A stretch of 64,000 nucleotides of DNA. Source: Nocardia alni. Its GTDB lineage: Bacteria; Actinomycetota; Actinomycetes; Mycobacteriales; Mycobacteriaceae. The stretch lies in contig NZ_JAGPOX010000013.1 in NCBI RefSeq assembly GCF_019038435.1, forward strand, positions 1 to 64,000, in the 5' to 3' direction. Position 1 is the first letter of the stretch. Every line of letters starts with the position of its first letter. The position numbers were made by a program, and so were the translations under genes. The notes below the pieces were generated by a model. It had not been told where the DNA came from. It saw nothing but the letters and a program-made list of their open reading frames with translations, and searched no databases. Shown piece after piece: positions 1 to 64,000 of the stretch.

Positions 1-121
1 GTCGTACCTTCTACAAGTTTTTCTGCTCCTTTTTGCACTGTTTCTTTTTTTTTTTCAAGCAGAAGACGGCATACGAGTTTAGCGAGTGTCTCGTGGGCTC
101 GGAGATGTGTATAAGAGAAAG
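1..121. other. Illumina Nextera/P7 adapter read-through (sequencing artefact)
   Basis: Positions 56-77 equal the first 22 bases of the Illumina P7 primer, 78-79 are TT where AT is expected, 80-87 (TAGCGAGT) lie in the i7 index slot, 88-102 match the Nextera read-2 adapter and 103-121 match the transposase mosaic end with one mismatch. A T-rich run (41-55) precedes P7, as expected for the reverse complement of a read that ran through its insert into adapter and then poly-A. Bases 1-40 are probably low-quality tail. None of this is genomic, and real sequence begins at about 122. Confidence 0.97.
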
Positions 122-155
122 GGGTAGCGCCGGATCGCAGGGCCGGGCCAGCTAA

Positions 156-191
156 TTTCAGGAGAGGTTGAATCGAAATATTTCAGGAGAG
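156..191. promoter_or_regulatory. Direct repeat upstream of the alcohol dehydrogenase gene
   Basis: The 11-mer TTTCAGGAGAG occurs at 156-166 and again at 181-191, 25 bp apart. The second copy overlaps the perfect palindrome GAAATATTTC (175-184). The block lies about 85-120 bp before the gene at 275, where a promoter and operator are expected. Its role is inferred from position only. Confidence 0.4.
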
Positions 192-274
192 AGTATTCCG
201 TAATTGACGCCGTCTGGTTACAGTTCGATGGTCGGGTTCCGGTGGAATCCGTAAGCGGGAGAAGGAGAATGCCG

Positions 275-1288
275 ATGAGGGCTGCGGTATTGCGCGGGGG
301 TCGGGTGCAGGCGCGAGTCATCGACGATCCGGTCCCGGGGCCTGGTCAGCTGCTTGTGCGGTCGCTGGCGTGTGCGATCTGCGCGTCGGATCTGCATTTC
401 ATGGACCACCCGGAAGCCGGCGCGTACGACGACACCGGGATGGCCACCTACGACCAGGACGTCGATATCGTCATGGGGCACGAATACTGCGCCGAAGTCC
501 TCGACTACGGTCCCGGCACCGAGCGCCGGATCCCGGTCGGCACTCGGGTGAGTTCGCTGCCGGTCCTCTCGACTGCCACCGGTCGCAAGATCATCGGCCA
601 GAATCCCGAAACACCCGGTGGTTTCGGCGAATACCTGCTCCTGGACGAGGCGATCACCCAGGTGGTGGCGTCCGAGCTGCCCAGCGAGGTCGTCTGCGTC
701 GCGGACGGCATCTCCGTCGGGTGGTCGGCCGCGGCACGCGCACAGGTAACCGCGAAGGAGGCGCCGCTGGTTCTCGGGTGCGGCGCGATCGGATTGTCGG
801 CGATCGCGAATCTGAAGCGCCTGGGCATCGGCCCGATCGTCGCGGTCGACTTCGTGGCGTCGCGGCGGGAGACGGCGCTGGCGATGGGCGCGGATGTGGC
901 CGTCGATCCCGCCGAGATCTCCCCCTATCAGGCGTGGCGCGAGGCTGCCGGGCTGCCGGGCTGCGTGGTATTCGAATGTGTCGGTGTCCGTGGGGTTCTC
1001 GACTCGATCATCGCGGGTTGCGAACGCAATACGCGCATCTTCTCCGTCGGCGGCCCACCGGAGGGCGACCACCTGCACACCATGATCGCCAAGCGCAAGG
1101 GGCTGAACATCCAGTTCGGTGGCGGCCCGTTGCCGGCGCACTGGACCGAGGCGTTCGAGGCCGTGTGCTCCGGTGAGCTGGACGTCTCGCCGATGCTGGG
1201 CCGCACTGTCGGGCTCGACGGCGTGGCCGAAGCATTGGACGCCGCCCGCGCCGCCGACGGCCCCGCCCGCATCGTCGTCATCCCCTGA
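275..1288 (+). CDS. Zinc-type alcohol dehydrogenase family protein
   Basis: Medium-chain dehydrogenase/reductase of about 337 aa, predicted to oxidise an alcohol with NAD(P). The N-terminal GroES-like domain has a catalytic-zinc Cys (CAICASDLH) and the GHE pair. The Rossmann domain has GCGAIG followed by a basic region. The four-Cys structural zinc lobe of classical ADHs is missing: the segment where it should lie has no Cys. An upstream GTG (242) and ATG (269) are in frame, but GGAGAAGGAG at 258-267 is best placed for the ATG at 275. It heads a four-gene operon with a SnoaL-fold protein, a TIM-barrel protein and an SDR, suggesting breakdown of a hydroxylated carbon compound. Substrate unknown. 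Confidence 0.9.
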   Translation: MRAAVLRGGRVQARVIDDPVPGPGQLLVRSLACAICASDLHFMDHPEAGAYDDTGMATYDQDVDIVMGHEYCAEVLDYGPGTERRIPVGTRVSSLPVLSTATGRKIIGQNPETPGGFGEYLLLDEAITQVVASELPSEVVCVADGISVGWSAAARAQVTAKEAPLVLGCGAIGLSAIANLKRLGIGPIVAVDFVASRRETALAMGADVAVDPAEISPYQAWREAAGLPGCVVFECVGVRGVLDSIIAGCERNTRIFSVGGPPEGDHLHTMIAKRKGLNIQFGGGPLPAHWTEAFEAVCSGELDVSPMLGRTVGLDGVAEALDAARAADGPARIVVIP

Positions 1289-1330
1289 ACACGGTGTACG
1301 TGCACCCCCGGACGGAAAGCTGCCGAGAAA

Positions 1331-1867
1331 ATGAGTGAGATCGAGGAACTGCGCGCCATGGTCGAGGCGCTGGCGGGCCGGGTTCGCGCCCTGGAGGACC
1401 AGGTGGAGATCACGCAACTGGTCGCGCAGTACGGCCCGGCGGTCGACAGCGGCTCGGCCGAGGCCGCGGCGGCGCTGTGGACCGAGGACGGGAGGTTCGA
1501 CGCCGTTCCCCAATTACGCATGCGGGGCCGTGCGGACATCGTCGCCATGGTCAACGGTGGCCATCAGAGCCTGATCCGCAACGGGTGCGGTCACGTCCTG
1601 ACCGTGCCGCACGTCGTCGTCGACGGCGACGAGGCGACCGGCCGCAGCTACGCGCTCAACATCCGCTGGGACGCCGAGGACGACCGGTTCTGGGTGGCGC
1701 GGGTCTCCGCCAACACCTGGCGGTGGGTGCGCACCGCCGCGGGCTGGCGGGTCGCCGAACGGGTCAACGCCAACCTCGACGGCACCCCCGAGCATCGCGC
1801 CATGCTGGCCCCGCGGGAGTCCGGCGCGCCGGTGCATCCAGTAGAGGAACGATATGGTCACGAGTGA
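1331..1867 (+). CDS. SnoaL-like (NTF2-fold) protein
   Basis: A 178-aa protein. A short N-terminal coiled coil (MSEIEELRAMVEAL, with heptad leucines) leads into an NTF2/SnoaL-type cone fold: an EITQLVAQYGPAVDSG helix, then ALWTEDGRFD, a central GRADIVAMVNGGHQ helix and C-terminal strands ending in WRVAERVN. This architecture is shared by polyketide cyclases, ring-hydroxylating dioxygenase small subunits and dehydratases, so the reaction cannot be assigned. It follows the alcohol dehydrogenase by 42 nt and overlaps the next gene by 14 nt, indicating cotranscription. Confidence 0.85.
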   Translation: MSEIEELRAMVEALAGRVRALEDQVEITQLVAQYGPAVDSGSAEAAAALWTEDGRFDAVPQLRMRGRADIVAMVNGGHQSLIRNGCGHVLTVPHVVVDGDEATGRSYALNIRWDAEDDRFWVARVSANTWRWVRTAAGWRVAERVNANLDGTPEHRAMLAPRESGAPVHPVEERYGHE

Positions 1868-2717
1868 TGACGTGTTCGCTCGGCTGGCGCTGGAGCACCA
1901 GACCGTCTTCGGGCTTCCTCCTATCGAATTCATCGCTCTGGCAAATGATCTCGGCTGCCGGTACATCGCGATCGGGCTGACGAACGGCCCGCACGACCCG
2001 CATGGTTACCCGCCCTACTCGTTGCGTGAGGATGCCGCACTGCGGCGCCGGACGATCGCCGCGATGCACGAGCACGACGTCTCGATCTCGCTCGGTGAAG
2101 GGATCATCGTCCGGCCCGGCGGCGACATACGCCGCTATGCGACAGATCTGGACATCATGGCCGAACTCGGCGTGGCGACGATCAACACCACGAGCATGGA
2201 CCCGGATCTGCCCCGCAGCTTCGACGAGTTCGCGGTGCTGGCGCAGATGGCGGCCGAGCGCGGCATCGGGACGACGATCGAGTTCGCCCCCTCGCTCACG
2301 GTGGCCGACCTCGGCTGCGCGCTCGCGGCGGTACATCACGTGGCGCGCAAGGACTTCCGGTTGCTGATCGACATCATGCACCTGGTGCGCGCCGGCCACA
2401 CCACCGCCGACCTCGCATCGATCGAACCCACGGCAATCGGCTACGTACAGCTCAGCGACAACACGATTCGCCAGCGTGGTGCGGTTTACCGGGACGACAC
2501 GATCGACCGGATGGTGCCCGGCACAGGCGAATTCCCGCTGTCGCAGATCCTCGCCGCGCTGCCCCGCGATGTCGTGATCGGCCTCGAAGTACCCATGCTC
2601 GCGGCGGCGCGGGCCGGTGAATCGACACGGGATCGGGCGCGACGATGCGTCCGGGCGGCCCGCGAGCTGCTCACGGACCTGGCCGCCGCCGACTCGCCGA
2701 GGAAAGGACAGCAATGA
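1854..2717 (+). CDS. Sugar phosphate isomerase/epimerase-like TIM-barrel protein
   Basis: A 287-aa member of the xylose-isomerase-like/AP-endonuclease-2 TIM-barrel superfamily. Likely metal ligands are the Glu of TTIEFAP, the Asp of LLIDIMHLVRAGH with its following His, and the Glu of GLEVP near the C-terminus, the usual pattern for isomerases, epimerases and some dehydratases acting on polyols or keto-acids. It overlaps the SnoaL-like gene by 14 nt, and its stop codon overlaps the next start as ATGA, so it is translationally coupled on both sides. Exact substrate unknown. Confidence 0.88.
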   Translation: MVTSDDVFARLALEHQTVFGLPPIEFIALANDLGCRYIAIGLTNGPHDPHGYPPYSLREDAALRRRTIAAMHEHDVSISLGEGIIVRPGGDIRRYATDLDIMAELGVATINTTSMDPDLPRSFDEFAVLAQMAAERGIGTTIEFAPSLTVADLGCALAAVHHVARKDFRLLIDIMHLVRAGHTTADLASIEPTAIGYVQLSDNTIRQRGAVYRDDTIDRMVPGTGEFPLSQILAALPRDVVIGLEVPMLAAARAGESTRDRARRCVRAARELLTDLAAADSPRKGQQ

Positions 2718-3502
2718 CAACAGTTTTGACCGGATACGGACCGTGGGGGATCGTCGCCGGCGGATCCGACGGTGTCGGCGCCGCCTTCGCACACGCGATG
2801 GCGGCCCGAGGCATGAACGTCGTCCTGGTGGCGCGGCGCGTGCCCGTCCTCGAGGCGTTCGCCGGCGAGATCAGGGCCCGGCACGGTGTCGAAGTACGCA
2901 CCGTCGCAATCGATCTCGCCACCCCGGACGCTCTGTCGCAGCTCGAACAGGCGACAGCCGACCTGGAAATCGGCCTGTTCGTGTACAACGCCGGCGGCGA
3001 CGACCGCAGCGCCGCATTCCTCGACAAGGACCTCGCCACCCACCTCACCCTCGTCCACCGCAACTGCCACAGCGTGCTCGAAGCGGCCTACCGGTTCGGC
3101 GGCCCGATGGTTACCCGCGGCCGCGGCGCCGTGGTGCTGGTCACCTCGGGCGCGGCCTGGGCCGGTGGCGCGACCCTCGCCGCCTACGGCGCCACCAAGG
3201 CCTTCGACCTCATCCTGGCCGAGGGGCTGTGGGCCGAATGGCGCGACAGCGGGGTGGATGTGCTGGGGCTCGTCCTCGGCAAGACCGACACTCCCTCCAT
3301 GCATCGAGTCCTCGACGGGAAGGGCGGGTCGCTCGGCGAGGTCGCCGATCCGGTGGACGTCGCCGAGCAGGCCCTCGACCACCTCGGCGACGGCCCGACC
3401 TGGATCTGGGGCAGCAACCCGACCGGCGGTTCACCGTTCGGCGCGATGAGCCGCCGCGACGCCGTGCTCGTGATGAGCCGCGGCGCGACTACGACGGGGT
3501 AG
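2714..3502 (+). CDS. Short-chain dehydrogenase/reductase
   Basis: SDR of about 262 aa, an NAD(P)-dependent oxidoreductase. The cofactor loop is GGSDGVG, VYNAG forms the NNAG-equivalent, and YGATK carries the catalytic Tyr and Lys. The start at 2714 follows AGGAAAGGA and overlaps the upstream stop (ATGA); earlier in-frame starts lie inside the previous gene. It is the last gene of the left-end operon and its 3' end overlaps a convergent gene by 14 nt. Confidence 0.88.
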   Translation: MTTVLTGYGPWGIVAGGSDGVGAAFAHAMAARGMNVVLVARRVPVLEAFAGEIRARHGVEVRTVAIDLATPDALSQLEQATADLEIGLFVYNAGGDDRSAAFLDKDLATHLTLVHRNCHSVLEAAYRFGGPMVTRGRGAVVLVTSGAAWAGGATLAAYGATKAFDLILAEGLWAEWRDSGVDVLGLVLGKTDTPSMHRVLDGKGGSLGEVADPVDVAEQALDHLGDGPTWIWGSNPTGGSPFGAMSRRDAVLVMSRGATTTG

Positions 3503-4016
3503 TCATCGCCTTCTCTTCCCGTAGCAGAATCCGCGCGAGTTCGTGGCGGAGCGGTTGGGTGAGTTCTGCGATGGGCTGCTCACCGCTGGGCAGTCCCGCC
3601 GCGTGTTGGACGTAGTGGGCAGCCTTGGCGGAGAACTGGGAGGACGCGCCGGAGTCGGTCTTCTTGACCGCGACGAACAGTTCGAACGGCAGTGGCGGTG
3701 CCTGGAACAGGATCCGCGCCGCATTGCGCCAGGTGATCGTGGAATTCTCGGCGGCGCCGGGAAGTCTTCCTTCCGGCAACTGCTCGATCGCTTCGGCCAG
3801 CACATCGGTGGTCGCGTCGATGCGATGTTCGGCGCTGATCCACGCACCTGGTCGTAACGTCTTCACGATGCGTGTCAGGGTCTCGAGAGCGACGGCGCCC
3901 TCACCGTCACGACGGTCGAAAGCCAGCGAAATACCGCGCTCGCGAAGGTCTTCGAGTTCGACCGTCAAAATCTGCTGTTCCTGGTCGATCGTGGAAACTG
4001 CTGATATCGCTGGCAT
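3489..4016 (-). CDS. Hypothetical protein, 175 aa
   Basis: I do not recognise the family. The protein is soluble-looking with no signal peptide or membrane segment, and is rich in acidic helices (EDLRERG, DVLAEAIEQL) and a conserved-looking stretch around WRNAARILFQAPPLPFEL. It converges on the upstream SDR (14-nt overlap) and lies 79 nt downstream of the XRE regulator on the same strand, so it could be cotranscribed with it. Strong third-position GC supports it being a real gene. Confidence 0.6.
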   Translation of the reverse strand: MPAISAVSTIDQEQQILTVELEDLRERGISLAFDRRDGEGAVALETLTRIVKTLRPGAWISAEHRIDATTDVLAEAIEQLPEGRLPGAAENSTITWRNAARILFQAPPLPFELFVAVKKTDSGASSQFSAKAAHYVQHAAGLPSGEQPIAELTQPLRHELARILLREEKAMTTPS

Positions 4017-4095
4017 GTGGCCGAGTATTTCACGGACCCCGGATCGACCCTGTGGACGGCTGCTGCGCGGCCGCGCCCGACGGCGGATACGCGGA

Positions 4096-5025
4096 TCAGA
4101 GCGGCCCGGGCGCAGGAGAGTGGTGGGTGGGCTCTGCCGACCGGGATTGCGTAGCTGCCCAGCTGGCGAGGAGTTTGAGGCGGTCTTCGGATGCGGTGCC
4201 GGGTTCGGCGGTGTACAGGATCAGGTTGTGCACGGCTCGGACGGACAGGGGTAGGTCGAGGTCTTGGAAGGTCAGTTCCAGGTGGCCGACGTCGGGGTGC
4301 TGGAGCCGTTTGACGCCGTCGTGGCGGATCAGGACGTCGTGCGCGGCCCAGCGGTCGCGGAATTCGGGGCTGAGGGTGGACAACTCGCCGATGAGTTCGC
4401 GCAGTGCGCGGTCGCGGGGCTCGCGGGCGGCCTCGGCGCGGAGCAGGGCGGCGGTGGCGTTGCCGGCGGCGTCCCAATCGATGAAGAAGTCGTGTGCGCC
4501 GGGGTCGAGGAAGATATAGCGGGCGAGGTTGGGGCGGCCGTGCTTGTCGATGGTGGCGCTGTCGAACATCGGCGCGAGCAGGGCTCGGGCCAGGGCGTTG
4601 CCGGCGACGACGTCCGTGCGGCCGTTGCGCACGAACGCCGAGGACATCGTCATGGAGTCGAGCAGCCACCGGACCCGGGGCGGGACCTCGACGTCCCTGC
4701 GACGCGACGGCGTGCGACTCGCGGGGCGCGATGAGCGGGCCAGGTCGAACAGGTAGGTGCGTTCGTCGTCGTCCAGTCGCAGGGCGCCGGCGACCGCGTC
4801 GAGGACGTCTTCGGACACGCCGCCGATGTGCCCCTTCTCCAGTCGCGTGTACCACTCCGTGCTCACGCCGGCGAGGACGGCGACCTCCTCGCGCCGCAGC
4901 CCGGCGACCCGGCGACGGGTGCTGGTCGGCAGTCCGGCCTGCGCCGGGGTGATCTTGGCGCGCCGGCTGGCAAGGAAGTGCCGGATTTCGTCGCGGTTTC
5001 CGGGCTGCTGATCCATGTCGTTCAC
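4096..5025 (-). CDS. XRE-family regulator with MmyB-like ligand-binding domain
   Basis: A 309-aa regulator. The N-terminal helix-turn-helix (about residues 12-75) has the hallmarks of this subfamily: RRRVAGLRREEVAVLAGVS followed by WYTRLEKG. Residues from about 110 form the PAS-like MmyB/MLTR ligand-binding domain (GNALARALLAPMF, then the C-terminal HPDVGHLEL and LYTAEPGT motifs). Members next to a divergent oxidoreductase gene typically control it and bind a fatty-acid-like or small hydrophobic ligand. Here it is divergent from the aldo/keto reductase at 5211 across 185 nt. Start at 5025, or 9 nt downstream at a second ATG. Confidence 0.92.
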   Translation of the reverse strand: MNDMDQQPGNRDEIRHFLASRRAKITPAQAGLPTSTRRRVAGLRREEVAVLAGVSTEWYTRLEKGHIGGVSEDVLDAVAGALRLDDDERTYLFDLARSSRPASRTPSRRRDVEVPPRVRWLLDSMTMSSAFVRNGRTDVVAGNALARALLAPMFDSATIDKHGRPNLARYIFLDPGAHDFFIDWDAAGNATAALLRAEAAREPRDRALRELIGELSTLSPEFRDRWAAHDVLIRHDGVKRLQHPDVGHLELTFQDLDLPLSVRAVHNLILYTAEPGTASEDRLKLLASWAATQSRSAEPTHHSPAPGPL

Positions 5026-5210
5026 GGTAGCCGCTGGTCACGGCGCGAGGGGGGTTGAGATCACACCCCCGATAAACGCGACCTTGTCCGGTGGCGGTGA
5101 TCGCGGTCTGCTGGGGATCGAACGTTCCGACACGATCGCGTGGTACTGAGAAATGAGCACGAGTGCGGGGCGTCATGGACATGGAAGAACAAGCAATGGA
5201 GGTAGGGGAT
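5026..5210. promoter_or_regulatory. Divergent promoter region between XRE regulator and aldo/keto reductase
   Basis: A 185-nt divergent intergenic region expected to carry both promoters and the regulator operator. I see no perfect inverted repeat of useful length. The ribosome binding site GGAGGT (5198-5203) sets the aldo/keto reductase start at 5211. Confidence 0.4.
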
Positions 5211-6164
5211 ATGACGAGCAAGACGCTGACAACGCCGGCCGTGGCGCTGGGCACGTGGGCCTGGGGAGACAGCGGCGAGGTGGGCGAGGGCTATTTCGGC
5301 ACTCGGCTGACCGCGTCCGGTCTGCGAGAGGTCGTCGAGAAGGCGCAATCGAACGGGTTCACCCTGTGGGACACCGCGATGGTATACGGCATGGGCCGCT
5401 CGGAGACGGTCCTGGCTCAGGCGCTGAAGGGCTACGCGCGCAGCGAGTACCAGCTGTCGACGAAGTTCACCCCGCAGGTCGCGGGCGGCGGCGACGACCC
5501 GGTCGCGGACATGCTGGAGCAGAGCCTCGACCGGATGGGCACGGACTATGTGGATCTGTACTGGATCCACAACCCCGCCGACGTGGCCCGGTGGACGCCG
5601 TTTCTGATTCCGCTGCTGCGGAGCGGCAGGATCAAGCATGTCGGCGTCTCGAACCACAACCTGAAGGAGATCGCTCTCGCCGATCAGATCCTCGGCGAGG
5701 CCGGGTTCCGTGTGGAGGCGGTCCAGAACCATTACAGCCTCCTGTACCGCAGCTCCGAGCGCGCGGGCATTCTCGAGCACTGCCGCGAGCACGACGTGCG
5801 GTTCTTCTCCTACATGGTCCTCGAGCAAGGGGCGCTGACCGGCAAGTACAGCCCGGCCCATCCGTTGCCGGAGGGCAGCAGCCGGGCGGCCGTATACAAC
5901 GGCATCCTGCCCCAGTTGCAGGCGCTGACGGACAGGATGGGGGCGATCGGTCAGGACCGAGGCGCGACCGCGGCCGACGTCGCCACCGCCTGGGCCATCG
6001 CCAAGGGGACCACCCCGATCATCGGGGTCACGAAGGCGAGTTACATCGACGGGTTGATCCGAGCTCGCGGCATCGAACTGGCCGACGAGGAGATCGCGGA
6101 GCTGGAGGCGCTGGCGGATGCCGCGAACGTCGACACGCGCGGCAGCTGGGAGCACGACATGTAG
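5211..6164 (+). CDS. Aldo/keto reductase
   Basis: NADP-dependent aldo/keto reductase of about 317 aa, a single TIM barrel. It shows LWDTAMVYGMGRSE (catalytic Asp and Tyr), STKFTP (catalytic Lys), YVDLYWIHNP (catalytic His), GVSNHN and the C-terminal nucleotide-binding segment PIIGVTKASYIDG. The start at 5211 is chosen over upstream in-frame ATGs because GGAGGT lies 7 nt before it. It is divergent from an MmyB-type regulator that probably controls it. A strong hairpin follows at 6199-6225. Physiological substrate unknown. Confidence 0.92.
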   Translation: MTSKTLTTPAVALGTWAWGDSGEVGEGYFGTRLTASGLREVVEKAQSNGFTLWDTAMVYGMGRSETVLAQALKGYARSEYQLSTKFTPQVAGGGDDPVADMLEQSLDRMGTDYVDLYWIHNPADVARWTPFLIPLLRSGRIKHVGVSNHNLKEIALADQILGEAGFRVEAVQNHYSLLYRSSERAGILEHCREHDVRFFSYMVLEQGALTGKYSPAHPLPEGSSRAAVYNGILPQLQALTDRMGAIGQDRGATAADVATAWAIAKGTTPIIGVTKASYIDGLIRARGIELADEEIAELEALADAANVDTRGSWEHDM

Positions 6165-6198
6165 CAGTCGTCGGCGGGGGCATGCCACTGGGCTCCGA

Positions 6199-6225
6199 GG
6201 GCGCCCGGCATATGACCGGGCGCCC
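6199..6225. terminator. Hairpin terminator between convergent genes
   Basis: Perfect 10-bp stem GGGCGCCCGG / CCGGGCGCCC with a 7-nt loop, 35 nt after the aldo/keto reductase stop and before the convergent methyltransferase stop. No clear T tract on either side, so this is a GC-rich actinobacterial type. Confidence 0.7.
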
Positions 6226-6267
6226 CTGCGCGTCGACGGCAGCACCGGAATCGATTGAGCGGTAGAG

Positions 6268-7032
6268 CTATTCGCGACCGCCGGATGCCCTGGCCAACCA
6301 GCCGATATGGCGACCGTCCGCGGTTGCGGTGGAGACCACCCGCATTCCGGCGTGCGCTGCGAGCGTTGCGGCCTCGTCGGCGCCGACCTGTGCCCACGCG
6401 AACCAGCTACCGGTCCAGCCGCCGGTCTCCAGCCTTATCCGGTGGGTTCGCAGTCCTGTTCCCGGAGAAGCGAATTCGACGATCGCGATGCCCTGGGGAG
6501 CGAGCAGCTCCCGTGTCCGGCGCAGCAGGCGCACCGGATCTCCGCCGATGCCGATATTGCCGTCGGCGAGGAGGGCATAGCGCCATCGCCCGGATGCGGG
6601 CATCGGATCGAAGACGTCACGGTGCAGCGCGGGTGCTCCACGCCACCGGCTGACCGCCACCGCCGTGGCATCGGTGTCGATGCCCACCGCGCGGATTCCG
6701 CGGGTCACCAGCTCGGCGACCAGTCGGCCCGGGCCGCAGCCGATGTCGATGGTCGGCCCGTCGCAGCGGCCGATCAGCACTTCGTCGGCGGGGTGCACGG
6801 CGTCGGCGTAGCCGAGCCACCGTCGCATCGGAAGCCGAAGCCGCAGGCCGTCGGTGGTGCGGGCCCAGACCGGCTCACCGCCCAGCGCGCTCAGGTAGGC
6901 GACCGACACGTCCGACACTCCTGGAGTTCGGCGCACGACGGCAGACGACGATGGGGAGCTCGTGTCCGGGTCGGTCTCGATCACCGCGGCACTGCCTGGA
7001 CTCGGCCTGTCTTCAGGAATGGATTCCGTCAC
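6268..7032 (-). CDS. Class I SAM-dependent methyltransferase
   Basis: A 254-aa protein with a Ser/Thr/Pro-rich N-terminus (about 35 aa) and a Rossmann-like methyltransferase core. Motif I is DIGCGPGRL at about residue 95; AVGIDTDATAVAVSR gives the acidic ribose-binding strand end and LLADGNIGIGGD is the motif IV region. Such small stand-alone methyltransferases act on metabolites, but nothing here points to the acceptor. It is divergent from the unknown gene at 7262 and convergent with the aldo/keto reductase. Confidence 0.87.
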   Translation of the reverse strand: MTESIPEDRPSPGSAAVIETDPDTSSPSSSAVVRRTPGVSDVSVAYLSALGGEPVWARTTDGLRLRLPMRRWLGYADAVHPADEVLIGRCDGPTIDIGCGPGRLVAELVTRGIRAVGIDTDATAVAVSRWRGAPALHRDVFDPMPASGRWRYALLADGNIGIGGDPVRLLRRTRELLAPQGIAIVEFASPGTGLRTHRIRLETGGWTGSWFAWAQVGADEAATLAAHAGMRVVSTATADGRHIGWLARASGGRE

Positions 7033-7261
7033 GGGTTCGACGTTAAGGCGTCTTACTGGTGTTTCGGGGTCAGCAAATCATGACCAAACTCTGACATCGG
7101 CCGTTCGAGGACGCTGCAAACCCCGGGTGACTTTCTCCTCTGGGCACCGCGCTGCCCAGAGAGTGAGATCGGAGATGGCAGAGGAGTTCTGCTGTCGGAG
7201 ACCGGAATCGGAATGTGCACATGCCCAGCACTGTGGTTGCGGTTGGGGCGGAAGGTCAGAT

Positions 7262-8302
7262 GTGAGCAATCCGGACGATACGCAACCGCTGTGGAAGCTG
7301 TCCATGATCGCCGGGCCGGCGGGAATCGGCGGCTCGGTCCAGGTCCCCTACTATCCCGGACTGCTCGTCGAAATTCTCCGGGCGGAGATCATCGATCCGG
7401 TGACGCTGCTGTTTCAGAAGGTCCTGCACGTCACCGAATTCGTCGGCGATCCGCTGCCCGACCGAGGCGACAAGGTCGGCCTCGAGGTGTCCGTTCGCAG
7501 GCTGCGGACGCGGCTCGACGAAACGAAGCCGGGCCGTCGGCCGCAGACCGTCCGGGTCACCGGGATGTTCTCACCCGCGGTCCTGCTCAGTTACGGCTGG
7601 TGGGAACGGACCGGTCCCAGCGCGAACCCGGTCGGGCGCAACGACATTCAGCGCTGGACCTATGCCGGTTTCGAGGAATGGGCCCCATCGTGGGACTTCA
7701 CCAGCGAGGTCGAGGCCGGCGACGAGTCGCTGTTCATGGGGCAACTCGGGCACGGCGACGAGGCCAACTCGATTCTGGTCGTCGCGGTGGGCGAGCGGGC
7801 GCGCGCGATCCGGCCGGGCATCGTCGGGCTGCTGCGGCAGGGAAATATCGGCGCGATGGCCGTGGAGATCACCGGGCTGCTGTGCCATCGCAGCCACCTG
7901 CGCAAGCGCAACCCGCAACTCGCCGGGATCGCGCAGCGATGGCGCCACAGCTTCGACTACTGCCTACTGCTCGATGACGAACACCACCACGTCACGCCGA
8001 TGCACGAGGTCCCGGACTTCTACTCGGCGTATCTGTGGAAATGCCTGTGGGCCAAGGACAAGGCGCCCGCCGACGAGCCTCCCAAGCTGAACGACTGCTA
8101 TCTGATCTGGGAGCACACCGACCTCACCAAGCCCGATGCGATCCGGTACAACCTCGACAGCCTGCAACACAAGCACGAGTACCTGAGCAAGGAGTACGGC
8201 ACAATGGAACTGCTGCAGAAGTCCAGTCCGCTGATTCCGGACCGGACGAGCCTGCCCGCCGGATCATTCCAGAACCTGTTCCGCGCGGTCGGCCAGAGCT
8301 GA
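7262..8302 (+). CDS. Unrecognised protein, about 346 aa
   Basis: I do not recognise this family. The chosen GTG start (7262) has GGAAGG seven nt upstream; in-frame codons before it would place the start inside the divergent methyltransferase gene. The protein has a glycine-rich MIAGPAGIGG start region, many Trp and Tyr residues, a His cluster (DDEHHHVTPMHEVPDFYSAYLW, described here by position about 235-256) and a basic C-terminal helix. No membrane segment is apparent. It is followed after 3 nt by the GNAT gene, so the two probably act together, for example the GNAT modifying this protein or both acting on one substrate. Confidence 0.75.
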   Translation: MSNPDDTQPLWKLSMIAGPAGIGGSVQVPYYPGLLVEILRAEIIDPVTLLFQKVLHVTEFVGDPLPDRGDKVGLEVSVRRLRTRLDETKPGRRPQTVRVTGMFSPAVLLSYGWWERTGPSANPVGRNDIQRWTYAGFEEWAPSWDFTSEVEAGDESLFMGQLGHGDEANSILVVAVGERARAIRPGIVGLLRQGNIGAMAVEITGLLCHRSHLRKRNPQLAGIAQRWRHSFDYCLLLDDEHHHVTPMHEVPDFYSAYLWKCLWAKDKAPADEPPKLNDCYLIWEHTDLTKPDAIRYNLDSLQHKHEYLSKEYGTMELLQKSSPLIPDRTSLPAGSFQNLFRAVGQS

Positions 8303-8305
8303 GCG

Positions 8306-9670
8306 GTGACCCTCTTTCGCGAACTCACCGATACGACACAGGATCTGGCCGCGCTGCGCGCGTTCTACGACACCCTGTACGTCGCGGAGTTCCCCGATCC
8401 CGACGAGCGTGAATCGCTCGCGAATATGGCCGATTATCTGCACCGCAAGGCGCGAGGGTGGTACGGGCGCAACAACTATCACATCGTGCTGGGTCTGTCC
8501 GGCGACACGGCGGTGGCCGCATCGGTGAGCGACTATCTCGCCGCGCCCAATACCGGCGTGATCGAATTCCTGCTGGTCGCACCCGCCGGCCGCGGCGGCG
8601 GGACGGGCCGTAGGCTGCTGGCCCACACCGAGGCGCTGCTCGACCAGGATGCCCGTCGTGCGGGCGGCCGCCCGCTGGACGCGATCTTGGCCGAGATGAA
8701 CGACCCGTTGGCCACCTCCGCGCTGAGCGACAACCTCGACCCGGTGACCAGGGCGCTCATCTGGCACCGGTGGGGATATCGCGGTCTGGACTTCCCGTAC
8801 GTGCAGCCGGCGTTGTCCCCCGATCAGGGGGCGGTCACGAATCTGATCCTGATCTGTAAACCGTTGCGCGAGGACTGGTTCGAGGCGGTGCCCGCCGCGG
8901 TGGTCGTCCTCGGCGTGCAGGAGTATCTGCGCTGGGCGATGCGTATCGAGGAGCCGCGGGACTGCGCGGAGTTCCGGGACATGGCCGCCGCCCTCGCGGC
9001 CGCCGACCTGGTCACCGCGATGCCACTGGACCGCTACGTCGGCCGCGACACCGCGCTCGACATTCGCACGGCCGCCGGCGATGCCGAGTTCGACGCGGCA
9101 ATGGCACTGTACCGCAAGACATTCCGCCCCGGCCCGTACACCGCCCCCGAGTCGGCGTTCCGCCGCGCACGCCCCGACCCGGACTATCATCTGTGGACGC
9201 TGCGCGGCACGTCGACCGATCCAGCCCCGGAGGGGCTGGCGTCTTTCTTCGCCCTGCCCGCCGCGGGCTTCGTCGGTTACCTGGCGCTGACCGGACCGCT
9301 ACACCGGGCCGGACTGCTACGCCGGCTGATCGCGCGCATCGAGACCCAACTGCTGGCCGATCGGTTGGCCGTGCGCGGCTGGTACGCCGAGGTCGCCGAC
9401 GATATCGATCTCGCGCCGTACCGCCACATCGGCTGCCACCTACTCGCGGTCGACTACCACCAGCCCGACCCCGACGCTCCCGTTCGGCTCATCTTCAAAC
9501 CACCCGGACGCGGTTACGGCCCCCCCACGCTGGCCCCCACCGACCTGCTCGCCGACATCGACGACATCCTGACCACGGTGTACGGCATCCCCGACCCGCG
9601 CCACCACCCCACCCACCAGCGCCTGGCCGCAAGCCTGCCCCCGGGGGCAACCGACGTCCCCCTGCGCTAA
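8306..9670 (+). CDS. GNAT-family acetyltransferase, large form
   Basis: A 454-aa protein with a GTG start 3 nt after the previous stop. Residues 1-190 form a GNAT domain: VIEFLLVAPAGRGGGTGRRLL is the acetyl-CoA pyrophosphate loop (Q/RxxGxG/A type). Residues from about 230 look like a second, degenerate GNAT-like fold (FFALPAAGFVGYLALTG, then LLRRLIARIETQLL) without a clear CoA loop. It is longer than usual single-domain GNATs (about 150-200 aa). Coupled to the unrecognised gene upstream. Substrate unknown. Confidence 0.82.
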   Translation: MTLFRELTDTTQDLAALRAFYDTLYVAEFPDPDERESLANMADYLHRKARGWYGRNNYHIVLGLSGDTAVAASVSDYLAAPNTGVIEFLLVAPAGRGGGTGRRLLAHTEALLDQDARRAGGRPLDAILAEMNDPLATSALSDNLDPVTRALIWHRWGYRGLDFPYVQPALSPDQGAVTNLILICKPLREDWFEAVPAAVVVLGVQEYLRWAMRIEEPRDCAEFRDMAAALAAADLVTAMPLDRYVGRDTALDIRTAAGDAEFDAAMALYRKTFRPGPYTAPESAFRRARPDPDYHLWTLRGTSTDPAPEGLASFFALPAAGFVGYLALTGPLHRAGLLRRLIARIETQLLADRLAVRGWYAEVADDIDLAPYRHIGCHLLAVDYHQPDPDAPVRLIFKPPGRGYGPPTLAPTDLLADIDDILTTVYGIPDPRHHPTHQRLAASLPPGATDVPLR

Positions 9671-9942
9671 CGATGCTCCCACACGCCAGGACGGTTTTTT
9701 GGGGGGCGATGTCGTTGTGCAGGTACCTCGTCGGCACCGGTGATCGCCAGTTGCCTGGGCCGGGCGCCCGCATCGATGACGATCACCGGGGCGCTGATCT
9801 GCCGGCTCCCACCGGTCGCCGAGACGATCTCGATCGTCTTCGGGCCAGTGAAGTGGGCCTCGCCCTCGATCAGGTCGAGCCCGTCCTGCGTCAGGCGGCT
9901 GGCGTAGCGAAACCCGGACGACCATCGCTGGTGGGATGTCAT
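9667..9942 (-). pseudogene. Decayed fragment of a FAD/NAD disulfide-oxidoreductase-like protein
   Basis: The 91-codon reading frame resembles the first FAD-domain segment of pyridine-nucleotide-disulfide oxidoreductases such as mercuric reductase and SthA: LDLIEGEAHFTGPKTIEI, then VIVIDAGARPRQL, matching the usual VxLxxGxAxF and IVIATGARP pattern, and ADEVP. After that point the match appears to continue in another frame (RYLHND), next to a CCCCCCAAAAAA run at about 9694-9705, suggesting a frameshift. The N-terminal FAD GxGxxG, active-site cysteines and dimer domain are missing. It is squeezed between the GNAT and PucR genes. Confidence 0.45.
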
Positions 9943-9996
9943 GCGCCCGGGCGGTGCAGGTGGCCAGGATGTAGTGCGGGTGCCGGTGCGGGCCGG

Positions 9997-11673
9997 TCAA
10001 CTGTCCGGGGGTGACGTGGTCGGCAGGGCGACCAGCGACAGGAATTGCCATGTGCGGGTGGCGGCTTGGAGGTTGAAGCGGGTGTTGACCTCGCGCAGGT
10101 CGAACCCGGTGAGTTCGCGGATGCGCCCGAGGCGGTAGCGCAGTGTGCTGCGGTGAATGTGCAGTGCGGCGGCCGAGGCGTCGTAGTTGCCGCCGCATTC
10201 GAGGTATTGGCTCAACGTGTACACCAGGTCGGCGTGGCGGGCCCGGTCGTAGTCGAGCAGGACGCCGAGCCACTCGCGCATGAATTCTTCGACTTGGCCG
10301 CCTGCTCGGGCGGCGTCGACCAGCCGGTAGAAGCCCAGCTCGTCGAACGCGGTCACGCCGTCCGGCGCTCGTGACCGCAGCCGGATGTTGATGGCCCGGC
10401 GCGCATCGTCGAAGGATCGGACGAAATCGGTCGGCTGCTCGCAGCGGCCGCTGATGCCGATGGTGACGGGGGTTGTGTCGAGGTGCTCGCGGACGGCGTG
10501 GTGCAGGGTGACCGGGTCGGGGCGGCGATCGGTGATCAGGGCGACCATACCCGCGTGGCGACCTTGGAGGGAGTGCGCGTCGAGCGCTGTCGCGGCATGA
10601 CCGACCGCATCCGGAAGAGCATTGTCGCGGCTGTGTACGAGTACGAGGTAGTGATCGCCGTGCAGGTCGTAGCCCAGCGCCTCGGCGCGGGCGAAGGCGC
10701 TGTCGTCGTCGGTGCCCGACAGGAGGTCGTCGACCAGTTCCCGGCGCAAACGCAGCTCGATCTCGGCGACGTTGTGCTGGTGTGCCAGCTCCAATGCCAG
10801 CACCGTACTGCCATAGGTAAGGGCGAAGATCTGATCGTCGGTCACTCGGCGGCCGGGGTCGATCAGCGCGAGTGTGCCCAGGACCTCGGTGCGCGGTTTC
10901 ACCAGGAGGACCATTCGGTCGCCGACACGCAACGGCGCGTTATGGGTGGCGAGGCGGTGTAGCAATTGTTCGTGCTGCTCCTGGGGCGCCTTGGGGTAGG
11001 GCTCCGGCCGCCCCGGGCCCGACCAGGCCCGCGGGTTGCCGAACGGGTCTTCGATGGCCACGGGCAGCCCGGTCAGCTGGGCGAGGGCGTCGGCGATCCC
11101 CTGTTCACCGGTTCCGTAGGCGGCGGCGCCGGACAGCACCTCGTGCACGCGGGTCCGATGTTCGAGCCGCAGCACGGTGGCGGACAGGTCCTCGTTGATC
11201 GCGGTGAGGTCGGCGGAGTCGGCGCAGGCCTGTTCGTGCTGCGCGGCATGCGCCAGTGCGGTGCCGGTGAGCTGGGCCAGCACGGCGAGCAGGGAGATCT
11301 CGTCCGGTGACGGCTCGTGGTCGGCGCCCACGACCAGCGCGCCGATCGTCGCGGACCGGCTGTGTAGCGGAAACGCCCAGACCCACGGTGGGTCGGCCAA
11401 TCGCATACGGCCCTCGCCGTGCTGAGCGTGCAGCTGAGAGTCCAGGCCACGTGGGGGCGGCTGCGCCTGATTCGGCACATAGTCGCCATCGACGAGCCGA
11501 TAGCTGGCCAGCGTGTGGCAGCATCCGAGGGTCGCTACCGTTTCCGCGGCGATCCGCAGGATGTCCGGCTCCGCGTTCTCGGCGGAGAGGACGACCGACA
11601 TGGCGTGCACCGCGGAGGGCGGTACGGCGCCCGCCGTGTCTTCGACATCCGAACTCAACGATTGCTGGTCCAT
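9997..11673 (-). CDS. PucR-family transcriptional regulator
   Basis: Regulator of about 558 aa (start chosen at the ATG giving MDQQSLSS; an upstream ATG at 11706 is possible). A GAF-like sensor domain occupies roughly residues 20-170 (WVWAFPLHSR, TIGALVVGADH) and a second sensor/GGDEF-like domain the middle. The C-terminal PucR helix-turn-helix (HTH_30) has the diagnostic LSQYLECGGNYDASAAALHIHRSTLRYRLGRI pattern near residues 480-515. Such proteins activate catabolic genes such as purine or amine use. No obvious target is adjacent; the decayed flavoprotein downstream may be a lost partner. Confidence 0.9.
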   Translation of the reverse strand: MDQQSLSSDVEDTAGAVPPSAVHAMSVVLSAENAEPDILRIAAETVATLGCCHTLASYRLVDGDYVPNQAQPPPRGLDSQLHAQHGEGRMRLADPPWVWAFPLHSRSATIGALVVGADHEPSPDEISLLAVLAQLTGTALAHAAQHEQACADSADLTAINEDLSATVLRLEHRTRVHEVLSGAAAYGTGEQGIADALAQLTGLPVAIEDPFGNPRAWSGPGRPEPYPKAPQEQHEQLLHRLATHNAPLRVGDRMVLLVKPRTEVLGTLALIDPGRRVTDDQIFALTYGSTVLALELAHQHNVAEIELRLRRELVDDLLSGTDDDSAFARAEALGYDLHGDHYLVLVHSRDNALPDAVGHAATALDAHSLQGRHAGMVALITDRRPDPVTLHHAVREHLDTTPVTIGISGRCEQPTDFVRSFDDARRAINIRLRSRAPDGVTAFDELGFYRLVDAARAGGQVEEFMREWLGVLLDYDRARHADLVYTLSQYLECGGNYDASAAALHIHRSTLRYRLGRIRELTGFDLREVNTRFNLQAATRTWQFLSLVALPTTSPPDS

Positions 11674-11902
11674 GGGCTCTGGTCCGTGGTCGACGAGGTT
11701 ACGCATCGACGTCGTGAACCGTGGTTTCGGCGCCCGTACCGAATACCTGGCCGATCGTCTCGCTACTACGAGCATGTGACCTATTCGATCGCCGGTAGTC
11801 CACGTGTCGACGCGCTGCTGCGGGCGTTGGTCTCGACGGTACTACGACCGCCGGGTCGCCCGCAGGCCGATGCGGTGACGGCGGTATCGGCGGGGTTGCC
11901 GG
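11674..11902. other. Intergenic region without a clear gene
   Basis: 229 nt between the PucR start and the DUF1931 stop, both on the minus strand. It should hold the PucR promoter. I see no convincing repeat or hairpin; a plus-strand reading frame runs through it but has no recognisable start or homology. Confidence 0.3.
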
Positions 11903-12349
11903 TTACAGCAGCAGGTGGAAGATCTCGAACGCCACGTCCCATTCGGCGGTGCTCGGATTCTTCCGTTTCGGGTCGATGACAATGAAGGTCTGGGCCAGGG
12001 CGACGCTCAGCCCACCGGCGATCGCCGACAGCCTCCTCTCGGTCTGCTCCGCGATCGCCAGCAGCGGCGGCCGGGCGGCGAGCTGGTCGAGCAACGGTTG
12101 CAGCTCGATTGCCTCGTCGAGCTTCTCGAACCGGTGGATGCTCTCCTGCAGTCCGGCGGTGATCGGCAGATCCGAGGGTTCGATCACGTCGCGGAGATTC
12201 GCCTTGGCCGAGGCGTTGGCGACGACGAACAGGTCATAGATCTTGTCGTCGATGAACTCGGTGTAGCGCTTGATGTCGTTCCGGTCGACGTGCAGCCCGG
12301 CTGCCGCACGGAAGAAACGCTCGAATTTGACGACGCCCATTACCGGCAT
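11903..12349 (-). CDS. DUF1931 histone-fold family protein
   Basis: A 148-aa protein matching the bacterial DUF1931 family: MPVMGV at the start, KFERFFRAAAGLHVDRNDIKRY, ANASAKANLRDVIEPSDLPIT, LQESI and a C-terminal WDVAFEIFHLLL. Solved members of this family fold as two tandem histone-fold motifs in one chain, related to archaeal histones. DNA binding in vivo is not established for this subtype. It is the last gene of the nine-gene chaperone and redox operon, 6 nt after the TrxR-like gene, so a role in stress protection is inferred. Confidence 0.88.
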   Translation of the reverse strand: MPVMGVVKFERFFRAAAGLHVDRNDIKRYTEFIDDKIYDLFVVANASAKANLRDVIEPSDLPITAGLQESIHRFEKLDEAIELQPLLDQLAARPPLLAIAEQTERRLSAIAGGLSVALAQTFIVIDPKRKNPSTAEWDVAFEIFHLLL

Positions 12350-12355
12350 TACCTG

Positions 12356-14158
12356 TCAACCCCTCTCGAAGTATTCGTGTGCCTGGCGTACCGCCATGGC
12401 GCCCTCGCCGACGGCGGAGGCCACTCTTTTGACCGAGCCGCAGCGGACGTCGCCCGCCGCGAAGACGCCGGGCCTGCTGGTTTCCAGTGTCATCGGGGAG
12501 CGCGCGTCGTTGCCTCCGGTCCGGTCGACCGCGCCCGGTCCGGTGCGTACGAACCCGTGGTCGTCCACGACGAGCGTGTCCGCCAGCCATGCCGTGCGGG
12601 GCACGGCCCCGATGAAGACGAACAGCGCGCGCACCGCCAGAACCGTCTGTTCGCCCGTTCGATTATCCTCGACCACAAGGGATTCCAGTGCGGTGTCACC
12701 GTGTACCGCGCGGATCTCGGTGTGCCGGTGGACGGTGACCCGGGCGTGCTGTGCTATCTGGTCGACCAGATAGCGGGACATGCTCGTGCTCAGGTCGTCG
12801 CCGCGGATGAGCAGGTGGACGCGCTCGACCCGGCCGGCGAGGAACACCGCGGCCTGACCTGCCGAGTTGCCGCCGCCGACGATCGCCACCGGGCCGAGCC
12901 CGCACATCGCCGCCTCCTGGTGGGTCGCGGCGTAGTGCACGTCGGTGCCCTCGAAGCGTTCGATGCCCGGCACCGCCAGCTTGCGATAGCGGGCGCCGGT
13001 GGCCAGCACGACGGCGCGACCGAGCAGCGTGCCGCCGTCGGACAGGCGGAGCAGATGGTGGCCCGCGGCGGTGTCGAGCCCGATCACGTCGGCGGACACC
13101 AGGATTCGCGCGCCGAACTTCCCGGCCTGCAGCACCGCCCGTTCGGCGAGTTCCCCGCCGGAGATTCCGGCGGGGAAGCCGAGATAGTTCTCGATGCGTG
13201 AGGAGGTGCCCGCCTGCCCGCCGGTGGCGATCGACTCCAGCGCCGCGGTGTCGAGCCCGTCCGACGAGCCGTACACCGCGGCGGCCAGGCCCGCGGGACC
13301 CGCGCCGACGACGACCAGATCGCATGCGTCGGTGCCGATGTCGGGCACGGCCAGCCCGATCACGCGCGCCAGTTCGGCGTTGGCCGGGTTGCGCAGCACC
13401 CGCTCACCACGCCAGATCACCACGGGGGTGTCCTGCGGCGTGACGCCCATGCTGCGCAACAGCTGTTCGGCGCGGCTGTCGCGTTCGAGGTCGATCCATC
13501 GGTGCGGCAAGCGGTTTCGCACCGCGAACTCTCGCAGCCGGCGGGTGTCGGGCGAATAGCAGGAACCGATGATCCGGAATCCGGACCCGATTCCGATCAG
13601 CAGGCTGCGCCGGATCAGGTAGGCGCGCAGGATCAGATCGCTGAGCACCGGGTCGTGCTCGACCAGCGTGCGGATCCGGTGCGCCGGAACGACCAGTACC
13701 TCACCGTCTTCGATCATTTCCGCGGTGTAGAACGCGACCTGGCCCTCCAGGAGTCCGAGTTCGCCGAGGAATCGGCCGGCCCCGTGCACGCGCAGTACGC
13801 CGCGCCCATCCTCGTCGTCGAGGATGGCTACCCTGCCGGACAGGATCACGAAGAAGTCCTCGCTGGGCTCGCCCGCCTGTACCAGCGTCTCTCCTGCTCG
13901 CACCGTCCTGCACACGCCGCCTGCCGCGAGTGCCGCGATCTGGTCGTCGGACAGGCGTGGGAACGCCCCGGCGAGGTCGGGGGTCTCCGCGGCTTCAGGT
14001 TCGGCGACGGGTGCGGTGTCGTGGTTCGGAGGCTCGGGTGCGGTGTCGGTGTCTGTAGGTCCGGGCGCGCTGTCGAGGCCCGCGGACTTGGGCGTCTTGT
14101 CTCGGTTCGCGGCGCTGGACATGCTGTCGCCGGCGTCAGACGAAATTCTGGTGGACAT
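12356..14158 (-). CDS. cNMP-binding, thioredoxin-reductase-like FAD oxidoreductase (three-domain fusion)
   Basis: About 600 aa. After a disordered Pro/Thr-rich leader comes a cyclic-nucleotide-binding domain (RAGETLVQAGEPSEDFF, GRFLGELGLLEGQ), then a glutaredoxin-like domain (FRIIGSCYSPDTRRL ... TPVVIWRGERVLRNP) and a thioredoxin-reductase-like FAD/NAD(P) domain (VVVGAGPAGLAAA, GGQAGTSSRIENYLGFP, VAIVGGGNSAGQAA, GVFAAGDVR). The CxxC of true thioredoxin reductases, expected just before VAIVGGG, is not there: the segment reads AATHQEAAMCG with one Cys. Start is uncertain: 14158, or 14122 at the next Met. It overlaps the UBP-finger gene upstream. Electron acceptor unknown. Confidence 0.88.
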   Translation of the reverse strand: MSTRISSDAGDSMSSAANRDKTPKSAGLDSAPGPTDTDTAPEPPNHDTAPVAEPEAAETPDLAGAFPRLSDDQIAALAAGGVCRTVRAGETLVQAGEPSEDFFVILSGRVAILDDEDGRGVLRVHGAGRFLGELGLLEGQVAFYTAEMIEDGEVLVVPAHRIRTLVEHDPVLSDLILRAYLIRRSLLIGIGSGFRIIGSCYSPDTRRLREFAVRNRLPHRWIDLERDSRAEQLLRSMGVTPQDTPVVIWRGERVLRNPANAELARVIGLAVPDIGTDACDLVVVGAGPAGLAAAVYGSSDGLDTAALESIATGGQAGTSSRIENYLGFPAGISGGELAERAVLQAGKFGARILVSADVIGLDTAAGHHLLRLSDGGTLLGRAVVLATGARYRKLAVPGIERFEGTDVHYAATHQEAAMCGLGPVAIVGGGNSAGQAAVFLAGRVERVHLLIRGDDLSTSMSRYLVDQIAQHARVTVHRHTEIRAVHGDTALESLVVEDNRTGEQTVLAVRALFVFIGAVPRTAWLADTLVVDDHGFVRTGPGAVDRTGGNDARSPMTLETSRPGVFAAGDVRCGSVKRVASAVGEGAMAVRQAHEYFERG

Positions 14159-14402
14159 AGCACCAGCGCCAATCTTCGCCGGGCTCCATCGACTGCACGA
14201 TGGGGTGGCCCGCGGCACTCGCGTGGGCCCGCGCGTGCCGCATCGGGGAGGAGTCACAGCAGCCGACATGGCCGCAGGTCAGGCACAGCCGCAGGTGCAC
14301 CCACGGCGTACCGAGCCGAAGACACTCCTGGCATCCCTCCGGAGTGAGCGGTCGCACCGCCCGGATCGCGGCCACATGTGGATCGGTGTGCACCGAAGTC
14401 AT
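14136..14402 (-). CDS. UBP-type zinc-finger protein
   Basis: An 88-aa single-domain protein related to the zinc finger of ubiquitin-specific proteases. Metal ligands visible: C24 and C27 (CQEC), C40 and C43 (CLTC), C48/C49 and His residues in RHARAH and AAGHP, ending in WRWCYVHQ. Such short stand-alone fingers are common in actinobacteria although ubiquitin is absent, so the eukaryotic function (binding a C-terminal diglycine) cannot be assumed. Its start overlaps the thioredoxin stop as ATGA, tying it to that gene. Confidence 0.88.
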   Translation of the reverse strand: MTSVHTDPHVAAIRAVRPLTPEGCQECLRLGTPWVHLRLCLTCGHVGCCDSSPMRHARAHASAAGHPIVQSMEPGEDWRWCYVHQNFV

Positions 14403-14851
14403 CCCGTCGCCTCCTTCTGTGTCGCCGAGGAGAGTGCGTCGTCCAGCCAGCGACGCAGCTCCGGCATAGGGAGGGCGCCCGCCTGCCTGGCCAGCCCGGC
14501 GCCGTGGTGCAAGACGAGCAGAGTGGGCACCGCGCGCACCGCGAACCGCTGTGCCGTGCGGGGTGCGGCGTCCACGTCGACCTTGACCAGCTTCACGTGG
14601 CCCGCGCGTTCGGTCGCGAGCTGCTCGAGCGCCGGGCTGACCATCAGGCAGGGCCTGCACCAGGTCGCCCACAGGTCGACGAGCACCGGCACCGAGGCCT
14701 GCTCGGCGATCTCCGCGAAATCGTCGTCGCCGGCCGGGACGATCCAGGGCAGCGGCCGGTGGCACTTACCGCAGCGCGGCGTGCCGGTGGCCGCCGCGGG
14801 CACCCGGTTGGCCGTGCCGCAGTGTGGGCACTTGGTCTTCGTCGATTCCAT
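14399..14851 (-). CDS. trxC: Thioredoxin with N-terminal zinc ribbon (Trx2/TrxC type)
   Basis: A 150-aa thioredoxin reducing protein disulfides. The N-terminal ribbon carries C8/C11 and C27/C30 (CPHC ... CGKC), the layout of thioredoxin 2. The active site is WCRPC (C65, C68) rather than the common WCGPC, which should shift redox potential. VPTLLVLHHG supplies the cis-Pro loop. It lies 16 nt after clpB and overlaps the UBP-finger gene by 4 nt, so disulfide repair is coupled to chaperone expression. Confidence 0.9.
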   Translation of the reverse strand: MESTKTKCPHCGTANRVPAAATGTPRCGKCHRPLPWIVPAGDDDFAEIAEQASVPVLVDLWATWCRPCLMVSPALEQLATERAGHVKLVKVDVDAAPRTAQRFAVRAVPTLLVLHHGAGLARQAGALPMPELRRWLDDALSSATQKEATG

Positions 14852-14867
14852 AGTCGCACCGCCCTTC

Positions 14868-17479
<2,612 letters not shown>

Positions 17480-17498
<19 letters not shown>

Positions 17499-17797
17499 GG
17501 GGAGGTCCTCCTTCGGCGAATTTCGGCTTCGAGTCGCTCGATGCGTTCCAGCAGGTCGAGTACCAGCCCGATGGCCGCGTAGTTCAGGCCGAGACCGGCG
17601 CGCAGACGCTGGATCCGGGCCACGGTGGCGACGGCGGACGGTTCGAACCGCAGCTCGCCGCCCTCGCGAACGCCGTCGAGCACGCCGAGCGCGACCAGCC
17701 GGCGCACCATCTCGGGATGCAGCCCGGACCGCTGCGCGAGGGTCTCCGCGCGCAGCCGCGGCGGGCCGACCAACACATATCGGGTGGGGGCGTTCAC
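17480..17797 (-). CDS. cbpM: CbpM-type chaperone modulator (MerR-like)
   Basis: A 105-aa protein with a GTG start. A MerR-like N-terminal helix pair ([23 protein letters not shown]) is followed by [42 protein letters not shown], spanning about 50-92, the CbpM pattern: a Trp/Tyr-containing hinge, then a C-terminal coiled coil. CbpM proteins bind the J domain of CbpA and inhibit it. It sits where HspR, the MerR repressor, is found in the usual actinobacterial dnaK operon, but lacks the HspR RTYDRLGLV-type recognition segment. Start overlaps the cbpA stop (GTGA). Confidence 0.85.
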
Positions 17798-18708
17798 TTC
17801 TCTCTCCTCGGGTCGAAGTCCGATGCGGCAGCCAGCTCCTCGAACAGTTTTCGTTCCCGCTCGGTCGGATGCGGGGGCACCATCACCTTGATCTCGGCGT
17901 AGAGGTTGCCGTCGGCGCCGCGCGGATTGGGCATGCCCTCGCCGCGCAGCCGCAGCTTGCGCCCGGTCGAGGAACCCGGCGCGACCTTGACCTTGGCCTC
18001 ACCCTTCGGGGTCGGGACGGCGACCGTGGCGCCGAGCGCGGCCTCCCATGGCGAGACCGGTAGATCGAGGTGAATGTCGCGGCCGCGCAACCGAAATCGC
18101 GGATGCGGTCTGATCCGCACCACCAGGTACAGATCACCGGCGGGCGCGTCACCGCCGCCGCGACCCCCTTGGCCCGCCAAGCGGATCCGTTGGCCGTCGA
18201 GCACTCCGGCCGGAATGTCGACGGTGTAGCTGCGCCCGTCCAGTGAGAGGGTGCGCTTGCCGCCGCGGTATGCCTCCTCGAGGGTGAGTTCCAGCTGAGC
18301 CTCCTGGTCGGCGCCGGGGATCGGACCGAATCCGCCACGGCCGCCGAACATTCCGCCGAACAGGTCCTCGAGGTCCACGGCCTCGCCGGAACCGAATCCC
18401 TGGCCGTACCGCACCCGGGTGCCGCCGGGACCTCGACCGAAACCCCCGCCCGCCGCCGCGCCGACCCGGTCGTCGTAATCCTCGGGGATCTGCCGGAAGT
18501 CCGGGCCGAACCGGTCGTAACGGCGGCGCTGCGCGGGGTCGGACAGCACCTGGTAGGCCTCACCGATCTCCTTGAACTGGTCCGCCGCGGCGGGATCGGA
18601 ATTCACGTCCGGGTGGTAGCGGCGGGCCAGCTTGCGGTAGGCCTGCTGGATCTGGTCCTTGTCGGCGTCCCTCGGTACTCCGAGCACTTCGTAGAAGTCG
18701 CGCGCCAT
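17794..18708 (-). CDS. cbpA: CbpA/DnaJ-type J-domain co-chaperone without zinc finger
   Basis: 304 aa. J domain at 1-70 with the HPD triad at 32-34; a Gly-rich G/F region at about 80-140; then directly the two C-terminal substrate-binding beta domains ([22 protein letters not shown] ... [22 protein letters not shown]). The four CxxCxGxG zinc motifs of classical DnaJ are absent, making it a class II J protein like E. coli CbpA. It delivers clients to DnaK and stimulates its ATPase. Partner cbpM overlaps its stop codon, and grpE ends 6 nt upstream. Confidence 0.95.
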
Positions 18709-18714
18709 CGGCCC

Positions 18715-19245
18715 TCACCCCTCGCGCCTGCTGACGACGACGGACGCGGGCCGTAGCTGGTGTCCATTGTCGCCGTACCCGGGGCGTATCACCTCGAGGA
18801 CGGTGCCGGGCGGGACATCGGGTGCGTCCGCCACGCTGACCACCTCGTGCAGGGTGGGGGAGAAGGGCACGCCGGTCTCGGCGTAGCGCGGGTAGCCCAA
18901 TTGTTCGAGCAGATGCACCGCCTGGTCCCGGATCGCCTGGACGCCTTGAACGACGGACTGCGCGTCGGTGCCCGCGTGCGCGAGCGCCAGATCCAGGTTG
19001 TCCAGCACGGGCAGCCACGCGGCGGCCACCTTGGCCCGCTCGGCGAGGCGTTCCCGGTCCAGGTCGCGCGCGTAACGCTTGCGCAGGTTGTCCAGGTCCG
19101 CCGCCGTCCTGCGCCAGCGGTCCTCGAGCTGAGCGAGAGCGGGATCGGGTTCGCCGGGCGGCGGCTGATCCAGGTCGGTGGCCGCGTCCCGGTCGGTGAC
19201 CGCACCGTCGGTGCCGGCGGCCGGCCGTTGCTCGGGGCTGGTCAT
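18715..19245 (-). CDS. grpE: Nucleotide exchange factor GrpE
   Basis: 176 aa. A disordered N-terminus leads into the long dimerisation helix (RRTAADLDNLRKRYARDLDRER) and a C-terminal beta domain with SPTLHEVVS and the GYGDNGHQLRPASVVVS signature. It releases ADP from DnaK. It starts 4 nt after dnaK. Confidence 0.95.
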   Translation of the reverse strand: MTSPEQRPAAGTDGAVTDRDAATDLDQPPPGEPDPALAQLEDRWRRTAADLDNLRKRYARDLDRERLAERAKVAAAWLPVLDNLDLALAHAGTDAQSVVQGVQAIRDQAVHLLEQLGYPRYAETGVPFSPTLHEVVSVADAPDVPPGTVLEVIRPGYGDNGHQLRPASVVVSRREG

Positions 19246-19249
19246 GGCT

Positions 19250-21118
19250 TCAGCTCCGATCGAACTCGGCGTCGATCACGTCGTCGTCGTCCGACGCTGC
19301 CGCCGTACCGGAACCGTTGCCCGTCGAGGGGGCGGCCGCGAGCCCGTACAGCAACTGCTGCAGTTCGGCGGTGAGCGACTGGGCCCGGTCGGGCGGGGCC
19401 TCCTCCTTGACCGCCTGCCTGGCGTCGGCGATGAGCATCTCGGCGCGGGCACGATCGTGCGGTGCGGCGCTGTCGCCGAGTTCGGCCAGGCGGCGTTCGA
19501 CCTGATAGGCCACCGAATCGAGCTCGTTGCGGGCGTCGACCGCCTTGCGCAGCCGCTCGTCCTCGCCGCGATTGCGCTCGGCCTCGGCGAGCATGCGGTC
19601 CACCTCGGTCTTGTCCAGGTTGCCCTGTTCGCTGATCGTGATGCTCTGTTCGCGGCCGGTGTCCTTGTCGCGCGCGGTGACGTTGAGGATGCCGTTGGCG
19701 TCGATGTCGAAGGTGACCTCGACCTGCGCCTGGCCGCGCGGCGCCGGGCGGATGTCCTCCAACCGGAACCGGCCGAGTACCCGGTTGTCCGCCGCGCGCT
19801 CCCGTTCCCCTTGCAGCACAACGATATCCACGGCGGGCTGGTTGTCCTCCGCGGTGGAGAACACCTCGGTGCGCCGGGCCGGGATGGTGGTGTTGCGTTC
19901 GATGATCTTCGTCATCACCCCGCCCTGCGTCTCCACACCGAGGGACAGCGGCGTCACGTCGAGCAGCAGCACATCGGAGACCTCGCCCTTGAGTACGCCC
20001 GCCTGGACGGCCGCGCCCAGCGCGACGACCTCGTCCGGATTGACGCTCATATTCGGGTCCTTGCCGCCGGTCAGCCTGCGCACCAGCGCCTGCACGGCCG
20101 GGATGCGGGTCGAGCCGCCGACCAGGATCACCTGGTCGATATCGTTGGCGGTGACCTTGGCATCGCCCATCGCTTGCTCGACCGGGCCGAGGCAGCGCTG
20201 CACGAGATCCGCGGTCAGATCATCGAACTTCGAGCGCATGATCGTGGTGGTGAGGTGCTTGGGACCGTTGGCGTCCGCGGTCACGAACGGCAGGTTCACC
20301 TGCGTCTGCGTCACCGACGACAGCTCGACCTTGGCCTTCTCAGCCGCCTCGAACAGGCGTTGCAGCGCCTGCGGATCGGCGCGCAGATCGATGCGCTGCT
20401 CGCGCTGGAACTCGTCGGCCAGGTAATCCACGATCCGGCGGTCGAAGTCGTCGCCGCCGAGATGGGAGTCGCCCGCGGTGGCGCGCACCTCCACGACACC
20501 ATCGCCGACGTCGAGCAAGCTGACGTCGAACGTGCCGCCGCCGAGGTCGAAGACCATCACAGTCTCGTGGGTCTGCTTGTCCATGCCGTAGGCCAGCGCG
20601 GCCGCGGTCGGTTCGTTGATGATCCGCAGCACGTCGAGCCCGGCGATGCGACCGGCGTCCTTGGTGGCGTTGCGCTGGGCGTCGTTGAAGTAGGCGGGCA
20701 CGGTGATGACCGCCTCCTTGACCCGCTCCCCGAGGAATTTGCTCGCGTCGTCGACCAGCTTGCGCAGCACCTGCGCACTGATCTCCTCGGGTGCGTACTG
20801 CTTGCCGCGGACGTCGAACCGGGCGGCGCCGCCCTCGCCCTGCACGACATCGAAGCTGACGGCCTTGGCCTCCTCGGAGATCTCGTCGAAGTGGCGGCCG
20901 ATGAATCGTTTCGCGGAGTAGATGGTGCCCTTCGGGTTCAGGATCGCCTGGCGACGGGCGAGCTGGCCGACCAGTCGCTCCCCGCCTTCGGTGAAGGCGA
21001 CCACCGACGGCGTCGTGCGCGCGCCCTCGGCATTGGCGATCACCACGGGCTCACCGCCCTGCCAGCTGGCGATGACCGAATTCGTTGTTCCCAGATCAAT
21101 GCCTACAGCCGTTGCCAT
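19250..21118 (-). CDS. dnaK: Hsp70 chaperone DnaK (probable secondary paralogue)
   Basis: 622 aa. ATPase domain from GIDLGTTNS (6-14) with [33 protein letters not shown] and [14 protein letters not shown]; a substrate-binding domain with the [10 protein letters not shown] linker region; and a lid ending in an acidic [11 protein letters not shown] tail. The [14 protein letters not shown] segment resembles proteobacterial or cyanobacterial DnaK more than the main actinobacterial one, and the operon order (cbpA-cbpM-clpB rather than dnaJ-hspR) also suggests a second, specialised copy. First gene of the nine-gene operon; ribosome site AAGGA immediately upstream. Confidence 0.97.
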
Positions 21119-21409
21119 GACATGTTCCTTCGGGTCGGTTGCGATGGACTGACGGCCGGAACTTCCGACGCCTCGATCCTGGCAACAGGCCCCCCATGCG
21201 GAACACGGCCCGGCGTGTCGAAACCGAGCGCTCGATTCGTCCTACTGGAGCAGGCCGGATCGGTCGGCCGTGGTCCAGCGGCGCCCCCGAGCGTGTCCGG
21301 GCTCAGCGGCTACCGCGCCATCTCCCGCCGGATGTGACCAGACCGCGCCGAGCACCTCGCCGGGCATCGAGCATCGGTGCCACCCCAACCTCTCACTGTG
21401 AGACAGTCC
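21119..21409. promoter_or_regulatory. dnaK operon upstream region
   Basis: 291 nt between dnaK and a same-strand hydrolase stop; it must carry the stress-operon promoter. I looked for a HAIR site (CTTGAGT-N7-ACTCAAG) and a CIRCE site (TTAGCACTC-N9-GAGTGCTAA) and found neither. A short perfect palindrome TCTCACTGTGAGA is at 21391-21403, just past the hydrolase stop, possibly a weak terminator or operator. The stretch holds no other gene. Confidence 0.45.
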
Positions 21410-22159
21410 CTAGTCGCCGGCGGCCTTCGAGATGGCGGCGGCCAGATCGTCCGGCCTGCTCCACATCGGCCAGTGGCCCGTTGGCAGGTCGACGAGGGTG
21501 AGGTTCGTGAGCCGCGCGGTCTCCGCCATCATCGGGTGGCCTTCGCGGGCCATGGTCATCATGACCTGGGATGGGAAGGATGACGCGATTATCGTCGTCG
21601 GGACCGACAGTCGACGGTCGTCGTGCAGTGAGATTCGCTCGCGCATGATCGGTCCCGGTTGCGGCGCCGACCGATCGCGGAAGCGCTGGAGTGCGGCGGC
21701 GTCGATTCCTTCGAGGCTCGCCTTCTGGGCGAGGACCTCGAAGTCGGGCAGTGGAACCTCGTCGACGTCGTCGGGCAGTGCTGCGTCGAAGATCGCTCCG
21801 TCGGCGGCCGGGCCGCTGTCGACATAGACGACGCGCGTCACGGCGTCGGGGTGGCGGTCGAGCAGGAGCGTCGCGGGGTAGTTGCCGCCGCTGTGCACCA
21901 CGAGTACCACGGGGCCGTGCGCCGCGGCACGTCTCACCGCGTCGGCCAGGACACCGGCCTGCTCGTCCAGTGTGTGCGTGGTGCGGTCGGGGTCGTCGGG
22001 CTCCAGCCCGGGGAGGGTCAGCGCGGTCACCGCGTGGCCCAGCTCGCGCAACGCGGGGACCACGTCGTCCCATGCCCACGCGCCGAGCCAGTGGCCGGGT
22101 ACCAGGACCAGTGCCGGGTGGTCGGTCGCCGGGTCCTGCTTCGTCCGATTCGATGTCAT
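21410..22159 (-). CDS. Alpha/beta hydrolase
   Basis: 249 aa. Oxyanion-hole strand VLVPGHWLGAWAWDDV at about 17-32; nucleophile Ser in VVHSGGN (the first Gly of GxSxG is replaced by Val); acid and His expected late, with His in PTGHWPMW near residue 228. The PGHWLGAW start resembles plant-type esterase/hydroxynitrile-lyase relatives. It is divergent from a WYL-domain regulator with only 76 nt between, which probably controls it. Substrate unknown. Confidence 0.9.
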   Translation of the reverse strand: MTSNRTKQDPATDHPALVLVPGHWLGAWAWDDVVPALRELGHAVTALTLPGLEPDDPDRTTHTLDEQAGVLADAVRRAAAHGPVVLVVHSGGNYPATLLLDRHPDAVTRVVYVDSGPAADGAIFDAALPDDVDEVPLPDFEVLAQKASLEGIDAAALQRFRDRSAPQPGPIMRERISLHDDRRLSVPTTIIASSFPSQVMMTMAREGHPMMAETARLTNLTLVDLPTGHWPMWSRPDDLAAAISKAAGD

Positions 22160-22235
22160 GGCCGGAGATTACCGGGGGCGGTGGTCTACGGTATGTCACT
22201 ATTTATGTCATGAATCATGGTCGGGGCGGCGGAGC
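22160..22235. promoter_or_regulatory. Divergent promoter with TATGTCA repeat
   Basis: The 76-nt region holds two direct copies of TATGTCA (22192-22198 and 22204-22210, 12 bp apart) within an AT-rich stretch, followed by TGAATCA. This is the only AT-rich part of the gap and a plausible site for the adjacent WYL regulator. Inferred from position. Confidence 0.4.
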
Positions 22236-22925
22236 GTGAGGCGCGCGGAACGGTTGCAGGCACTGACCGAGAGTTTGCGGCGTGCCGGCCGTAACGGACG
22301 TACTGCCGAGAGTTTGTCCGCCGAACTCGAGGTGACGACGCGCACCGTGAAGCGCGACATCGCCGGGCTTCTCGCCGCCGGCCTGCCGATCTGGAGCCGC
22401 ACCGGGCCGGGTGGCGGATACGGTCTTGCCGAGACCGGATCGCTGCCACCGGTGAACCTGGGTCCGAGCCAGGCCCTCGCCTTAGCAGCGGCGGCCACGG
22501 TCCTCGGGGTGGGTCCGTTCGGGGACTCGGCGCGCAGCGCGTCGCGCAAGGTGCTCGACGTCGTAGACCCGGCAACCCGCCGCCGCGCGAGGGACCTCGC
22601 CACGAGAGTCTGGGTCGACGTGGCGCCCGGCGCGCCCCGCAGGGTGATGTCCCCGCTGGAGCAGGCCATGCTCGATCAGCGGGTCGTGAACATCGCATAC
22701 ACCGACGCCCAGGGGCGCGTCACCCGCCGTGCGGTGGAGCCGCTCCTGTTCGCGTTTCACCACGGACACTGGTATCTCGTCGCGTGGTGTCTGCTGCGTG
22801 ACGCGGTGCGGTGGTTCGACGTCGGGCGCATAGGCCGGGCGACGGTGACTCGAGAGCCCTGCTCCGGTCATGCCGTGACAGAGATCGGCGAACCGCCGGA
22901 AACGGCGCGGCCGGCCGCCGTCTGA
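22236..22925 (+). CDS. HTH-WYL transcriptional regulator
   Basis: About 229 aa from a GTG start with GGGGCGG six nt upstream. The N-terminal winged helix (RLQALTESLRRAGRNGRTAESL, then ELEVTTRTVKRDIAGLLAAGLPI) is of DeoR/HTH_11 type. The C-terminal WYL-like domain includes RRAVEPLLFAFHHGHWYLVAWCLLRDAVRWFDVGRI, about residues 168-203, where the WYL triad appears as WYLVAW. Such regulators sense small or nucleic-acid ligands. Likely controls the divergent hydrolase. Confidence 0.9.
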   Translation: MRRAERLQALTESLRRAGRNGRTAESLSAELEVTTRTVKRDIAGLLAAGLPIWSRTGPGGGYGLAETGSLPPVNLGPSQALALAAAATVLGVGPFGDSARSASRKVLDVVDPATRRRARDLATRVWVDVAPGAPRRVMSPLEQAMLDQRVVNIAYTDAQGRVTRRAVEPLLFAFHHGHWYLVAWCLLRDAVRWFDVGRIGRATVTREPCSGHAVTEIGEPPETARPAAV

Positions 22926-22965
22926 ACGGCCCGCCGCCCTTATTGTTCTCGCGTCAGCGGGCCGT
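22926..22965. terminator. Possible hairpin between convergent genes
   Basis: ACGGCCCGC (22926-22934) pairs with GCGGGCCGT (22957-22965) across a 22-nt AT-containing loop. One arm enters the end of the P450 gene. Could end transcription in both directions, but the long loop makes it weak. Confidence 0.35.
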
Positions 22966-24246
22966 CAATTGGAAGGTAAGTCCGACGGGGCTGAAAGTCA
23001 GGCCCTCCGAGATGCGTAGTTGGTAGTCCTGGGGGATGGTGATGTCGTAGCGCCGGACGATCAGGGCGATGATCAGGGCGATTTGGTGCAGGGCGAATTG
23101 ACGTCCGATGCACGCTCGCACGCCGGTGCCGAACGGCTTGAACGAATGTGGCGGGCGGGACCGGACCTGCTCGGGCAGAAAGCGATCCGGGTCGAAGTGT
23201 TCGGCGTTCTCGCCCCAGACCGTGTCTCGGTGCAGGGCGGGTAGCAGGACGAAGTAGGGGTCGCCCGCCCGCATCGGGTATTTGCCGCCGAGTGTCGTGT
23301 CCTGCTTGGCGACTCGGGAGTACCCCGGTGCCGTCGGCCACAGCCGCAACGACTCGTCGACCGCGCGGCGCAGGTAACGAAGCTTGGACACCTGCTCGAA
23401 CAGCGGCTCGTCGACGTCGGCCAGCGTGTCGACCTCCTCCTGAACCCGTTGCAGCACAACCGGATCGGCGGCCAGGTAGTACAGCGTGAACGCCATGGCG
23501 GCGGAGGTGGTCTCGTGGCCGGCGGCCAGGAAGGTCAGGACCTGGTTGCGGATGTTGACCGGGTCGAGCGTATCGGATTCGAGCATCAGGCCCAGCAGAT
23601 CCGAACCGCGGTCACCGCCGGTGCGTCCGGCGATTACCTCGTCGACGACGCCGTTGAGGTAGGCGATGTTCTCCGTATTGCGTTCGGCGGCACGCTTGCC
23701 CAGGAATCCGCCGGCCATCGGCGGGCGGGTGACCAGCCGCTGCCCGTGGTTGAGCACATCCTCGAGGGCGACGACGAAGGGATGCGTCGTGGCTCGTTCG
23801 AAGGAATCGAACGAGTATCCGAAACCGGCTCGGCCGATGATCTCCAGGGTCACCTTGGCCATCGAACCGGTGACGTCGACGGGCCGTACTCCGGCACACT
23901 CGTCCCAGGCATCGAGCAGCTGACGGCCCACCGCCAGCATCAGCGGGTGATATCCGCGCATCGCCGTCTGGGAGAACGCCGGCATCAGCAGCTCGTGCGC
24001 CTTGCGCCAATTCGGTTCGTGGTTGTAGGCGGTGAGCAGGCCGTCGCCGATCGCCGGGCGCACGACCTCGAGCGCGGGCAGCACATGCTTCTCGAAACGG
24101 CGATCGTCGGCCAGTTCGGCCACGAGTTCGGCGCCGGTCACGAACGTGAAACGCAGATTGAAGAATTCACGTTCGAACACCGGGCCGAGTTCACGCGCCA
24201 GCGCGGTGGACTCCTGCATGAACGAGGTATGCAGCATCGAGGTCAT
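22954..24246 (-). CDS. Cytochrome P450, CYP102 (BM3)-like haem domain without reductase
   Basis: 430 aa. The whole chain tracks the haem domain of the self-sufficient fatty-acid hydroxylase P450 BM3: IGDGLLTAYNHEPNW, HELLMPAFSQTAMRGYH, LAAGHETTS (I-helix), ESLRLWPTAPGYS (ExxR helix), LPALHRD, and FKPFGTGVRACIG with haem Cys379. The position equivalent to BM3 Phe87 reads Leu (GDGLL instead of GDGLF). The protein stops at the end of the haem domain, with no FMN/FAD reductase, so it needs an external redox partner. Last gene of a cassette with P450, ACP, FAAL and KAS III-like genes; start overlaps the upstream P450 by 4 nt. A fatty-acyl substrate is inferred. Confidence 0.93.
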   Translation of the reverse strand: MTSMLHTSFMQESTALARELGPVFEREFFNLRFTFVTGAELVAELADDRRFEKHVLPALEVVRPAIGDGLLTAYNHEPNWRKAHELLMPAFSQTAMRGYHPLMLAVGRQLLDAWDECAGVRPVDVTGSMAKVTLEIIGRAGFGYSFDSFERATTHPFVVALEDVLNHGQRLVTRPPMAGGFLGKRAAERNTENIAYLNGVVDEVIAGRTGGDRGSDLLGLMLESDTLDPVNIRNQVLTFLAAGHETTSAAMAFTLYYLAADPVVLQRVQEEVDTLADVDEPLFEQVSKLRYLRRAVDESLRLWPTAPGYSRVAKQDTTLGGKYPMRAGDPYFVLLPALHRDTVWGENAEHFDPDRFLPEQVRSRPPHSFKPFGTGVRACIGRQFALHQIALIIALIVRRYDITIPQDYQLRISEGLTFSPVGLTFQLTAR

Positions 24247-25478
24247 CGAGCGCTCCCGCTGGGATACACCGGAACGGAGCTGGGCGTACGATCGAAAAGC
24301 AGTCCGTGCCAGCGGATTTCGTCCTCGGGTTGGACAGGGCGCAGATCGGGCAGTTCGTCGAACAGCACCCGCAGCGCGATTTCGATCTCGGCGCGTGCCA
24401 GATGCGCGCCCACACAGAAGTGCGGTCCGTAGCCGAAGGTGAGGTGCCCGGTGCGCTCGCGCCGCGGGCGCAGTTCGCCGGCGTCGGCGGCCAGCGCGCC
24501 GTCGTGATTGACCGCGGCCAGCAGCACGAACACGACCGCACCGGCCGGGATGGTCACGTCCTGGACCTGTACCGGCTCCAGCGCGAATCGCCAGGGCGAG
24601 AACGGAAACGGCGGATGGAAGCGCAGCAGTTCCTCCACCGCGGCCTTCGCGTCGTCCTCGTCGTGAAGCAGGTGACGCAGGGTCGCCGCGGTGTGCATCG
24701 CGGTCATCGCGCCGAATCCGATGCCGATGGCGGTGGACGAGATGCCCGCTCCGAGCAGCATCGTCACCGTCGAGATCAGCTCACGCTTGTTGATGATCTT
24801 CTCGGCGCGGGCGCGATGCAATGCGGCCAGCACGCTGCCCTCGGGCGCGTTATCGGCATTGCGGGAGCAGTCGGTGATGATGTCCAGCAGATCGTGATAG
24901 CTCTTGCGCATATCCACCGAGGCCGGGTCGTCTCGGCCACCCAGCTTGCGGCTCAGTACCGCTGCCGCACGCAGGGTTTCGTCCGGCGTGCCCAGCACCC
25001 GCGCCATCACGATCTCGGGGACCGGCCGCGCGAAGACCTCCATCAGATCGACCGTGCCGGCATCGCGGAACTCGCCCACCAGATCTCGGCACACCTGCTC
25101 GATCTCCGGCCGCCGCCGGTTGATCGCGGCCGCGGACAGCTCGGCGCCCACCACCGCGCGCAGACGCGAGTGCTCGACGCCGTCGCTGTTGAGCATATGC
25201 CGGCCTTCGACGACGAAAGCGTCTTCGGCGTAACGGTTTCCGCCCAGGCCGTGCGCGGGGTCGCTCATCCGGCGCAGATCCTTGACCAGACGCTGATCCA
25301 TCATCGCCCGTTTACCGTCGGCGTATCGTGTGATCACCCAGGCGATCAGGCCGTCGGGCATCTCTACGCGGACCACCGGCCCCTGTTCCCGCAGGGCCTG
25401 GCACACCGCGTCGAACTCGTGCTGATCGGCCGTATCGGGGAACGGGAAACTCGTCGCGGCGTCGATCGTGACGGTCAT
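24243..25478 (-). CDS. Cytochrome P450 (bacterial class I type)
   Basis: 411 aa, unlike its BM3-like neighbour and closer to CYP105/107-type bacterial P450s. ExxR at VEELLRF; haem loop FGYGPHFCVGAHLAR with Cys355. The I-helix reads LLGAGISSTAIG, so the usual acid-alcohol pair (D/E-T) that delivers protons for O-O cleavage is replaced by Ser-Ser. That feature occurs in some P450s acting on carrier-bound or hydroxyl-bearing substrates. It overlaps both the ACP gene and the second P450 gene by 4 nt, implying the three are translated together. No ferredoxin gene is nearby. Confidence 0.93.
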   Translation of the reverse strand: MTVTIDAATSFPFPDTADQHEFDAVCQALREQGPVVRVEMPDGLIAWVITRYADGKRAMMDQRLVKDLRRMSDPAHGLGGNRYAEDAFVVEGRHMLNSDGVEHSRLRAVVGAELSAAAINRRRPEIEQVCRDLVGEFRDAGTVDLMEVFARPVPEIVMARVLGTPDETLRAAAVLSRKLGGRDDPASVDMRKSYHDLLDIITDCSRNADNAPEGSVLAALHRARAEKIINKRELISTVTMLLGAGISSTAIGIGFGAMTAMHTAATLRHLLHDEDDAKAAVEELLRFHPPFPFSPWRFALEPVQVQDVTIPAGAVVFVLLAAVNHDGALAADAGELRPRRERTGHLTFGYGPHFCVGAHLARAEIEIALRVLFDELPDLRPVQPEDEIRWHGLLFDRTPSSVPVYPSGSAR

Positions 25479-25753
25479 GCCGTCGCAGCCTGGGAGCCGA
25501 TGGTGTAGGCGATCAGTTCGGCCAGATCCTCGCCGGTCCGGACTTCGACGAGTTCGTCCTCGTCGAGCGAGATGTTCCAGTGCTTCTCGCAGTTGACCAC
25601 CGTCTGCACCAGGCGCATCGAGTCGATTCCGGGGAGTTCGGTGAGCCGGACGGCGAGGTCCACCTCGGCCGCGGGGCAGCCGAGCAACCTCGCCAGCTCG
25701 TTTCGCAGGACCTCGGCGACTTCGGCGGCCTGGTCGGTCAGGGGCTGGGTCAT
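25475..25753 (-). CDS. Acyl carrier protein
   Basis: 92 aa with the four-helix carrier fold. Phosphopantetheine attachment Ser45 lies in GIDSMRLV, and the C-terminal half is acidic (LDEDELVEVRTGEDLAEL). The start is fixed by the FAAL stop: TGATG overlap at 25751-25755. Placed between the acyl-AMP ligase and two P450s, it most likely carries the acyl chain handed over by the ligase while the P450s oxidise it. Confidence 0.93.
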   Translation of the reverse strand: MTQPLTDQAAEVAEVLRNELARLLGCPAAEVDLAVRLTELPGIDSMRLVQTVVNCEKHWNISLDEDELVEVRTGEDLAELIAYTIGSQAATA

Positions 25754-27441
25754 CACGAACTCACTTTCATGGACAGCGGTTCTGCTGCGAGATCGGTGGA
25801 CAGATGGGCGCGGGCAAGTTCCGCGACCAGCGAGCGCTGCCACTTTCCGCTGGTCGTACGCGGCAACGCCTTGGCGGGGACGAGCAGTACGGAGATCGCC
25901 GACAGGGTCAGCGCGCGCGAGACCGCGCCGCTGATCGCGGCGACGAGCGCCGTGCCCTCCGGGCCGTCGGCCGGATGTTCGCTCTCGGCGACGACGATCA
26001 TGCGTTCGGCGTCGCTGTCGGCGACCGCGACGCAGTGACCCTTGTAGACCCCGGGAACGACGCGCGCGGCCTCCTCGACGTCGTCGGGATAGAAGTTGCG
26101 TCCCTGGACGATGATCATCTCCTTGACCCGCCCGACGATGATCAGCTCGCCGTCGTGCAGCAGTCCGAGGTCGCCGGTGCGCAGCCAACCGTCGACGACG
26201 GTGGCGCGCGTGATCTCCTCGTCACCGTGGTAGCCCTCGGTGACCGACGGGCCCTGGATCCGGATCTCGCCCACGTGCCCGTCCGGCAGCACGGCGCCGT
26301 CGAGACCGGTTATCCGCAAACAGATTCCCGGGACCGGGACGCCGACCGCGACCAGTTCGCGGGCGTTCGGCGAGTCCGGTGACACCGGCCGATAGGCCCG
26401 GCCGGGAACGAGTTCGTCGCGGTCCACGATCAGCACCCGCGGCGGCGTCCCGGGAATCGGCAGCGTGACCGCCAGGGTGGCCTCGGCCATTCCGTAGCCC
26501 GGGTACATCGTGGCCTCGGGCACGCCCAACGGCCCGAAGGTACGCGCGAATTCCCGCACCGTATGCGCCCGGACCGGCTCCGCGCCGTTGAGTGCGAGTC
26601 GCCAGCGCCGCAGCGGCTGCCCTTCCGGCGTGGCGCCGAATGCCTCCGGGGCGGCATCGATGAGCTTGTCGAAGGAGAAGTTCGGCCCGTTCGTGATCGA
26701 TCCGCCCACCCGCGCGGTGTGCGCCAGGACCGCAGCCGGATTCTTGATGAAGGTCAGCGCGGGGAACAGATGCGCGTCGTTGGGCGTGAGCAGCGAGCAC
26801 ATCAGCGATACCAGGCCCATATCATGGAACAGCGGAACCCACTGCACCAGAACGTCTTCCGACGTCGTCTGGATATGAGTGTTGATCGCGTCCAGGCCGG
26901 CTACGAACTGGGCGTGCGTGAGTCGTACCCCCTTGGGACGCGAGGTGCTGCCGGAGCTGAACTGCACCACCGCCAGATCGTCGGGTTCGACTGCCGCCCA
27001 GCCGGTCTCGTCGTCCGGGGGCAAATCGTCGAGATCGACCACCTGGAGGCCGGGAATCCGCTCGGCGAGTGCCGATGCCACCGCACGGCCCTTCCGCGTG
27101 GTGAGCACGATCCGGATACCACCGGTTCGCATGATGGGCGACAGGTGATCCGCGACGGGGGCGGGGTCGAAAACCATCGGCGGCAGCGGCAGCGCTGTCA
27201 CCGCCGCGCCCGTGCCGAGACCGCCGAAGAATCCGGCCAGCCACTGTGGGGACGTGGGCATCAGCAGACCGATGAGATCACCCGGGGCAGCGCCCGATTC
27301 GCGCAGGCGGCGGGTTACCGGCCGCGCCGCCGCAGGAAGATCGCGGTGTGCCAGTACGGTGTTCGTGTCGGCGAAGGTGACGGCGCGATCGCTGCGGTGC
27401 AATGCGTCCAGCAGTTCGATCAATGTCCGCGGCGGAGTCAA
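25753..27441 (-). CDS. Fatty acyl-AMP ligase (FAAL)-type adenylating enzyme
   Basis: 562 aa of the ANL superfamily. Core motifs: VVQFSSGSTSRPKGV (P-loop), VQWVPLFHDMGLV (FAAL-typical segment), YPGYGMAEATL, LRTGDLG and the C-terminal VKEMIIVQGRNFYPDDVE and TTSGKWQRS with catalytic Lys. FAALs activate fatty acids as acyl-adenylates and load them on carrier proteins rather than CoA. The next gene is an acyl carrier protein (1-nt overlap), the expected acceptor. It starts 3 nt after the KAS III-like gene. Chain length cannot be read from sequence. Confidence 0.93.
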   Translation of the reverse strand: MTPPRTLIELLDALHRSDRAVTFADTNTVLAHRDLPAAARPVTRRLRESGAAPGDLIGLLMPTSPQWLAGFFGGLGTGAAVTALPLPPMVFDPAPVADHLSPIMRTGGIRIVLTTRKGRAVASALAERIPGLQVVDLDDLPPDDETGWAAVEPDDLAVVQFSSGSTSRPKGVRLTHAQFVAGLDAINTHIQTTSEDVLVQWVPLFHDMGLVSLMCSLLTPNDAHLFPALTFIKNPAAVLAHTARVGGSITNGPNFSFDKLIDAAPEAFGATPEGQPLRRWRLALNGAEPVRAHTVREFARTFGPLGVPEATMYPGYGMAEATLAVTLPIPGTPPRVLIVDRDELVPGRAYRPVSPDSPNARELVAVGVPVPGICLRITGLDGAVLPDGHVGEIRIQGPSVTEGYHGDEEITRATVVDGWLRTGDLGLLHDGELIIVGRVKEMIIVQGRNFYPDDVEEAARVVPGVYKGHCVAVADSDAERMIVVAESEHPADGPEGTALVAAISGAVSRALTLSAISVLLVPAKALPRTTSGKWQRSLVAELARAHLSTDLAAEPLSMKVSS

Positions 27442-27444
27442 CTC

Positions 27445-28323
27445 TCATTCCTCTCGTTCGCCGCGCACCAGGAGCATGGTGACGGTGAACCCGACACCGA
27501 TATTGACGATCAGGGCGTATTCCCCTGGGGCCGGGCGTCGCTCGGTGCGCAGGTAGTTCAGATTCGCCGCGAGATCACCGGCGAACAGGTGCCCGCTTTG
27601 TCCGGACAGATCAACGTATTCGGCGGCCGGCAGCAACCCGTGGAACATCGCCTCGATGAACGCGGGCCGCAGCCGAGGGCCGACGACCATCGACAGCCGG
27701 GGGTCGTCGGGTTCGATGTCCGCATCGGCGAAAACCATCTCGACAGCGGTTCGCACGCATCGGCGCACCCGAAAGATGTTGGCGGCGGTGGTAACCGAGG
27801 CGACCGGATCGCGCGCGGCCCAGTTCGCCTCCTCCTCGGTGACCGAGCAGGAGGCGATGGACCGGATCGACAATGCGCCGGGGTCGCGGGTCAGCAGCAC
27901 CGCGGTCGCCGCATCGCCCAGCGGTGTCCCCGTTTCGGGCATCCAGCCCCAGACGGCCTCCGGGCCGTGCACGTCCGCTGTCACGACGAGACTGTGCGTG
28001 AGGCGTATCTCGGCCAGCATCTGGGCGACGGCGAACTGCAGCGCGATCGCGCCGCCATTGCTCATCTGCCGAACACCTAGCGCCACAGCATGTTTAGCGC
28101 CGAGCAGTCGGGCCAGGCGCGGTGCGGTCGTGCAATCGTCGGGAGTCGGATCGAATATCCGCGAGTGCGTGAGCAGGCCGATGTCGGCGGCCGAAACCCC
28201 GCTCTGGTTCAGTGCTCCGAAACTTGCGGTGAGGGCCAGCGATTCAACCGCCGGCTGCTCGACCTCTGGAAGCGCCACCGTTGCCGCTCCGATATGTAAC
28301 CGACCGTCTACCTGCATAGCCAC
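27445..28323 (-). CDS. KAS III-like (thiolase-fold) protein with Cys-to-Ser active site
   Basis: 292 aa, shorter than usual for 3-oxoacyl-ACP synthase III (about 320-340). Thiolase-fold features: LLTHSRIF, LGVRQMSNGGAIALQ, ETGTPLGDAATAVLL, and the C-terminal SGQSGHLFAGDLAANL and VNIGVGFT glycine loops. Where KAS III has its catalytic Cys in a GCNGG-like turn, this reads MSNGG with Ser88, so decarboxylative condensation by a Cys thioester is not expected. It could act as an acyltransferase, an esterase-like enzyme or a scaffold. First gene of the acyl-modifying cassette. Confidence 0.88.
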   Translation of the reverse strand: MAMQVDGRLHIGAATVALPEVEQPAVESLALTASFGALNQSGVSAADIGLLTHSRIFDPTPDDCTTAPRLARLLGAKHAVALGVRQMSNGGAIALQFAVAQMLAEIRLTHSLVVTADVHGPEAVWGWMPETGTPLGDAATAVLLTRDPGALSIRSIASCSVTEEEANWAARDPVASVTTAANIFRVRRCVRTAVEMVFADADIEPDDPRLSMVVGPRLRPAFIEAMFHGLLPAAEYVDLSGQSGHLFAGDLAANLNYLRTERRPAPGEYALIVNIGVGFTVTMLLVRGEREE

Positions 28324-28359
28324 GCCGTTCCATGATTACCGGTGCTTCGCTGGGAAGTT

Positions 28360-28439
28360 TACTGACAATCAGTATGTTTCGCGCGGCAAGCGACCGACCG
28401 GTAGAGCGTAGAGAACGTGATCCTGTCACCGGAGTGACA
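28360..28439. promoter_or_regulatory. Two operator-like palindromes before the KAS/FAAL/ACP/P450 cassette
   Basis: The 146-nt gap before the cassette contains TACTGA-CAA-TCAGTA (28360-28374) and TGTCAC-CGGA-GTGACA (28424-28439), both perfect. Their half-sites differ, suggesting two regulators or one operator plus a leader hairpin. Every other gap in this stretch of minus-strand genes is under 40 nt, so this is the likely separate promoter for the five-gene cassette. Confidence 0.5.
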
Positions 28440-28469
28440 TCTTTGTTGATCTTTCCTCCGCCGGTACGG

Positions 28470-28871
28470 TCAGTCGGCGCCGCGCGCGGCCGCCCGTTCG
28501 ATGGTGTCCATGCAGCGCTGTAAGGCGAAGGCCGGATTGATCTCGAGCGCCTCGGTCGCCTCCTCGTAGATCAGCACGTGGCCCGCGGGAAAGAAGTAGG
28601 CCTCGCCGGTGGTGGCGACCTCGTCGGGCTGGCCGGTGCCGGGATACGATGCGCGGATCGTGCCCGAGAAGATGTAGCCGTAGTGGGGGCAGACACAGAC
28701 CCCGCCGGGCATGCCGCCGACACGGTAGAGCTCGGTGCAGTCCCGCGGTCCGGCGGTTCTGGTCAATCCGACCTCCATATCGCCCCACTGGATGGAGCGA
28801 AACCCCTTGCCGCTCAGCGGCCAGCGTCCGCCGCCTCCGGCCGGAAGGTCTTCGAGTCGTGAATGTGGCAC
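28470..28871 (-). CDS. Small cupin-like protein
   Basis: 133 aa. The middle and C-terminal part has a cupin-like strand pattern: HYGYIFSGTI, then GEAYFFPAGHVLIYEE, which resembles the two cupin motifs with His and Gly-Pro turns, and a Cys-rich GGVCVCPHYGY. Metal ligands cannot be assigned with confidence. Likely role: a sugar- or acid-binding isomerase, or a regulator-like domain. Last gene of the long minus-strand operon, 33 nt after an APH-fold kinase. Confidence 0.75.
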   Translation of the reverse strand: MPHSRLEDLPAGGGGRWPLSGKGFRSIQWGDMEVGLTRTAGPRDCTELYRVGGMPGGVCVCPHYGYIFSGTIRASYPGTGQPDEVATTGEAYFFPAGHVLIYEEATEALEINPAFALQRCMDTIERAAARGAD

Positions 28872-28904
28872 GGTGGGTTCTCCTTTACATGTGCCCGCGC
28901 GGGT

Positions 28905-29942
28905 TCATACGCCGAGCAGGTCGAGACTGTGGTGCCGCTCGACGGCACGAGCGAGCCTGCCGGTGAGGTGCTCGATGATCGGCCGATCGACCGCGCGGGT
29001 CATCGACCAGAGAAAAAGCCCGTAGGGGAGGTAGGCCCGATACATCCACCAGGCCCGCTCCCGGTCGGGCGGGGTGACGCCCCGGGCGGCGAGGCGGTCG
29101 AGATAGTGGTCGAGCAGGGCGCTCTCGTGATCGGCCAAATCGCCCGGATCCAGGACTGTGGCCAAGTGGTAGCCGACGTCCAGAGCCCACACCCCCAGCT
29201 GCACGACCTGCCAGTCGATGAGACCCGCGGAACCGTCGGGCAGGTAATAGATGTTGCCCGTGTGCAGGTCGCCGTGCACGAGACAGGACGGTGATCGCGG
29301 GCGGAGTCGGTCCATGGCCGTCATCGCCGCGAGGATGCGCTCGGCCCGCCGGGCCGGGGCCGAGAGTTCCTGCGCGCGTCCGTCGTTCAGCAACTCCTGC
29401 AATTGGCCGGGGGACAGGTGCCCGGACAGCGAGACCAGGCGTGGCTGAAAGAGCGCGTCGAGCGCGGGGCGAGCCCCGGACCAGGTGGCGGCGTGCAGCG
29501 CGGCGAGTTGGTCGAGCGTCGCGGCGGCCCGCTCGATGTCGTAGGCGACCCGGGGGTCCAGGAATTGTGCACCGGCGGCGATGAGATCGTGCATCAGGAC
29601 CACCGAGTGACCGGTCCGGTCGTCGATCCCGGCATAGACGCAAGGTGGCGTGCGGACCGGAAGCTCCTGTGCGGCAAGGCGATAGAATTCGGCCTCGGTG
29701 CGCCCGAATCGCGTGTGCACCGGGTTGAAGTAGCCCTTGGCGCACAGTGCCGCGGGCGCCTGGGCCGATTGCGTGTAATCGACGTGAAACCGGATCTTGG
29801 TGGCGACGGTCTCGAGCCGCTCGACCACGCGGGCGCCGGACGCGACCACACCCGGGTGACCGTCCTCCAGCACCGCGGTGAGCCACTTCGCGGACAGCAC
29901 CACGGCCTCGTCCCGGGGCGCCGGATCGTTCACCGGACTCAT
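28905..29942 (-). CDS. APH-family phosphotransferase (first of a pair)
   Basis: 345 aa with the aminoglycoside-phosphotransferase/choline-kinase fold. Catalytic loop CLVHGDLHTGNIYY (Asp and Asn) near residue 220 and the metal-binding IDWQVVQLG near 240, in place of DFG. These kinases phosphorylate hydroxyl groups of small molecules; in catabolic clusters of this kind they are often annotated as acyl-CoA-dehydrogenase-related or ecdysteroid-kinase-like. Overlaps the second kinase gene by 4 nt. Antibiotic resistance is not implied. Confidence 0.88.
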   Translation of the reverse strand: MSPVNDPAPRDEAVVLSAKWLTAVLEDGHPGVVASGARVVERLETVATKIRFHVDYTQSAQAPAALCAKGYFNPVHTRFGRTEAEFYRLAAQELPVRTPPCVYAGIDDRTGHSVVLMHDLIAAGAQFLDPRVAYDIERAAATLDQLAALHAATWSGARPALDALFQPRLVSLSGHLSPGQLQELLNDGRAQELSAPARRAERILAAMTAMDRLRPRSPSCLVHGDLHTGNIYYLPDGSAGLIDWQVVQLGVWALDVGYHLATVLDPGDLADHESALLDHYLDRLAARGVTPPDRERAWWMYRAYLPYGLFLWSMTRAVDRPIIEHLTGRLARAVERHHSLDLLGV

Positions 29943-31009
29943 CGGGACTCCTGCGGTCCGGCGATCCCGGCAAGCTCACACGCGCGGTGCAGGTACGAGA
30001 AATGGCGGGTGCCCGCACCGGACGGCGGCGGCATCGACCTGCGGCTGCGCAAGCTGAGCAGGCCAGCCTTGACCCCGGCGAACACTTCGTGCCACCACAG
30101 ATCGCCGGTCGAGTTGCCGGTCAGCTCCTGCCACAGGGCGATCGTCTCCTCGCGGGTGCCGAGCCCGTCCAGACGACGCACTCCCTGCCCGGTGGAGAGG
30201 GCCTCGTCGAACAGCAGCCACCAGGCCAGGTCCGCGATCCCGCCGGCCAGCGATGTCTGCTCCCAGTCCATCACCCCGACGACCCGGAAATCGTCACCGA
30301 ACATGATGTTGCCGATACGGGCGTCCCCCCAGGACAATCCGGGACGCGGTGCCGACGGACGGTTCTGGTCGAGCCAGTCGAACAGTGCGGGTACGACGAC
30401 GGGGATATCGTCGCCCAGCGCCCAGTGCATGTATTCGCGCCAGTACGACAGCTGTTGCTCATCTCCGGTGACGCCGTGTTCGGGCCGGGCGACGAACGGC
30501 ACCGCCGATATCGGCACGCTGTGGATCGCGGCGAGCTGCCGCATGGCGCTGTCCCAGGCCGTGTGGCGTTCGGCCGGGGTCGCCTCGGTCAGCCAGCCGG
30601 TCGCGTTGTACACGGGCATACTCACCGGGACTCGGCCGTGCATACGGCGCATGACATAGAACGGACTGCCGAGGACGGCAGGGTCTGTTTCGATCCATAG
30701 TACTTGTGGCACTTGGATTTCAGGGTTGCTTTCCAATGTCATCAGAATTTGATACTGCAGATGGAATTTGGGTTGGTAGAACACCTGACGTTCTGGGGAG
30801 GGTGCGATCCGTATGGCCAGCTCTTCGGTAATGTGCCCCGCACGGGCCGTCGTGAGCAGAGTCTCGTTCGAAAAGCCCGCGCCGCGTGGATAAGTCGGCT
30901 GATCCAAATCGACGGCGGCAGCGCCGAGCCGCTCGGCCAGCCACGGCCGCAGTGCGGTGACCGCGGCGTCCAGATCGCGGCCTTTGGAAAAGGTGGGCGC
31001 ATGTTCCAT
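29939..31009 (-). CDS. APH-family phosphotransferase (second of a pair)
   Basis: About 356 aa (start chosen at the ATG giving MEHAPTF, preceded by AGGGG; a longer version would overlap the TetR gene). Kinase signature: GLSWGDARIGNIMF (catalytic loop with Asp replacing the usual HGD) and VMDWEQTSLAGGIADLAWWL. Closest by pattern to the ACAD10/11-like phosphotransferase group. It is only distantly similar to its neighbour, so this is not a recent duplication. The pair probably phosphorylates hydroxylated intermediates of this operon's pathway. Confidence 0.9.
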   Translation of the reverse strand: MEHAPTFSKGRDLDAAVTALRPWLAERLGAAAVDLDQPTYPRGAGFSNETLLTTARAGHITEELAIRIAPSPERQVFYQPKFHLQYQILMTLESNPEIQVPQVLWIETDPAVLGSPFYVMRRMHGRVPVSMPVYNATGWLTEATPAERHTAWDSAMRQLAAIHSVPISAVPFVARPEHGVTGDEQQLSYWREYMHWALGDDIPVVVPALFDWLDQNRPSAPRPGLSWGDARIGNIMFGDDFRVVGVMDWEQTSLAGGIADLAWWLLFDEALSTGQGVRRLDGLGTREETIALWQELTGNSTGDLWWHEVFAGVKAGLLSLRSRRSMPPPSGAGTRHFSYLHRACELAGIAGPQESR

Positions 31010-31017
31010 TGCGGCCC

Positions 31018-31704
31018 CTATCTTTCGGTGGGTGTTACGCCGAATGCCCTGCGGCAGAAGGACCACAGCTTCTCGGCGATATCCTCGGCGTCATCGGGCG
31101 CCGGTGCGAAGGCGTAGTGGTGATACACGGACATGACCAGCTTCATCGCCATCCACGAATCGGTGGCGGGGTCGGTGGGCCGCAGCAGGCCGGCCTCGGC
31201 GGCCGCGTGTAATTCGTGTTCGATGAGATCGGCGAAGGGTTGGTTGGCCCTGGCCATCTCCGCCGGAAACAGCTGGTAGAGCCGCCAGTGCTCGGCGGTG
31301 ATGAATCGTGCGTCGACGCCGCCCTGGCCGCCGCGCAGTGAGCGCAAGGATTGCACGATGTAGAAATGCAGCCGGTCGATCGGGTCGGGGAGTTCCCGGG
31401 CCGCGGCTTCCACTTCGGCGGCACGTTCGGCGATCACGTCCTCGAAGACGGCCAGCAGCAACTGATCCTTGCCCGCGAAGTGCCGGTAGAAGGTTTGCAG
31501 CGCAATGCCGGCTTCCTTGGACAGCTCTTGGGTGGTGAGCTTGTCGCGGTCGGTTGCCAGCAACCGGCGGGCTGCCGCCACGATCACCTGAGCCTGTTCC
31601 ACACTGCGCGTCCGGGAACGCTGCGCGGACCGCGAGCGGTCGGCGGCGCGGTCGGCCCAGGCCGGGGTGTCGGTGTCTGAATGGGAACGGGAGCTCGAGG
31701 TCAT
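31018..31704 (-). CDS. TetR-family transcriptional regulator
   Basis: 228 aa. After a Ser/Arg-rich leader (about 30 aa), the HTH is LTTQELSKEAGIALQTFYRHFAGKDQLLLAVFED at about 57-90. The C-terminal ligand-binding domain has GGQGGVDARFITAEHWRLYQLFP and is unrelated to known sensors. It is embedded in the long operon (12 nt after the Ddn-like gene, 8 nt before a kinase), so it is probably autoregulated with the operon. Candidate operators lie at 39882-39929 and 28360-28439. Confidence 0.92.
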   Translation of the reverse strand: MTSSSRSHSDTDTPAWADRAADRSRSAQRSRTRSVEQAQVIVAAARRLLATDRDKLTTQELSKEAGIALQTFYRHFAGKDQLLLAVFEDVIAERAAEVEAAARELPDPIDRLHFYIVQSLRSLRGGQGGVDARFITAEHWRLYQLFPAEMARANQPFADLIEHELHAAAEAGLLRPTDPATDSWMAMKLVMSVYHHYAFAPAPDDAEDIAEKLWSFCRRAFGVTPTER

Positions 31705-31716
31705 CGGGCGATCCTC

Positions 31717-32151
31717 TCAAACCGGACTGAGGACGACGATCGGAATGGTCCGGCTGGTGCGCGTCTGATAGACGTCGTAATTCGGCCAGTAACTCGTTGC
31801 GATACTCCAGAGGCGGTCTCGCTCGGCGCTGGTCGCGGTTCGGGTGGTGACGGCCGTCCGCATGGCTTTGACCTGAATCCGCGCCTCGGTGTTCGCCTGG
31901 AGGTTCAGATACCACGCCGGGTGGTGATCCGAACCGCCGGCCGAGGCGACGACGAGGTAGTCGTCGCCGTCGCGGCCGTAGATCAATGCCGACGTGCGTT
32001 GCCGGCGGGTTTTCCGGCCCGTCGTCGTCAGCAGCAGGATCGGAACTCCGTTCCATTCGTAACCGTCCGCGCCGTCTGTCTCGAGATAGCGCGTCACGTG
32101 CTCCTCGCCCCGCAGGGAGAGGTCGGGCCGTCGGTATTGCGGATTGCTCAT
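31717..32151 (-). CDS. Ddn-like F420-dependent nitroreductase-family protein
   Basis: 144 aa, a split beta-barrel protein of the deazaflavin (F420)-dependent nitroreductase family. Typical features: VPILLLTTTGRKTRRQRTSALIYG, then YLVVASAGGSDHHPAWYLNLQANTEARIQV, lying at about residues 36-93, and a C-terminal YQTRTSRTIPIVVL. Family members reduce quinones, enones and nitro-compounds with reduced F420. It lies between the P450 and TetR genes in the operon. Confidence 0.93.
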   Translation of the reverse strand: MSNPQYRRPDLSLRGEEHVTRYLETDGADGYEWNGVPILLLTTTGRKTRRQRTSALIYGRDGDDYLVVASAGGSDHHPAWYLNLQANTEARIQVKAMRTAVTTRTATSAERDRLWSIATSYWPNYDVYQTRTSRTIPIVVLSPV

Positions 32152-32166
32152 TGTGCTCGTTTCAGT

Positions 32167-33414
32167 TCAGCCGAAGACGACGGGAATCTCGGTGGCGCCG
32201 CGTTCGTACATGCCGATGAACCGGGGCGGTTCGGCATCCGGGTCCAGTCGCAGGTTCGGTAGCCGGTCCAGGAGCGCTCCGATGCCCGTGACCATCTCGG
32301 CCCGCGCCACGTTCATGCCCAGACAGGCGTGCGCGCCGCTGCCGAAGGCGAACGAGGGCCGCAGCCGCCGGGTGATGTCGTAGGTGTCGGGCTCGTCCCA
32401 GCGCGCCGGATCCCGGTTGGCGGCCCCGAGGCACAGGTGCAGCACCGCGCCCGCCGGCAGATGCACTCCGTGAAATTCGGTGTCGCTCATGACATATCGA
32501 GAGAACATGGGGTCGGTCGCCTGCCATCGCAGCGCCTCGTCGATGGCAGGTCGCAACAGACCGCGGTCGGCGGCGACCGCGGCCAGCAGTCGCGGCCGTT
32601 GCAGCAACGCGGTCAGCGTTATCCCCATCTGCTTCCACGTCGTGCCCGACCCCGCGGTGAGCAGGAGGACCGCGAAGGAGAATATCTCGGCGTCGGACAG
32701 GCGTTGGGTCCCGCCGTCCTCACCGCGCAGTTCGGCTTGTACCAGGATGCTGATCAGATCGTCCTCGGGTCGCTCGCGCCGCGCCGCGACGATCGGCCGG
32801 ATCATCTCGACCACGGTCTCCGGATTGCCCACGGCCGCACGGATTTCCAGTGCCTGCTGCACGGGGACGCCGAAACTTCCGGTGATGGTGAGAACCGGGA
32901 TCGCGGCACAGAAGTCGACGTTCAACTCGGCGCTGCCGGTGTCGGCGAACCCCTCGATGAGTTCATGCACCGTCTGCTCGATCCAGTTCCGGATCCACCA
33001 CCCCGCCCGCGCCGGCATGAACGACGGCTGCACGAGCGACCGGTAGCGCCGATGCTGTGCGCCACCCATCGACAGCATGCTGTTGGTCGGGCTGGGCCGG
33101 CCGACATTGGGATCGACCGGAACCGGGGACGAGGCGAAGATCTCCGGGTTGCGGTAGGCCGTATCGCAGGCGGCGAAGCTGAACGCGGAGAAGTGTTCCC
33201 GATCCGATTGCGGCAGTCCGCTGAAGAGCGCCGGGCCGGTATAGCCCGTCAGTTCGTGCACCGTGCCGGGATGCACCTCGGCTTGCTCCCGGAGGCGATG
33301 CCAGACGGGGTAGGGATCCGACTCGTACCCGCCTCCGGTCTGCGCCAGGTAGGCGCCGCGCAGATCGAACAGTTCGCGGATGCGGTCGCGGTCGAGTGTC
33401 GTCGCGGAACTCAT
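32167..33414 (-). CDS. Cytochrome P450
   Basis: 415 aa. I-helix LLTAGSGTTWKQMG, ExxR helix DEALRWQATDPMFSRYV, haem loop FAFGSGAHACLGMNVARAE with Cys364. Class I bacterial type, needing ferredoxin and ferredoxin reductase from elsewhere. Start at 33414 is preceded by GAGG; an alternative ATG at 33438 overlaps the SDR stop as ATGA and would add eight residues. In an operon with SDR, amidohydrolase, aldehyde dehydrogenase and CoA-transferase, it probably performs the first hydroxylation of the growth substrate. Confidence 0.94.
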   Translation of the reverse strand: MSSATTLDRDRIRELFDLRGAYLAQTGGGYESDPYPVWHRLREQAEVHPGTVHELTGYTGPALFSGLPQSDREHFSAFSFAACDTAYRNPEIFASSPVPVDPNVGRPSPTNSMLSMGGAQHRRYRSLVQPSFMPARAGWWIRNWIEQTVHELIEGFADTGSAELNVDFCAAIPVLTITGSFGVPVQQALEIRAAVGNPETVVEMIRPIVAARRERPEDDLISILVQAELRGEDGGTQRLSDAEIFSFAVLLLTAGSGTTWKQMGITLTALLQRPRLLAAVAADRGLLRPAIDEALRWQATDPMFSRYVMSDTEFHGVHLPAGAVLHLCLGAANRDPARWDEPDTYDITRRLRPSFAFGSGAHACLGMNVARAEMVTGIGALLDRLPNLRLDPDAEPPRFIGMYERGATEIPVVFG

Positions 33415-33434
33415 GGATTCGCCTCGCTCGTCGT

Positions 33435-34223
33435 TCATTTGGCTACGTAGCCGCCGTCGACCGGGAACAGCACCCCGGTGACGTTGGACGCGTTGTCGGA
33501 CACCAGGAACACCGCGGCCTGTGCGCAGTCCTCCGCGGTGATCGGCCGGCCGAGTGGATGATTGGCGGCCGTGCGTTCGGCCATTCGTGCGACCGACTCG
33601 GCATCCGCGGGTGCGCCGCCCGCTGCCATGAAATGGGTGTACGGCATGCCGGCCGGGCAGATGGCGTTGGCGCGGATGCCGAACGGCGCGCCCTCGATCG
33701 CGACCGACCGGGTCAGTTGGTGAACCGCGCCCTTGGTAGCCGAATACACCGCGCCGCCCCAAGCCACGAGTCCGGCAACGGACCCGGTGTTGAGGATGAC
33801 GCCGCCGCTGCCCTGCCGTTTGAACTGCAGGACAGCGTGTTTGCAACCGAAGAAGACGCCCCCGACGTTCACCGCGACCAGGCGCTGGAAGTCGTCGGCC
33901 GTATGCTCCTCCAGCGTCGCACCCAAACGGGGAGTCGGGACGCCGACATTGTTGAACACGATGTCGACGTGGCCGAAGTGCGCCGCCGCGTTCGCGATCA
34001 GCGCTTCCACCTCGGCCTCGCGGGCGACATCACATGTCACGGGAAGTGCCGCGCCACCGGCGTTCTCGATCTGCCGCGCGGTGTCCTGGGCGGCATCACC
34101 CTGGATGTCGGCGCATACGACACGTGCGCCCTCTGCCGCGAAACGCAGTGCGGAGGCCGCCCCGACGCCGGATCCGGCGCCGGTGACAACGGCTGTTTTC
34201 CCTTGCAAAAGCATCGAATTCAC
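33435..34223 (-). CDS. Short-chain dehydrogenase/reductase
   Basis: 262 aa, classical SDR. TGAGSGVG cofactor loop, Asp of CADI favouring NAD, NNVG, catalytic Ser in NTGSVAG and YSATK. The C-terminal DGGYVAK is intact. It would oxidise a hydroxyl introduced by the adjacent P450. Also resembles bile-acid/steroid-type alcohol dehydrogenases. Part of the long minus-strand operon. Confidence 0.93.
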   Translation of the reverse strand: MNSMLLQGKTAVVTGAGSGVGAASALRFAAEGARVVCADIQGDAAQDTARQIENAGGAALPVTCDVAREAEVEALIANAAAHFGHVDIVFNNVGVPTPRLGATLEEHTADDFQRLVAVNVGGVFFGCKHAVLQFKRQGSGGVILNTGSVAGLVAWGGAVYSATKGAVHQLTRSVAIEGAPFGIRANAICPAGMPYTHFMAAGGAPADAESVARMAERTAANHPLGRPITAEDCAQAAVFLVSDNASNVTGVLFPVDGGYVAK

Positions 34224-34259
34224 ACATCCTGTGGTTCGGGAACCGGGTGGCCCCGCATG

Positions 34260-35468
34260 TCAGACCGCGGCCGCGACCGGTGGCTGGGCGGGGGTGAACC
34301 GATACAGCCGTTCGGCGTTGCCGCGCAGGATCTTGTATTGCGTCTCCGGCGGCAGGTGGCCGATGAGTCCCCGTACGGTCTGGATGCAGTTGGGCCACGT
34401 GGAATCCGAGTGGGGATAGTCGGTTTCGCACATGATGTTGTCTTCGCCGATGACGTCGATGCTGGCGATGCCGTGGCTGTCCTCGATGAAGCAGCCGAAG
34501 ACGTGCTCGCGGAAGGCTTCACGAAGATCGAGCGTGTCCAGGTCGACGCCCCGGCTGGCGGCGTGATCGCGCCACTGCACGCCCTTCTTGACCCAGTGGC
34601 GCTGTTTGTCCAGTACCTGCTCGGCCCGTTCCAGGAAGTACGGCATCCAGCCGATCTCGCCCTCCGACAGTGCGATCTTCAGGTTGGGGAAGCGCTGGAA
34701 CATGCCGCTGAACAACCAGGACAGCATGGCGCCGGAGGTTCGGGTGGCGCCCCAGGCGAGGTTGGCCATGAACGGCGCGTCGGGGGAGATGTGCGGCACG
34801 GTGGAGGACGAGCCGACGTGCATCGAGACCACCATGTTCAGATCGTTGGCCGCGGCCATCACCGGATCCCAGTAGCCGTCGACGTCGTGAATCGTCGGGA
34901 GTCCCAGCGGTGCGGGATTTTCCGAGAAGGCGAAGGTGGTCGCGCCCTTGGCCGCGCAGCGTTCCATTTCGGCCGCGGCGAGTTTCGGGTCCCACAGCGG
35001 GATGAGCACCAGCGGGATGTACCGGCCGGGCGCGCTGGCGCACCAATCCTCGATCATCCAGTCGTTGTAGGCCTGCAGGCAGACGAACCCGAACTCGCGG
35101 TCACCGGCTTCGGCGAACAGCTGCCCGCAGAACCGGGTCACCGACGGAAAGCACAGGGAAGCAAGGATTCCCGCGCGATCCATATCCTCGATCCGAGCGG
35201 CGGCGTCGTAGCAGCCGGGCCTCATCTCGCTGTAGGACAACGGTTTCGGGCTGAACTCCTCCTTGGACTTCCCGGCCACGGCGCTCAGGCCCGAACTGGG
35301 CAGGCGTTTGCCGTCGTAGACCCAGCAGTCGATACCGTCGTCATCGATTTCGATATGCGGCGCGCGATCGCGGTCCGCGCGCGGTACCCGGTCCAGCCAG
35401 AGATTCGGCGGCTCGAGGATGTGGTCGTCGACCGAGATCAGCCAATCCAGAGACAGGTCGGAAGACAT
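34260..35468 (-). CDS. Amidohydrolase 2 family protein
   Basis: 402 aa of the metal-dependent amidohydrolase superfamily (decarboxylase/hydrolase type). Visible: SVDDHILEPPNLW (N-terminal DxH-like metal site variant), VVSMHVGSSSTV with metal His, and MCETDYPHSDSTWP with Asp and His near the C-terminus. Family members decarboxylate or hydrolyse cyclic and aromatic carboxylates; this branch is common in mycobacterial catabolic operons. GAAGGAG before the ATG at 35468 fixes the start. In frame upstream codons belong to the neighbouring gene. Confidence 0.93.
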   Translation of the reverse strand: MSSDLSLDWLISVDDHILEPPNLWLDRVPRADRDRAPHIEIDDDGIDCWVYDGKRLPSSGLSAVAGKSKEEFSPKPLSYSEMRPGCYDAAARIEDMDRAGILASLCFPSVTRFCGQLFAEAGDREFGFVCLQAYNDWMIEDWCASAPGRYIPLVLIPLWDPKLAAAEMERCAAKGATTFAFSENPAPLGLPTIHDVDGYWDPVMAAANDLNMVVSMHVGSSSTVPHISPDAPFMANLAWGATRTSGAMLSWLFSGMFQRFPNLKIALSEGEIGWMPYFLERAEQVLDKQRHWVKKGVQWRDHAASRGVDLDTLDLREAFREHVFGCFIEDSHGIASIDVIGEDNIMCETDYPHSDSTWPNCIQTVRGLIGHLPPETQYKILRGNAERLYRFTPAQPPVAAAV

Positions 35469-35487
35469 GTCTACTCCTTCGGTTGGG

Positions 35488-36957
35488 TCATCGAAGTTCG
35501 CCGATGACCATGTGTTTGACTTCCTGGAAGGCTCGAATGCCCTCCGGGCCGCGTTCGCGGCCGAGGCCGCTGTGCTTGTATCCGCCGCCGGGGGCGTAGG
35601 CACTGACCAAACCCGTGTTGACGTTGACCGCGCCGGTGCGCAGCCGCCGGGCGATCGAGGTCGCCGCGGCGACGTCGGCGCCGTAGACCTGCCCGGACAG
35701 GCCGTACCGGCTGTCGTTCGCGATCTGCACGGCGTGGTCGATGTCGCGGTATCCGAGTACCGCCAGCACCGGGCCGAAGATCTCCTCCTGCGCCGCCGGA
35801 TTGCTGTTGTCCGGTACGTCCAGCACGGTGGGTTCGACGTAGTAGCCGCGGTCCAGTCCAGCGGGTCGCCCACCGCCGTAAGCGATCCGGGCGCCCTTGC
35901 CGACCGCCTGTTCGATCAGCCGTTCGCAGCGCTCCCGCTGCGCGGCGCTGATCAGCGGGCCCATCGCGGTGTCCGGGTCGTTGGGCGGGCCCACGCGAAG
36001 CTGTGCGTAGGCATACGAAACCGACTCCAGCACTTCGTCTTTGTGCTCCTGCGGCACGAGCATCCGGGTCGCCGCGACGCAGGCCTGTCCCGCGGTTCTG
36101 GCGACCACGGCCGCTGCCCCCGCCGGCGCCTTCGCGATCGCGTCGGCGAGATAGATCTGGGCCGACTTGCCACCGAGCTCCAGCGCCACCCGCTTGATCG
36201 TCGGCGCGGCCTGTACCCCGATCCGGGCGCCGATGTCGCTGGATCCGGTGAAGGAGACCATATCGACCGCGGGATGGCTGGTCAGCAGCTGTGCTCCGGC
36301 GGCGCCGCTCTCCACGACGACGGCGAAGACGCCGGCCGGTAGTCCTGCCGCCTCTGCCGCGGCCCCGAAGATCAGCGACGAGATCGGGGTCAGCGGGCTG
36401 GGCCGCAGGATCACCGAATTGCCGGCCAGCAGTGCCGGGACGATCTTCTGCAGGGCCATGATGAACGCCCCGTTGTAAGGGGTGATCGCGCTGACCACGC
36501 CGATCGGCTCGTGGCGGCGAATGCTCAACGCCACCCGTCCCCGGATCAGCTCGTCCAGCGGGGCCGGGCTGGGCTGCTCGTGCCGCATCGACAGGTAGAG
36601 CTCGATAGTGTTGCGAGCCAGGGACATTCCGGAAAGGAACTGGGAATGCCGGGCGAACGCCAGCGGCTGCCCGGCCTCGGCCACCATGGTCGCGACGAGC
36701 TCCTCGCGCGCGGCGTCGACGTGATCGAGGAAGACGCCCAGCACCCGCGCCCGGTCGGCGGCGGGCAGGTCGGCCCAGACGCCGCTGTCGAAACTGCTGC
36801 GGGCCTGGACGATCGCCTCCTCGATCCGGGCGAGGGGGGTGGCCATGAGCTCGGTGACCAGTGACTCGTCGGCCGGATTGGTCACGGCCACGACATCATC
36901 GCCGGACACCCAGTTCCCGGCCACATACGAGCGACGCTCGGCGAGAATAGCCGTCAT
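35488..36957 (-). CDS. Aldehyde dehydrogenase
   Basis: 489 aa. NAD(P)-binding FTGSSDIGARIG, catalytic Glu in LELGGKSAQ and catalytic Cys in AGQACVAATR; the C-terminal GGYKHSGLGRE motif is complete. Start at 36957 has GGAGAAC about 8 nt upstream; the longer frame runs back into the thiolase gene. It converts an aldehyde to the acid, presumably the product of P450 or aldolase action, which the CoA-transferase could then activate. Confidence 0.95.
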   Translation of the reverse strand: MTAILAERRSYVAGNWVSGDDVVAVTNPADESLVTELMATPLARIEEAIVQARSSFDSGVWADLPAADRARVLGVFLDHVDAAREELVATMVAEAGQPLAFARHSQFLSGMSLARNTIELYLSMRHEQPSPAPLDELIRGRVALSIRRHEPIGVVSAITPYNGAFIMALQKIVPALLAGNSVILRPSPLTPISSLIFGAAAEAAGLPAGVFAVVVESGAAGAQLLTSHPAVDMVSFTGSSDIGARIGVQAAPTIKRVALELGGKSAQIYLADAIAKAPAGAAAVVARTAGQACVAATRMLVPQEHKDEVLESVSYAYAQLRVGPPNDPDTAMGPLISAAQRERCERLIEQAVGKGARIAYGGGRPAGLDRGYYVEPTVLDVPDNSNPAAQEEIFGPVLAVLGYRDIDHAVQIANDSRYGLSGQVYGADVAAATSIARRLRTGAVNVNTGLVSAYAPGGGYKHSGLGRERGPEGIRAFQEVKHMVIGELR

Positions 36958-36989
36958 CGTTTGTTCTCCATTTCCGTTGCCGCGCAGAC

Positions 36990-38189
36990 TCACAGAGGTT
37001 CGCGGGTGTACGCCACGGCCCCGCCGTAGTGCGGTGACGAGTGACAGGCGAGGCCGACCGTGGCGGCCCGTTGCCGGTCACCGGCCCGGCCGGACAGTTG
37101 CAAATAGCACTCGAGCATCTGCGGAATGCCGTGCATGCGACCGTTACCGAGTGCACCGCCGCCGGAGAGGACCGGTAGCGCGCCGGGCGCGTCGCTGTCG
37201 ATGCCGCCGTCGGAGACGAAGCGGTGGGCCTGTCCTACGGGGCACAATCCGAGCGTTTCCAGCCAGAAATAGACGAAGGGTGAGAAACCGTCGTACAGCT
37301 GGGGGAGATCGACGTCCTCGGGGCGTAAACCGGTTGCCGCCCAGAGCCTTCGCGCCGTGTCGCAGCCGCCCGCCATGATGTCGTCGAGGGGCCAGTGCGA
37401 CGGCAGCCGTTCCCGGTGCGGTCCGCTGCTCGCGTATCCGGCGATATACACCGGCGGGTGGGGCAGGTCGCGGGCGCGCTCGGCAGAGGTGAGCACGAAA
37501 GTGGCGACGCCGTCGACGGGGATGTCGCAGTCGAGGCGGCGGATGGGGTCGCTCATCATGGGTGCGGTCAGGTATTCCGCCGTGGTGAGCGGCCGGTCGA
37601 ACCAGTAGGACCACGGGATTCTCGCCCCGTTCTTACGCGCCTCGACGACCACCGCGGCCATCGTTTCCGGGTCCGCCTTGTAGCGCTGCAGATATTCGTT
37701 GTAGGGCAGGGCGATCATCGACAGCGGACCGCCGTAGCCCTGCGGCGCGGTCCATTGCTGCGGGCCGGCGGCCGTCGTCATCGAATTGTCGTGATAGCCC
37801 CCGCGCGGGTTGTGCAGAGCCCGATGCAGCACAACGTAATCCGCCGCGCCCGCGGCAATCGCATTGACCGCCAGCGCCACCGAACCAGGAATCTGACCGA
37901 CGCCCTGAAAGCTCGCGACGTAGCGTGGGTCGGCGCCGATCCGGTCGGCCAGCCAGTTGGCGGTCACGGTACTGATCCCGTCCTGCACCGCGTGCGTGCC
38001 GGCGGTCGGGAAAAGGGCCGAGGTGACGAACCCGTCGATCATCTCCGGCGCGAGGCCGGCGTCGGCGATCGCCGCTCGCGCCACCTCGACGGTGATGGCG
38101 CCGAGCGAGCGATCGAGGCGCCGCTGCACGGCGCTGTGCGCGAAGCCGGCGATCGCGACGCGGCCGCCTCCCGGGAACCGCCCGCTCAT
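36990..38189 (-). CDS. Thiolase-like protein of the lipid-transfer/aldolase type
   Basis: 399 aa thiolase-fold protein. The nucleophilic Cys of true thiolases, expected in the GQGxCAG-type loop, is missing (region reads FQGVGQIPGSVALAV), so Claisen chemistry is unlikely. It keeps PQLYDGFSPFVYFWLE and the C-terminal CHSSPHYGGAVAYTR. This is the pattern of Ltp2-type proteins, which with a DUF35 partner act as retro-aldolases in steroid side-chain breakdown. Its DUF35 partner overlaps it by 4 nt. Retro-aldol cleavage of a beta-hydroxyacyl-CoA is the favoured inference. Confidence 0.9.
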   Translation of the reverse strand: MSGRFPGGGRVAIAGFAHSAVQRRLDRSLGAITVEVARAAIADAGLAPEMIDGFVTSALFPTAGTHAVQDGISTVTANWLADRIGADPRYVASFQGVGQIPGSVALAVNAIAAGAADYVVLHRALHNPRGGYHDNSMTTAAGPQQWTAPQGYGGPLSMIALPYNEYLQRYKADPETMAAVVVEARKNGARIPWSYWFDRPLTTAEYLTAPMMSDPIRRLDCDIPVDGVATFVLTSAERARDLPHPPVYIAGYASSGPHRERLPSHWPLDDIMAGGCDTARRLWAATGLRPEDVDLPQLYDGFSPFVYFWLETLGLCPVGQAHRFVSDGGIDSDAPGALPVLSGGGALGNGRMHGIPQMLECYLQLSGRAGDRQRAATVGLACHSSPHYGGAVAYTREPL

Positions 38190-38650
38190 CGCCCGGCCTC
38201 GTCACCGGTGGGAGTGTCGCCGCGGCCGGGCGTCTCCCGCACCAGGGTGAAGGCGGGTATCGAGATGTCGTCATCGACGTCCTCGAAGACCACCTGCACC
38301 GGATCATCGAGGTGCGGATCCGCGGGTTCGCCGAGCAGGCGGCCGATCATGCGGAGACCGGGTTGCGCGGAAAGCTCGACGTCGACGAGGAGGTACGGCA
38401 CCTGGTCGGCGAATCCGAGCAGAGACGCCTTGCGAACCATCGTCCACGACCGCACCCTGCCCGTCCCGCTCACGGCCTCGAATCGGAACTCGGGCTCGAA
38501 TGTGCCGCAATGGCGGCATGTTTCGGACGGCGGGAGGGCGAAGCTGTGGCATCGAGCGCACCGAGGCAATGCGAGGGTATGGCGGCGAGCGGCTGCCCAA
38601 TATCCGGCGGAGTGGTCGTCGGGGATCGGGAGCGGGCGGGTGACCGTCAC
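38186..38650 (-). CDS. DUF35 (ChsH2-like) OB-fold zinc-ribbon protein
   Basis: 154 aa. N-terminal rubredoxin-like zinc ribbon C31/C34 and C45/C48 (CARC ... CRHC) followed by an OB-fold (GTGRVRSWTMVRKA, YLLVDVELSAQPGLRMIGRL). DUF35 proteins bind acyl-CoA and form complexes with thiolase-like proteins; in mycobacterial cholesterol degradation ChsH2 partners Ltp2. Here it is coupled to the thiolase-like gene and to the CoA-transferase by 4-nt overlaps, supporting such a complex. Confidence 0.93.
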   Translation of the reverse strand: MTVTRPLPIPDDHSAGYWAAARRHTLALPRCARCHSFALPPSETCRHCGTFEPEFRFEAVSGTGRVRSWTMVRKASLLGFADQVPYLLVDVELSAQPGLRMIGRLLGEPADPHLDDPVQVVFEDVDDDISIPAFTLVRETPGRGDTPTGDEAGR

Positions 38651-39867
38651 GGGATCACCCCCGCGTCCTGCAGCCCGGTGATGTCATCCCACGAGTAGCC
38701 CATTTCGAGCAGCAGTTGCTCGGTGTGTTCCCCGTGCTCGGGGGCCCGGCGCAGGGCCGGTGGGCGCTCGTCGATCTGCACCGGGCCGGTGGGCAGGCGA
38801 TAGGACGTCTGCCCGTCGTCGAGTTCCACACTGCCGAGGTACTGGTTCGCTTGCACCTGCGGGTCGTCGAGGAGTTCCTCCACCGCCTGAATTGGAGCCC
38901 ATGGCGCGTCCAGGCCGGACAGCAACTGCTTCCATTCGGCGAAGGTGCGGGTCGCGAACTCCGCTTCCAGTTCGGCCACACAGGCCTCGCGATGCGCGTT
39001 GCGGGTCGCCAGGTCCAGGAACCGCGGATCCACCCGCAGATCGTCGCGCCCGATCAACCGGCAGAATTCGGCCCAGTATCGGTCCGCCTCCAGGAAGACC
39101 AGCTGGATGTGCCGGTCGTCCTTGGTCCGGTAGGCGCCCACCAGAGGGTTGACCGCGCCGCCGCGGCCGGACACCGCCCGGGGACGGTTACCGGCCAGCG
39201 CGGCGAGAAGATCGGAGGAGAGCATCCACATCGCCGTGGCCAGCAACGAGACGTCGACCACCGTGCCCCGGCCGCTACGCTGCCGGCCCAGCAGCGCCGC
39301 GGCGATGCCGAATGCCAGAGCCATCGCGCCGTTTCGATCGCCCATCGCGCCGCGCTGGCTGATGGGATGGTCGCGCTCGGGCGGGGTGAGTACGTGCGCC
39401 ACGCCGCCCTGGGCCCAGAACGCGGACGAGTCGTAGCCGGCCTTGTCGGCGTTGGGTCCGCGGACACCGAAGCCGTGACCTCGGGCGTAGATCAGGCGCG
39501 GATAGCGCTCGGTGAGAGTGTCGGCATCGAGTCCCAGGCGTCCCAGGGCGCCGGGACGGAAATTGGTGAGAAAGACGTCCGCCGTCGCCAGCACCTCGTC
39601 GAGCAGTTCGCGGCCGCGTTCGGTGCGCAGGTCGAGCGAGATGGATCTCTTGCCCCGATTCGCCATGGCCAGTGAGAGATTCACGCCGCCGCTGTCACTC
39701 CCTATGCCCTGGGTGGCCAACCGGCGATACGGATCCCCCTCGGGGCGTTCGACACGGATGACGTCGGCGCCCCAGTCGGCCAGCAAGGCTCCCGCTACCG
39801 GGACGAACACCCACTGGGCCAGCTCGACAACGCGGATGCCGTCGAAGGCTTTCGATTCCACGACCAC
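38647..39867 (-). CDS. Class III CoA-transferase (CaiB/BaiF family)
   Basis: 406 aa. Catalytic Asp177 in RGAMGDRNGAM, N-terminal VVELAQWVFVPVAGALLADWGADVIRVERPEGD, residues 14-45, and NRGKRSISLDL, all typical. It moves CoA between carboxylic acids. First gene of the twelve-gene operon ending near 28470; GGAGGTGG lies before the ATG. Operator-like palindromes start 15 nt upstream. Places a CoA-activated acid at the entry of the pathway. Confidence 0.95.
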   Translation of the reverse strand: MVVESKAFDGIRVVELAQWVFVPVAGALLADWGADVIRVERPEGDPYRRLATQGIGSDSGGVNLSLAMANRGKRSISLDLRTERGRELLDEVLATADVFLTNFRPGALGRLGLDADTLTERYPRLIYARGHGFGVRGPNADKAGYDSSAFWAQGGVAHVLTPPERDHPISQRGAMGDRNGAMALAFGIAAALLGRQRSGRGTVVDVSLLATAMWMLSSDLLAALAGNRPRAVSGRGGAVNPLVGAYRTKDDRHIQLVFLEADRYWAEFCRLIGRDDLRVDPRFLDLATRNAHREACVAELEAEFATRTFAEWKQLLSGLDAPWAPIQAVEELLDDPQVQANQYLGSVELDDGQTSYRLPTGPVQIDERPPALRRAPEHGEHTEQLLLEMGYSWDDITGLQDAGVIP

Positions 39868-39881
39868 CTCCTGAACGGCGG

Positions 39882-39929
39882 AACGAGAATGTGACTCTCG
39901 TTACGAGTAGAGCACGACTCTCGCTCGTT
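39882..39929. promoter_or_regulatory. Overlapping inverted repeats upstream of the 12-gene operon
   Basis: Perfect inverted repeat AACGAGA-N7-TCTCGTT (39882-39902) overlaps CTCGT-T-ACGAG (39897-39907), and GACTCTCG recurs at 39893-39900 and 39916-39923. The array begins 15 nt before the CoA-transferase start, a usual repressor position. The half-site AACGAGAATG recurs at 44529-44538 in another promoter of this catabolic region. Confidence 0.6.
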
Positions 39930-40060
39930 CGGGGGTGGTATTTCCAAAATAAGAAATGTTGATCTCTGGCGGGCGGGGCACTCCGCGCGGGCTCAACGGT
40001 GTTCAGAGACAGTGGTTTTGCTGGTCCACGGCAATCTGAACGCGCTCACTGAAGTAGCGG

Positions 40061-41665
40061 TCAGTCGACCGCCTCGGCCAGTCGGGTCGATACCGAACGC
40101 CCGGCGCGTCGGCCGGAGAACACGCAGTCCGCGATCGACAGGCCGCTGACGTAGGACTCGGAGCAGATCCCGATCGCGCTGCGTCCGGCGGCGTAGAGTC
40201 CGGGAATCGGTTCGCCCGCACCGGATCGCACCGCGCCGGTGTCCTCGTCCACGGCCAGGCCGCCGAGGCTGAACATCGGGCAGGGGTTGGTGAGTTTCGG
40301 CCGGACCGAGACGTCCAGCAACGTGTACGGACCCTGTTCGATCGGGTGGGTGAAGTCGCTCGGTTTGCCCATCGGATCGGGTTCGCCGTCGGCGATGGCC
40401 TGGTTGTGCGCTCGGATCGTCGCGGCCAGTCCCTCGGGGTGGATCCCGGCGCGGCGCGCCACCTCCTCGGGGGTGTCCGCGCGAATCGCCGAGGTGCGCA
40501 ACAGTGATTCGGCCTGCAACCGCTGGAACCAGATGGCCTCGTCCGCCAATTGTGCACGGCCGCGGCGCATCACCTCGGCGTCGACCAGCAGCCAGCCTTT
40601 TCCGCCCTGGCCTCGGACCAGGGCGTTGCCGACGGCAGCGCCGTAACGGGTCTCATCGATGAACCGCTGCCCCTGCTCGTTCACCAGCAAACCGCCGTAG
40701 AACGCGCTGGGCGGTGCGATGAACCGCCACGCCGAGACATTGTCCATCCGCTCGGCCACGCCACCGGCCGCCACACCGAGTGCGATACCGGACCCGTCGT
40801 CCCCGCTGGTGCCCAGCGCGAGACCGCCGGTATACCCGGGCGCATGCTGCGCGAGTAGTTCCCGGTTGGCGATATATCCACCCGCACAGAGGATCACGCC
40901 ACGCCGAGCGCGAATTCGCACCTCGCGCGCATATCGCCGTTCGAGCGCGTCGAGCCGACCCTCGAGCACCCGGCGCAGGGGCGGATAGTAGATGCCGGGT
41001 TTGGCGGCAACCGCGGCCATCGCGGCGAACCGTTTGCGGATCGCCGCCGGCGCGTCGGCCATGGAGCGCGCCCGGACGCCGATGATCCGGCCGTCGTCAT
41101 CACTCTCCAGCGCCACCACCCTGGTGTGCGGGCGCAGCTCGACTCCGGCGCGCATCGCGGCGCGTGCGAGTGGCTGATAGATCTTCTTTCCCGACGCGCC
41201 CTTGCCCTTCGCGCGATGCCCGCGCTGTACCGGCGGCGTCACGGCACGGAACTCGCCCGAGCATTCACTGCCGGAGTAGTACAGGTAATACCGGTTGTCC
41301 GGATACGAGGTCTTGTACGGGCACACCGACGCTTCGAACGGCACGCCGTGCCCCGTCAGCCACTCGATCATCTCGGGACTCGAATCGACGAACCGCCGCA
41401 GCGTCTGTGGCCGGACCGCGTCGCCGACCTCCTTGGTGAGGTACGCGAGCATCGCCTCGGGTGTGTCGCTGATACGAGCCTCGCGCTGAATCGCGGTTCC
41501 CCCGCCCGCGTAGACGATGCCACCGGACAGCGCGGTGGCGCCGCCGCCGTTGAAGCGGTCCACGGCCAGCACCTGCGCTCCCGCCGCCCGGGCTTCCAAC
41601 CCTGCACACGCACCGGCCGCGCCGAACCCGACAATCAGCACGTCCGTGGTCAGATCCCACACCAT
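40061..41665 (-). CDS. KstD-like FAD-dependent dehydrogenase
   Basis: 534 aa, fumarate-reductase/3-ketosteroid-delta-1-dehydrogenase superfamily. FAD-binding VLIVGFGAAGACAG at 9-22, GGGATALSGGIVYAGGG, a second FAD segment RRGVILCAGGY, and the C-terminal NPCPMFSLGGLAVDEDTG with GLYAAGRSAIG. Such enzymes oxidise C-C to C=C next to a ketone or reduce enoyl groups. The KSTD catalytic Tyr residues need alignment to check. Monocistronic; AAAGGA lies 6 nt before the ATG, and a KstR-type box is about 100 bp upstream. Confidence 0.9.
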   Translation of the reverse strand: MVWDLTTDVLIVGFGAAGACAGLEARAAGAQVLAVDRFNGGGATALSGGIVYAGGGTAIQREARISDTPEAMLAYLTKEVGDAVRPQTLRRFVDSSPEMIEWLTGHGVPFEASVCPYKTSYPDNRYYLYYSGSECSGEFRAVTPPVQRGHRAKGKGASGKKIYQPLARAAMRAGVELRPHTRVVALESDDDGRIIGVRARSMADAPAAIRKRFAAMAAVAAKPGIYYPPLRRVLEGRLDALERRYAREVRIRARRGVILCAGGYIANRELLAQHAPGYTGGLALGTSGDDGSGIALGVAAGGVAERMDNVSAWRFIAPPSAFYGGLLVNEQGQRFIDETRYGAAVGNALVRGQGGKGWLLVDAEVMRRGRAQLADEAIWFQRLQAESLLRTSAIRADTPEEVARRAGIHPEGLAATIRAHNQAIADGEPDPMGKPSDFTHPIEQGPYTLLDVSVRPKLTNPCPMFSLGGLAVDEDTGAVRSGAGEPIPGLYAAGRSAIGICSESYVSGLSIADCVFSGRRAGRSVSTRLAEAVD

Positions 41666-41762
41666 TGTGATCCTTTCGGCGCTACTGGAGCACGTCTCTG
41701 CGGTTCGCCGCCGAAACGAGGAATGCCGGCGAATCGGGGGCGAGTCGAACTATCCAGTGGAC

Positions 41763-41776
41763 TATAACGTGTTCCA
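41763..41776. promoter_or_regulatory. KstR-like operator
   Basis: TATAACGTGTTCCA matches the published KstR consensus TNNAACNNGTTNNA at all fixed positions. Read on the minus strand, the box ends in TATAGT, a good -10 hexamer at 41761-41766, so repressor binding would block a promoter aimed at the KstD-like gene (start 41665). With roughly two-thirds GC, I estimate by hand about 0.15 chance matches per 64 kb. Confidence 0.6.
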
Positions 41777-41829
41777 GTTCTGTCATCGTGCGGTGCCATG
41801 ATCACGGAGCCATCGGGACGAGAAGGAAA

Positions 41830-41853
41830 CTCGGCAGGAGTTCACCTGCCGAG
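41830..41853 (-). terminator. Intrinsic terminator of the LLM monooxygenase operon
   Basis: Perfect 9-bp stem CTCGGCAGG / CCTGCCGAG with loop AGTTCA, 26 nt past the stop at 41880. On the minus strand it is followed by TTTCCTTCT, a modest T-rich tract. It separates this operon from the downstream KstD-like gene promoter. Confidence 0.75.
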
Positions 41854-41879
41854 CCGCCTTCCATTGTGTCGCTTGGGGT

Positions 41880-42854
41880 TTACGATCCGGTCAGTCTTGC
41901 GACTATGGGTGCGAAGTTCTCGAGTTGCTTTCGGGGGATTGTGATGTAGCTGATTCCCAGTGTGTCGCGGCGTTGTTCGAGTTGGTCGATGATCTGGTCG
42001 ACCGAGCCGATGAGGGCGTTCGGATGATTCAACAGCGTCTCCGGTTGGAGGTCGGGAACTGCCGCGCTCAGCACCGATGCCCATCGCCGTAGCGCGGTGT
42101 CGCGGTCGGTTGTGACTTCCAGGCAGTAGGGTGAGGTCTCCAGTTCCAGTGTGGGGAATCGGTCTCCGGCGGCGTCGCGGACGAGGCGGGCTCGTCGTGC
42201 CGTTTCTTGCATTGGCGTGCGGCCGAACTTGTCGACGGGCGTCCAAGGAGCGTTGGCCAGGCTGACGATGTCGGCTTCCCGGGCTGCCAGGGACAGCACC
42301 CGTTTGCGGGATCCGCCGATCATGATCGGCGGATGTGGGCGCTGCACCGGTGCCGGCAGGCCGGAGTAACCGCTGACCTCGACGTGTCGGCCGTGGTGGT
42401 CGATCGGTTCACCGGAGCAGTGGGCTTTGATCAGCGCGACCACTTCTTCCAGCTTGGACACCCGCTGCGGTGCTTCCTCGAAAGACAGGCCCATCGCTGT
42501 GTATTCGCCGCTGTTGGTGCCCGCACCGATACCGAATTCCAGCCGGCCATCGGAGAGCATATCGATGGTGGATGCTTCCTTCGCCAGTGCGGCGGGGACG
42601 TGGTAGTCGACGCAGAACACCCGACAGCCGACCCGCAAGGTGGTGGTCCACGCGGCGGCGGCGGCGATCGCGGCGATCGGGGCGAGGTGCTGGGGTCGTA
42701 GCAGGGTGCGATCGCTGACCGGGCCGGGCCCGATGTAGTGATCGGCGAGAAACAGGGTGGAGTATCCGAGGTCTTCGACCTTGCGGGCGAGGTCACGCCA
42801 CTGGTCTGCGGAGGTGGCCGTGGTTGTTTGCACGGCGAAACGGAAGGGCCGCAT
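41880..42854 (-). CDS. LLM-class F420-dependent oxidoreductase
   Basis: 324 aa, luciferase-like monooxygenase TIM barrel. Visible: FRFAVQTTT, DLGYSTLFLADHY, TLRVGCRVFCVDYHVPAALAKEASTIDMLSDGR (about 73-105), FGIGAGTNSGEY and HPPIMIGGSRKRVL. This subgroup (F420-dependent, TIGR03621-like by its layout) uses F420 rather than FMN. Last gene of a four-gene operon with SDR, SnoaL-like and a TauD-like fragment, closed by a hairpin. Substrate unknown. Confidence 0.92.
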   Translation of the reverse strand: MRPFRFAVQTTTATSADQWRDLARKVEDLGYSTLFLADHYIGPGPVSDRTLLRPQHLAPIAAIAAAAAWTTTLRVGCRVFCVDYHVPAALAKEASTIDMLSDGRLEFGIGAGTNSGEYTAMGLSFEEAPQRVSKLEEVVALIKAHCSGEPIDHHGRHVEVSGYSGLPAPVQRPHPPIMIGGSRKRVLSLAAREADIVSLANAPWTPVDKFGRTPMQETARRARLVRDAAGDRFPTLELETSPYCLEVTTDRDTALRRWASVLSAAVPDLQPETLLNHPNALIGSVDQIIDQLEQRRDTLGISYITIPRKQLENFAPIVARLTGS

Positions 42855-42863
42855 TCGGGTCGC

Positions 42864-43619
42864 CTAGGGGCAGACGTAGCCGCCGTCGACCGGCAGCGCG
42901 ATGCCGGTGACGAACGACGAGTCGTCGCAGGCGAGGAACAGTGCGGCCGTTGCCAGTTCGCTGGACAGTCCCCAGCGGGCCATGGGCGCCGGGGGACGGT
43001 ACCCCTCGGTGGGCGGGAGCGGATTTTCCCTCGACCCCGGCACCAGGCCGGTCCAGGTCATACCAGGGCACAGTGCGTTGATCCGAATGCCCTGTTGGGC
43101 GAAATCGAGTGCGGCCGCCTTGGTCATCTGGATGACACCCCCCTTGGACGCCCCGTAGATCGCGTTCTTCTCCCAGCCGACCAGCCCGGCCGCCGAGGAT
43201 GTGTTGATGACCGAACCGCCGCCCGTGCGGAGCATCGCGGTGATCCCGTACTTCATGCCGAGGAACACACTCTTGAGGTTGACCGCGAGAACACGGTCGT
43301 AGTCTTCCTCGGTTTGCTCGGTGATGAGTTTCTTCGGGCCGCCGAATCCGGCGTTGTTGAACAGGATGTCCAGTCGGCCGAAATTGTCTTCGGCGGCGGC
43401 GATGATCCGCTGTACATCGGCGGATACGCTGACGTCGGCATGCACCGCTGCCGCGGCGGCGCCGATGGCTGCCGCGGCGTCCTTCTCCTCGCCGCTGATG
43501 TCCGCGCAGACGACCTTCGCGCCTTCTTGGGCGAACAGTTCGGCACTCGCGCGACCGATTCCGGACCCCGCTCCGGTGATGACCGCGACCTTGCCAGCCA
43601 ACCGTCCCATGTTCTTCAC
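42864..43619 (-). CDS. Short-chain dehydrogenase/reductase
   Basis: 251 aa, classical SDR: TGAGSGIG, CADIS (NAD preference), NNAG, NTSSAAG, YGASK, C-terminal LPVDGGY. Starts at 43619 or three codons later. Nine nt before the LLM gene, so cotranscribed. Similar in type to the SDRs at 33435 and 51248, but each sits with different neighbours. Confidence 0.93.
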   Translation of the reverse strand: MKNMGRLAGKVAVITGAGSGIGRASAELFAQEGAKVVCADISGEEKDAAAAIGAAAAAVHADVSVSADVQRIIAAAEDNFGRLDILFNNAGFGGPKKLITEQTEEDYDRVLAVNLKSVFLGMKYGITAMLRTGGGSVINTSSAAGLVGWEKNAIYGASKGGVIQMTKAAALDFAQQGIRINALCPGMTWTGLVPGSRENPLPPTEGYRPPAPMARWGLSSELATAALFLACDDSSFVTGIALPVDGGYVCP

Positions 43620-43670
43620 TCCGTTACTTGTCGGTCGTAGGGATTGATCTGTCGTGACGAAGCCCCACCC

Positions 43671-44231
43671 TCACCAGCGGGTGGGTTCTCCGCTGTCGAG
43701 TCGCAGGGGGCGCAGATACGACAGATCGTCCCGGTCGCGCGTGCCGTGGTAGTAGCCCTGGCTGGTGAAGTATTCGGAGTGCAGTGCGGACGCGTCCGCG
43801 GTGAACATCAGTTCGACCGTCGAACGCCGCACGACGATTCGCCATTGTCCGTCGCGTTTCTCCAGCCGGTCGATATACCGGCCGCCGATCACCTGCGCTG
43901 TCTTGCGGTCCCGGCCGAGCATCATGCCCAGGGAGTAGCTTTCGCAGTGGGCGACGTTCCCGTCGATCTCACAGCTGTGTGTGGTGATGTTGTGCAGATG
44001 GTTCGCGGTCGTCGCCGCGTGGGTGTGGTTTGCCCATTCGCCGTAGGCGGGGCCGGTGTTGACGGCATCGCCGTGCTCGTCGAGGCCGTCGGCATGGTAA
44101 GCGCTCGAGATCATCTCGGCGTCGTGCCGATCGCAGCCGCGAGCATGGCGTGCGATGCAGTCGAGGATCGCGGTGCGGTCCATCAGGTATTGGACATCGC
44201 GCTGCAACCGCTGCAGGTCTGGATCAATCAC
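43671..44231 (-). CDS. SnoaL-like (NTF2-fold) protein
   Basis: 186 aa. Starts with the helix DRTAILDCIARHARGCDRHDAEMISSAYHADGLDEHG (about 18-54) seen in SnoaL_4 proteins, including bile-acid 7-alpha-dehydratase-like and ring-dioxygenase small-subunit-like members. H/D residues in ARGCDRHD could form the catalytic pair. Start overlaps the TauD-like fragment stop as ATGA, which indicates coupling even though that upstream gene is truncated. Confidence 0.88.
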   Translation of the reverse strand: MIDPDLQRLQRDVQYLMDRTAILDCIARHARGCDRHDAEMISSAYHADGLDEHGDAVNTGPAYGEWANHTHAATTANHLHNITTHSCEIDGNVAHCESYSLGMMLGRDRKTAQVIGGRYIDRLEKRDGQWRIVVRRSTVELMFTADASALHSEYFTSQGYYHGTRDRDDLSYLRPLRLDSGEPTRW

Positions 44232-44458
44232 GCCACGACCTCCTGTCCGACCAGCGTGGTGTGGTGCATCAAGCGGCGGGAGGTGGGCTCGAAACCGAGT
44301 TGACGGCTGAACGCCACCAGGCTGTCGTCATCGATGTCGGCGCCTCGGAAGACCACGACGCCGTAGCGGTCCAATGCGGCTCGAATGTCTTCGGCGACAC
44401 CGTCTTCCAGGAACTGGGAGCCTGCCGGCCCCGTGTATTCGACCCCTATCTCGGTCAT
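44228..44458 (-). CDS. Truncated TauD/TfdA-like dioxygenase N-terminal fragment (76 aa)
   Basis: The 76 residues match only the N-terminal part of TauD/TfdA Fe(II)/2-oxoglutarate dioxygenases: the DGVAEDIRAALDRYGVVVFRG helix and FRGADIDDDSLVAFSRQLG. Normal members are about 280 aa and need a HxD...H metal triad, which is missing. The start at 44458 follows GGAGG; the stop overlaps the SnoaL start. It may be a remnant kept because its translation feeds the next gene, or a small functional protein. Confidence 0.6.
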   Translation of the reverse strand: MTEIGVEYTGPAGSQFLEDGVAEDIRAALDRYGVVVFRGADIDDDSLVAFSRQLGFEPTSRRLMHHTTLVGQEVVA

Positions 44459-44486
44459 GGAACCTCCTCTTATCTTTGGTGCCAAC

Positions 44487-44549
44487 AACAAGAATGAAAC
44501 TATCATGCACGATTACGGACTACCTGAAAACGAGAATGATATTCTTTCA
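44487..44549. promoter_or_regulatory. Divergent promoter with repeated AACRAGAATGA elements
   Basis: AACAAGAATGA (44487-44497) and AACGAGAATGA (44529-44539) are 42 bp apart, four helical turns. The second continues into ATATTCTTTC, an imperfect version of the palindrome at 39882-39902, and contains AGAAT-GAT-ATTCT. The region lies between the TauD fragment/SnoaL/SDR/LLM operon (-) and the SMP-30 gene (+), so one regulator could control both. Confidence 0.55.
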
Positions 44550-44643
44550 CCGCTGGACGGCTGGTCCGGGCATGTTTTGTCAACTGATCCGACGCTGTCG
44601 CCGGGACCGATCGGGTCGTGATGTGGAAGGTGAAACCGCTGTG

Positions 44644-45561
44644 ATGGACCTGCGTGTGGTGACGGAGTCGAGGATGACCATGGGCGAGGCCCCGGTCTGG
44701 GACGTCGATCGGCAACGGCTGTACTGGATCGACGTGTTCGGCGCTGCGGTGTGGCAGTGCTCGCTCGACGGGAAGGGCTTGCGGCACACGAAGTTTCCCG
44801 CCACTGCGATCGCTTCTCTTGCCCTGCGGCAAGACGGCGGGGCGATCGTCACCGCCGGCGGCAAGGTATCGCTGTTCGACCTGGACTCCGGCGAGACGGA
44901 GTTGATCTTCGATGCGGACCTGGGCGAGGGCTACGGCTTCAACGACGGCACCGTCGATCGGCAGGGCCGGTTCGTCACCGGCATGGCCGACGGTGCGTTG
45001 ATCCGAGCCCTCGCCTCCGGGGACCGCGGTGAGTTGCGGCCCGCGGGCAAGATCTATCGCATCGACCACGATCTCAGCGTCCACACCATCGGCGACCCGA
45101 TCGGGGTCACCAACGGCCCGGCCTTCGACCGCGACGGTACGACGTTCTTTTGTAACGACAGTGCTCTGCGGTGCGTCTACGCCTGGAACTACGACCCTGC
45201 GACCGGCGAGGCCACCGATCGCAGAGTGGTGACACGATTCGACGACGGCGAGGCCATCCCGGACGGCACCGCCGTCGATGACGAGGGCTACCTGTGGATA
45301 GCCGCCTATCACGGTGGCGAGGTTCGCAGATATGCGCCCGACGGGTCGCTCGACCGCCGCGTTCCCCTACCGGTGTCCAGTCCTACCAGCCTCGCTTTCG
45401 CCGGTTCGGAACTCGACGTTCTCGTAGTGACCTCCCGTGGTGTCGCGGCGGAGGGAAGGGGTCTGGTTCCCAGTGCCGCCTCCACGCGGCAGGCCGACGG
45501 GCTGGTGCTGTCCGTTCATGGACTCGGTGTCCGTGGTCTGCCGGAAACGAAATTCGGCTGA
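44644..45561 (+). CDS. SMP-30/gluconolactonase-like lactonase
   Basis: 305 aa six-bladed beta-propeller. GEAPVWD near residue 13 contains the first metal Glu; NDGTVDRQGRFVTGMA, NGPAFDRDG and IPDGTAVDDEGYLWIA supply the Asn and Asp metal ligands. Family members hydrolyse lactones with Ca or Zn. Start at 44644 after GGAAGGTG. A lactone is expected if a cyclic ketone is opened by Baeyer-Villiger-type or aldonic chemistry; which lactone is unknown. Confidence 0.92.
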   Translation: MDLRVVTESRMTMGEAPVWDVDRQRLYWIDVFGAAVWQCSLDGKGLRHTKFPATAIASLALRQDGGAIVTAGGKVSLFDLDSGETELIFDADLGEGYGFNDGTVDRQGRFVTGMADGALIRALASGDRGELRPAGKIYRIDHDLSVHTIGDPIGVTNGPAFDRDGTTFFCNDSALRCVYAWNYDPATGEATDRRVVTRFDDGEAIPDGTAVDDEGYLWIAAYHGGEVRRYAPDGSLDRRVPLPVSSPTSLAFAGSELDVLVVTSRGVAAEGRGLVPSAASTRQADGLVLSVHGLGVRGLPETKFG

Positions 45562-45936
45562 CTTCCGCCGGGTGCGCATGCGAACTGGTCGACATCGTCA
45601 CCGACCTCGGGACCGCCGAAGCCGCTCCGACTGATCGCTCTCACGAGAGGCAATAATGCCTCGGCTCGATCGGAGGACGTTGGGCGATCGACCAATATTT
45701 CACCTGCGCGTCCGCATCCACCGGGACATCACCACATGATCGAGCTTGACGCGGACTTCGTGTCGATGCTAATTATGAGACGGACTTAATATTGGGCGTT
45801 CGACTAACAAGCACTGCGACTGACAGCTCCGGCCGCAGCGCGAGCGAACCGAGGCCCTTCGGACGATCCGGCGTCATACCCACTACTGAACGCCGTTCGT
45901 CCCCCTTGCGCCCATCGATGACCGAAGGAAGCCGAA
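45562..45936. promoter_or_regulatory. Intergenic region before the aldehyde dehydrogenase operon
   Basis: 375 nt without a gene. It holds a small hairpin GAGGCA-ATAA-TGCCTC (45647-45662), perhaps ending the SMP-30 transcript, and an AT-rich block at about 45770-45795 (CTAATTATGAGACGG, ACTTAATATT) that is the best promoter candidate for the operon starting at 45937. I found no copy of the AACGAGAATG element here. Confidence 0.45.
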
Positions 45937-47424
45937 ATGTCATCCACGGAACAGGAATCGACCGACGCTCGCGCGGACGCGCCGGCCGGTGGCCGGCTGC
46001 TCATCGGCGGGCAGTTGATCGAGGCCGAACGCACCTTCCCGTCGCTGAACCCCGCGACCGGCGACGTGTTCGGGTACGCCCCGGACGCGACCGTTGCCCA
46101 GGCCGAGGCGGCTGTCGCCGCCGCGCGCCATGCTTTCGACACGACCGACTGGGCCACGAATGTGGCGCTGCGGGAACGATGCCTCGACCAGTTCCATCAG
46201 GCGCTGCGCGATCATGTCGAAGAACTGCGCGAGCTGTCGATCGCCGAGGTGGGTTCGACTGTGTCGCTGACGCGGGCCGGGCAACTCGAGGCTCCGATCG
46301 AGATCGTCCGGTACTACGCCGATCTGCTGAAGACCTACGAGTTCACCGAGAATTTCGGCTCGGTCGAGTATCTGGGGCAGCAGCATCGCCGCTGGGTGGA
46401 GAAGGAGGCGACCGGCGTGGTCGCCGCGATCGTGGCCTACAACTATCCGAACCAGCTGGCACTGGCCAAACTGGCCCCGGCCCTGGCGGCCGGATGCACG
46501 GTCGTGCTCAAGGCCGCGCCGGACACCCCGCTGACGACGCTGGCCCTCGGCGAGCTGATCGCCCGATACACCGACATCCCCGCCGGGGTGGTGAACGTCC
46601 TGTCCTCGTCGGAGGTCGCCGTCGGCGAGCTGTTGACCACGCACCCGGATGTCGATGCCATCACGTTCACCGGTTCGACGGCGGTGGGCCGCACGATCAT
46701 GACCGCGGCCGCCGGCTCGCTGAAGCGGGTGTTCCTGGAGCTGGGCGGCAAATCGGCGGCGATCGTGCTCGACGACGCGGACTACGCGTCGATCGGTCCC
46801 TACGCGGCCTTCGGCATCACGATTCACGCGGGACAGGGCTGCGCCCTCAACTCGCGGCTCCTGGTTCCGCGCAAGGACCACGACGAGATCGTGGCGGCCG
46901 TCGCGGCGAGCTTCGCGCGTGTCCGGTACGGAGATCCGCGCGACCGCAAGACGTACATGGGACCACTGATCAGCGAACGGCAGCGCGACAAGGTGCACGG
47001 CCTGGTGCAGCGGGCGGTGGCGGCCGGCGCCACGCTGGTGACCGGCGGCGCGAAGGTGGATCCGGGCTTCTTCTATCAGCCGACCCTGCTGGCCGGGGTG
47101 GACCCGGACAGCGAGATCGCGCAGGAGGAAGTGTTCGGACCGGTCCTCGCGGTGATCCCGTACGACGATGACGACGACGCGGTGCGCATCGCCAACCACT
47201 CCGTGTACGGACTGTCGGGTGCGGTGTTCAGCGCCGACGAGCAGCGTGCGCTGACCGTGGCACGCCGGATCCGGACCGGCACCTTCAGCGTCAACGGCGG
47301 CAACTACTTCCACCCCGACGTCCCCTTCGGCGGTTACAAGCAGTCCGGCATCGGCAGGGAGATGGGCGCCGCGGGCTTGGAGGAGTTCCTGGAGCGCAAG
47401 ACCCTCGCCTCGGTACTCGGGTAG
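45937..47424 (+). CDS. Aldehyde dehydrogenase
   Basis: 495 aa. FTGSTAVGRTI cofactor loop, LELGGKSAAIV with catalytic Glu, GQGCALNSR with catalytic Cys, and FGGYKQSGIGRE. GAAGG precedes the start. First gene of the plus-strand operon containing the crotonase-like hydrolase, CoA-transferase and Rieske oxygenase. Substrate unknown; likely an aldehyde formed in ring opening. Confidence 0.95.
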   Translation: MSSTEQESTDARADAPAGGRLLIGGQLIEAERTFPSLNPATGDVFGYAPDATVAQAEAAVAAARHAFDTTDWATNVALRERCLDQFHQALRDHVEELRELSIAEVGSTVSLTRAGQLEAPIEIVRYYADLLKTYEFTENFGSVEYLGQQHRRWVEKEATGVVAAIVAYNYPNQLALAKLAPALAAGCTVVLKAAPDTPLTTLALGELIARYTDIPAGVVNVLSSSEVAVGELLTTHPDVDAITFTGSTAVGRTIMTAAAGSLKRVFLELGGKSAAIVLDDADYASIGPYAAFGITIHAGQGCALNSRLLVPRKDHDEIVAAVAASFARVRYGDPRDRKTYMGPLISERQRDKVHGLVQRAVAAGATLVTGGAKVDPGFFYQPTLLAGVDPDSEIAQEEVFGPVLAVIPYDDDDDAVRIANHSVYGLSGAVFSADEQRALTVARRIRTGTFSVNGGNYFHPDVPFGGYKQSGIGREMGAAGLEEFLERKTLASVLG

Positions 47425-47476
47425 TCGGTCGTCGGGGTGGAAACACTGTGCGACAGAGGGATACGAAAGGAACGAC

Positions 47477-48358
47477 ATGGTCAAACGGACACGGTACAGC
47501 GAGTACAAGGATCGCTACGCCAACTACCGCTTCGAACTCGACGCGGACGGCATCCTGCTCATGCAGTGCCACACCGACGGCGGATCCCTGATCTGGGACT
47601 GGAAGTCGCACGACGGTATGGCCGATGCCTTCGCCGACGTCGCCGGCGACCGTGAGATCAAAGTGCTGATCCACACCGGCACCGGGGAGAACTACAACGC
47701 CGACTGGGGTTACATGCCCGACGGTTCGCTCATCGATCCGCCGATCTACCAGGCCATGCCCGGTGATCGCGGACTGTGGAAGCTGGACGAGAAGGCCTGG
47801 TACAACCGGAATCTCATGTTCAACGTGCTGAACGTGGACGTGCCGATGATCAGCGCGGTGAACGGGCCCTGCAATATCCACTCCGAGGTCCCGTTGATGG
47901 GCGATATCGTGCTCGCCTCGGAAGACGCGTGGTTCCAGGATGTTTCGCACTTCCCGCGAGGTCAGGTGCCCGGTGACGGGCAACATGTGATCTGGAACTT
48001 CCTGGTGGGCCACAACCGCGGCCGCTATCTGCTGCTGACCGGCAAGAAGCTCTCCGCCCAGGAGGCGTTGGACTGGGGTGCGGTCGCCGAGGTGCTGCCG
48101 AAGGACCAATTGCTGGATCGGGCCTGGGAACTGGCCCGGGATCTGGTGAAGCGACCGCCGTTGACGCTGCGCTACACCCGCCAGCTGTTCACCCACCAAC
48201 TCAAGCGGGCCTTCCTGGATCAGATGGGCCAGGGCATCGGCTTCGAGACCTACGCCCAGCGCGCGTTCTTCCCGGCCGGCGGCCGGATGGAGCCGCTGGA
48301 CCGGGCCTGGGACGACAAGCCGTGGAGCGGCGAGGCAGAACCGCACCCGCAGGATTAG
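47477..48358 (+). CDS. Crotonase-fold C-C hydrolase, 6-oxocamphor-hydrolase-like
   Basis: 293 aa enoyl-CoA-hydratase superfamily protein. It lacks the crotonase Glu pair and instead keeps the pattern of 6-oxocamphor hydrolase, a retro-Claisen beta-diketone hydrolase from Rhodococcus: H45 in KSHDG, H135 in NIHSEVPLMGDIV, and H158 and D167 in SHFPRGQVPGDGQH, followed by GHNRGRYLLLTGKKL. It probably cleaves a cyclic beta-diketone to a keto-acid without CoA. About 36 residues longer than that enzyme, with an insertion around 75-105. AAAGGAA before the ATG; 52 nt after the aldehyde dehydrogenase. Confidence 0.88.
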   Translation: MVKRTRYSEYKDRYANYRFELDADGILLMQCHTDGGSLIWDWKSHDGMADAFADVAGDREIKVLIHTGTGENYNADWGYMPDGSLIDPPIYQAMPGDRGLWKLDEKAWYNRNLMFNVLNVDVPMISAVNGPCNIHSEVPLMGDIVLASEDAWFQDVSHFPRGQVPGDGQHVIWNFLVGHNRGRYLLLTGKKLSAQEALDWGAVAEVLPKDQLLDRAWELARDLVKRPPLTLRYTRQLFTHQLKRAFLDQMGQGIGFETYAQRAFFPAGGRMEPLDRAWDDKPWSGEAEPHPQD

Positions 48359-48387
48359 CGAGATACACAGCGCCGGAAGGTTTCCCC

Positions 48388-49578
48388 ATGCACGCTCTGG
48401 ACGGGGTCCGGGTTCTGGACCTGGGCACCTATATCGCCGGACCGTTCTGCGCGACGGTGCTCGGCGAGTTCGGCGCCGAGGTGATCAAGGTCGAACGCCC
48501 CGGTGCCGGTGATCATCTGCGCCGGTTCGGCACGGAGACCGACTGCGGCGATACCCTCGTCTGGCTGAGCGAGGCCCGCAACAAGCGGTCGGTGACGTTG
48601 AACCTCGCTGACGAGCGCGGCCGGAAACTCTTGCGGGAGTTGATCGCCGAGACCGATGTGGTGATCGAGAACTTCCGCCCCGGGGTGATGGAACGCTGGG
48701 AGCTGGGCTTCCCGGAGATCCAGGCCATCAACCCGCGCACGATCCTGCTGCGCGTCTCCGCCTACGGCCAGACCGGTCCGGAGTCAGACCAGCCCGGATT
48801 CGCCCGGATCGCGCACGCGTTCGCGGGGCTGGCCTACCTGGCCGGCGACCCGCAGGGCCCGCCGGTGACACCGGGGTCCACCTCACTGGCGGACTATATG
48901 ACCGGGTTGTACGGGGTGATCGGTGTACTGCTGGCGCTTCGGTCGCGCTCCGAGACCGGCCGCGGTCAGTGCATCGATCTGGCTCTGTACGAGACCGTCT
49001 TTCGCGTCCTCGACGAGCTGGCGCCGGCGTTCCAGCAGTTCGGCTTCGTGCGGGAGCGGATGGGCGCGGACACCGTGAACGTGGTGCCGCACAGTCACTA
49101 TCGCACCGCCGACGACCGCTGGATCGCGATCGCCTGCTCGAACGACGAGATGTTCGCGCGGCTGGCGAAGGCGATGGGCTCACCGAATCTGGCCGACGCG
49201 GATCGGTTCGGGCCCAAGGCTTCCCGGCTGGCCGCCCGGGACGAGGTCAATACCATCGTGACCGATTGGGTGGGCGGCTTGCCGCGGGAGGAGGTGCTGG
49301 CCCGTTGCCGGGCCGCCGAAGTGCCCGCGGGACCGTTGAATTCGATCGCCGATATCTTCACCGATCGGCAATTCGCCCACCGCGGCACCATCACCCATGC
49401 CGACTCCCGCATCGGGCCGCTGGCGGTACCGGGCGTGATTCCGGCGCTCTCGGACACCCCCGGCGAGATCCGATGGCTGGGACCGGCTCTCGGGGCCGAC
49501 ACCGACGCTGTGCTGCGAGAGCTGCTGCACCGCGACCTCGACGAAATCACTCGGCTGCGCAGCGATGGCGTGGTCTGA
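48388..49578 (+). CDS. Class III CoA-transferase (CaiB/BaiF family)
   Basis: 396 aa. VLDLGTYIAGPFCATVLGEFGAEVIKVERPGAGD at about 9-42 and catalytic Asp169 in TSLADYMTG. Start at 48388 has GGAAGG upstream. It could activate the acid released by the adjacent beta-diketone hydrolase or aldehyde dehydrogenase. Only distantly similar to the CoA-transferase at 38647. Confidence 0.95.
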   Translation: MHALDGVRVLDLGTYIAGPFCATVLGEFGAEVIKVERPGAGDHLRRFGTETDCGDTLVWLSEARNKRSVTLNLADERGRKLLRELIAETDVVIENFRPGVMERWELGFPEIQAINPRTILLRVSAYGQTGPESDQPGFARIAHAFAGLAYLAGDPQGPPVTPGSTSLADYMTGLYGVIGVLLALRSRSETGRGQCIDLALYETVFRVLDELAPAFQQFGFVRERMGADTVNVVPHSHYRTADDRWIAIACSNDEMFARLAKAMGSPNLADADRFGPKASRLAARDEVNTIVTDWVGGLPREEVLARCRAAEVPAGPLNSIADIFTDRQFAHRGTITHADSRIGPLAVPGVIPALSDTPGEIRWLGPALGADTDAVLRELLHRDLDEITRLRSDGVV

Positions 49579-49602
49579 CATACCCAGCAAGAAAGGTTCA
49601 CC

Positions 49603-50892
49603 ATGGCGATTCAAGACAAACTGGCCACGGGACGAGGAAAGTTCACCACTCAATATCCCGAGTTGGGCACGGGCCCGGTCGATTACGACGACGCGGTGTC
49701 CGAGGAGTTCTTCCGGGCCGAGCGGGAGGCGGTGTTCAAGCGGTCCTGGCTGAAAGTCGGCCGCATGGAACAGCTTCCGCGCACCGGTAGCTACTTCACC
49801 CGGGAACTGACCGGCCTCGGCTCGATCGTCGTCGTGCGGCAGGCCGACGGCACTGTCAAAGCGCTGCACAACATCTGCGCGCACCGCGGCAACAAGGTGG
49901 TGTGGCAGGAACATCCGGCGGCGGAGTCCGAGGGGTCCTGCCGGGTGTTCACCTGCAAGTACCACGGCTGGCGCTACGGGCTCGACGGCAAGGTCGCGCA
50001 CGTCACCCAGGAGGACCAGTTCTTCGACCTCGACAAGGGCGCCCTGGGCATGCCGGAGTTGCACTGCGACGTCTGGGCCGGATTCATCTTCGTGAATTTC
50101 GATCCGCACGCGCAGCCGCTGCGGTCCTTCCTCGGTGAGAAGTTCGTCGAGGTGGAGAGTTACCCGTTCGAGCAGTTGACCGAGCGCTACGCCTACAAGA
50201 CCACGGTCAAGGGCAACTGGAAACTGTCGATCGACACGATTCTGGAGTGGTATCACCCGCCGTACGTGCACGGCCGGTTCATCAATCCGGATGTGTCGAA
50301 GGCGGAGAAGCTGGTGCCGCCGCCGGACTCGTACTACTACGACCTGTTCGCCTCGCACATGCTGAATTCGGTGCCCGGCCCGCCGCCGCTGCCGCCGCGC
50401 GCCCCCGGCGAACTCGGCCCGGCGAAGCGGGATCAGCGCTGGATCTACAAACTGCTGCGCGCCGGCCTGTTCGGCCCCGACGACATTCCCGACCTCGGCA
50501 CGCTGCCTGATGTGCTGAATCCCGGCCGGATCAAGTCCTGGGGCAACGACGCCTACTGGTTGTTCCCGAACTTCTCGGTGCAGATCTGGGCTCGCAACTA
50601 CTACATCACCTACCAGTACTGGCCCGAGGCGGTCGACTCGCACAGCTATGAGCTCGACATCTTCTTCGCGCCACCGCGGAACGCCGCCGAGCGGCTGGCG
50701 CAGGAGATGACCGCGCAGACCACCATCGAATTCGCGATGCAGGATTCGAACACCGTGGAGGCGACCCATTCGGCGCTGGCCACCGGCGCCAACCGGCAAT
50801 TCCACCTGTCGGATCAGGAATTGATGATCCGCAACTTCCACAAGGTCATCCGGGACACCGTGGCCGCCCACCAGACCCTCGACCAGAAATAG
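49603..50892 (+). CDS. Rieske non-haem iron oxygenase, alpha subunit
   Basis: 429 aa. Rieske [2Fe-2S] cluster: C92-x-H94 (CAHRG) and C118-x2-H121 (CKYHGW). Mononuclear iron: H218 and H223 in EWYHPPYVH with D381 in MQDSNTVE. The catalytic domain is complete. No beta-subunit, ferredoxin or reductase gene is next to it, so it is either an alpha-only type or uses outside partners. AAGAAAGG precedes the ATG. Within an operon for what looks like cyclic-ketone breakdown, it would add oxygen to the ring or side chain. Confidence 0.95.
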   Translation: MAIQDKLATGRGKFTTQYPELGTGPVDYDDAVSEEFFRAEREAVFKRSWLKVGRMEQLPRTGSYFTRELTGLGSIVVVRQADGTVKALHNICAHRGNKVVWQEHPAAESEGSCRVFTCKYHGWRYGLDGKVAHVTQEDQFFDLDKGALGMPELHCDVWAGFIFVNFDPHAQPLRSFLGEKFVEVESYPFEQLTERYAYKTTVKGNWKLSIDTILEWYHPPYVHGRFINPDVSKAEKLVPPPDSYYYDLFASHMLNSVPGPPPLPPRAPGELGPAKRDQRWIYKLLRAGLFGPDDIPDLGTLPDVLNPGRIKSWGNDAYWLFPNFSVQIWARNYYITYQYWPEAVDSHSYELDIFFAPPRNAAERLAQEMTAQTTIEFAMQDSNTVEATHSALATGANRQFHLSDQELMIRNFHKVIRDTVAAHQTLDQK

Positions 50893-50901
50893 GAGCATCC
50901 G

Positions 50902-51237
50902 ATGACGACCGCGGTTCTCCCCGCTGCATTCCGCGACCTGGAGCCCTATGTCGACGAGTGGGCCAAGCCCACCCGGCAGGAGCGCTACGACACCCGGCTC
51001 GCGAGCACCATCGAACAACTCGACGCGTTCTACGACGCCATCGCCCCGCACGCCGAGGCGGCCATCGAATACCTCAACACGTTCGACCTGAACGAGCTCC
51101 CGGACCCCGAGACCCGGCTGATGCAGCTGATGTATTCACTGGTCATGGTCTCCTACCCGGTGAACGTGTTCAAACAGCCGCGCATCCCCGATTCCGGCGC
51201 CGCGTTCTTCGATACCGTCAGCGAACCCGCGGTCTGA
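50902..51237 (+). CDS. Small protein paired with the Rieske oxygenase, 111 aa
   Basis: I do not recognise a named domain. All-helical and acidic, with RQERYDTRLASTIEQLDAFYDAIAPHAEAAIEYLNTF (about 25-61) and a Tyr/Met-rich RLMQLMYSLVMVSYPVNVF segment. It starts 9 nt after the Rieske gene with GGAGC upstream, so cotranslation is likely. It is too short and lacks the cone fold of a dioxygenase beta subunit. It may be an accessory or stabilising subunit. Confidence 0.8.
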   Translation: MTTAVLPAAFRDLEPYVDEWAKPTRQERYDTRLASTIEQLDAFYDAIAPHAEAAIEYLNTFDLNELPDPETRLMQLMYSLVMVSYPVNVFKQPRIPDSGAAFFDTVSEPAV

Positions 51238-51247
51238 GGAAATTCGC

Positions 51248-51994
51248 ATGAAGACAGCAATCGTCACCGGAGCCGGCTCGGGTATCGGTCGCGCCATCGC
51301 CCACCGGCTCGCCGAGGACGGCTGTGCCGTCGCAGTCCTGGACCTCAACTCCGATTCGGCCGGCCGTGTCGCCGGCGAGATCGGCGAAAAGGGGAATACG
51401 GCAGCCGCCTTCGGTGGAGTCGATGTCTCGGATCGTGGCCAGGTCGATGCCGCGATCCAGCAGATCCGGGATACCCTCGGTCCCCCCGCGGTCCTGGTCA
51501 ACAACGCCGGCATCACCGGCTTCAAGAAGTTCCTCAACATCAGCGACGAGGTGTGGGACCGCACACTCGCGATCAACCTGAGCGGCCCGTTCTATTGCTG
51601 TCAGGCGGTCGTGCCCGACATGGTCGAAGCCGGGTGGGGCAGGATCGTGAACATCTCCTCCTCCAGTGCCCAGGGCGGCCAGCAGTTCATGGCCCACTAT
51701 GTGGCATCCAAGGCCGGGCTGATCGGCATGACGAAATCACTCGCGCTGGAACTCGGGCCGTCCGGCATCACGGTCAACACCATCCCACCCGGGTTCGTGG
51801 ACACCCCGATGCTGCGGAACTCCGAGGAGCACGGCCTGCTCGGCGGCACCATCGAACAGCACGCGGACCGCACCCCGGTCCGGCGGCCGGGCCGGCCCGA
51901 GGATATCGCCGCGGCCTGCTCTTTCCTGTGCTCGGACGAAGCCGGCTACATCACGGGCCAGATCGTCGGAGTCAACGGAGGCCGCAACACCTGA
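51248..51994 (+). CDS. Short-chain dehydrogenase/reductase (FabG-like)
   Basis: 248 aa. TGAGSGIG, VLDLNS (NAD preference), NNAG, NISSSSA, YVASK, ending in VGVNGGRN. It starts 10 nt after the small gene with GAGGAA upstream. Last gene before a strong hairpin at 52039-52067, so it closes the operon begun at 45937. Confidence 0.94.
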   Translation: MKTAIVTGAGSGIGRAIAHRLAEDGCAVAVLDLNSDSAGRVAGEIGEKGNTAAAFGGVDVSDRGQVDAAIQQIRDTLGPPAVLVNNAGITGFKKFLNISDEVWDRTLAINLSGPFYCCQAVVPDMVEAGWGRIVNISSSSAQGGQQFMAHYVASKAGLIGMTKSLALELGPSGITVNTIPPGFVDTPMLRNSEEHGLLGGTIEQHADRTPVRRPGRPEDIAAACSFLCSDEAGYITGQIVGVNGGRNT

Positions 51995-52038
51995 CGAGCG
52001 AGCCGACCATGAACATGCGGTGAAGCGGCGACGCACAT

Positions 52039-52067
52039 CCCGGAGATGGCACGACCCCATCTCCGGG
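52039..52067 (+). terminator. Hairpin terminator after the Rieske/SDR operon
   Basis: Perfect 11-bp stem CCCGGAGATGG / CCATCTCCGGG with a 7-nt loop, 45 nt past the SDR stop. No T tract. Confidence 0.7.
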
Positions 52068-52092
52068 AGTGCCCTCATCACGAAGGAGTTCC

Positions 52093-52623
52093 TTGCGATT
52101 ATCCCCACTGCCCGCTGAGGAATGGGACGATCGGACCCGTGCGGCGTTTCGGTCCCTGCTTCCCAGAGATCGTCGCAATCCCGCAGGCGCCGGGACAGCG
52201 ATGTCGACACTGGCCCGGCATCCGGACCTCGCCGAGGCATACCTGGCATTGGGTGTTCATCTGAACTTCCGCTCCACCTCGAGCCATCGCGCGCGGGAGT
52301 TCGTCGTACTGCGCGTGGCTCACCGGCGCCGCAATAGTTATATCTGGAGTGCTCATGTCCGCAGCGCTGTGGCACAGGGCCTGTCGGACCTGGAGATCGA
52401 AGCGGTCCGCAGCGGGCAACTGCCCGATGCCTGGGATCAGGCATTGATCGCCGCGGTCGATGAACTCGATGAGCGGTCCGAACTCACCGACCGCACCTGG
52501 GCGACGCTCGGGGAATTTCTCGATGAGCGGCAGAGGATGGACCTGATCTTCACTGTCGGTTGCTTCACCATGCTTTCCTTCGCCTACAACGCGTTCGGGG
52601 TCCAGCTCGAGACCGGTCCGTAG
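52093..52623 (+). CDS. Carboxymuconolactone-decarboxylase-fold protein
   Basis: About 176 aa, all-helical CMD/AhpD-like fold: RAREFVVLRVAHRRRNSYIWSAHVRSAVAQGLSDLEIEAV at about 66-105. The AhpD CxxC is absent (YIWSAH), so no peroxidase-type redox chemistry. The TTG at 52093 has AAGGAG 5 nt upstream and is preferred to the GTG at 52069, which has no site and overlaps the preceding hairpin. Common in catabolic clusters with unclear reaction. Confidence 0.8.
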   Translation: MRLSPLPAEEWDDRTRAAFRSLLPRDRRNPAGAGTAMSTLARHPDLAEAYLALGVHLNFRSTSSHRAREFVVLRVAHRRRNSYIWSAHVRSAVAQGLSDLEIEAVRSGQLPDAWDQALIAAVDELDERSELTDRTWATLGEFLDERQRMDLIFTVGCFTMLSFAYNAFGVQLETGP

Positions 52624-52685
52624 GTGTACCGGCGTCTTTGCGTATGGCCGGACCAGATGTCCGTGAGACAGGGCGGAGGAAATTG

Positions 52686-53270
52686 ATGGGCGCTCAACGT
52701 GGAATAGGCTCGCGGAGTTCGCAGACTCAAGCCGACATCCTGCAAGCATGCCGCGAAGTGATGTTGGAACACGGCTATGCGGCAGTCACCAACCGTAGTG
52801 TCGCCACACGCGCGGGAGTAACGCCGGGGTTGGTTCAATATTACTTTCCCGACCTGGACAAACTGTTCATCACCGTTATCGAAGCGGGTATCGACGCCTC
52901 CGTGGCGCAACTGGAATCCGCCGCGGCCTCCGACGCTCCTTTGCGAGCGGTGTGGGAGTATGCCAACGATAAAGCCGGTGCGGCTCTGATGCTCGAGTTC
53001 ATGGCCTTGGCCAATCACCGCAAGGCCATCGGACCTGTCATCGGACAAGGTGGCGAACGTATGCGGCAGGCCCTCGTGACCGCGATGGAACCAGCGCTGC
53101 GGCGATACGGTTCGGCGCCGCCCGCGGCCGTCATATTCTTGATGTCGGCCATACCGCGCATGATCCAACTCGAGCAGAATTACGGTACCGTTTCCGGTCA
53201 CGCCGAGGTGATCGAAATGGTAGAGAATATCCTCGATCACATCGAACGCGATTCCGCCGAATCAAAATAG
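52686..53270 (+). CDS. TetR-family transcriptional regulator
   Basis: 194 aa. HTH QADILQACREVMLEHGYAAVTNRSVATRAGVTPGLVQYYFPDLDKL at about 15-60. Start at 52686 has GGAGGAA upstream. The ligand domain (about 70-194) is unrelated to known sensors. The tandem palindromes at 53738-53810, before a hydrolase gene, are its best candidate operators; elements with the same GAGAGTC half-site occur at 39893-39923. Confidence 0.92.
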   Translation: MGAQRGIGSRSSQTQADILQACREVMLEHGYAAVTNRSVATRAGVTPGLVQYYFPDLDKLFITVIEAGIDASVAQLESAAASDAPLRAVWEYANDKAGAALMLEFMALANHRKAIGPVIGQGGERMRQALVTAMEPALRRYGSAPPAAVIFLMSAIPRMIQLEQNYGTVSGHAEVIEMVENILDHIERDSAESK

Positions 53271-53605
53271 TCGGTGGTGGTGATCGCGCCGAGCAGGTTG
53301 AGCTCGATCGTGGTGCTCCCGTGAATCTCGTGAACCGCGCCCGGCACCGTACGGAACGAGCGACCGTACTCGTCCACATATTCCCAGTCCTGCTCGCTCT
53401 CGAGGTCTGAACTCGTGCGTGTGGTCACTACTATCAGCTCCGCGTCTGATCCCGCGCGTGTAGTCACCGCCAGCACCGGATGGTGATCCGCACGCATCGT
53501 GATGCTGTCTGACCACCTCCTGCCACGCGGAGTCATCCGCGTAGTCGGTCTGACGACGACGGCGTCGAAATCATCGCGAGCGGCGTAATCCGGCAGCGGC
53601 CTCAT
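53237..53605 (-). CDS. Hypothetical protein, 122 aa
   Basis: Not recognised. Acidic and beta-rich: VLAVTTRAGSDAELIVVTTRTSSDLESEQDWEYVDEYGRSF spans about 41-82, and the C-terminal part ends in TIELNLLGAITTTDYFD. Start chosen at the ATG giving MRPLPDYAA, which follows GGGAG; a longer frame to 53764 would run into the operator region. It overlaps the 3' end of the TetR gene by 34 nt (convergent). Base composition at third positions is less GC-biased than its neighbours, so it may be recently acquired or not expressed. Confidence 0.45.
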   Translation of the reverse strand: MRPLPDYAARDDFDAVVVRPTTRMTPRGRRWSDSITMRADHHPVLAVTTRAGSDAELIVVTTRTSSDLESEQDWEYVDEYGRSFRTVPGAVHEIHGSTTIELNLLGAITTTDYFDSAESRSM

Positions 53606-53737
53606 CGCCGAATCTCCCAGTCTCTCGTCAATCCGATTCACGATGCTATTCGATCCAGGATGGTGGCCGCGCGAGCCGGGGCGGCCCGAGTGACGGCTGG
53701 TCCAGGCAGGTCGGTGCCAACACCTGAATGTCAGGAC

Positions 53738-53810
53738 ACTCTCTTCGTGAGAGTCCACTTGCATGAACTATGGGAGTGCACTACCTTCATGAGAGTCAAC
53801 TCTTACGAAG
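53738..53810. promoter_or_regulatory. Tandem TetR-type operators, 42 bp apart
   Basis: Site 1 contains the perfect palindrome ACTCTC-TTCGT-GAGAGT (53738-53754). Site 2 is a 26-bp imperfect palindrome CTTCATGAGAGT-CA-ACTCTTACGAAG (53785-53810, 10 of 12 pairs). Both share CTTCRTGAGAGTCNACT, starting at 53743 and 53785, exactly 42 bp apart. The hydrolase start is at 53824, so site 2 would block initiation. Confidence 0.7.
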
Positions 53811-53823
53811 GGCGTTTTGCTTC

Positions 53824-54642
53824 ATGTCTGCTCCGATCACCACCCCGGCCACCCGCACCGTCGTCCTGCCCACCGGAGTCCCCCTGACGATCGCCGAGTA
53901 CGGCGACAACACCGACGGCCAGGCCGTGTTGATGCTGCACAGCGGCACCGGGCCGCGGACCATGGCGGGGATCTCGGCGGCGTTGTCCCAGCACGTGTAT
54001 GTGATCACCCCGACTCATCCCGGCTTCGACGGCGCGCCTCGGCCGGAGGGGGTGGCCAGTGTTGCCGATCTTGCCGAGGCGTACCTGGATCTGCTCGATG
54101 TTCTCGAGTTGTCGGGTGTGATGGTGGTGGGTAACTCGGTGGGTGGTTGGGTCGCCGCCGAGATGGTGCTGCGCGACAATCATCAGCGGATCGGTGCGGT
54201 GGTGCTGATGAATGCCGTGGGCATTCACGCTCATGTGCCCAAGAACCAGGTCGTCGACACTCGCACTCTCAATCCCGCGGAGGTGGGGATGCGGTCGTTC
54301 GCGAATGCGGCGTTCCGGCCCGACTTCGGTGCGTTGCCGGCCGAGCAGCTCGCCGGGATCGCGGCTAACCAGAAGACCCTCGCGTTGTATGGGGGTGAGC
54401 ACTTCACCTATGACCCCGGCCTGCGTGGGCGGTTGCGTCGCGTCACCGTGCCGGTGCTGGTGGTGTGGGGTGAGAAGGACGGTATCGCCCCACTGAAGTA
54501 CGGGCGCGGTTACTGCGAGGAGTTCGCGGACGGTCACTTCGCGCCGATCGCGGACGCCGGTCACTTCCCACAGGTCGAACAGCTGGGCGCGACCCTCGAA
54601 GCCATCGGGAACTTCGTCGACACCGTCGTGAAGGCCGCCTGA
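53824..54642 (+). CDS. Alpha/beta hydrolase
   Basis: 272 aa. HSGTGPRTM oxyanion segment, nucleophile Ser in VVGNSVGGW (GxSxG), a cap region around YGGEHFTYD, acid Asp in VVWGEKDGI and His in DAGHFPQVE. Complete catalytic triad. GAAGGGCG lies about 10 nt before the ATG at 53824. Expression is probably repressed through the tandem operators just upstream. Ester or C-C bond substrate unknown. Confidence 0.93.
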   Translation: MSAPITTPATRTVVLPTGVPLTIAEYGDNTDGQAVLMLHSGTGPRTMAGISAALSQHVYVITPTHPGFDGAPRPEGVASVADLAEAYLDLLDVLELSGVMVVGNSVGGWVAAEMVLRDNHQRIGAVVLMNAVGIHAHVPKNQVVDTRTLNPAEVGMRSFANAAFRPDFGALPAEQLAGIAANQKTLALYGGEHFTYDPGLRGRLRRVTVPVLVVWGEKDGIAPLKYGRGYCEEFADGHFAPIADAGHFPQVEQLGATLEAIGNFVDTVVKAA

Positions 54643-54653
54643 TCAACCACCCG

Positions 54654-54680
54654 TGGGCGCCGGACTCGTTCCGGCGCCCA
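54654..54680. terminator. Hairpin terminator between convergent genes
   Basis: Perfect 11-bp stem TGGGCGCCGGA / TCCGGCGCCCA with loop CTCGT, between the hydrolase stop (54642) and the XRE regulator stop (54764). Confidence 0.75.
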
Positions 54681-54763
54681 GCGGGAGCCGGGTCAGGCGG
54701 CGGTTTCGGGGGAGTGGCGCCGGTGTCGAAGGCATCGGACACCCTCGGCGCCGTCGATTCGAT

Positions 54764-55645
54764 TCAGTAGTTGCGGTCCGCCTGGGCGATATCGGGCAGC
54801 GGGGCGTTCCACGAGGTGAGAATGCGAAGCTTCTCGTGGGAGCTCGTGCCGGGCTGGGCGGACCACAGGACCAGTTGCTGGTCCGGATCGCCGGTGTATC
54901 GGAACGTGTCCCAGTCCAGGGTCAGCTCACCGACATCCGGATGGATGAGGGTCTTGGTGCCGAATTCCTGCCGCGCGACGTGACGGGCGGCCCACCATTG
55001 GCGGAACTGCGGATCGGCGATGGACAGCTCGCCCACCAGCGCCGACAGCTGCGGATCGGTGGGGTTGGTCGCGGCGTCCATGCGCAGGATCGCCACGCAC
55101 GTCTTCGCCACCGCTTCCCAATCCGCGTAGAGGGTTCGCATGACCGGGTCCGTGAACACCATGCGTACGTAATTGCGTTGTCGCGGCGGCATTCTGGAGA
55201 AATCGGCCAATAGCGAGGCGGCCAGATGGTTCCAGGCGAGGATGTCGAGATAGCGGCCGAAAACCAGGGCCGGAGTGTCGGTGAGCTGGTCCAGCAACCG
55301 CTGGATCTGCGGCCGGACGATCAGTTGGCGACGCTTGGGTGCGCTGCGATGGTCGGCTCGGCGAGCCAGGCTTTCCACATACGCGCGCTGGTCGTCGTCC
55401 AGGCGCAACGCGTGCACGAGGGCCTCCAGGACCTGTTCGGACGGCGCGAGCCGCCCCTGCTCGACGCGCGTGTAATAGTCCTGACTGATGGCGACCAGGT
55501 CGGCGACCTCTTCACGGCGCAGACCGCTGACTCGGCGGGTGGAGTTGCCACGCACCGGTAGCCCCACTTCGGCGGGCGTGAGCTCGCCGCGCCGGGCCTT
55601 CAGAAAGCTACCCAGTTCCTGTAGGTGGGGCGCTCTATCGGTCAT
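54764..55645 (-). CDS. XRE-family regulator with MmyB-like ligand-binding domain
   Basis: 293 aa. HTH of the same subfamily as the gene at 4096: RRVSGLRREEVADLVAISQDYYTRVEQG. The MmyB-like ligand domain follows (AWNHLAASLLADF, RTLYADWEAVAKTCVAIL, LIHPDVGELTLDWD, LVLWSAQPGT). Start chosen at the ATG giving MTDRAPHL; the longer frame would extend to 55810. It lies 226 nt downstream of the dienelactone-hydrolase-like gene on the same strand, and may regulate it. Confidence 0.92.
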   Translation of the reverse strand: MTDRAPHLQELGSFLKARRGELTPAEVGLPVRGNSTRRVSGLRREEVADLVAISQDYYTRVEQGRLAPSEQVLEALVHALRLDDDQRAYVESLARRADHRSAPKRRQLIVRPQIQRLLDQLTDTPALVFGRYLDILAWNHLAASLLADFSRMPPRQRNYVRMVFTDPVMRTLYADWEAVAKTCVAILRMDAATNPTDPQLSALVGELSIADPQFRQWWAARHVARQEFGTKTLIHPDVGELTLDWDTFRYTGDPDQQLVLWSAQPGTSSHEKLRILTSWNAPLPDIAQADRNY

Positions 55646-55797
55646 AGCCTCACGATATGCGGTGGCACGGTCGTGTGCCTGGGAGAATTTCTTCCTACCC
55701 TGCGGTTTCGGTTTTCTCCGCGGAGGATCTACGCACCAGGCACGAGCGTCTCGCATCCGATCCCGCAGATCCACGAATAGCACGATCACGGCGAAGC

Positions 55798-55831
55798 GCC
55801 CGCCGCGCATGAGAGTTCATGCGAGGCGGGC
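55798..55831 (-). terminator. Hairpin terminator
   Basis: GCCCGCC-g-CGCATGA / TCATGCG-a-GGCGGGC: two 7-bp segments separated by one mismatch, with loop GAGT. It lies past the stop of the hydrolase at 55872 and before the regulator's start region. Confidence 0.65.
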
Positions 55832-55871
55832 ACTGCTGGGATATCGCTGACCGTCACTTCGGGAGCTACAT

Positions 55872-56786
55872 TCAGCCAGCCAGGTTCTTGCCGAAGAACT
55901 CCTCCAGCCTCGCGACGGCCGGCGTGACGTATTCGTCCCGGTCGTACAGGTCGACGTGGGACGCGCCGCCGATGACGAACAATTCCTTCGGCTCGGCGGC
56001 CTTCTCGATGGCCTCGTCGCTGAAGTACTTGGTGTCGGCCTTCGACCCGGCGATCATCAGGAGCGGCCGGGGCGAGATCATCGCGATCTTGGCGTAGGCG
56101 TCGAACTGCGCGATGCGGTCGATGCTCTGCAGCGGCCACTTGTTCTCCGACCGCGGGTGTTGCCCGCGCGGGGTGCGGTAGTAGTCGTGCGCCTCGCGGA
56201 ACAGATCCGGTGCGTCCTCGAGGCCTTCGGCGGTCGGCGGCGCCCAGATCTGGTAGTTCGGCTCCGCTCCCAGCGCCTCCGCGGTGCGCAACGCGCCTGC
56301 GGCGTCGAGCATTTCGTTCAGCACGGCCGGGTCCTGAGTGCGACCGAGGCCGTTGCTCAGGTAGTCGCCGATATCGAGGCCGCTGACCGTGGCGACGGCC
56401 CTGATCCGGTGATCGGTCTGCGCGGCGAAGGGCACATAACCGCCCGAGGCGCAGATGCCCAGCGCGCCGATGCGTTCGGGGTCGATGTCGTCGCGGGTGG
56501 TCAGATAGGTCACCGCGGATTTGACGTCCTCGCTGCGCTGGAAGGGATCCTCCAGGAAGCGCGGTTCGCCTTCACTCTCGCCCTGATAGGCGGCGTCGAA
56601 GACGAGGGCCGCGAAACCCTTGTCGGCCAGTCGTTTCGCATACACGCTGGCGGTCTGCTCCTTGACACCGCCGCCCGGGTGGGACACGACGACCGCGGGC
56701 ATCCGCTCACCGGATCGGTCGTCCGGGGTGAACAGGATTCCGGCGAGACGGAGTCCGTTGCTCGGGAAGCTCACGCTGGTTTGCAT
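55872..56786 (-). CDS. Alpha/beta hydrolase, dienelactone-hydrolase-like
   Basis: 304 aa. VVVSHPGGGVKEQTA (oxyanion His-Pro-Gly), GFAALVFDAAYQGES, and GICASGGYVPF where Ser of CASGG is the likely nucleophile. The late IGGASHVDLYDRDEYV supplies the catalytic His. Start at 56786 has GAAAGGAC upstream; a longer frame runs back to 56960. Typical of secreted-signal-free esterases induced by xenobiotics; no signal peptide seen. Confidence 0.92.
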   Translation of the reverse strand: MQTSVSFPSNGLRLAGILFTPDDRSGERMPAVVVSHPGGGVKEQTASVYAKRLADKGFAALVFDAAYQGESEGEPRFLEDPFQRSEDVKSAVTYLTTRDDIDPERIGALGICASGGYVPFAAQTDHRIRAVATVSGLDIGDYLSNGLGRTQDPAVLNEMLDAAGALRTAEALGAEPNYQIWAPPTAEGLEDAPDLFREAHDYYRTPRGQHPRSENKWPLQSIDRIAQFDAYAKIAMISPRPLLMIAGSKADTKYFSDEAIEKAAEPKELFVIGGASHVDLYDRDEYVTPAVARLEEFFGKNLAG

Positions 56787-57206
56787 GACGGTAGTTGTCC
56801 TTTCGGGGAGATTGCCTGGCTCGATGGCCACATATCGAGGTTCGCCCCGATCGCGGACGCCGACAATGGGAGAGATCTTTCCCAGGAAGCGCGATGACCA
56901 GGGTGAACGGCGCCACACCCGGACCACAATCGCCCGGTGGTCGCGGCGGTTGGCGGGCACGGGCGCCGACCGGCGCGCCGAACTGGCCGCAGGCGGCGAC
57001 CCCCGGCATCTGGAAGACCCGGGCGCGCGTGGAGGATTTCCGCTGCGAATACGTCGAGCAGGCGATCCAGCGACCGAGGCGCAGTTCTAGGTACCGGGGT
57101 CAGCAGCTCGATCGCGCCGAGCCGTGGCCCGCGTGGCGCTTCGCGGGCATTACCGCGAAGGCTCGGGATCAGCGCCTCGGAAACGTCGCGGTCGAGTCGA
57201 TGCGGA
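56787..57206. other. Intergenic stretch without a clear gene
   Basis: 420 nt. Reading frames on both strands lack recognisable motifs and good starts. It should carry the promoter of the hydrolase at 56786. I see no strong repeat. Confidence 0.3.
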
Positions 57207-57413
57207 CTACGGCCCGAGGAACAGTTGTTCGCATGGCAGGCGCGGCAGCAGTCGACAGTCATCGACGGTGGAGCGCATGAGTTCCACTGCGCACCAGTGC
57301 CGTCGGTTCCCATCGTGGATCAGGTTCCGCACTGCTACCGCGGTCGCCGCGTAGTCGAAGACGACACCACCCAGCCGGATTCGTACGTGGACATCACCTG
57401 TCGTGGTGGTCAT
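57207..57413 (-). CDS. Possible small protein, 68 aa
   Basis: Not recognised. Starts 6 nt after the SnoaL-like stop, MTTTTGDVHVRIRLGGVVFDY, and ends in a Cys- and Leu-rich tail (DDCRLLPRLPCEQLF). No clear ribosome site and no homology I can name, so it may be a chance frame. Confidence 0.3.
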   Translation of the reverse strand: MTTTTGDVHVRIRLGGVVFDYAATAVAVRNLIHDGNRRHWCAVELMRSTVDDCRLLPRLPCEQLFLGP

Positions 57414-57419
57414 CGCAGG

Positions 57420-57851
57420 TCAGGCTTCGGTGGTCGCGGGCAGCAGGCCGAGTTGGGTCAGGAACGTCGCGTTGTCCCAGTAACCGCGGTGTTCGACGAC
57501 CTTGCCGTTCTTCACCGCGAAAGTGTCGACGAGCGGGAACCGCACCGCCCGGCCGGTGGGTGGGACCTCGCCCTGCGGCGTGGCCAGCGGACCCGTATGG
57601 GTTCCCGAGAACCTCACTTCGGCGACCGCGCCGTCGCCGTCGTGCCAGATGTTGCGCACGTCGATCTTCAGATCCGGGAATGCGGTGATGAAGGTTTGGA
57701 TCATGCCCCGCAGCTCGCTGATGCCCGATAATGGGCCGGACGGGAATTCGCACGCCACGTCATCGGAAAACGGGCTCGCCGCAAGCTCCACATCGCCGGT
57801 GTTCAATCCCTGGTAGTGCGCTTCGATGAAACCGCCCAGCAGCTCGTTCAT
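57420..57851 (-). CDS. SnoaL-like polyketide-cyclase/ester-cyclase family protein
   Basis: 143 aa with the SnoaL NTF2-fold: LLGGFIEAHYQGLNTGDVELAASPFSDDV, then ELRGMIQTFITAFPDLKIDVRNIWHDGDGAVAEVRFSGTHTG (about 55-96). Start at 57851 is fixed by GGAGG 7 nt upstream. Family members cyclise or hydrate intermediates, or only bind them. Its promoter carries the TGTCC-N8-GGACA element at 57927-57946. Confidence 0.88.
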   Translation of the reverse strand: MNELLGGFIEAHYQGLNTGDVELAASPFSDDVACEFPSGPLSGISELRGMIQTFITAFPDLKIDVRNIWHDGDGAVAEVRFSGTHTGPLATPQGEVPPTGRAVRFPLVDTFAVKNGKVVEHRGYWDNATFLTQLGLLPATTEA

Positions 57852-57926
57852 ATATGTGCCTCCGTATCGAAAATGGTCGGCCGGAATCGGGACACCATGG
57901 ACGATATTTCGGATATTCGGCTCGAT

Positions 57927-57946
57927 GTGTCCGAGAAATTGGACAC
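57927..57946. promoter_or_regulatory. Operator-like palindrome GTGTCC-N8-GGACAC
   Basis: Perfect 6-bp arms around an 8-nt spacer, 76 nt before the SnoaL-like start. Its core TGTCC-N8-GGACA (57928-57945) is identical in layout to the site at 59230-59247. Confidence 0.6.
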
Positions 57947-58152
57947 TCGCGCGAGCGGTCACGACTCACGATCGAGTGCGGTCGGTGCGCAGCGAAACAT
58001 CGAAAACACTGGGGACCGTGAGGGTTCGGGCTCGGCTGACGATTTCGGGTCGACGACCTCACACCCCGGGATGGTCGAGTGCGCCGAATCTTGCGGGTGT
58101 TCTCGCCATGCATGTGGGGACGCCTATCCGATCGTGTCGACGGGCCAGGCAA

Positions 58153-58183
58153 AAGGCGCCGACCGGACTCCGGTCGGCGCCTT
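58153..58183 (-). terminator. Intrinsic terminator of the SDR gene
   Basis: Perfect 14-bp stem AAGGCGCCGACCGG / CCGGTCGGCGCCTT with loop ACT. On the minus strand it is followed by TTTTGCC, a U-rich tail. Very stable. Confidence 0.85.
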
Positions 58184-58202
58184 GTGCTGTGGGGCGAGTC
58201 GC

Positions 58203-59093
58203 TTACTTGCCGACGGCGCTGAGGTCCTGTTCATCGATCGTCTTGAACGGCTCGTGCGTGGCGGGATCGAGGATTTCGTCGAGGTGCTGCTGGATCAGCT
58301 CCGGGGTGAGTTCTTTGCTGGTGAAGCCCTTGTTGAAGCCGAGTACCAGTCGCTGGACCTCGCCGCCCTGGGCCTGGAGAACCTCGCCGTTGACGGCGCA
58401 TTCCTGATGCGCCAGATAGGCGACCACGGGGCTGACCAGCGAGGTCGGCAGGTTGTCGCGCATGAACTGCTTGAAATCGTCGGGCAGGTCCGCTTCGTCG
58501 GACATGCGGGTCGCGGCGGTGGGGGCGATGGCGTTGACCTTGATGCCTACCTCCTGGGCCTCGAAGGCGAGGGTGCGGGTGAAGGCGAAGATCGCGCCCT
58601 TCGCGGAGACGTAGGGCGTCTGCTCCGGGAAGCCGATCAGGGTGGGGGAGGTGGTGTTCACGACGCGACCGGATCCGCTCTCGATGAGGTGCGGCCAGGC
58701 GGCGGCGGTGACTCCGGCGGTGCCGAAGAAGTGGACCTCCATATGCTTGCGGATCGACGGCAGGATGCCGGCGTCGAAGGCGTGCACCTGGTTGATGCCG
58801 GCGTTGTTGACCAGGATGTCGAGGCGGCCGAACGCGTCGATCGCGGTCCGCACGATGCCCTCCGGCGCGTCGGTGACCGAATCGAAGTTCGCCACCGCGC
58901 GACCGCCGGCGGCGACGATCTCGGCCACCACCTGTTCCGCCGGAGTTCTGTCCGCTCCGGTGCCCTGGGCCGAGCCACCGAGATCGTTGACCACTACCGC
59001 CGCACCCCGTGATGCCAGGAACTTGGCGTGCGACGCGCCCAGGCCACGTCCCGAACCGGTGACTATGGCGACGCGTCCGTCGAATGACAGCAT
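58203..59093 (-). CDS. SDR, (3R)-hydroxyacyl-CoA dehydrogenase-like
   Basis: 296 aa. TGSGRGLG, then VVVNDLGGSAQGTG with the NDLGG signature of peroxisomal multifunctional enzyme 2 (17-beta-HSD4) dehydrogenase domains, NNAG, NTTSPT and YVSAK. The C-terminal 40 aa (ELTPELIQQHLDEI) extend beyond a simple SDR. Start at 59093 after GAGGAG. Expected reaction: oxidation of a 3R-hydroxyacyl-CoA. It shares a divergent promoter with the SnoaL-like gene at 59324. Confidence 0.92.
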   Translation of the reverse strand: MLSFDGRVAIVTGSGRGLGASHAKFLASRGAAVVVNDLGGSAQGTGADRTPAEQVVAEIVAAGGRAVANFDSVTDAPEGIVRTAIDAFGRLDILVNNAGINQVHAFDAGILPSIRKHMEVHFFGTAGVTAAAWPHLIESGSGRVVNTTSPTLIGFPEQTPYVSAKGAIFAFTRTLAFEAQEVGIKVNAIAPTAATRMSDEADLPDDFKQFMRDNLPTSLVSPVVAYLAHQECAVNGEVLQAQGGEVQRLVLGFNKGFTSKELTPELIQQHLDEILDPATHEPFKTIDEQDLSAVGK

Positions 59094-59229
59094 GAAATTC
59101 TCCTCGTTCAGGCCTTCGCAGGCAGCATGACCGCCACCGACGTCACGGGTTTGTGCGTGCTCGGTGCGCCTCGAGCACAAAATACTATATTTAATATCGT
59201 ATGCAAGGTCCGGTTCCGCCGCCACGAAG

Positions 59230-59247
59230 TGTCCAAATATCTGGACA
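59230..59247. promoter_or_regulatory. Operator-like palindrome TGTCCA-N6-TGGACA
   Basis: Perfect palindrome in the 230-nt divergent region between the SDR (start 59093) and the SnoaL-like gene (start 59324), next to an AT-rich stretch at about 59185-59200. Same TGTCC-N8-GGACA layout as 57928-57945. Confidence 0.65.
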
Positions 59248-59323
59248 TGCGACGCGTCCGCCCGCGGACATGATGAGTGACGCAGGCCACCTGCACCCCC
59301 TGATAGGAAGGCACCGACCACCG

Positions 59324-59695
59324 ATGAGCACCACACCCGACCAGGCGACCGTCGAACTCGCGGAAAACTGGGTCAAAGCGCTGAAGAATATCGACCTGTT
59401 CCGCGAGATCAGCACCGAGGACTGCCAGGTGTGGCACAGCGCGGACGACAAGTGGGTCTCTGTGGCCGAGGCCGTCGCCGCCGTCTACGAGCGTTCCGGC
59501 GACGACGGCGTCCCCGATTTCCACGCCGAGGGAATCACCTACACTGAGGACGGCTTCTTCAACCGTGCCTCGACCGAGGTTCAGATCAACGGCCAGAAGA
59601 TGAAACTGCACCTTGTCCAGATCGTGGAGGCGCGCGACGGTAAGGCGGTGCGGGTGCGCGAGTACATCGGCCCGGAGATGGGTGTCCAGCCGTAA
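59324..59695 (+). CDS. SnoaL-like (NTF2-fold) protein
   Basis: 123 aa. VELAENWVKALKNIDLFREI, WHSADDKWVSVAEAVAAVYE and HLVQIVEARDGKAVRVREYIG show the cone fold. Divergent from the SDR and controlled by the same operator candidate. Probably acts on the same intermediates. Function unassigned. Confidence 0.85.
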   Translation: MSTTPDQATVELAENWVKALKNIDLFREISTEDCQVWHSADDKWVSVAEAVAAVYERSGDDGVPDFHAEGITYTEDGFFNRASTEVQINGQKMKLHLVQIVEARDGKAVRVREYIGPEMGVQP

Positions 59696-59710
59696 AGGCC
59701 CAGTGTGCCA

Positions 59711-59755
59711 GCCGAAAGCGCGTCGACCGGAAAATTCGGTCGGCGCGCTTTCGGC
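59711..59755. terminator. Strong bidirectional terminator
   Basis: A 19-bp stem with a single G-T wobble: GCCGAAAGCGCGTCGACCG pairs with CGGTCGGCGCGCTTTCGGC, loop GAAAATT. Placed between the convergent SnoaL-like stop (59695) and aldehyde dehydrogenase stop (59784). Confidence 0.85.
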
Positions 59756-59783
59756 GTGCGGCAACTGCGGCAGGGGCTTCGAC

Positions 59784-61247
59784 CTACAAAGGCCACTGCA
59801 TGTGTTTGATCTCGAAGAATTCGCGCAGGCCCTCCTCGCCGCCTTCACGGCCGATCCCGCTGTGGCCGGGGCCGCCCCAGGGGGCGTCGGCGCGCATCGC
59901 GCCGCCGCCGTTGATGGTGACCGTGCCCGAGCGAAGGCGGCGGCCGAAGGCGAGGGCGTCGGGCGTCGGTCCCCAGACATTGGCGTTCAGAGCGTATTTC
60001 GCATCGTTGGCCATGCGGACCGCGTCGTCGAGGTCGGTGTAGGGCAGCACCACGCCCACCGGTGCGAAAAGTTCCTCCTGGGCGATCTCGGACCCGCTGG
60101 GCACGTGGGTCACCAGCGTCGCCTCGAGGAAGAAACCCTCGTCCAGCCCCGGCGGGCGGCCGCCGCCGATGGGCACTCGCGCACCCGCGTCCCGTGCGCG
60201 GGTCAGGAACCCTTCGACCTTGTCGCGGTGCTCGCCGGTGATGAGCGGTCCGAGGATCGTGTCGGGGGCGAGCGGGTCGCCGACGGTGAGGCTCTGCAGG
60301 AAGGTCGCCGATCGTTCGACGTACTCCTCGAAGTCCTTCTGCGGCACCAGAGTTCGTGTGGTCGCGCCACAGGCCTGGCCACTGTTGCGGGTGAAGCGGA
60401 GTGCGGAGGCGGGCACCGCTCGCTCCAGGTCGGTTCCGGGCAGCACGATATTGGGCGACTTGCCGCCCAGCTCCAGCACTACTTTCTTCAACGTCGGCGC
60501 GGCGAGGGCCAGAATCTTGCTGCCCACCGCGGCGGAGCCGGTGAAGCTCACCATGTCGACCTCCGGCGCCTCGACCACCAGTGCCGTGGTTCCCGGCGGT
60601 CCGAAGACCAGATTCACCGCGCCGGAAGGAAATCCGGCCTCCTCGAACAATCGCACGATCGCCGAGGTCAGCAGAATCGCACGCGGGGAGGTCACAAGCA
60701 CCGTCGAACAACCCGCCGCCAGGGCGGCGCCCAGCTTATAGGCGCACATCATGACCGGCACGTTGTAGGCGACGATGGCGGCCACCACTCCGGCGGGTTC
60801 GCGCACCAGCATGCTGCTGGAAATGATCGGATCGTGGTCCAGCGGAAGCGGCTGTTCGTATCCGTCGCGCGGCCCGCGCGCCGCGGCGTCGGCGAACCAC
60901 CGGAAGAACTTCGCCGGTAGATCCACATGCAGCGTCGGTGCACTGCTGATCGGGGTGCCGATCTCGGTGGCGGCCAGTCGCACGATGGCCTCACGCCGTT
61001 CCAGGAGCAGATCCGTGAAACGGTGCAGCAGCTTGCCGCGGTCGGCCGGGCTCAGACGGCTCCACTGGCCGCCGTCGAAGGCGCGTCGCGCGGCGGACAC
61101 CGCGGCGGCCACCTGGGCCGGGCCCGTCGAGGGGGTGAGCGCCAGTCGCTCGCCGGTACTGGGGTTGATCGAGGCTATCGGCTCACCGTCGCCGGCGATC
61201 CAGCGACCGTCGATATAGCTCGCGGCCTTACCGATCAGGGCAGTCAT
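59784..61247 (-). CDS. Aldehyde dehydrogenase
   Basis: 487 aa. FTGSAAVGSKI, LELGGKSPNIV with catalytic Glu, SGQACGATTR with catalytic Cys, and GHSGIGREGG at the C-terminus. Last gene of a minus-strand operon with SDR, zinc-ribbon protein and hydantoinase B. Not closely similar to the aldehyde dehydrogenases at 35488 and 45937. Confidence 0.94.
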   Translation of the reverse strand: MTALIGKAASYIDGRWIAGDGEPIASINPSTGERLALTPSTGPAQVAAAVSAARRAFDGGQWSRLSPADRGKLLHRFTDLLLERREAIVRLAATEIGTPISSAPTLHVDLPAKFFRWFADAAARGPRDGYEQPLPLDHDPIISSSMLVREPAGVVAAIVAYNVPVMMCAYKLGAALAAGCSTVLVTSPRAILLTSAIVRLFEEAGFPSGAVNLVFGPPGTTALVVEAPEVDMVSFTGSAAVGSKILALAAPTLKKVVLELGGKSPNIVLPGTDLERAVPASALRFTRNSGQACGATTRTLVPQKDFEEYVERSATFLQSLTVGDPLAPDTILGPLITGEHRDKVEGFLTRARDAGARVPIGGGRPPGLDEGFFLEATLVTHVPSGSEIAQEELFAPVGVVLPYTDLDDAVRMANDAKYALNANVWGPTPDALAFGRRLRSGTVTINGGGAMRADAPWGGPGHSGIGREGGEEGLREFFEIKHMQWPL

Positions 61248-61292
61248 GAATTCGATCCTTTGCGAGAAACGTTCGAGGGCAGGGCAATTCGG

Positions 61293-62060
61293 CTATCCAG
61301 CCATATATCCACCGTCGACGACGAACTCGCCGCCAGTGGCGTACCCGGCGCGGTCGGACAACAGCCAGCAGGCCATCTCCGCGATGTCCTGCGGTTGCGC
61401 CAGGCGCGCCGAGGGGATGCGCGCCATGATCGCGTCGCCGCTGCGGCGCTTGGCGTCCTTCATCAGATCGGTGTCGGTGTAGCCCGGGCACACCGCGTTG
61501 ATCCGGACGGTGGGCGCGTACTCGATCGCGGCGGTCTTCGTCAGGCCGATCACGCCGTGCTTGGCGGCCGAATATCCGGCGGTGGTCTTGAAGCCGGTCA
61601 GGCCCGCCAGCGAGGCGGTGTTCACGATCGCGCCGCCGCCCTGGGATTCCATCTGCCGCAACTCGGCGCGCAAGCACAGCCACACGCCCTTGAGGTTCAC
61701 GGCGATGGCTCGATCGAAGGCCGTCTCGTCCCATTCACCGACGCGACGGCCGCCCTGCCCGATCTGTCCGCCGCTGACACCGGCGTTGTTGAAGGCGCCA
61801 TCGAGGCGTCCGTAGTGCTCGACCGCCGCGGCGACCATCGCGTTCACCGACTCGCCGTCCGTGAGATCGGCCGGAAGGGCAAGGGCCTCAGCACTCTTCG
61901 CGCGAACCTGTTCGGTGATTTCTTCCAGGCCATTCTCGGACACGTCGGTCAGCGACAGCCGCGCCCCTTCCCGTGCGGCGAGCAGCGAAGCGGCCCGCCC
62001 GATCCCACCGGCCGCACCGGTGATGAGTATGACTTTCCCGTCGAGCAACAGTCCCGTCAT
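61293..62060 (-). CDS. Short-chain dehydrogenase/reductase
   Basis: 255 aa. TGAAGGIG, LTDVSE (NAD preference), NNAG, NTASLAG, YSAAK, VVDGGY. AAAGGA is 4-9 nt before the start. 45 nt before the aldehyde dehydrogenase start and 79 nt after the zinc-ribbon gene. Confidence 0.94.
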   Translation of the reverse strand: MTGLLLDGKVILITGAAGGIGRAASLLAAREGARLSLTDVSENGLEEITEQVRAKSAEALALPADLTDGESVNAMVAAAVEHYGRLDGAFNNAGVSGGQIGQGGRRVGEWDETAFDRAIAVNLKGVWLCLRAELRQMESQGGGAIVNTASLAGLTGFKTTAGYSAAKHGVIGLTKTAAIEYAPTVRINAVCPGYTDTDLMKDAKRRSGDAIMARIPSARLAQPQDIAEMACWLLSDRAGYATGGEFVVDGGYMAG

Positions 62061-62139
62061 GATCAGGTCCTTTCAATCGTTTTGCCGCGCACGATGTTTC
62101 GCGCGGACAGGCCGTGCCGATTCGCCGGGCGGTGCGTTC

Positions 62140-62400
62140 TCAGCCGACCCGTGAGGCGGGCCAGTCCCGGGCGGGGGACCGCCAAGCGGGCCAATGGTCT
62201 TCTGGCTCGGGGCGAGTCACCGATATTTGGTGCAAGCACTGCTGGCACTTCACGACCATGCGCGGGCCGAGGTAGTTGGCCACGGGGTAGCGGGCGAGGC
62301 TCGCCGCGCCACACTCCGGACATGTCCCGTCGACGGGAGTCCGCTCGACGTACACGCGCGGCGTGTCGGGACGGGGGAACAGGAGTCGATCGACTGCCAT
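62140..62400 (-). CDS. Small zinc-ribbon protein paired with hydantoinase B
   Basis: 86 aa. One zinc ribbon: C27 and C30 (CPECG), then CQQC about 25 residues later. The N-terminus (LLFPRPDTPRVYVER) and Trp/Pro-rich C-terminus carry no other motif. It starts 15 nt after the hydantoinase B stop. Small zinc-ribbon proteins accompany some acetone-carboxylase-type hydantoinase genes; here it may be an extra subunit. Confidence 0.85.
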   Translation of the reverse strand: MAVDRLLFPRPDTPRVYVERTPVDGTCPECGAASLARYPVANYLGPRMVVKCQQCLHQISVTRPEPEDHWPAWRSPARDWPASRVG

Positions 62401-62415
62401 GGGATTGCCCTTCTC

Positions 62416-64000
62416 TCAGATGATCCAGGTGACGGGGTTGGCCACCGGCACCTGCCAGCGCCCCTGCTCACGTTCCGCGGCCAGACGCGCGCGCCGCGCC
62501 GTTGTGGCCGTCTCGTCCACCGCACCGTCGGTGATCACGACTCCGTATGCGTCGGAGGCGAATTGGACGCTCACCAACCCGGCCCGCGCATCGCTCGCGA
62601 CGCGCTCGGTGTCGCGCACGAGCGGATCGCCCCAACCGCCTCCGCCGCCGATGACGAAGCGAATGGCGTCGCCCGCCCGCAACAGCAGGTTGGAGAACTT
62701 GCCGGAGGTGTAGCGCGCGCCGCGACCGAATTCGCCGCTGTTCGGATCGGGTCGGCCGTGCTCGTCGAACATGCCGAACAGTGGTTCGGCGCCACGCAGA
62801 TCGAGCGGGTCGCCGTGGGTGGCCAGATCGAAGTTCGCGATGTACCAGCCGTAGGCCGAGGCGCCCGCGCCACCGCCTTTCGAACCGGGAGCGCCGCGGC
62901 GCAGCCGATCGGCGACGACGGTGACGAGCGTGTCGGATTCGGCGTAGATCGAGTAGACCGACCCCAGTCCGCCCCGGAACTGCCCCGCACCGGCGGTATC
63001 GATCACGATCTCGTGCTGCACGACCACCAGCGGGCTCTCGATCTCGACATGTTCCTGAACCGAGGTGCGGCAGTTGCCGATCGGGACGACGCAGAAGGAG
63101 ACACCGTCCTGCTTCCAGGTTCCGCCCCAGCCGCCGCCCGCGAGACCGTATGCGCCCCAGGGCGTTCCCTCGTGCCCCGCCCGGCTGTCGATACCGCTGA
63201 AGCCCACGTAGAGCGCGGTGCCGGTATCGGGTGCGAAGGACTCCTCGACCGCCTGGCTCAGCGCCTGCGTCACCACATTGATGGCGCGCGGGCCGATGTC
63301 GGCGTGGCTCGAGCAGCTCGACGGCGGCAGGACCTGCACCACACTGCCCGCGGGCAGCAGGACGTCGATCGGCCGCAGGGTGCCGCTGTTGACCGGAGTC
63401 GACGGATCGACCATCAGCTTCACCGCCTCGATGCATCGTCCCGCCTCACACCAGGCGGTCCCGCAGTTACCCAGCGGCTGACGCCCCGAACCGGAGAAAT
63501 CGATCTCCATGCGGTCACCGCGCACCTTCACGGTGACGTTCACCGGAATCGGCTCGTCGGTGACGCCGTCCTCGTCGAGGAAGTCCTCGGCGCTGTAGTC
63601 CCCATCGGGAATGCCCGCGATACCGCGCCGCATGCTCGCCTCGGTGGCGTCGATCGCGTATCGCCCGGCCGCGCGAACCTGCGCCAGCCCGCCGCGGGTG
63701 ATCAGATCGCGCAGCTGGCGTTCGCCCACGACCAGGCAGCCGTGCAGGGCACGCAGGTCACCGAGTACGAGCTGGGGCACCCGGTTGTTCTCCAGCAGGA
63801 AGTTGAAGGTCGGGCGCACCGGCACATCGCCCGCGTAGAGCAACGTCGGCGGTAGCTTCAGCTGCTCCTCGAAATGGGTTTGCGCGCCGTTGGAGAACCC
63901 GCCCGGGATCGGGCCGCCGAGGTCGACGAGATGCGAGGTCGACTGCAAGAGGAATTCGACTCGGCCGTCGACGAATACGGGCCGGAACAGATTGACGTCG
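62416..64000 (-). CDS. Hydantoinase B/oxoprolinase-family subunit (partial)
   Basis: The frame stays open to the window edge, so the start lies beyond 64000; an in-frame TTG at 63948 is internal and the residues before it (NLFRPVFVDGRVEFL) already match the family. Features: STSHLVDLGGPIPGG, VKVRGDRMEIDFSGSG, GTAWCEAGRCIEAVK, SSCSSHADIGPRA and the Gly-rich GGGGGWGDP C-terminal block. These proteins pair with a hydantoinase A subunit to hydrolyse or carboxylate amide- or ketone-type substrates with ATP. The A subunit is expected just outside the window. Confidence 0.92.
   Translation of the reverse strand, partial: DVNLFRPVFVDGRVEFLLQSTSHLVDLGGPIPGGFSNGAQTHFEEQLKLPPTLLYAGDVPVRPTFNFLLENNRVPQLVLGDLRALHGCLVVGERQLRDLITRGGLAQVRAAGRYAIDATEASMRRGIAGIPDGDYSAEDFLDEDGVTDEPIPVNVTVKVRGDRMEIDFSGSGRQPLGNCGTAWCEAGRCIEAVKLMVDPSTPVNSGTLRPIDVLLPAGSVVQVLPPSSCSSHADIGPRAINVVTQALSQAVEESFAPDTGTALYVGFSGIDSRAGHEGTPWGAYGLAGGGWGGTWKQDGVSFCVVPIGNCRTSVQEHVEIESPLVVVQHEIVIDTAGAGQFRGGLGSVYSIYAESDTLVTVVADRLRRGAPGSKGGGAGASAYGWYIANFDLATHGDPLDLRGAEPLFGMFDEHGRPDPNSGEFGRGARYTSGKFSNLLLRAGDAIRFVIGGGGGWGDPLVRDTERVASDARAGLVSVQFASDAYGVVITDGAVDETATTARRARLAAEREQGRWQVPVANPVTWII

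Follow-up and report, generated by a model that had tools for sequence, protein, structure and literature searches.

A five-gene FAAL, ACP, P450 and KAS III-like cassette in Nocardia alni as a probable fatty-acyl donor module

We analyzed a 64,000-nt stretch of the Nocardia alni genome (hereafter, the window) and found five adjacent genes, encoding a KAS III-like protein (KAS), a fatty acyl-AMP ligase (FAAL), an acyl carrier protein (ACP) and two cytochromes P450 (P450a and P450b), that are conserved as a unit, fall into clades shared with other such cassettes, retain active-site residues and recur beside different scaffold genes. We consider it rather probable that this cassette is a self-contained fatty-acyl donor module, in which a fatty acid is loaded, oxidized on the ACP and transferred. 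Its parts are known, and the combination appears to be undescribed in the literature searched, where, as the initial annotation had held, no pathway with this set was found.

The proposed five-gene set proved to be real, as judged from open reading frames (ORFs), family matches and the same gene order in a Nocardia MAG. All five ORFs were called on the minus strand, almost without gaps (Table 1). The overlaps of 1, 4 and 4 nt at the FAAL/ACP, ACP/P450a and P450a/P450b junctions are as annotated, whereas the 3-nt overlap proposed between KAS and FAAL turned out to be three nucleotides of in-frame spacing (TGA GAG TTG) ahead of the FAAL start codon. As had also been claimed, the five genes include no PKS, NRPS, thioesterase or ferredoxin gene, and a type II PKS or butyrolactone setting was ruled out because such genes are absent from the cassette. 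A promoter scan of positions 22700-28900 found no sigma-70-like site, and the same scan returned two terminator-like sites, at chance level.

Table 1. Cassette genes and upstream elements, in window coordinates
Feature	Position	Strand	Description
KAS III-like acyltransferase (predicted)	27445..28323	-	292 aa, GTG start
FAAL, stand-alone fatty acyl-AMP ligase (predicted)	25753..27441	-	562 aa, TTG start
ACP, acyl carrier protein	25475..25753	-	92 aa, ATG start; phosphopantetheine Ser45, codon 25619-25621
P450a, cytochrome P450	24243..25478	-	411 aa, ATG start; AGISST I-helix (24732-24749); ExxR E283-R286; heme Cys355
P450b, CYP102/BM3-type heme domain	22954..24246	-	430 aa, ATG start; AGHETT I-helix; without fused reductase
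Stretch upstream of KAS, homologous to sister cassette	28324..28437	-	Likely promoter region (predicted function)
Inverted repeat TACTGACAATCAGTA	28360-28374		Within upstream stretch 28324..28437
TGTCACCGGAGTGACA	28424-28439		Upstream homologous stretch (28324..28437) ends inside this sequence

The cassette is, on the evidence of sequence comparison, a single inherited unit. Nucleotide homology (83%) to the cassette of the Nocardia MAG (L047) was confined to positions 22916-28437 of the window, and dN/dS in this comparison was 0.16-0.27 for all five genes. In the Nocardia MAG (L006), all five genes recur in identical order, and KAS and FAAL again meet at the 3-nt TTG junction. The flanks of the window and sister cassettes differ; upstream, the sister contig extends only about 0.6 kb in L047 and 1.3 kb in L006. 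Because order and TTG junction are kept and the homology stops at the cassette edges, we regard the five-gene arrangement as more than chance; these limits, together with the cassette clades in the trees described below, uphold the single unit implied by the initial annotation. Membership of the cassette in the neighboring set of catabolic genes was ruled out, since the homology ends at 28437.

We searched for related cassettes with a KAS profile and found cassette-type KAS at 15 places in 13 of 150 genus genomes (E <= 1e-107), with the next match at 3e-74. ACP was present in all 13 genus neighborhoods, FAAL in 12, P450a in nine, a desaturase-type protein in five and P450b in four; every one of the 13 contained P450a or an acyl-ACP desaturase, the desaturase-type protein occurring in L032-L035 and L037. 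FAAL, ACP, an oxidase and KAS make up the recurrent core, to which P450b is an addition. The five-gene order, for which a genome search had been suggested, recurs in the Nocardia MAG. The five-gene set is present twice in G879, a genome of another family; G1039 carries FAAL-ACP-P450a-KAS. In the order sample, 13 of 397 genomes matched, and the cassette was found only in G879 and G1039 among 11 of the 12 others (G901 was left out). In the family sample, searched with the window KAS at 1e-20, the matches were in three of 401 genomes, namely the window's own and two without the cassette (L045 and L152). KAS matches occurred in 41 of 394 genomes of the class sample. The 20 places examined, which lie in 18 of the other 40 genomes, all lacked the FAAL, ACP and P450a set; in L096, a single FAAL-like gene is close to the KAS. 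No FAAL/ACP/KAS set was found in the stretches examined around P450a homologs at 33-36% (7 of 9 places) or around six P450b homologs at about 50% or less, and the relatives on plasmids sit in other contexts (four examined, among 20 listed of 29 records). Because few candidates were scored per genome (14-16 in the genus sample, 5 in the class and order samples), absence in the genome searches is weak evidence.

The genes beside these cassettes vary. For example, the L036 cassette adjoins a terpene synthase, that of L038 mevalonate genes and a cyclase-like gene, those of L032 and L037 NRPS genes, and that of L039 a PfaD-like protein and a PKS; NRPS or PKS genes also lie near the G1039 cassette (the NRPS, PKS and thioester-reductase genes, and most of the mevalonate genes, were assigned by visual inspection). 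A terpenoid acceptor is predicted for the L038 cassette. This variety of scaffold genes supports the reading of the cassette as an acyl-donor module. The same reading is weakened by the window, G471, G464, G472 and G879 cassettes, beside which no acceptor-making gene was recognized, and by the G470 (L039) cassette, where FAAL is absent from the stretch examined.

The FAAL matched Pfam AMP-binding (1.1e-53), and its best PDB matches include fatty acyl-adenylate ligase, FadD32 and FadD23 chains, the top match being 3kxw, a Legionella FAAL; NCBIfam FAAL models matched below their cut-offs. The stretch from YGMAEATLAV to GVPVPG, which may be the FAAL-specific insertion, showed no more than small gaps when aligned to 3kxw and FadD32-type chains. 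Cassette FAALs formed one clade (12 rows, 100/99), the split between them and other FAALs being flagged for long branches. The ACP matched Pfam PP-binding (2e-08).

Both P450s matched Pfam p450 (P450a, 1.4e-19; P450b, 1.8e-71). P450a keeps the ExxR and heme-Cys (FGYGPHFCVG) motifs and lacks the I-helix acid-alcohol pair of canonical P450 monooxygenases. The I-helix acid was absent in all 12 cassette P450a sequences and present in eight of nine other P450s compared, several of these eight controls being near copies (L130-L133). Cassette P450a sequences formed one clade (9 rows, 100/100), in a tree that, like the KAS tree, names long rows. Residues 15-424 of P450b align with the CYP102/P450 BM3 heme domain (5e-106), but the ORF stops with this domain and, in contrast to CYP102/BM3, lacks the fused reductase; fused relatives exist in the genus (L126 and L127). 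FAAL-linked P450b sequences formed one clade (10 rows, 100/99). P450b has Leu and Phe aligned at Arg47 and Tyr51, the carboxylate anchors of BM3, but 8hkj also lacks both. The CYP102 likeness of P450b would also fit oxidation of a free acid.

The KAS gave no Pfam match at 0.001 and weak FabH-type NCBIfam matches far below cut-offs; its PDB matches are DpsC, ChlB3 and CerJ. It had been described as Cys-less, which is correct and understates the case, as Ser88 (codon 28060-28062) fills the Cys position of a conserved set with His245 (27589-27591) and Asp250 (27574-27576), all three invariant in KAS alignment A1. The condensing His of the DpsC kind is replaced by Arg217 (27673-27675). The profile aligned the cassette Arg with a His of DpsC and with non-His residues of ChlB3 and CerJ; at the nucleophile, the cassette Ser is matched by Ser in DpsC and by Cys in ChlB3 and CerJ. 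Among 18 cassette KAS, the His, the Asp and the Arg were each found in 18, and the nucleophile was Ser in 17 and Cys in one, which belongs to one G879 cassette; the counts among 25 non-cassette KAS were 22 for Arg, 24 for His, 25 for Asp and 4 for Ser. Since Arg, His and Asp are thus common outside cassettes, they mark the wider KAS III-like family, and in this comparison of related sequences only Ser is enriched in cassette KAS (17/18 versus 4/25). The KAS-like table held 50 rows, 15 from cassettes and 35 others; 25 of the 35 were used for residue comparison, and 10 (L033_6353, L044, which has Ser, two of L045, L078, L079_4982, L080_13550, L086_4559, L091_5703 and L095) were dropped because of the cut-off, no motif match, a long branch or FabH likeness. 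Cassette KAS formed one clade (15 rows, 100/98; 16 rows, 100/99 in a second tree). An AF2 model from two sequences was poor (mean pLDDT 45.8) and lent no structural support.

The initial annotation had left the KAS as transferase or scaffold. Since the place of the Cys is taken by Ser within a conserved Ser-His-Asp set, we favor an active acyltransferase over a scaffold, and the Arg217 alignment is in keeping with a transferase; an inactive scaffold was ruled out by the conserved Ser-His-Asp and purifying selection. Ser88, His245 and Asp250, with Arg217 in place of the condensing His, match the signature of KAS III-like acyltransferases. Among these, Pau29, the proposed paulic acid ester-forming enzyme, carries a Ser-His-Asp motif and no condensing His (PMC4425429, available text). 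The C116S change in CerJ abolished activity (PMC9573744, available text), and Ser is therefore not simply interchangeable with Cys.

We propose that the FAAL, as its family suggests, would adenylate a free fatty acid, probably of medium or long chain length, and load it on the ACP phosphopantetheine. The acid-less P450a, from a clade found with such cassettes, would then oxidize the ACP-bound chain, and P450b, with its BM3-type fatty-acid hydroxylase domain, may oxidize the chain a second time while it is bound to the ACP, or else act earlier on the free acid that has yet to be loaded; both P450s would use ferredoxin and reductase of the cell, as none is encoded among the five genes. The KAS would take the acyl group from the ACP onto Ser88 of Ser88-His245-Asp250 and, by analogy with Pau29, CerJ, ChlB3 and CloN2 (itself KAS III-like), transfer that group with no condensing step, either to another carrier protein or to a hydroxyl or amine on an acceptor that is produced elsewhere. 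Release by the KAS would explain why PKS, NRPS and thioesterase are missing. The previously suggested order of acid, FAAL, ACP and P450 is supported as the simplest reading.

The fate of the oxidized acyl group could differ from that proposed. The KAS might move it from the cassette ACP to another carrier and so prime a PKS or NRPS whose genes lie elsewhere, as described in the available text for ChlB3, which introduces 6-methylsalicylate onto the ACP ChlB2 (PMC9573744), and for CloN2, which mediates pyrrole acyl transfer from CloN5 to CloN1 (PMC11218499). The NRPS/PKS genes named by eye near the L032, L037, L039 and G1039 cassettes are in line with such a shuttle, but no megasynthase was recognized near the window, G471, G464, G472 or G879 cassettes, and Pau29, the nearest motif precedent, is proposed as an ester former (PMC4425429, available text); we consider this version unlikely.

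It is more doubtful still that the KAS acts as a hydrolase, or as an inefficient transferase, with the cassette releasing a free oxidized fatty acid. Loading followed by hydrolysis would cost ATP, though BM3-type enzymes oxidize free acids, and related cassettes recur near scaffold genes; in its favor, no acceptor gene was recognized near the window cassette, and ChlB3 hydrolyses acyl-SNAC substrates (PMC9573744, available text). Extension of the loaded chain by a malonyl unit to a beta-keto acyl product seems very improbable. The KAS is a thiolase-family sequence with FabH-type matches, and condensation is ascribed to DpsC, which likewise uses Ser and shares the SNGG motif (PMC9573744, available text), but all 18 cassette KAS have Arg where DpsC has His, and three non-cassette relatives (L046, L094 and L096) keep His at that place.

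If the donor-module reading is true, the cassette would be a compact route for producing oxidized fatty-acyl groups and attaching them, and its small parts could serve to place such groups on alcohols. A Ser-type KAS beside FAAL, ACP and an acid-less P450 would be a genetic handle for finding acylated natural products, which PKS/NRPS-centered scans may miss, and the correlation of cassette membership with I-helix acid loss is a testable clue to P450 use of carrier-bound chains. A broader view, plausible but somewhat short of probable, is that the cassette is dispersed within the order as a recurrent plug-in acyl-tailoring system that would work with any scaffold the host produces. FAAL and ACP would supply the fatty acid; its oxidation would fall to a class of acid-less P450s specialized for acyl-ACP, joined in some cassettes by a BM3-type P450 or by an acyl-ACP desaturase; and the Ser-His-Asp KAS III-like enzyme would attach the oxidized chain to an acceptor of terpenoid, peptide or polyketide type. 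P450a, lacking the acid, may in this case do chemistry beyond plain hydroxylation.

As far as the available parts of the sources go, Pau29 (paulomycin), CerJ (cervimycin) and ChlB3 (chlorothricin) resemble the cassette KAS in their His-Asp pair, loss of the condensing His and a nucleophile in the same loop, and Pau29 shares the Ser nucleophile. These enzymes serve sugar or aromatic acyl pathways inside a larger cluster, whereas the cassette KAS is partnered by FAAL, ACP and P450s, with no adjoining scaffold recognized. The jamaicamide JamABC and polyyne cassettes also combine FAAL, ACP and oxidation on the carrier, there by a desaturase, and ten actinobacterial polyyne loci carry a P450; the polyyne loci encode multiple desaturases and, in most cases, a thioesterase, and a KAS III-like transferase is not mentioned for them in the available text. 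The window cassette, unlike these alkyne cassettes, has no desaturase match among its five genes in the family search. The clorobiocin pyrrole module CloN4-CloN5-CloN3-CloN2 uses proline and the oxidase CloN3 where the cassette has FAAL and P450s, and the five genes, unlike that module, include no second carrier or CloN7-like transferase; in the available account, both activate an acid, load it on a carrier, oxidize it there and transfer it (PMC11218499).

All five genes described in the initial annotation, encoding a KAS III-like protein, a fatty acyl-AMP ligase (FAAL), an ACP and two P450s (P450a and P450b), were present in the ORF reading of the window, on a single strand. The overlaps of 1, 4 and 4 nt at their junctions also held, and the 3-nt overlap reported between the KAS and FAAL genes was instead an in-frame 3-nt gap (TGA GAG TTG).

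Genes of the cassette in the window
Gene	Coordinates	Strand	Basis
KAS-like	28323..27445	-	ORF; FabH-type NCBIfam matches, weak
FAAL	27441..25753	-	ORF; Pfam AMP-binding
ACP	25753..25475	-	ORF; Pfam PP-binding
P450a	25478..24243	-	ORF; Pfam p450
P450b	24246..22954	-	ORF; Pfam p450

The cassette is one unit by inheritance, and in this sense the earlier claim of a single unit stands. A Nocardia MAG contig (JAFMQT010000018.1) carries the identical five genes in the identical order, with a TTG start likewise 3 nt past the KAS stop codon, and homology is restricted to the cassette. When the whole window was compared with the sister cassette read in genome G471 (L047), probably this same contig, only positions 22916 to 28437 were homologous at the nucleotide level (83.3%). 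This segment holds the five genes, roughly 114 bp ahead of KAS and 38 bp after P450b; beyond KAS, the sister contig continues for only about 1.3 kb. The dN/dS values between the two were 0.27 (KAS), 0.24 (FAAL), 0.21 (ACP), 0.25 (P450a) and 0.16 (P450b). Upstream of the KAS gene, at 28360-28374, lies the inverted repeat TACTGACAATCAGTA, a possible operator, which is imperfect in the sister cassette. Adjoining the cassette, and separate from it, catabolic-type genes occupy 28470-51237: two CoA transferases, an amidohydrolase, a thiolase-like protein, a Rieske oxygenase, an enoyl-CoA hydratase and a luciferase-like oxidoreductase.

When a KAS profile was run against 150 genomes of the genus, 13 of them gave 15 matches at E<=1e-107, and the next match was at 3e-74. 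The 13 neighbourhoods contained ACP in every case, FAAL in 12 (absent from G470), P450a in nine and P450b in four. A desaturase-type protein was found in five, one of them also with P450a; two of these calls (L034 and L035) were made by Pfam FA_desaturase_2 and the remaining three by similarity. Two genomes (G464 and G472) have a seven-gene form, KAS, P450a, P450b, KAS, FAAL, ACP, P450b, located between the genes for ribosomal proteins S14 and S8 (L030:3333-11352; L031:4017-12035). The S14-S8 gap may often receive insertions, since four further genomes of the genus also showed no S14 within 1.5 kb of S8. In samples where just five candidates were scored per genome, the order-wide one (397 genomes) yielded G879, of another family, with two copies of the five-gene set (one ordered P450b-KAS-FAAL-ACP-P450a, the other with a divergent P450b), and G1039, of yet another family, with FAAL-ACP-P450a-KAS; the class-wide one (394 genomes) yielded a cassette-type set in none of the 20 neighbourhoods read.

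Cassette rows fell together on one side of a branch in the trees of KAS (15 rows, 100/98; 16 rows, 100/99, when enlarged with G879 and G1039), FAAL (12 rows, 100/99; flagged for long branches) and P450a (9 rows, 100/100). The inner branching was mostly concordant, pairing the window with G471 and G464 with G472, followed by G449; G879 fell between these groups in the 16-row KAS tree, and the FAAL and P450a trees were built without it. The P450b proteins of the cassettes formed one clade (10 rows, 100/99) with those of two further loci, which are a second FAAL-ACP setting for P450b. At these loci (L122:3707-11461 and L123:10168-17880), a third P450b copy, 71-73% identical to that of the window, neighbours two AMP ligases, an MFS-type transporter, an ACP and a diiron-like protein with Pfam matches under the cut-off; inspection by eye adds a thioester-reductase-like gene at L122. 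Of the six more distant P450b relatives read, with identities of about 50% or lower, none adjoins such a gene set, and two are fused CYP102-type proteins.

The KAS-like protein had no Pfam match, and its PDB relatives are DpsC, ChlB3 and CerJ. Ser88, His245 and Asp250 were invariant in an alignment of KAS proteins. Profile alignment to solved structures placed Ser88 on a Ser of DpsC and on a Cys of ChlB3 and CerJ, His245 and Asp250 on a GHLGGGD-type motif, and Arg217 on a DpsC His absent from ChlB3 and CerJ. All 18 cassette KAS proteins have the His, the Asp and an Arg at the place of the condensing His, and 17 of them use Ser as the nucleophile, the remaining one Cys. The 25 non-cassette proteins compared (ten further rows, one with Ser, were excluded) have His in 24, Asp in 25, Arg in 22, Ser in four and Cys in 21, with His at the condensing place in three; a FAAL-like gene lies no more than 6 kb from one of them (L096). 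Since His, Asp and Arg are shared by this set, the alignments indicate that they mark the wider family and that Ser is what is enriched in cassette proteins. In excerpts of the work on paulomycin, Pau29, which has a Ser-His-Asp motif and has lost the condensing His, is proposed to form an ester, and possible suppliers of its substrate include an acyl-CoA synthase and an ACP (PMC4425429). Excerpts of another study assign malonyl ester formation to CerJ and loading of an ACP to ChlB3; however, CerJ C116S is inactive and DpsC, a Ser protein, is described as condensing (PMC9573744), both of which count against a simple reading of KAS.

P450a, whose nearest relatives were 8fz8, TamI, retains the ExxR and heme-Cys motifs, and its I-helix (AGISST) has no acid ahead of the alcohol. 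This acid is absent from 12 of 12 cassette P450a proteins (nine, plus two of G879 and one of G1039 read by eye) and present in eight of nine other P450s compared, several of them near copies; the exception is P450c, encoded among the genes that neighbour the cassette in the window (32167-33438; AGSGTT). We infer that P450a may be dedicated to a carrier-bound chain. The closest matches to P450b are CYP102/BM3 heme domains, and its I-helix retains AGHETT. It aligns Leu and Phe with the BM3 carboxylate anchors, Arg47 and Tyr51, as might be expected if the chain has no free carboxylate; the argument is weak because 8hkj also lacks the anchors. One P450b copy of G879 (C1 4654086-4655402, within L149) reads AGYGTT where the near-identical other copy reads AGYETT, and is possibly a decaying duplicate.

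By analogy and from sequence, the function of the cassette is best read as load, oxidise, transfer: FAAL would charge the ACP with a fatty acid, P450a (and P450b) would oxidise the bound chain, and KAS would deliver it to an acceptor or a further carrier. The scaffold genes beside related cassettes fit such a donor module, with NRPS, PKS and most mevalonate genes identified by eye. One cassette adjoins a terpene synthase (L036; Terpene_syn_C_2), two adjoin NRPS genes (L032 and L037) and one adjoins a PfaD-like protein and a PKS (L039). In L038 (545-14607), several consecutive mevalonate-pathway genes precede FAAL-ACP-P450a-KAS and the gene for a cyclase-like protein (SQHop_cyclase_C barely over the cut-off; DSDDTA stretch), together likely a pathway to an acylated terpenoid. 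No neighbour of the terpene, NRPS or PKS kind was found beside the window cassette.

A search of the open full-text literature for this combination or its parts, judged by title and the start of the abstract and with MIBiG and most subscription papers outside its scope, returned no paper about this gene set, and the term P450 is absent from the main text of a 2025 FAAL review (PMC11837247). Excerpts of a polyyne survey describe FAAL-desaturase-ACP cassettes, with a P450 in ten actinobacterial genomes, and contain no mention of a KAS III-like transferase (PMC8406139). The sequence of steps proposed for the cassette has its precedent in the clorobiocin pyrrole module, in which, according to excerpts of PMC11218499, CloN4 activates, CloN5 carries, CloN3 oxidises and CloN2 transfers.
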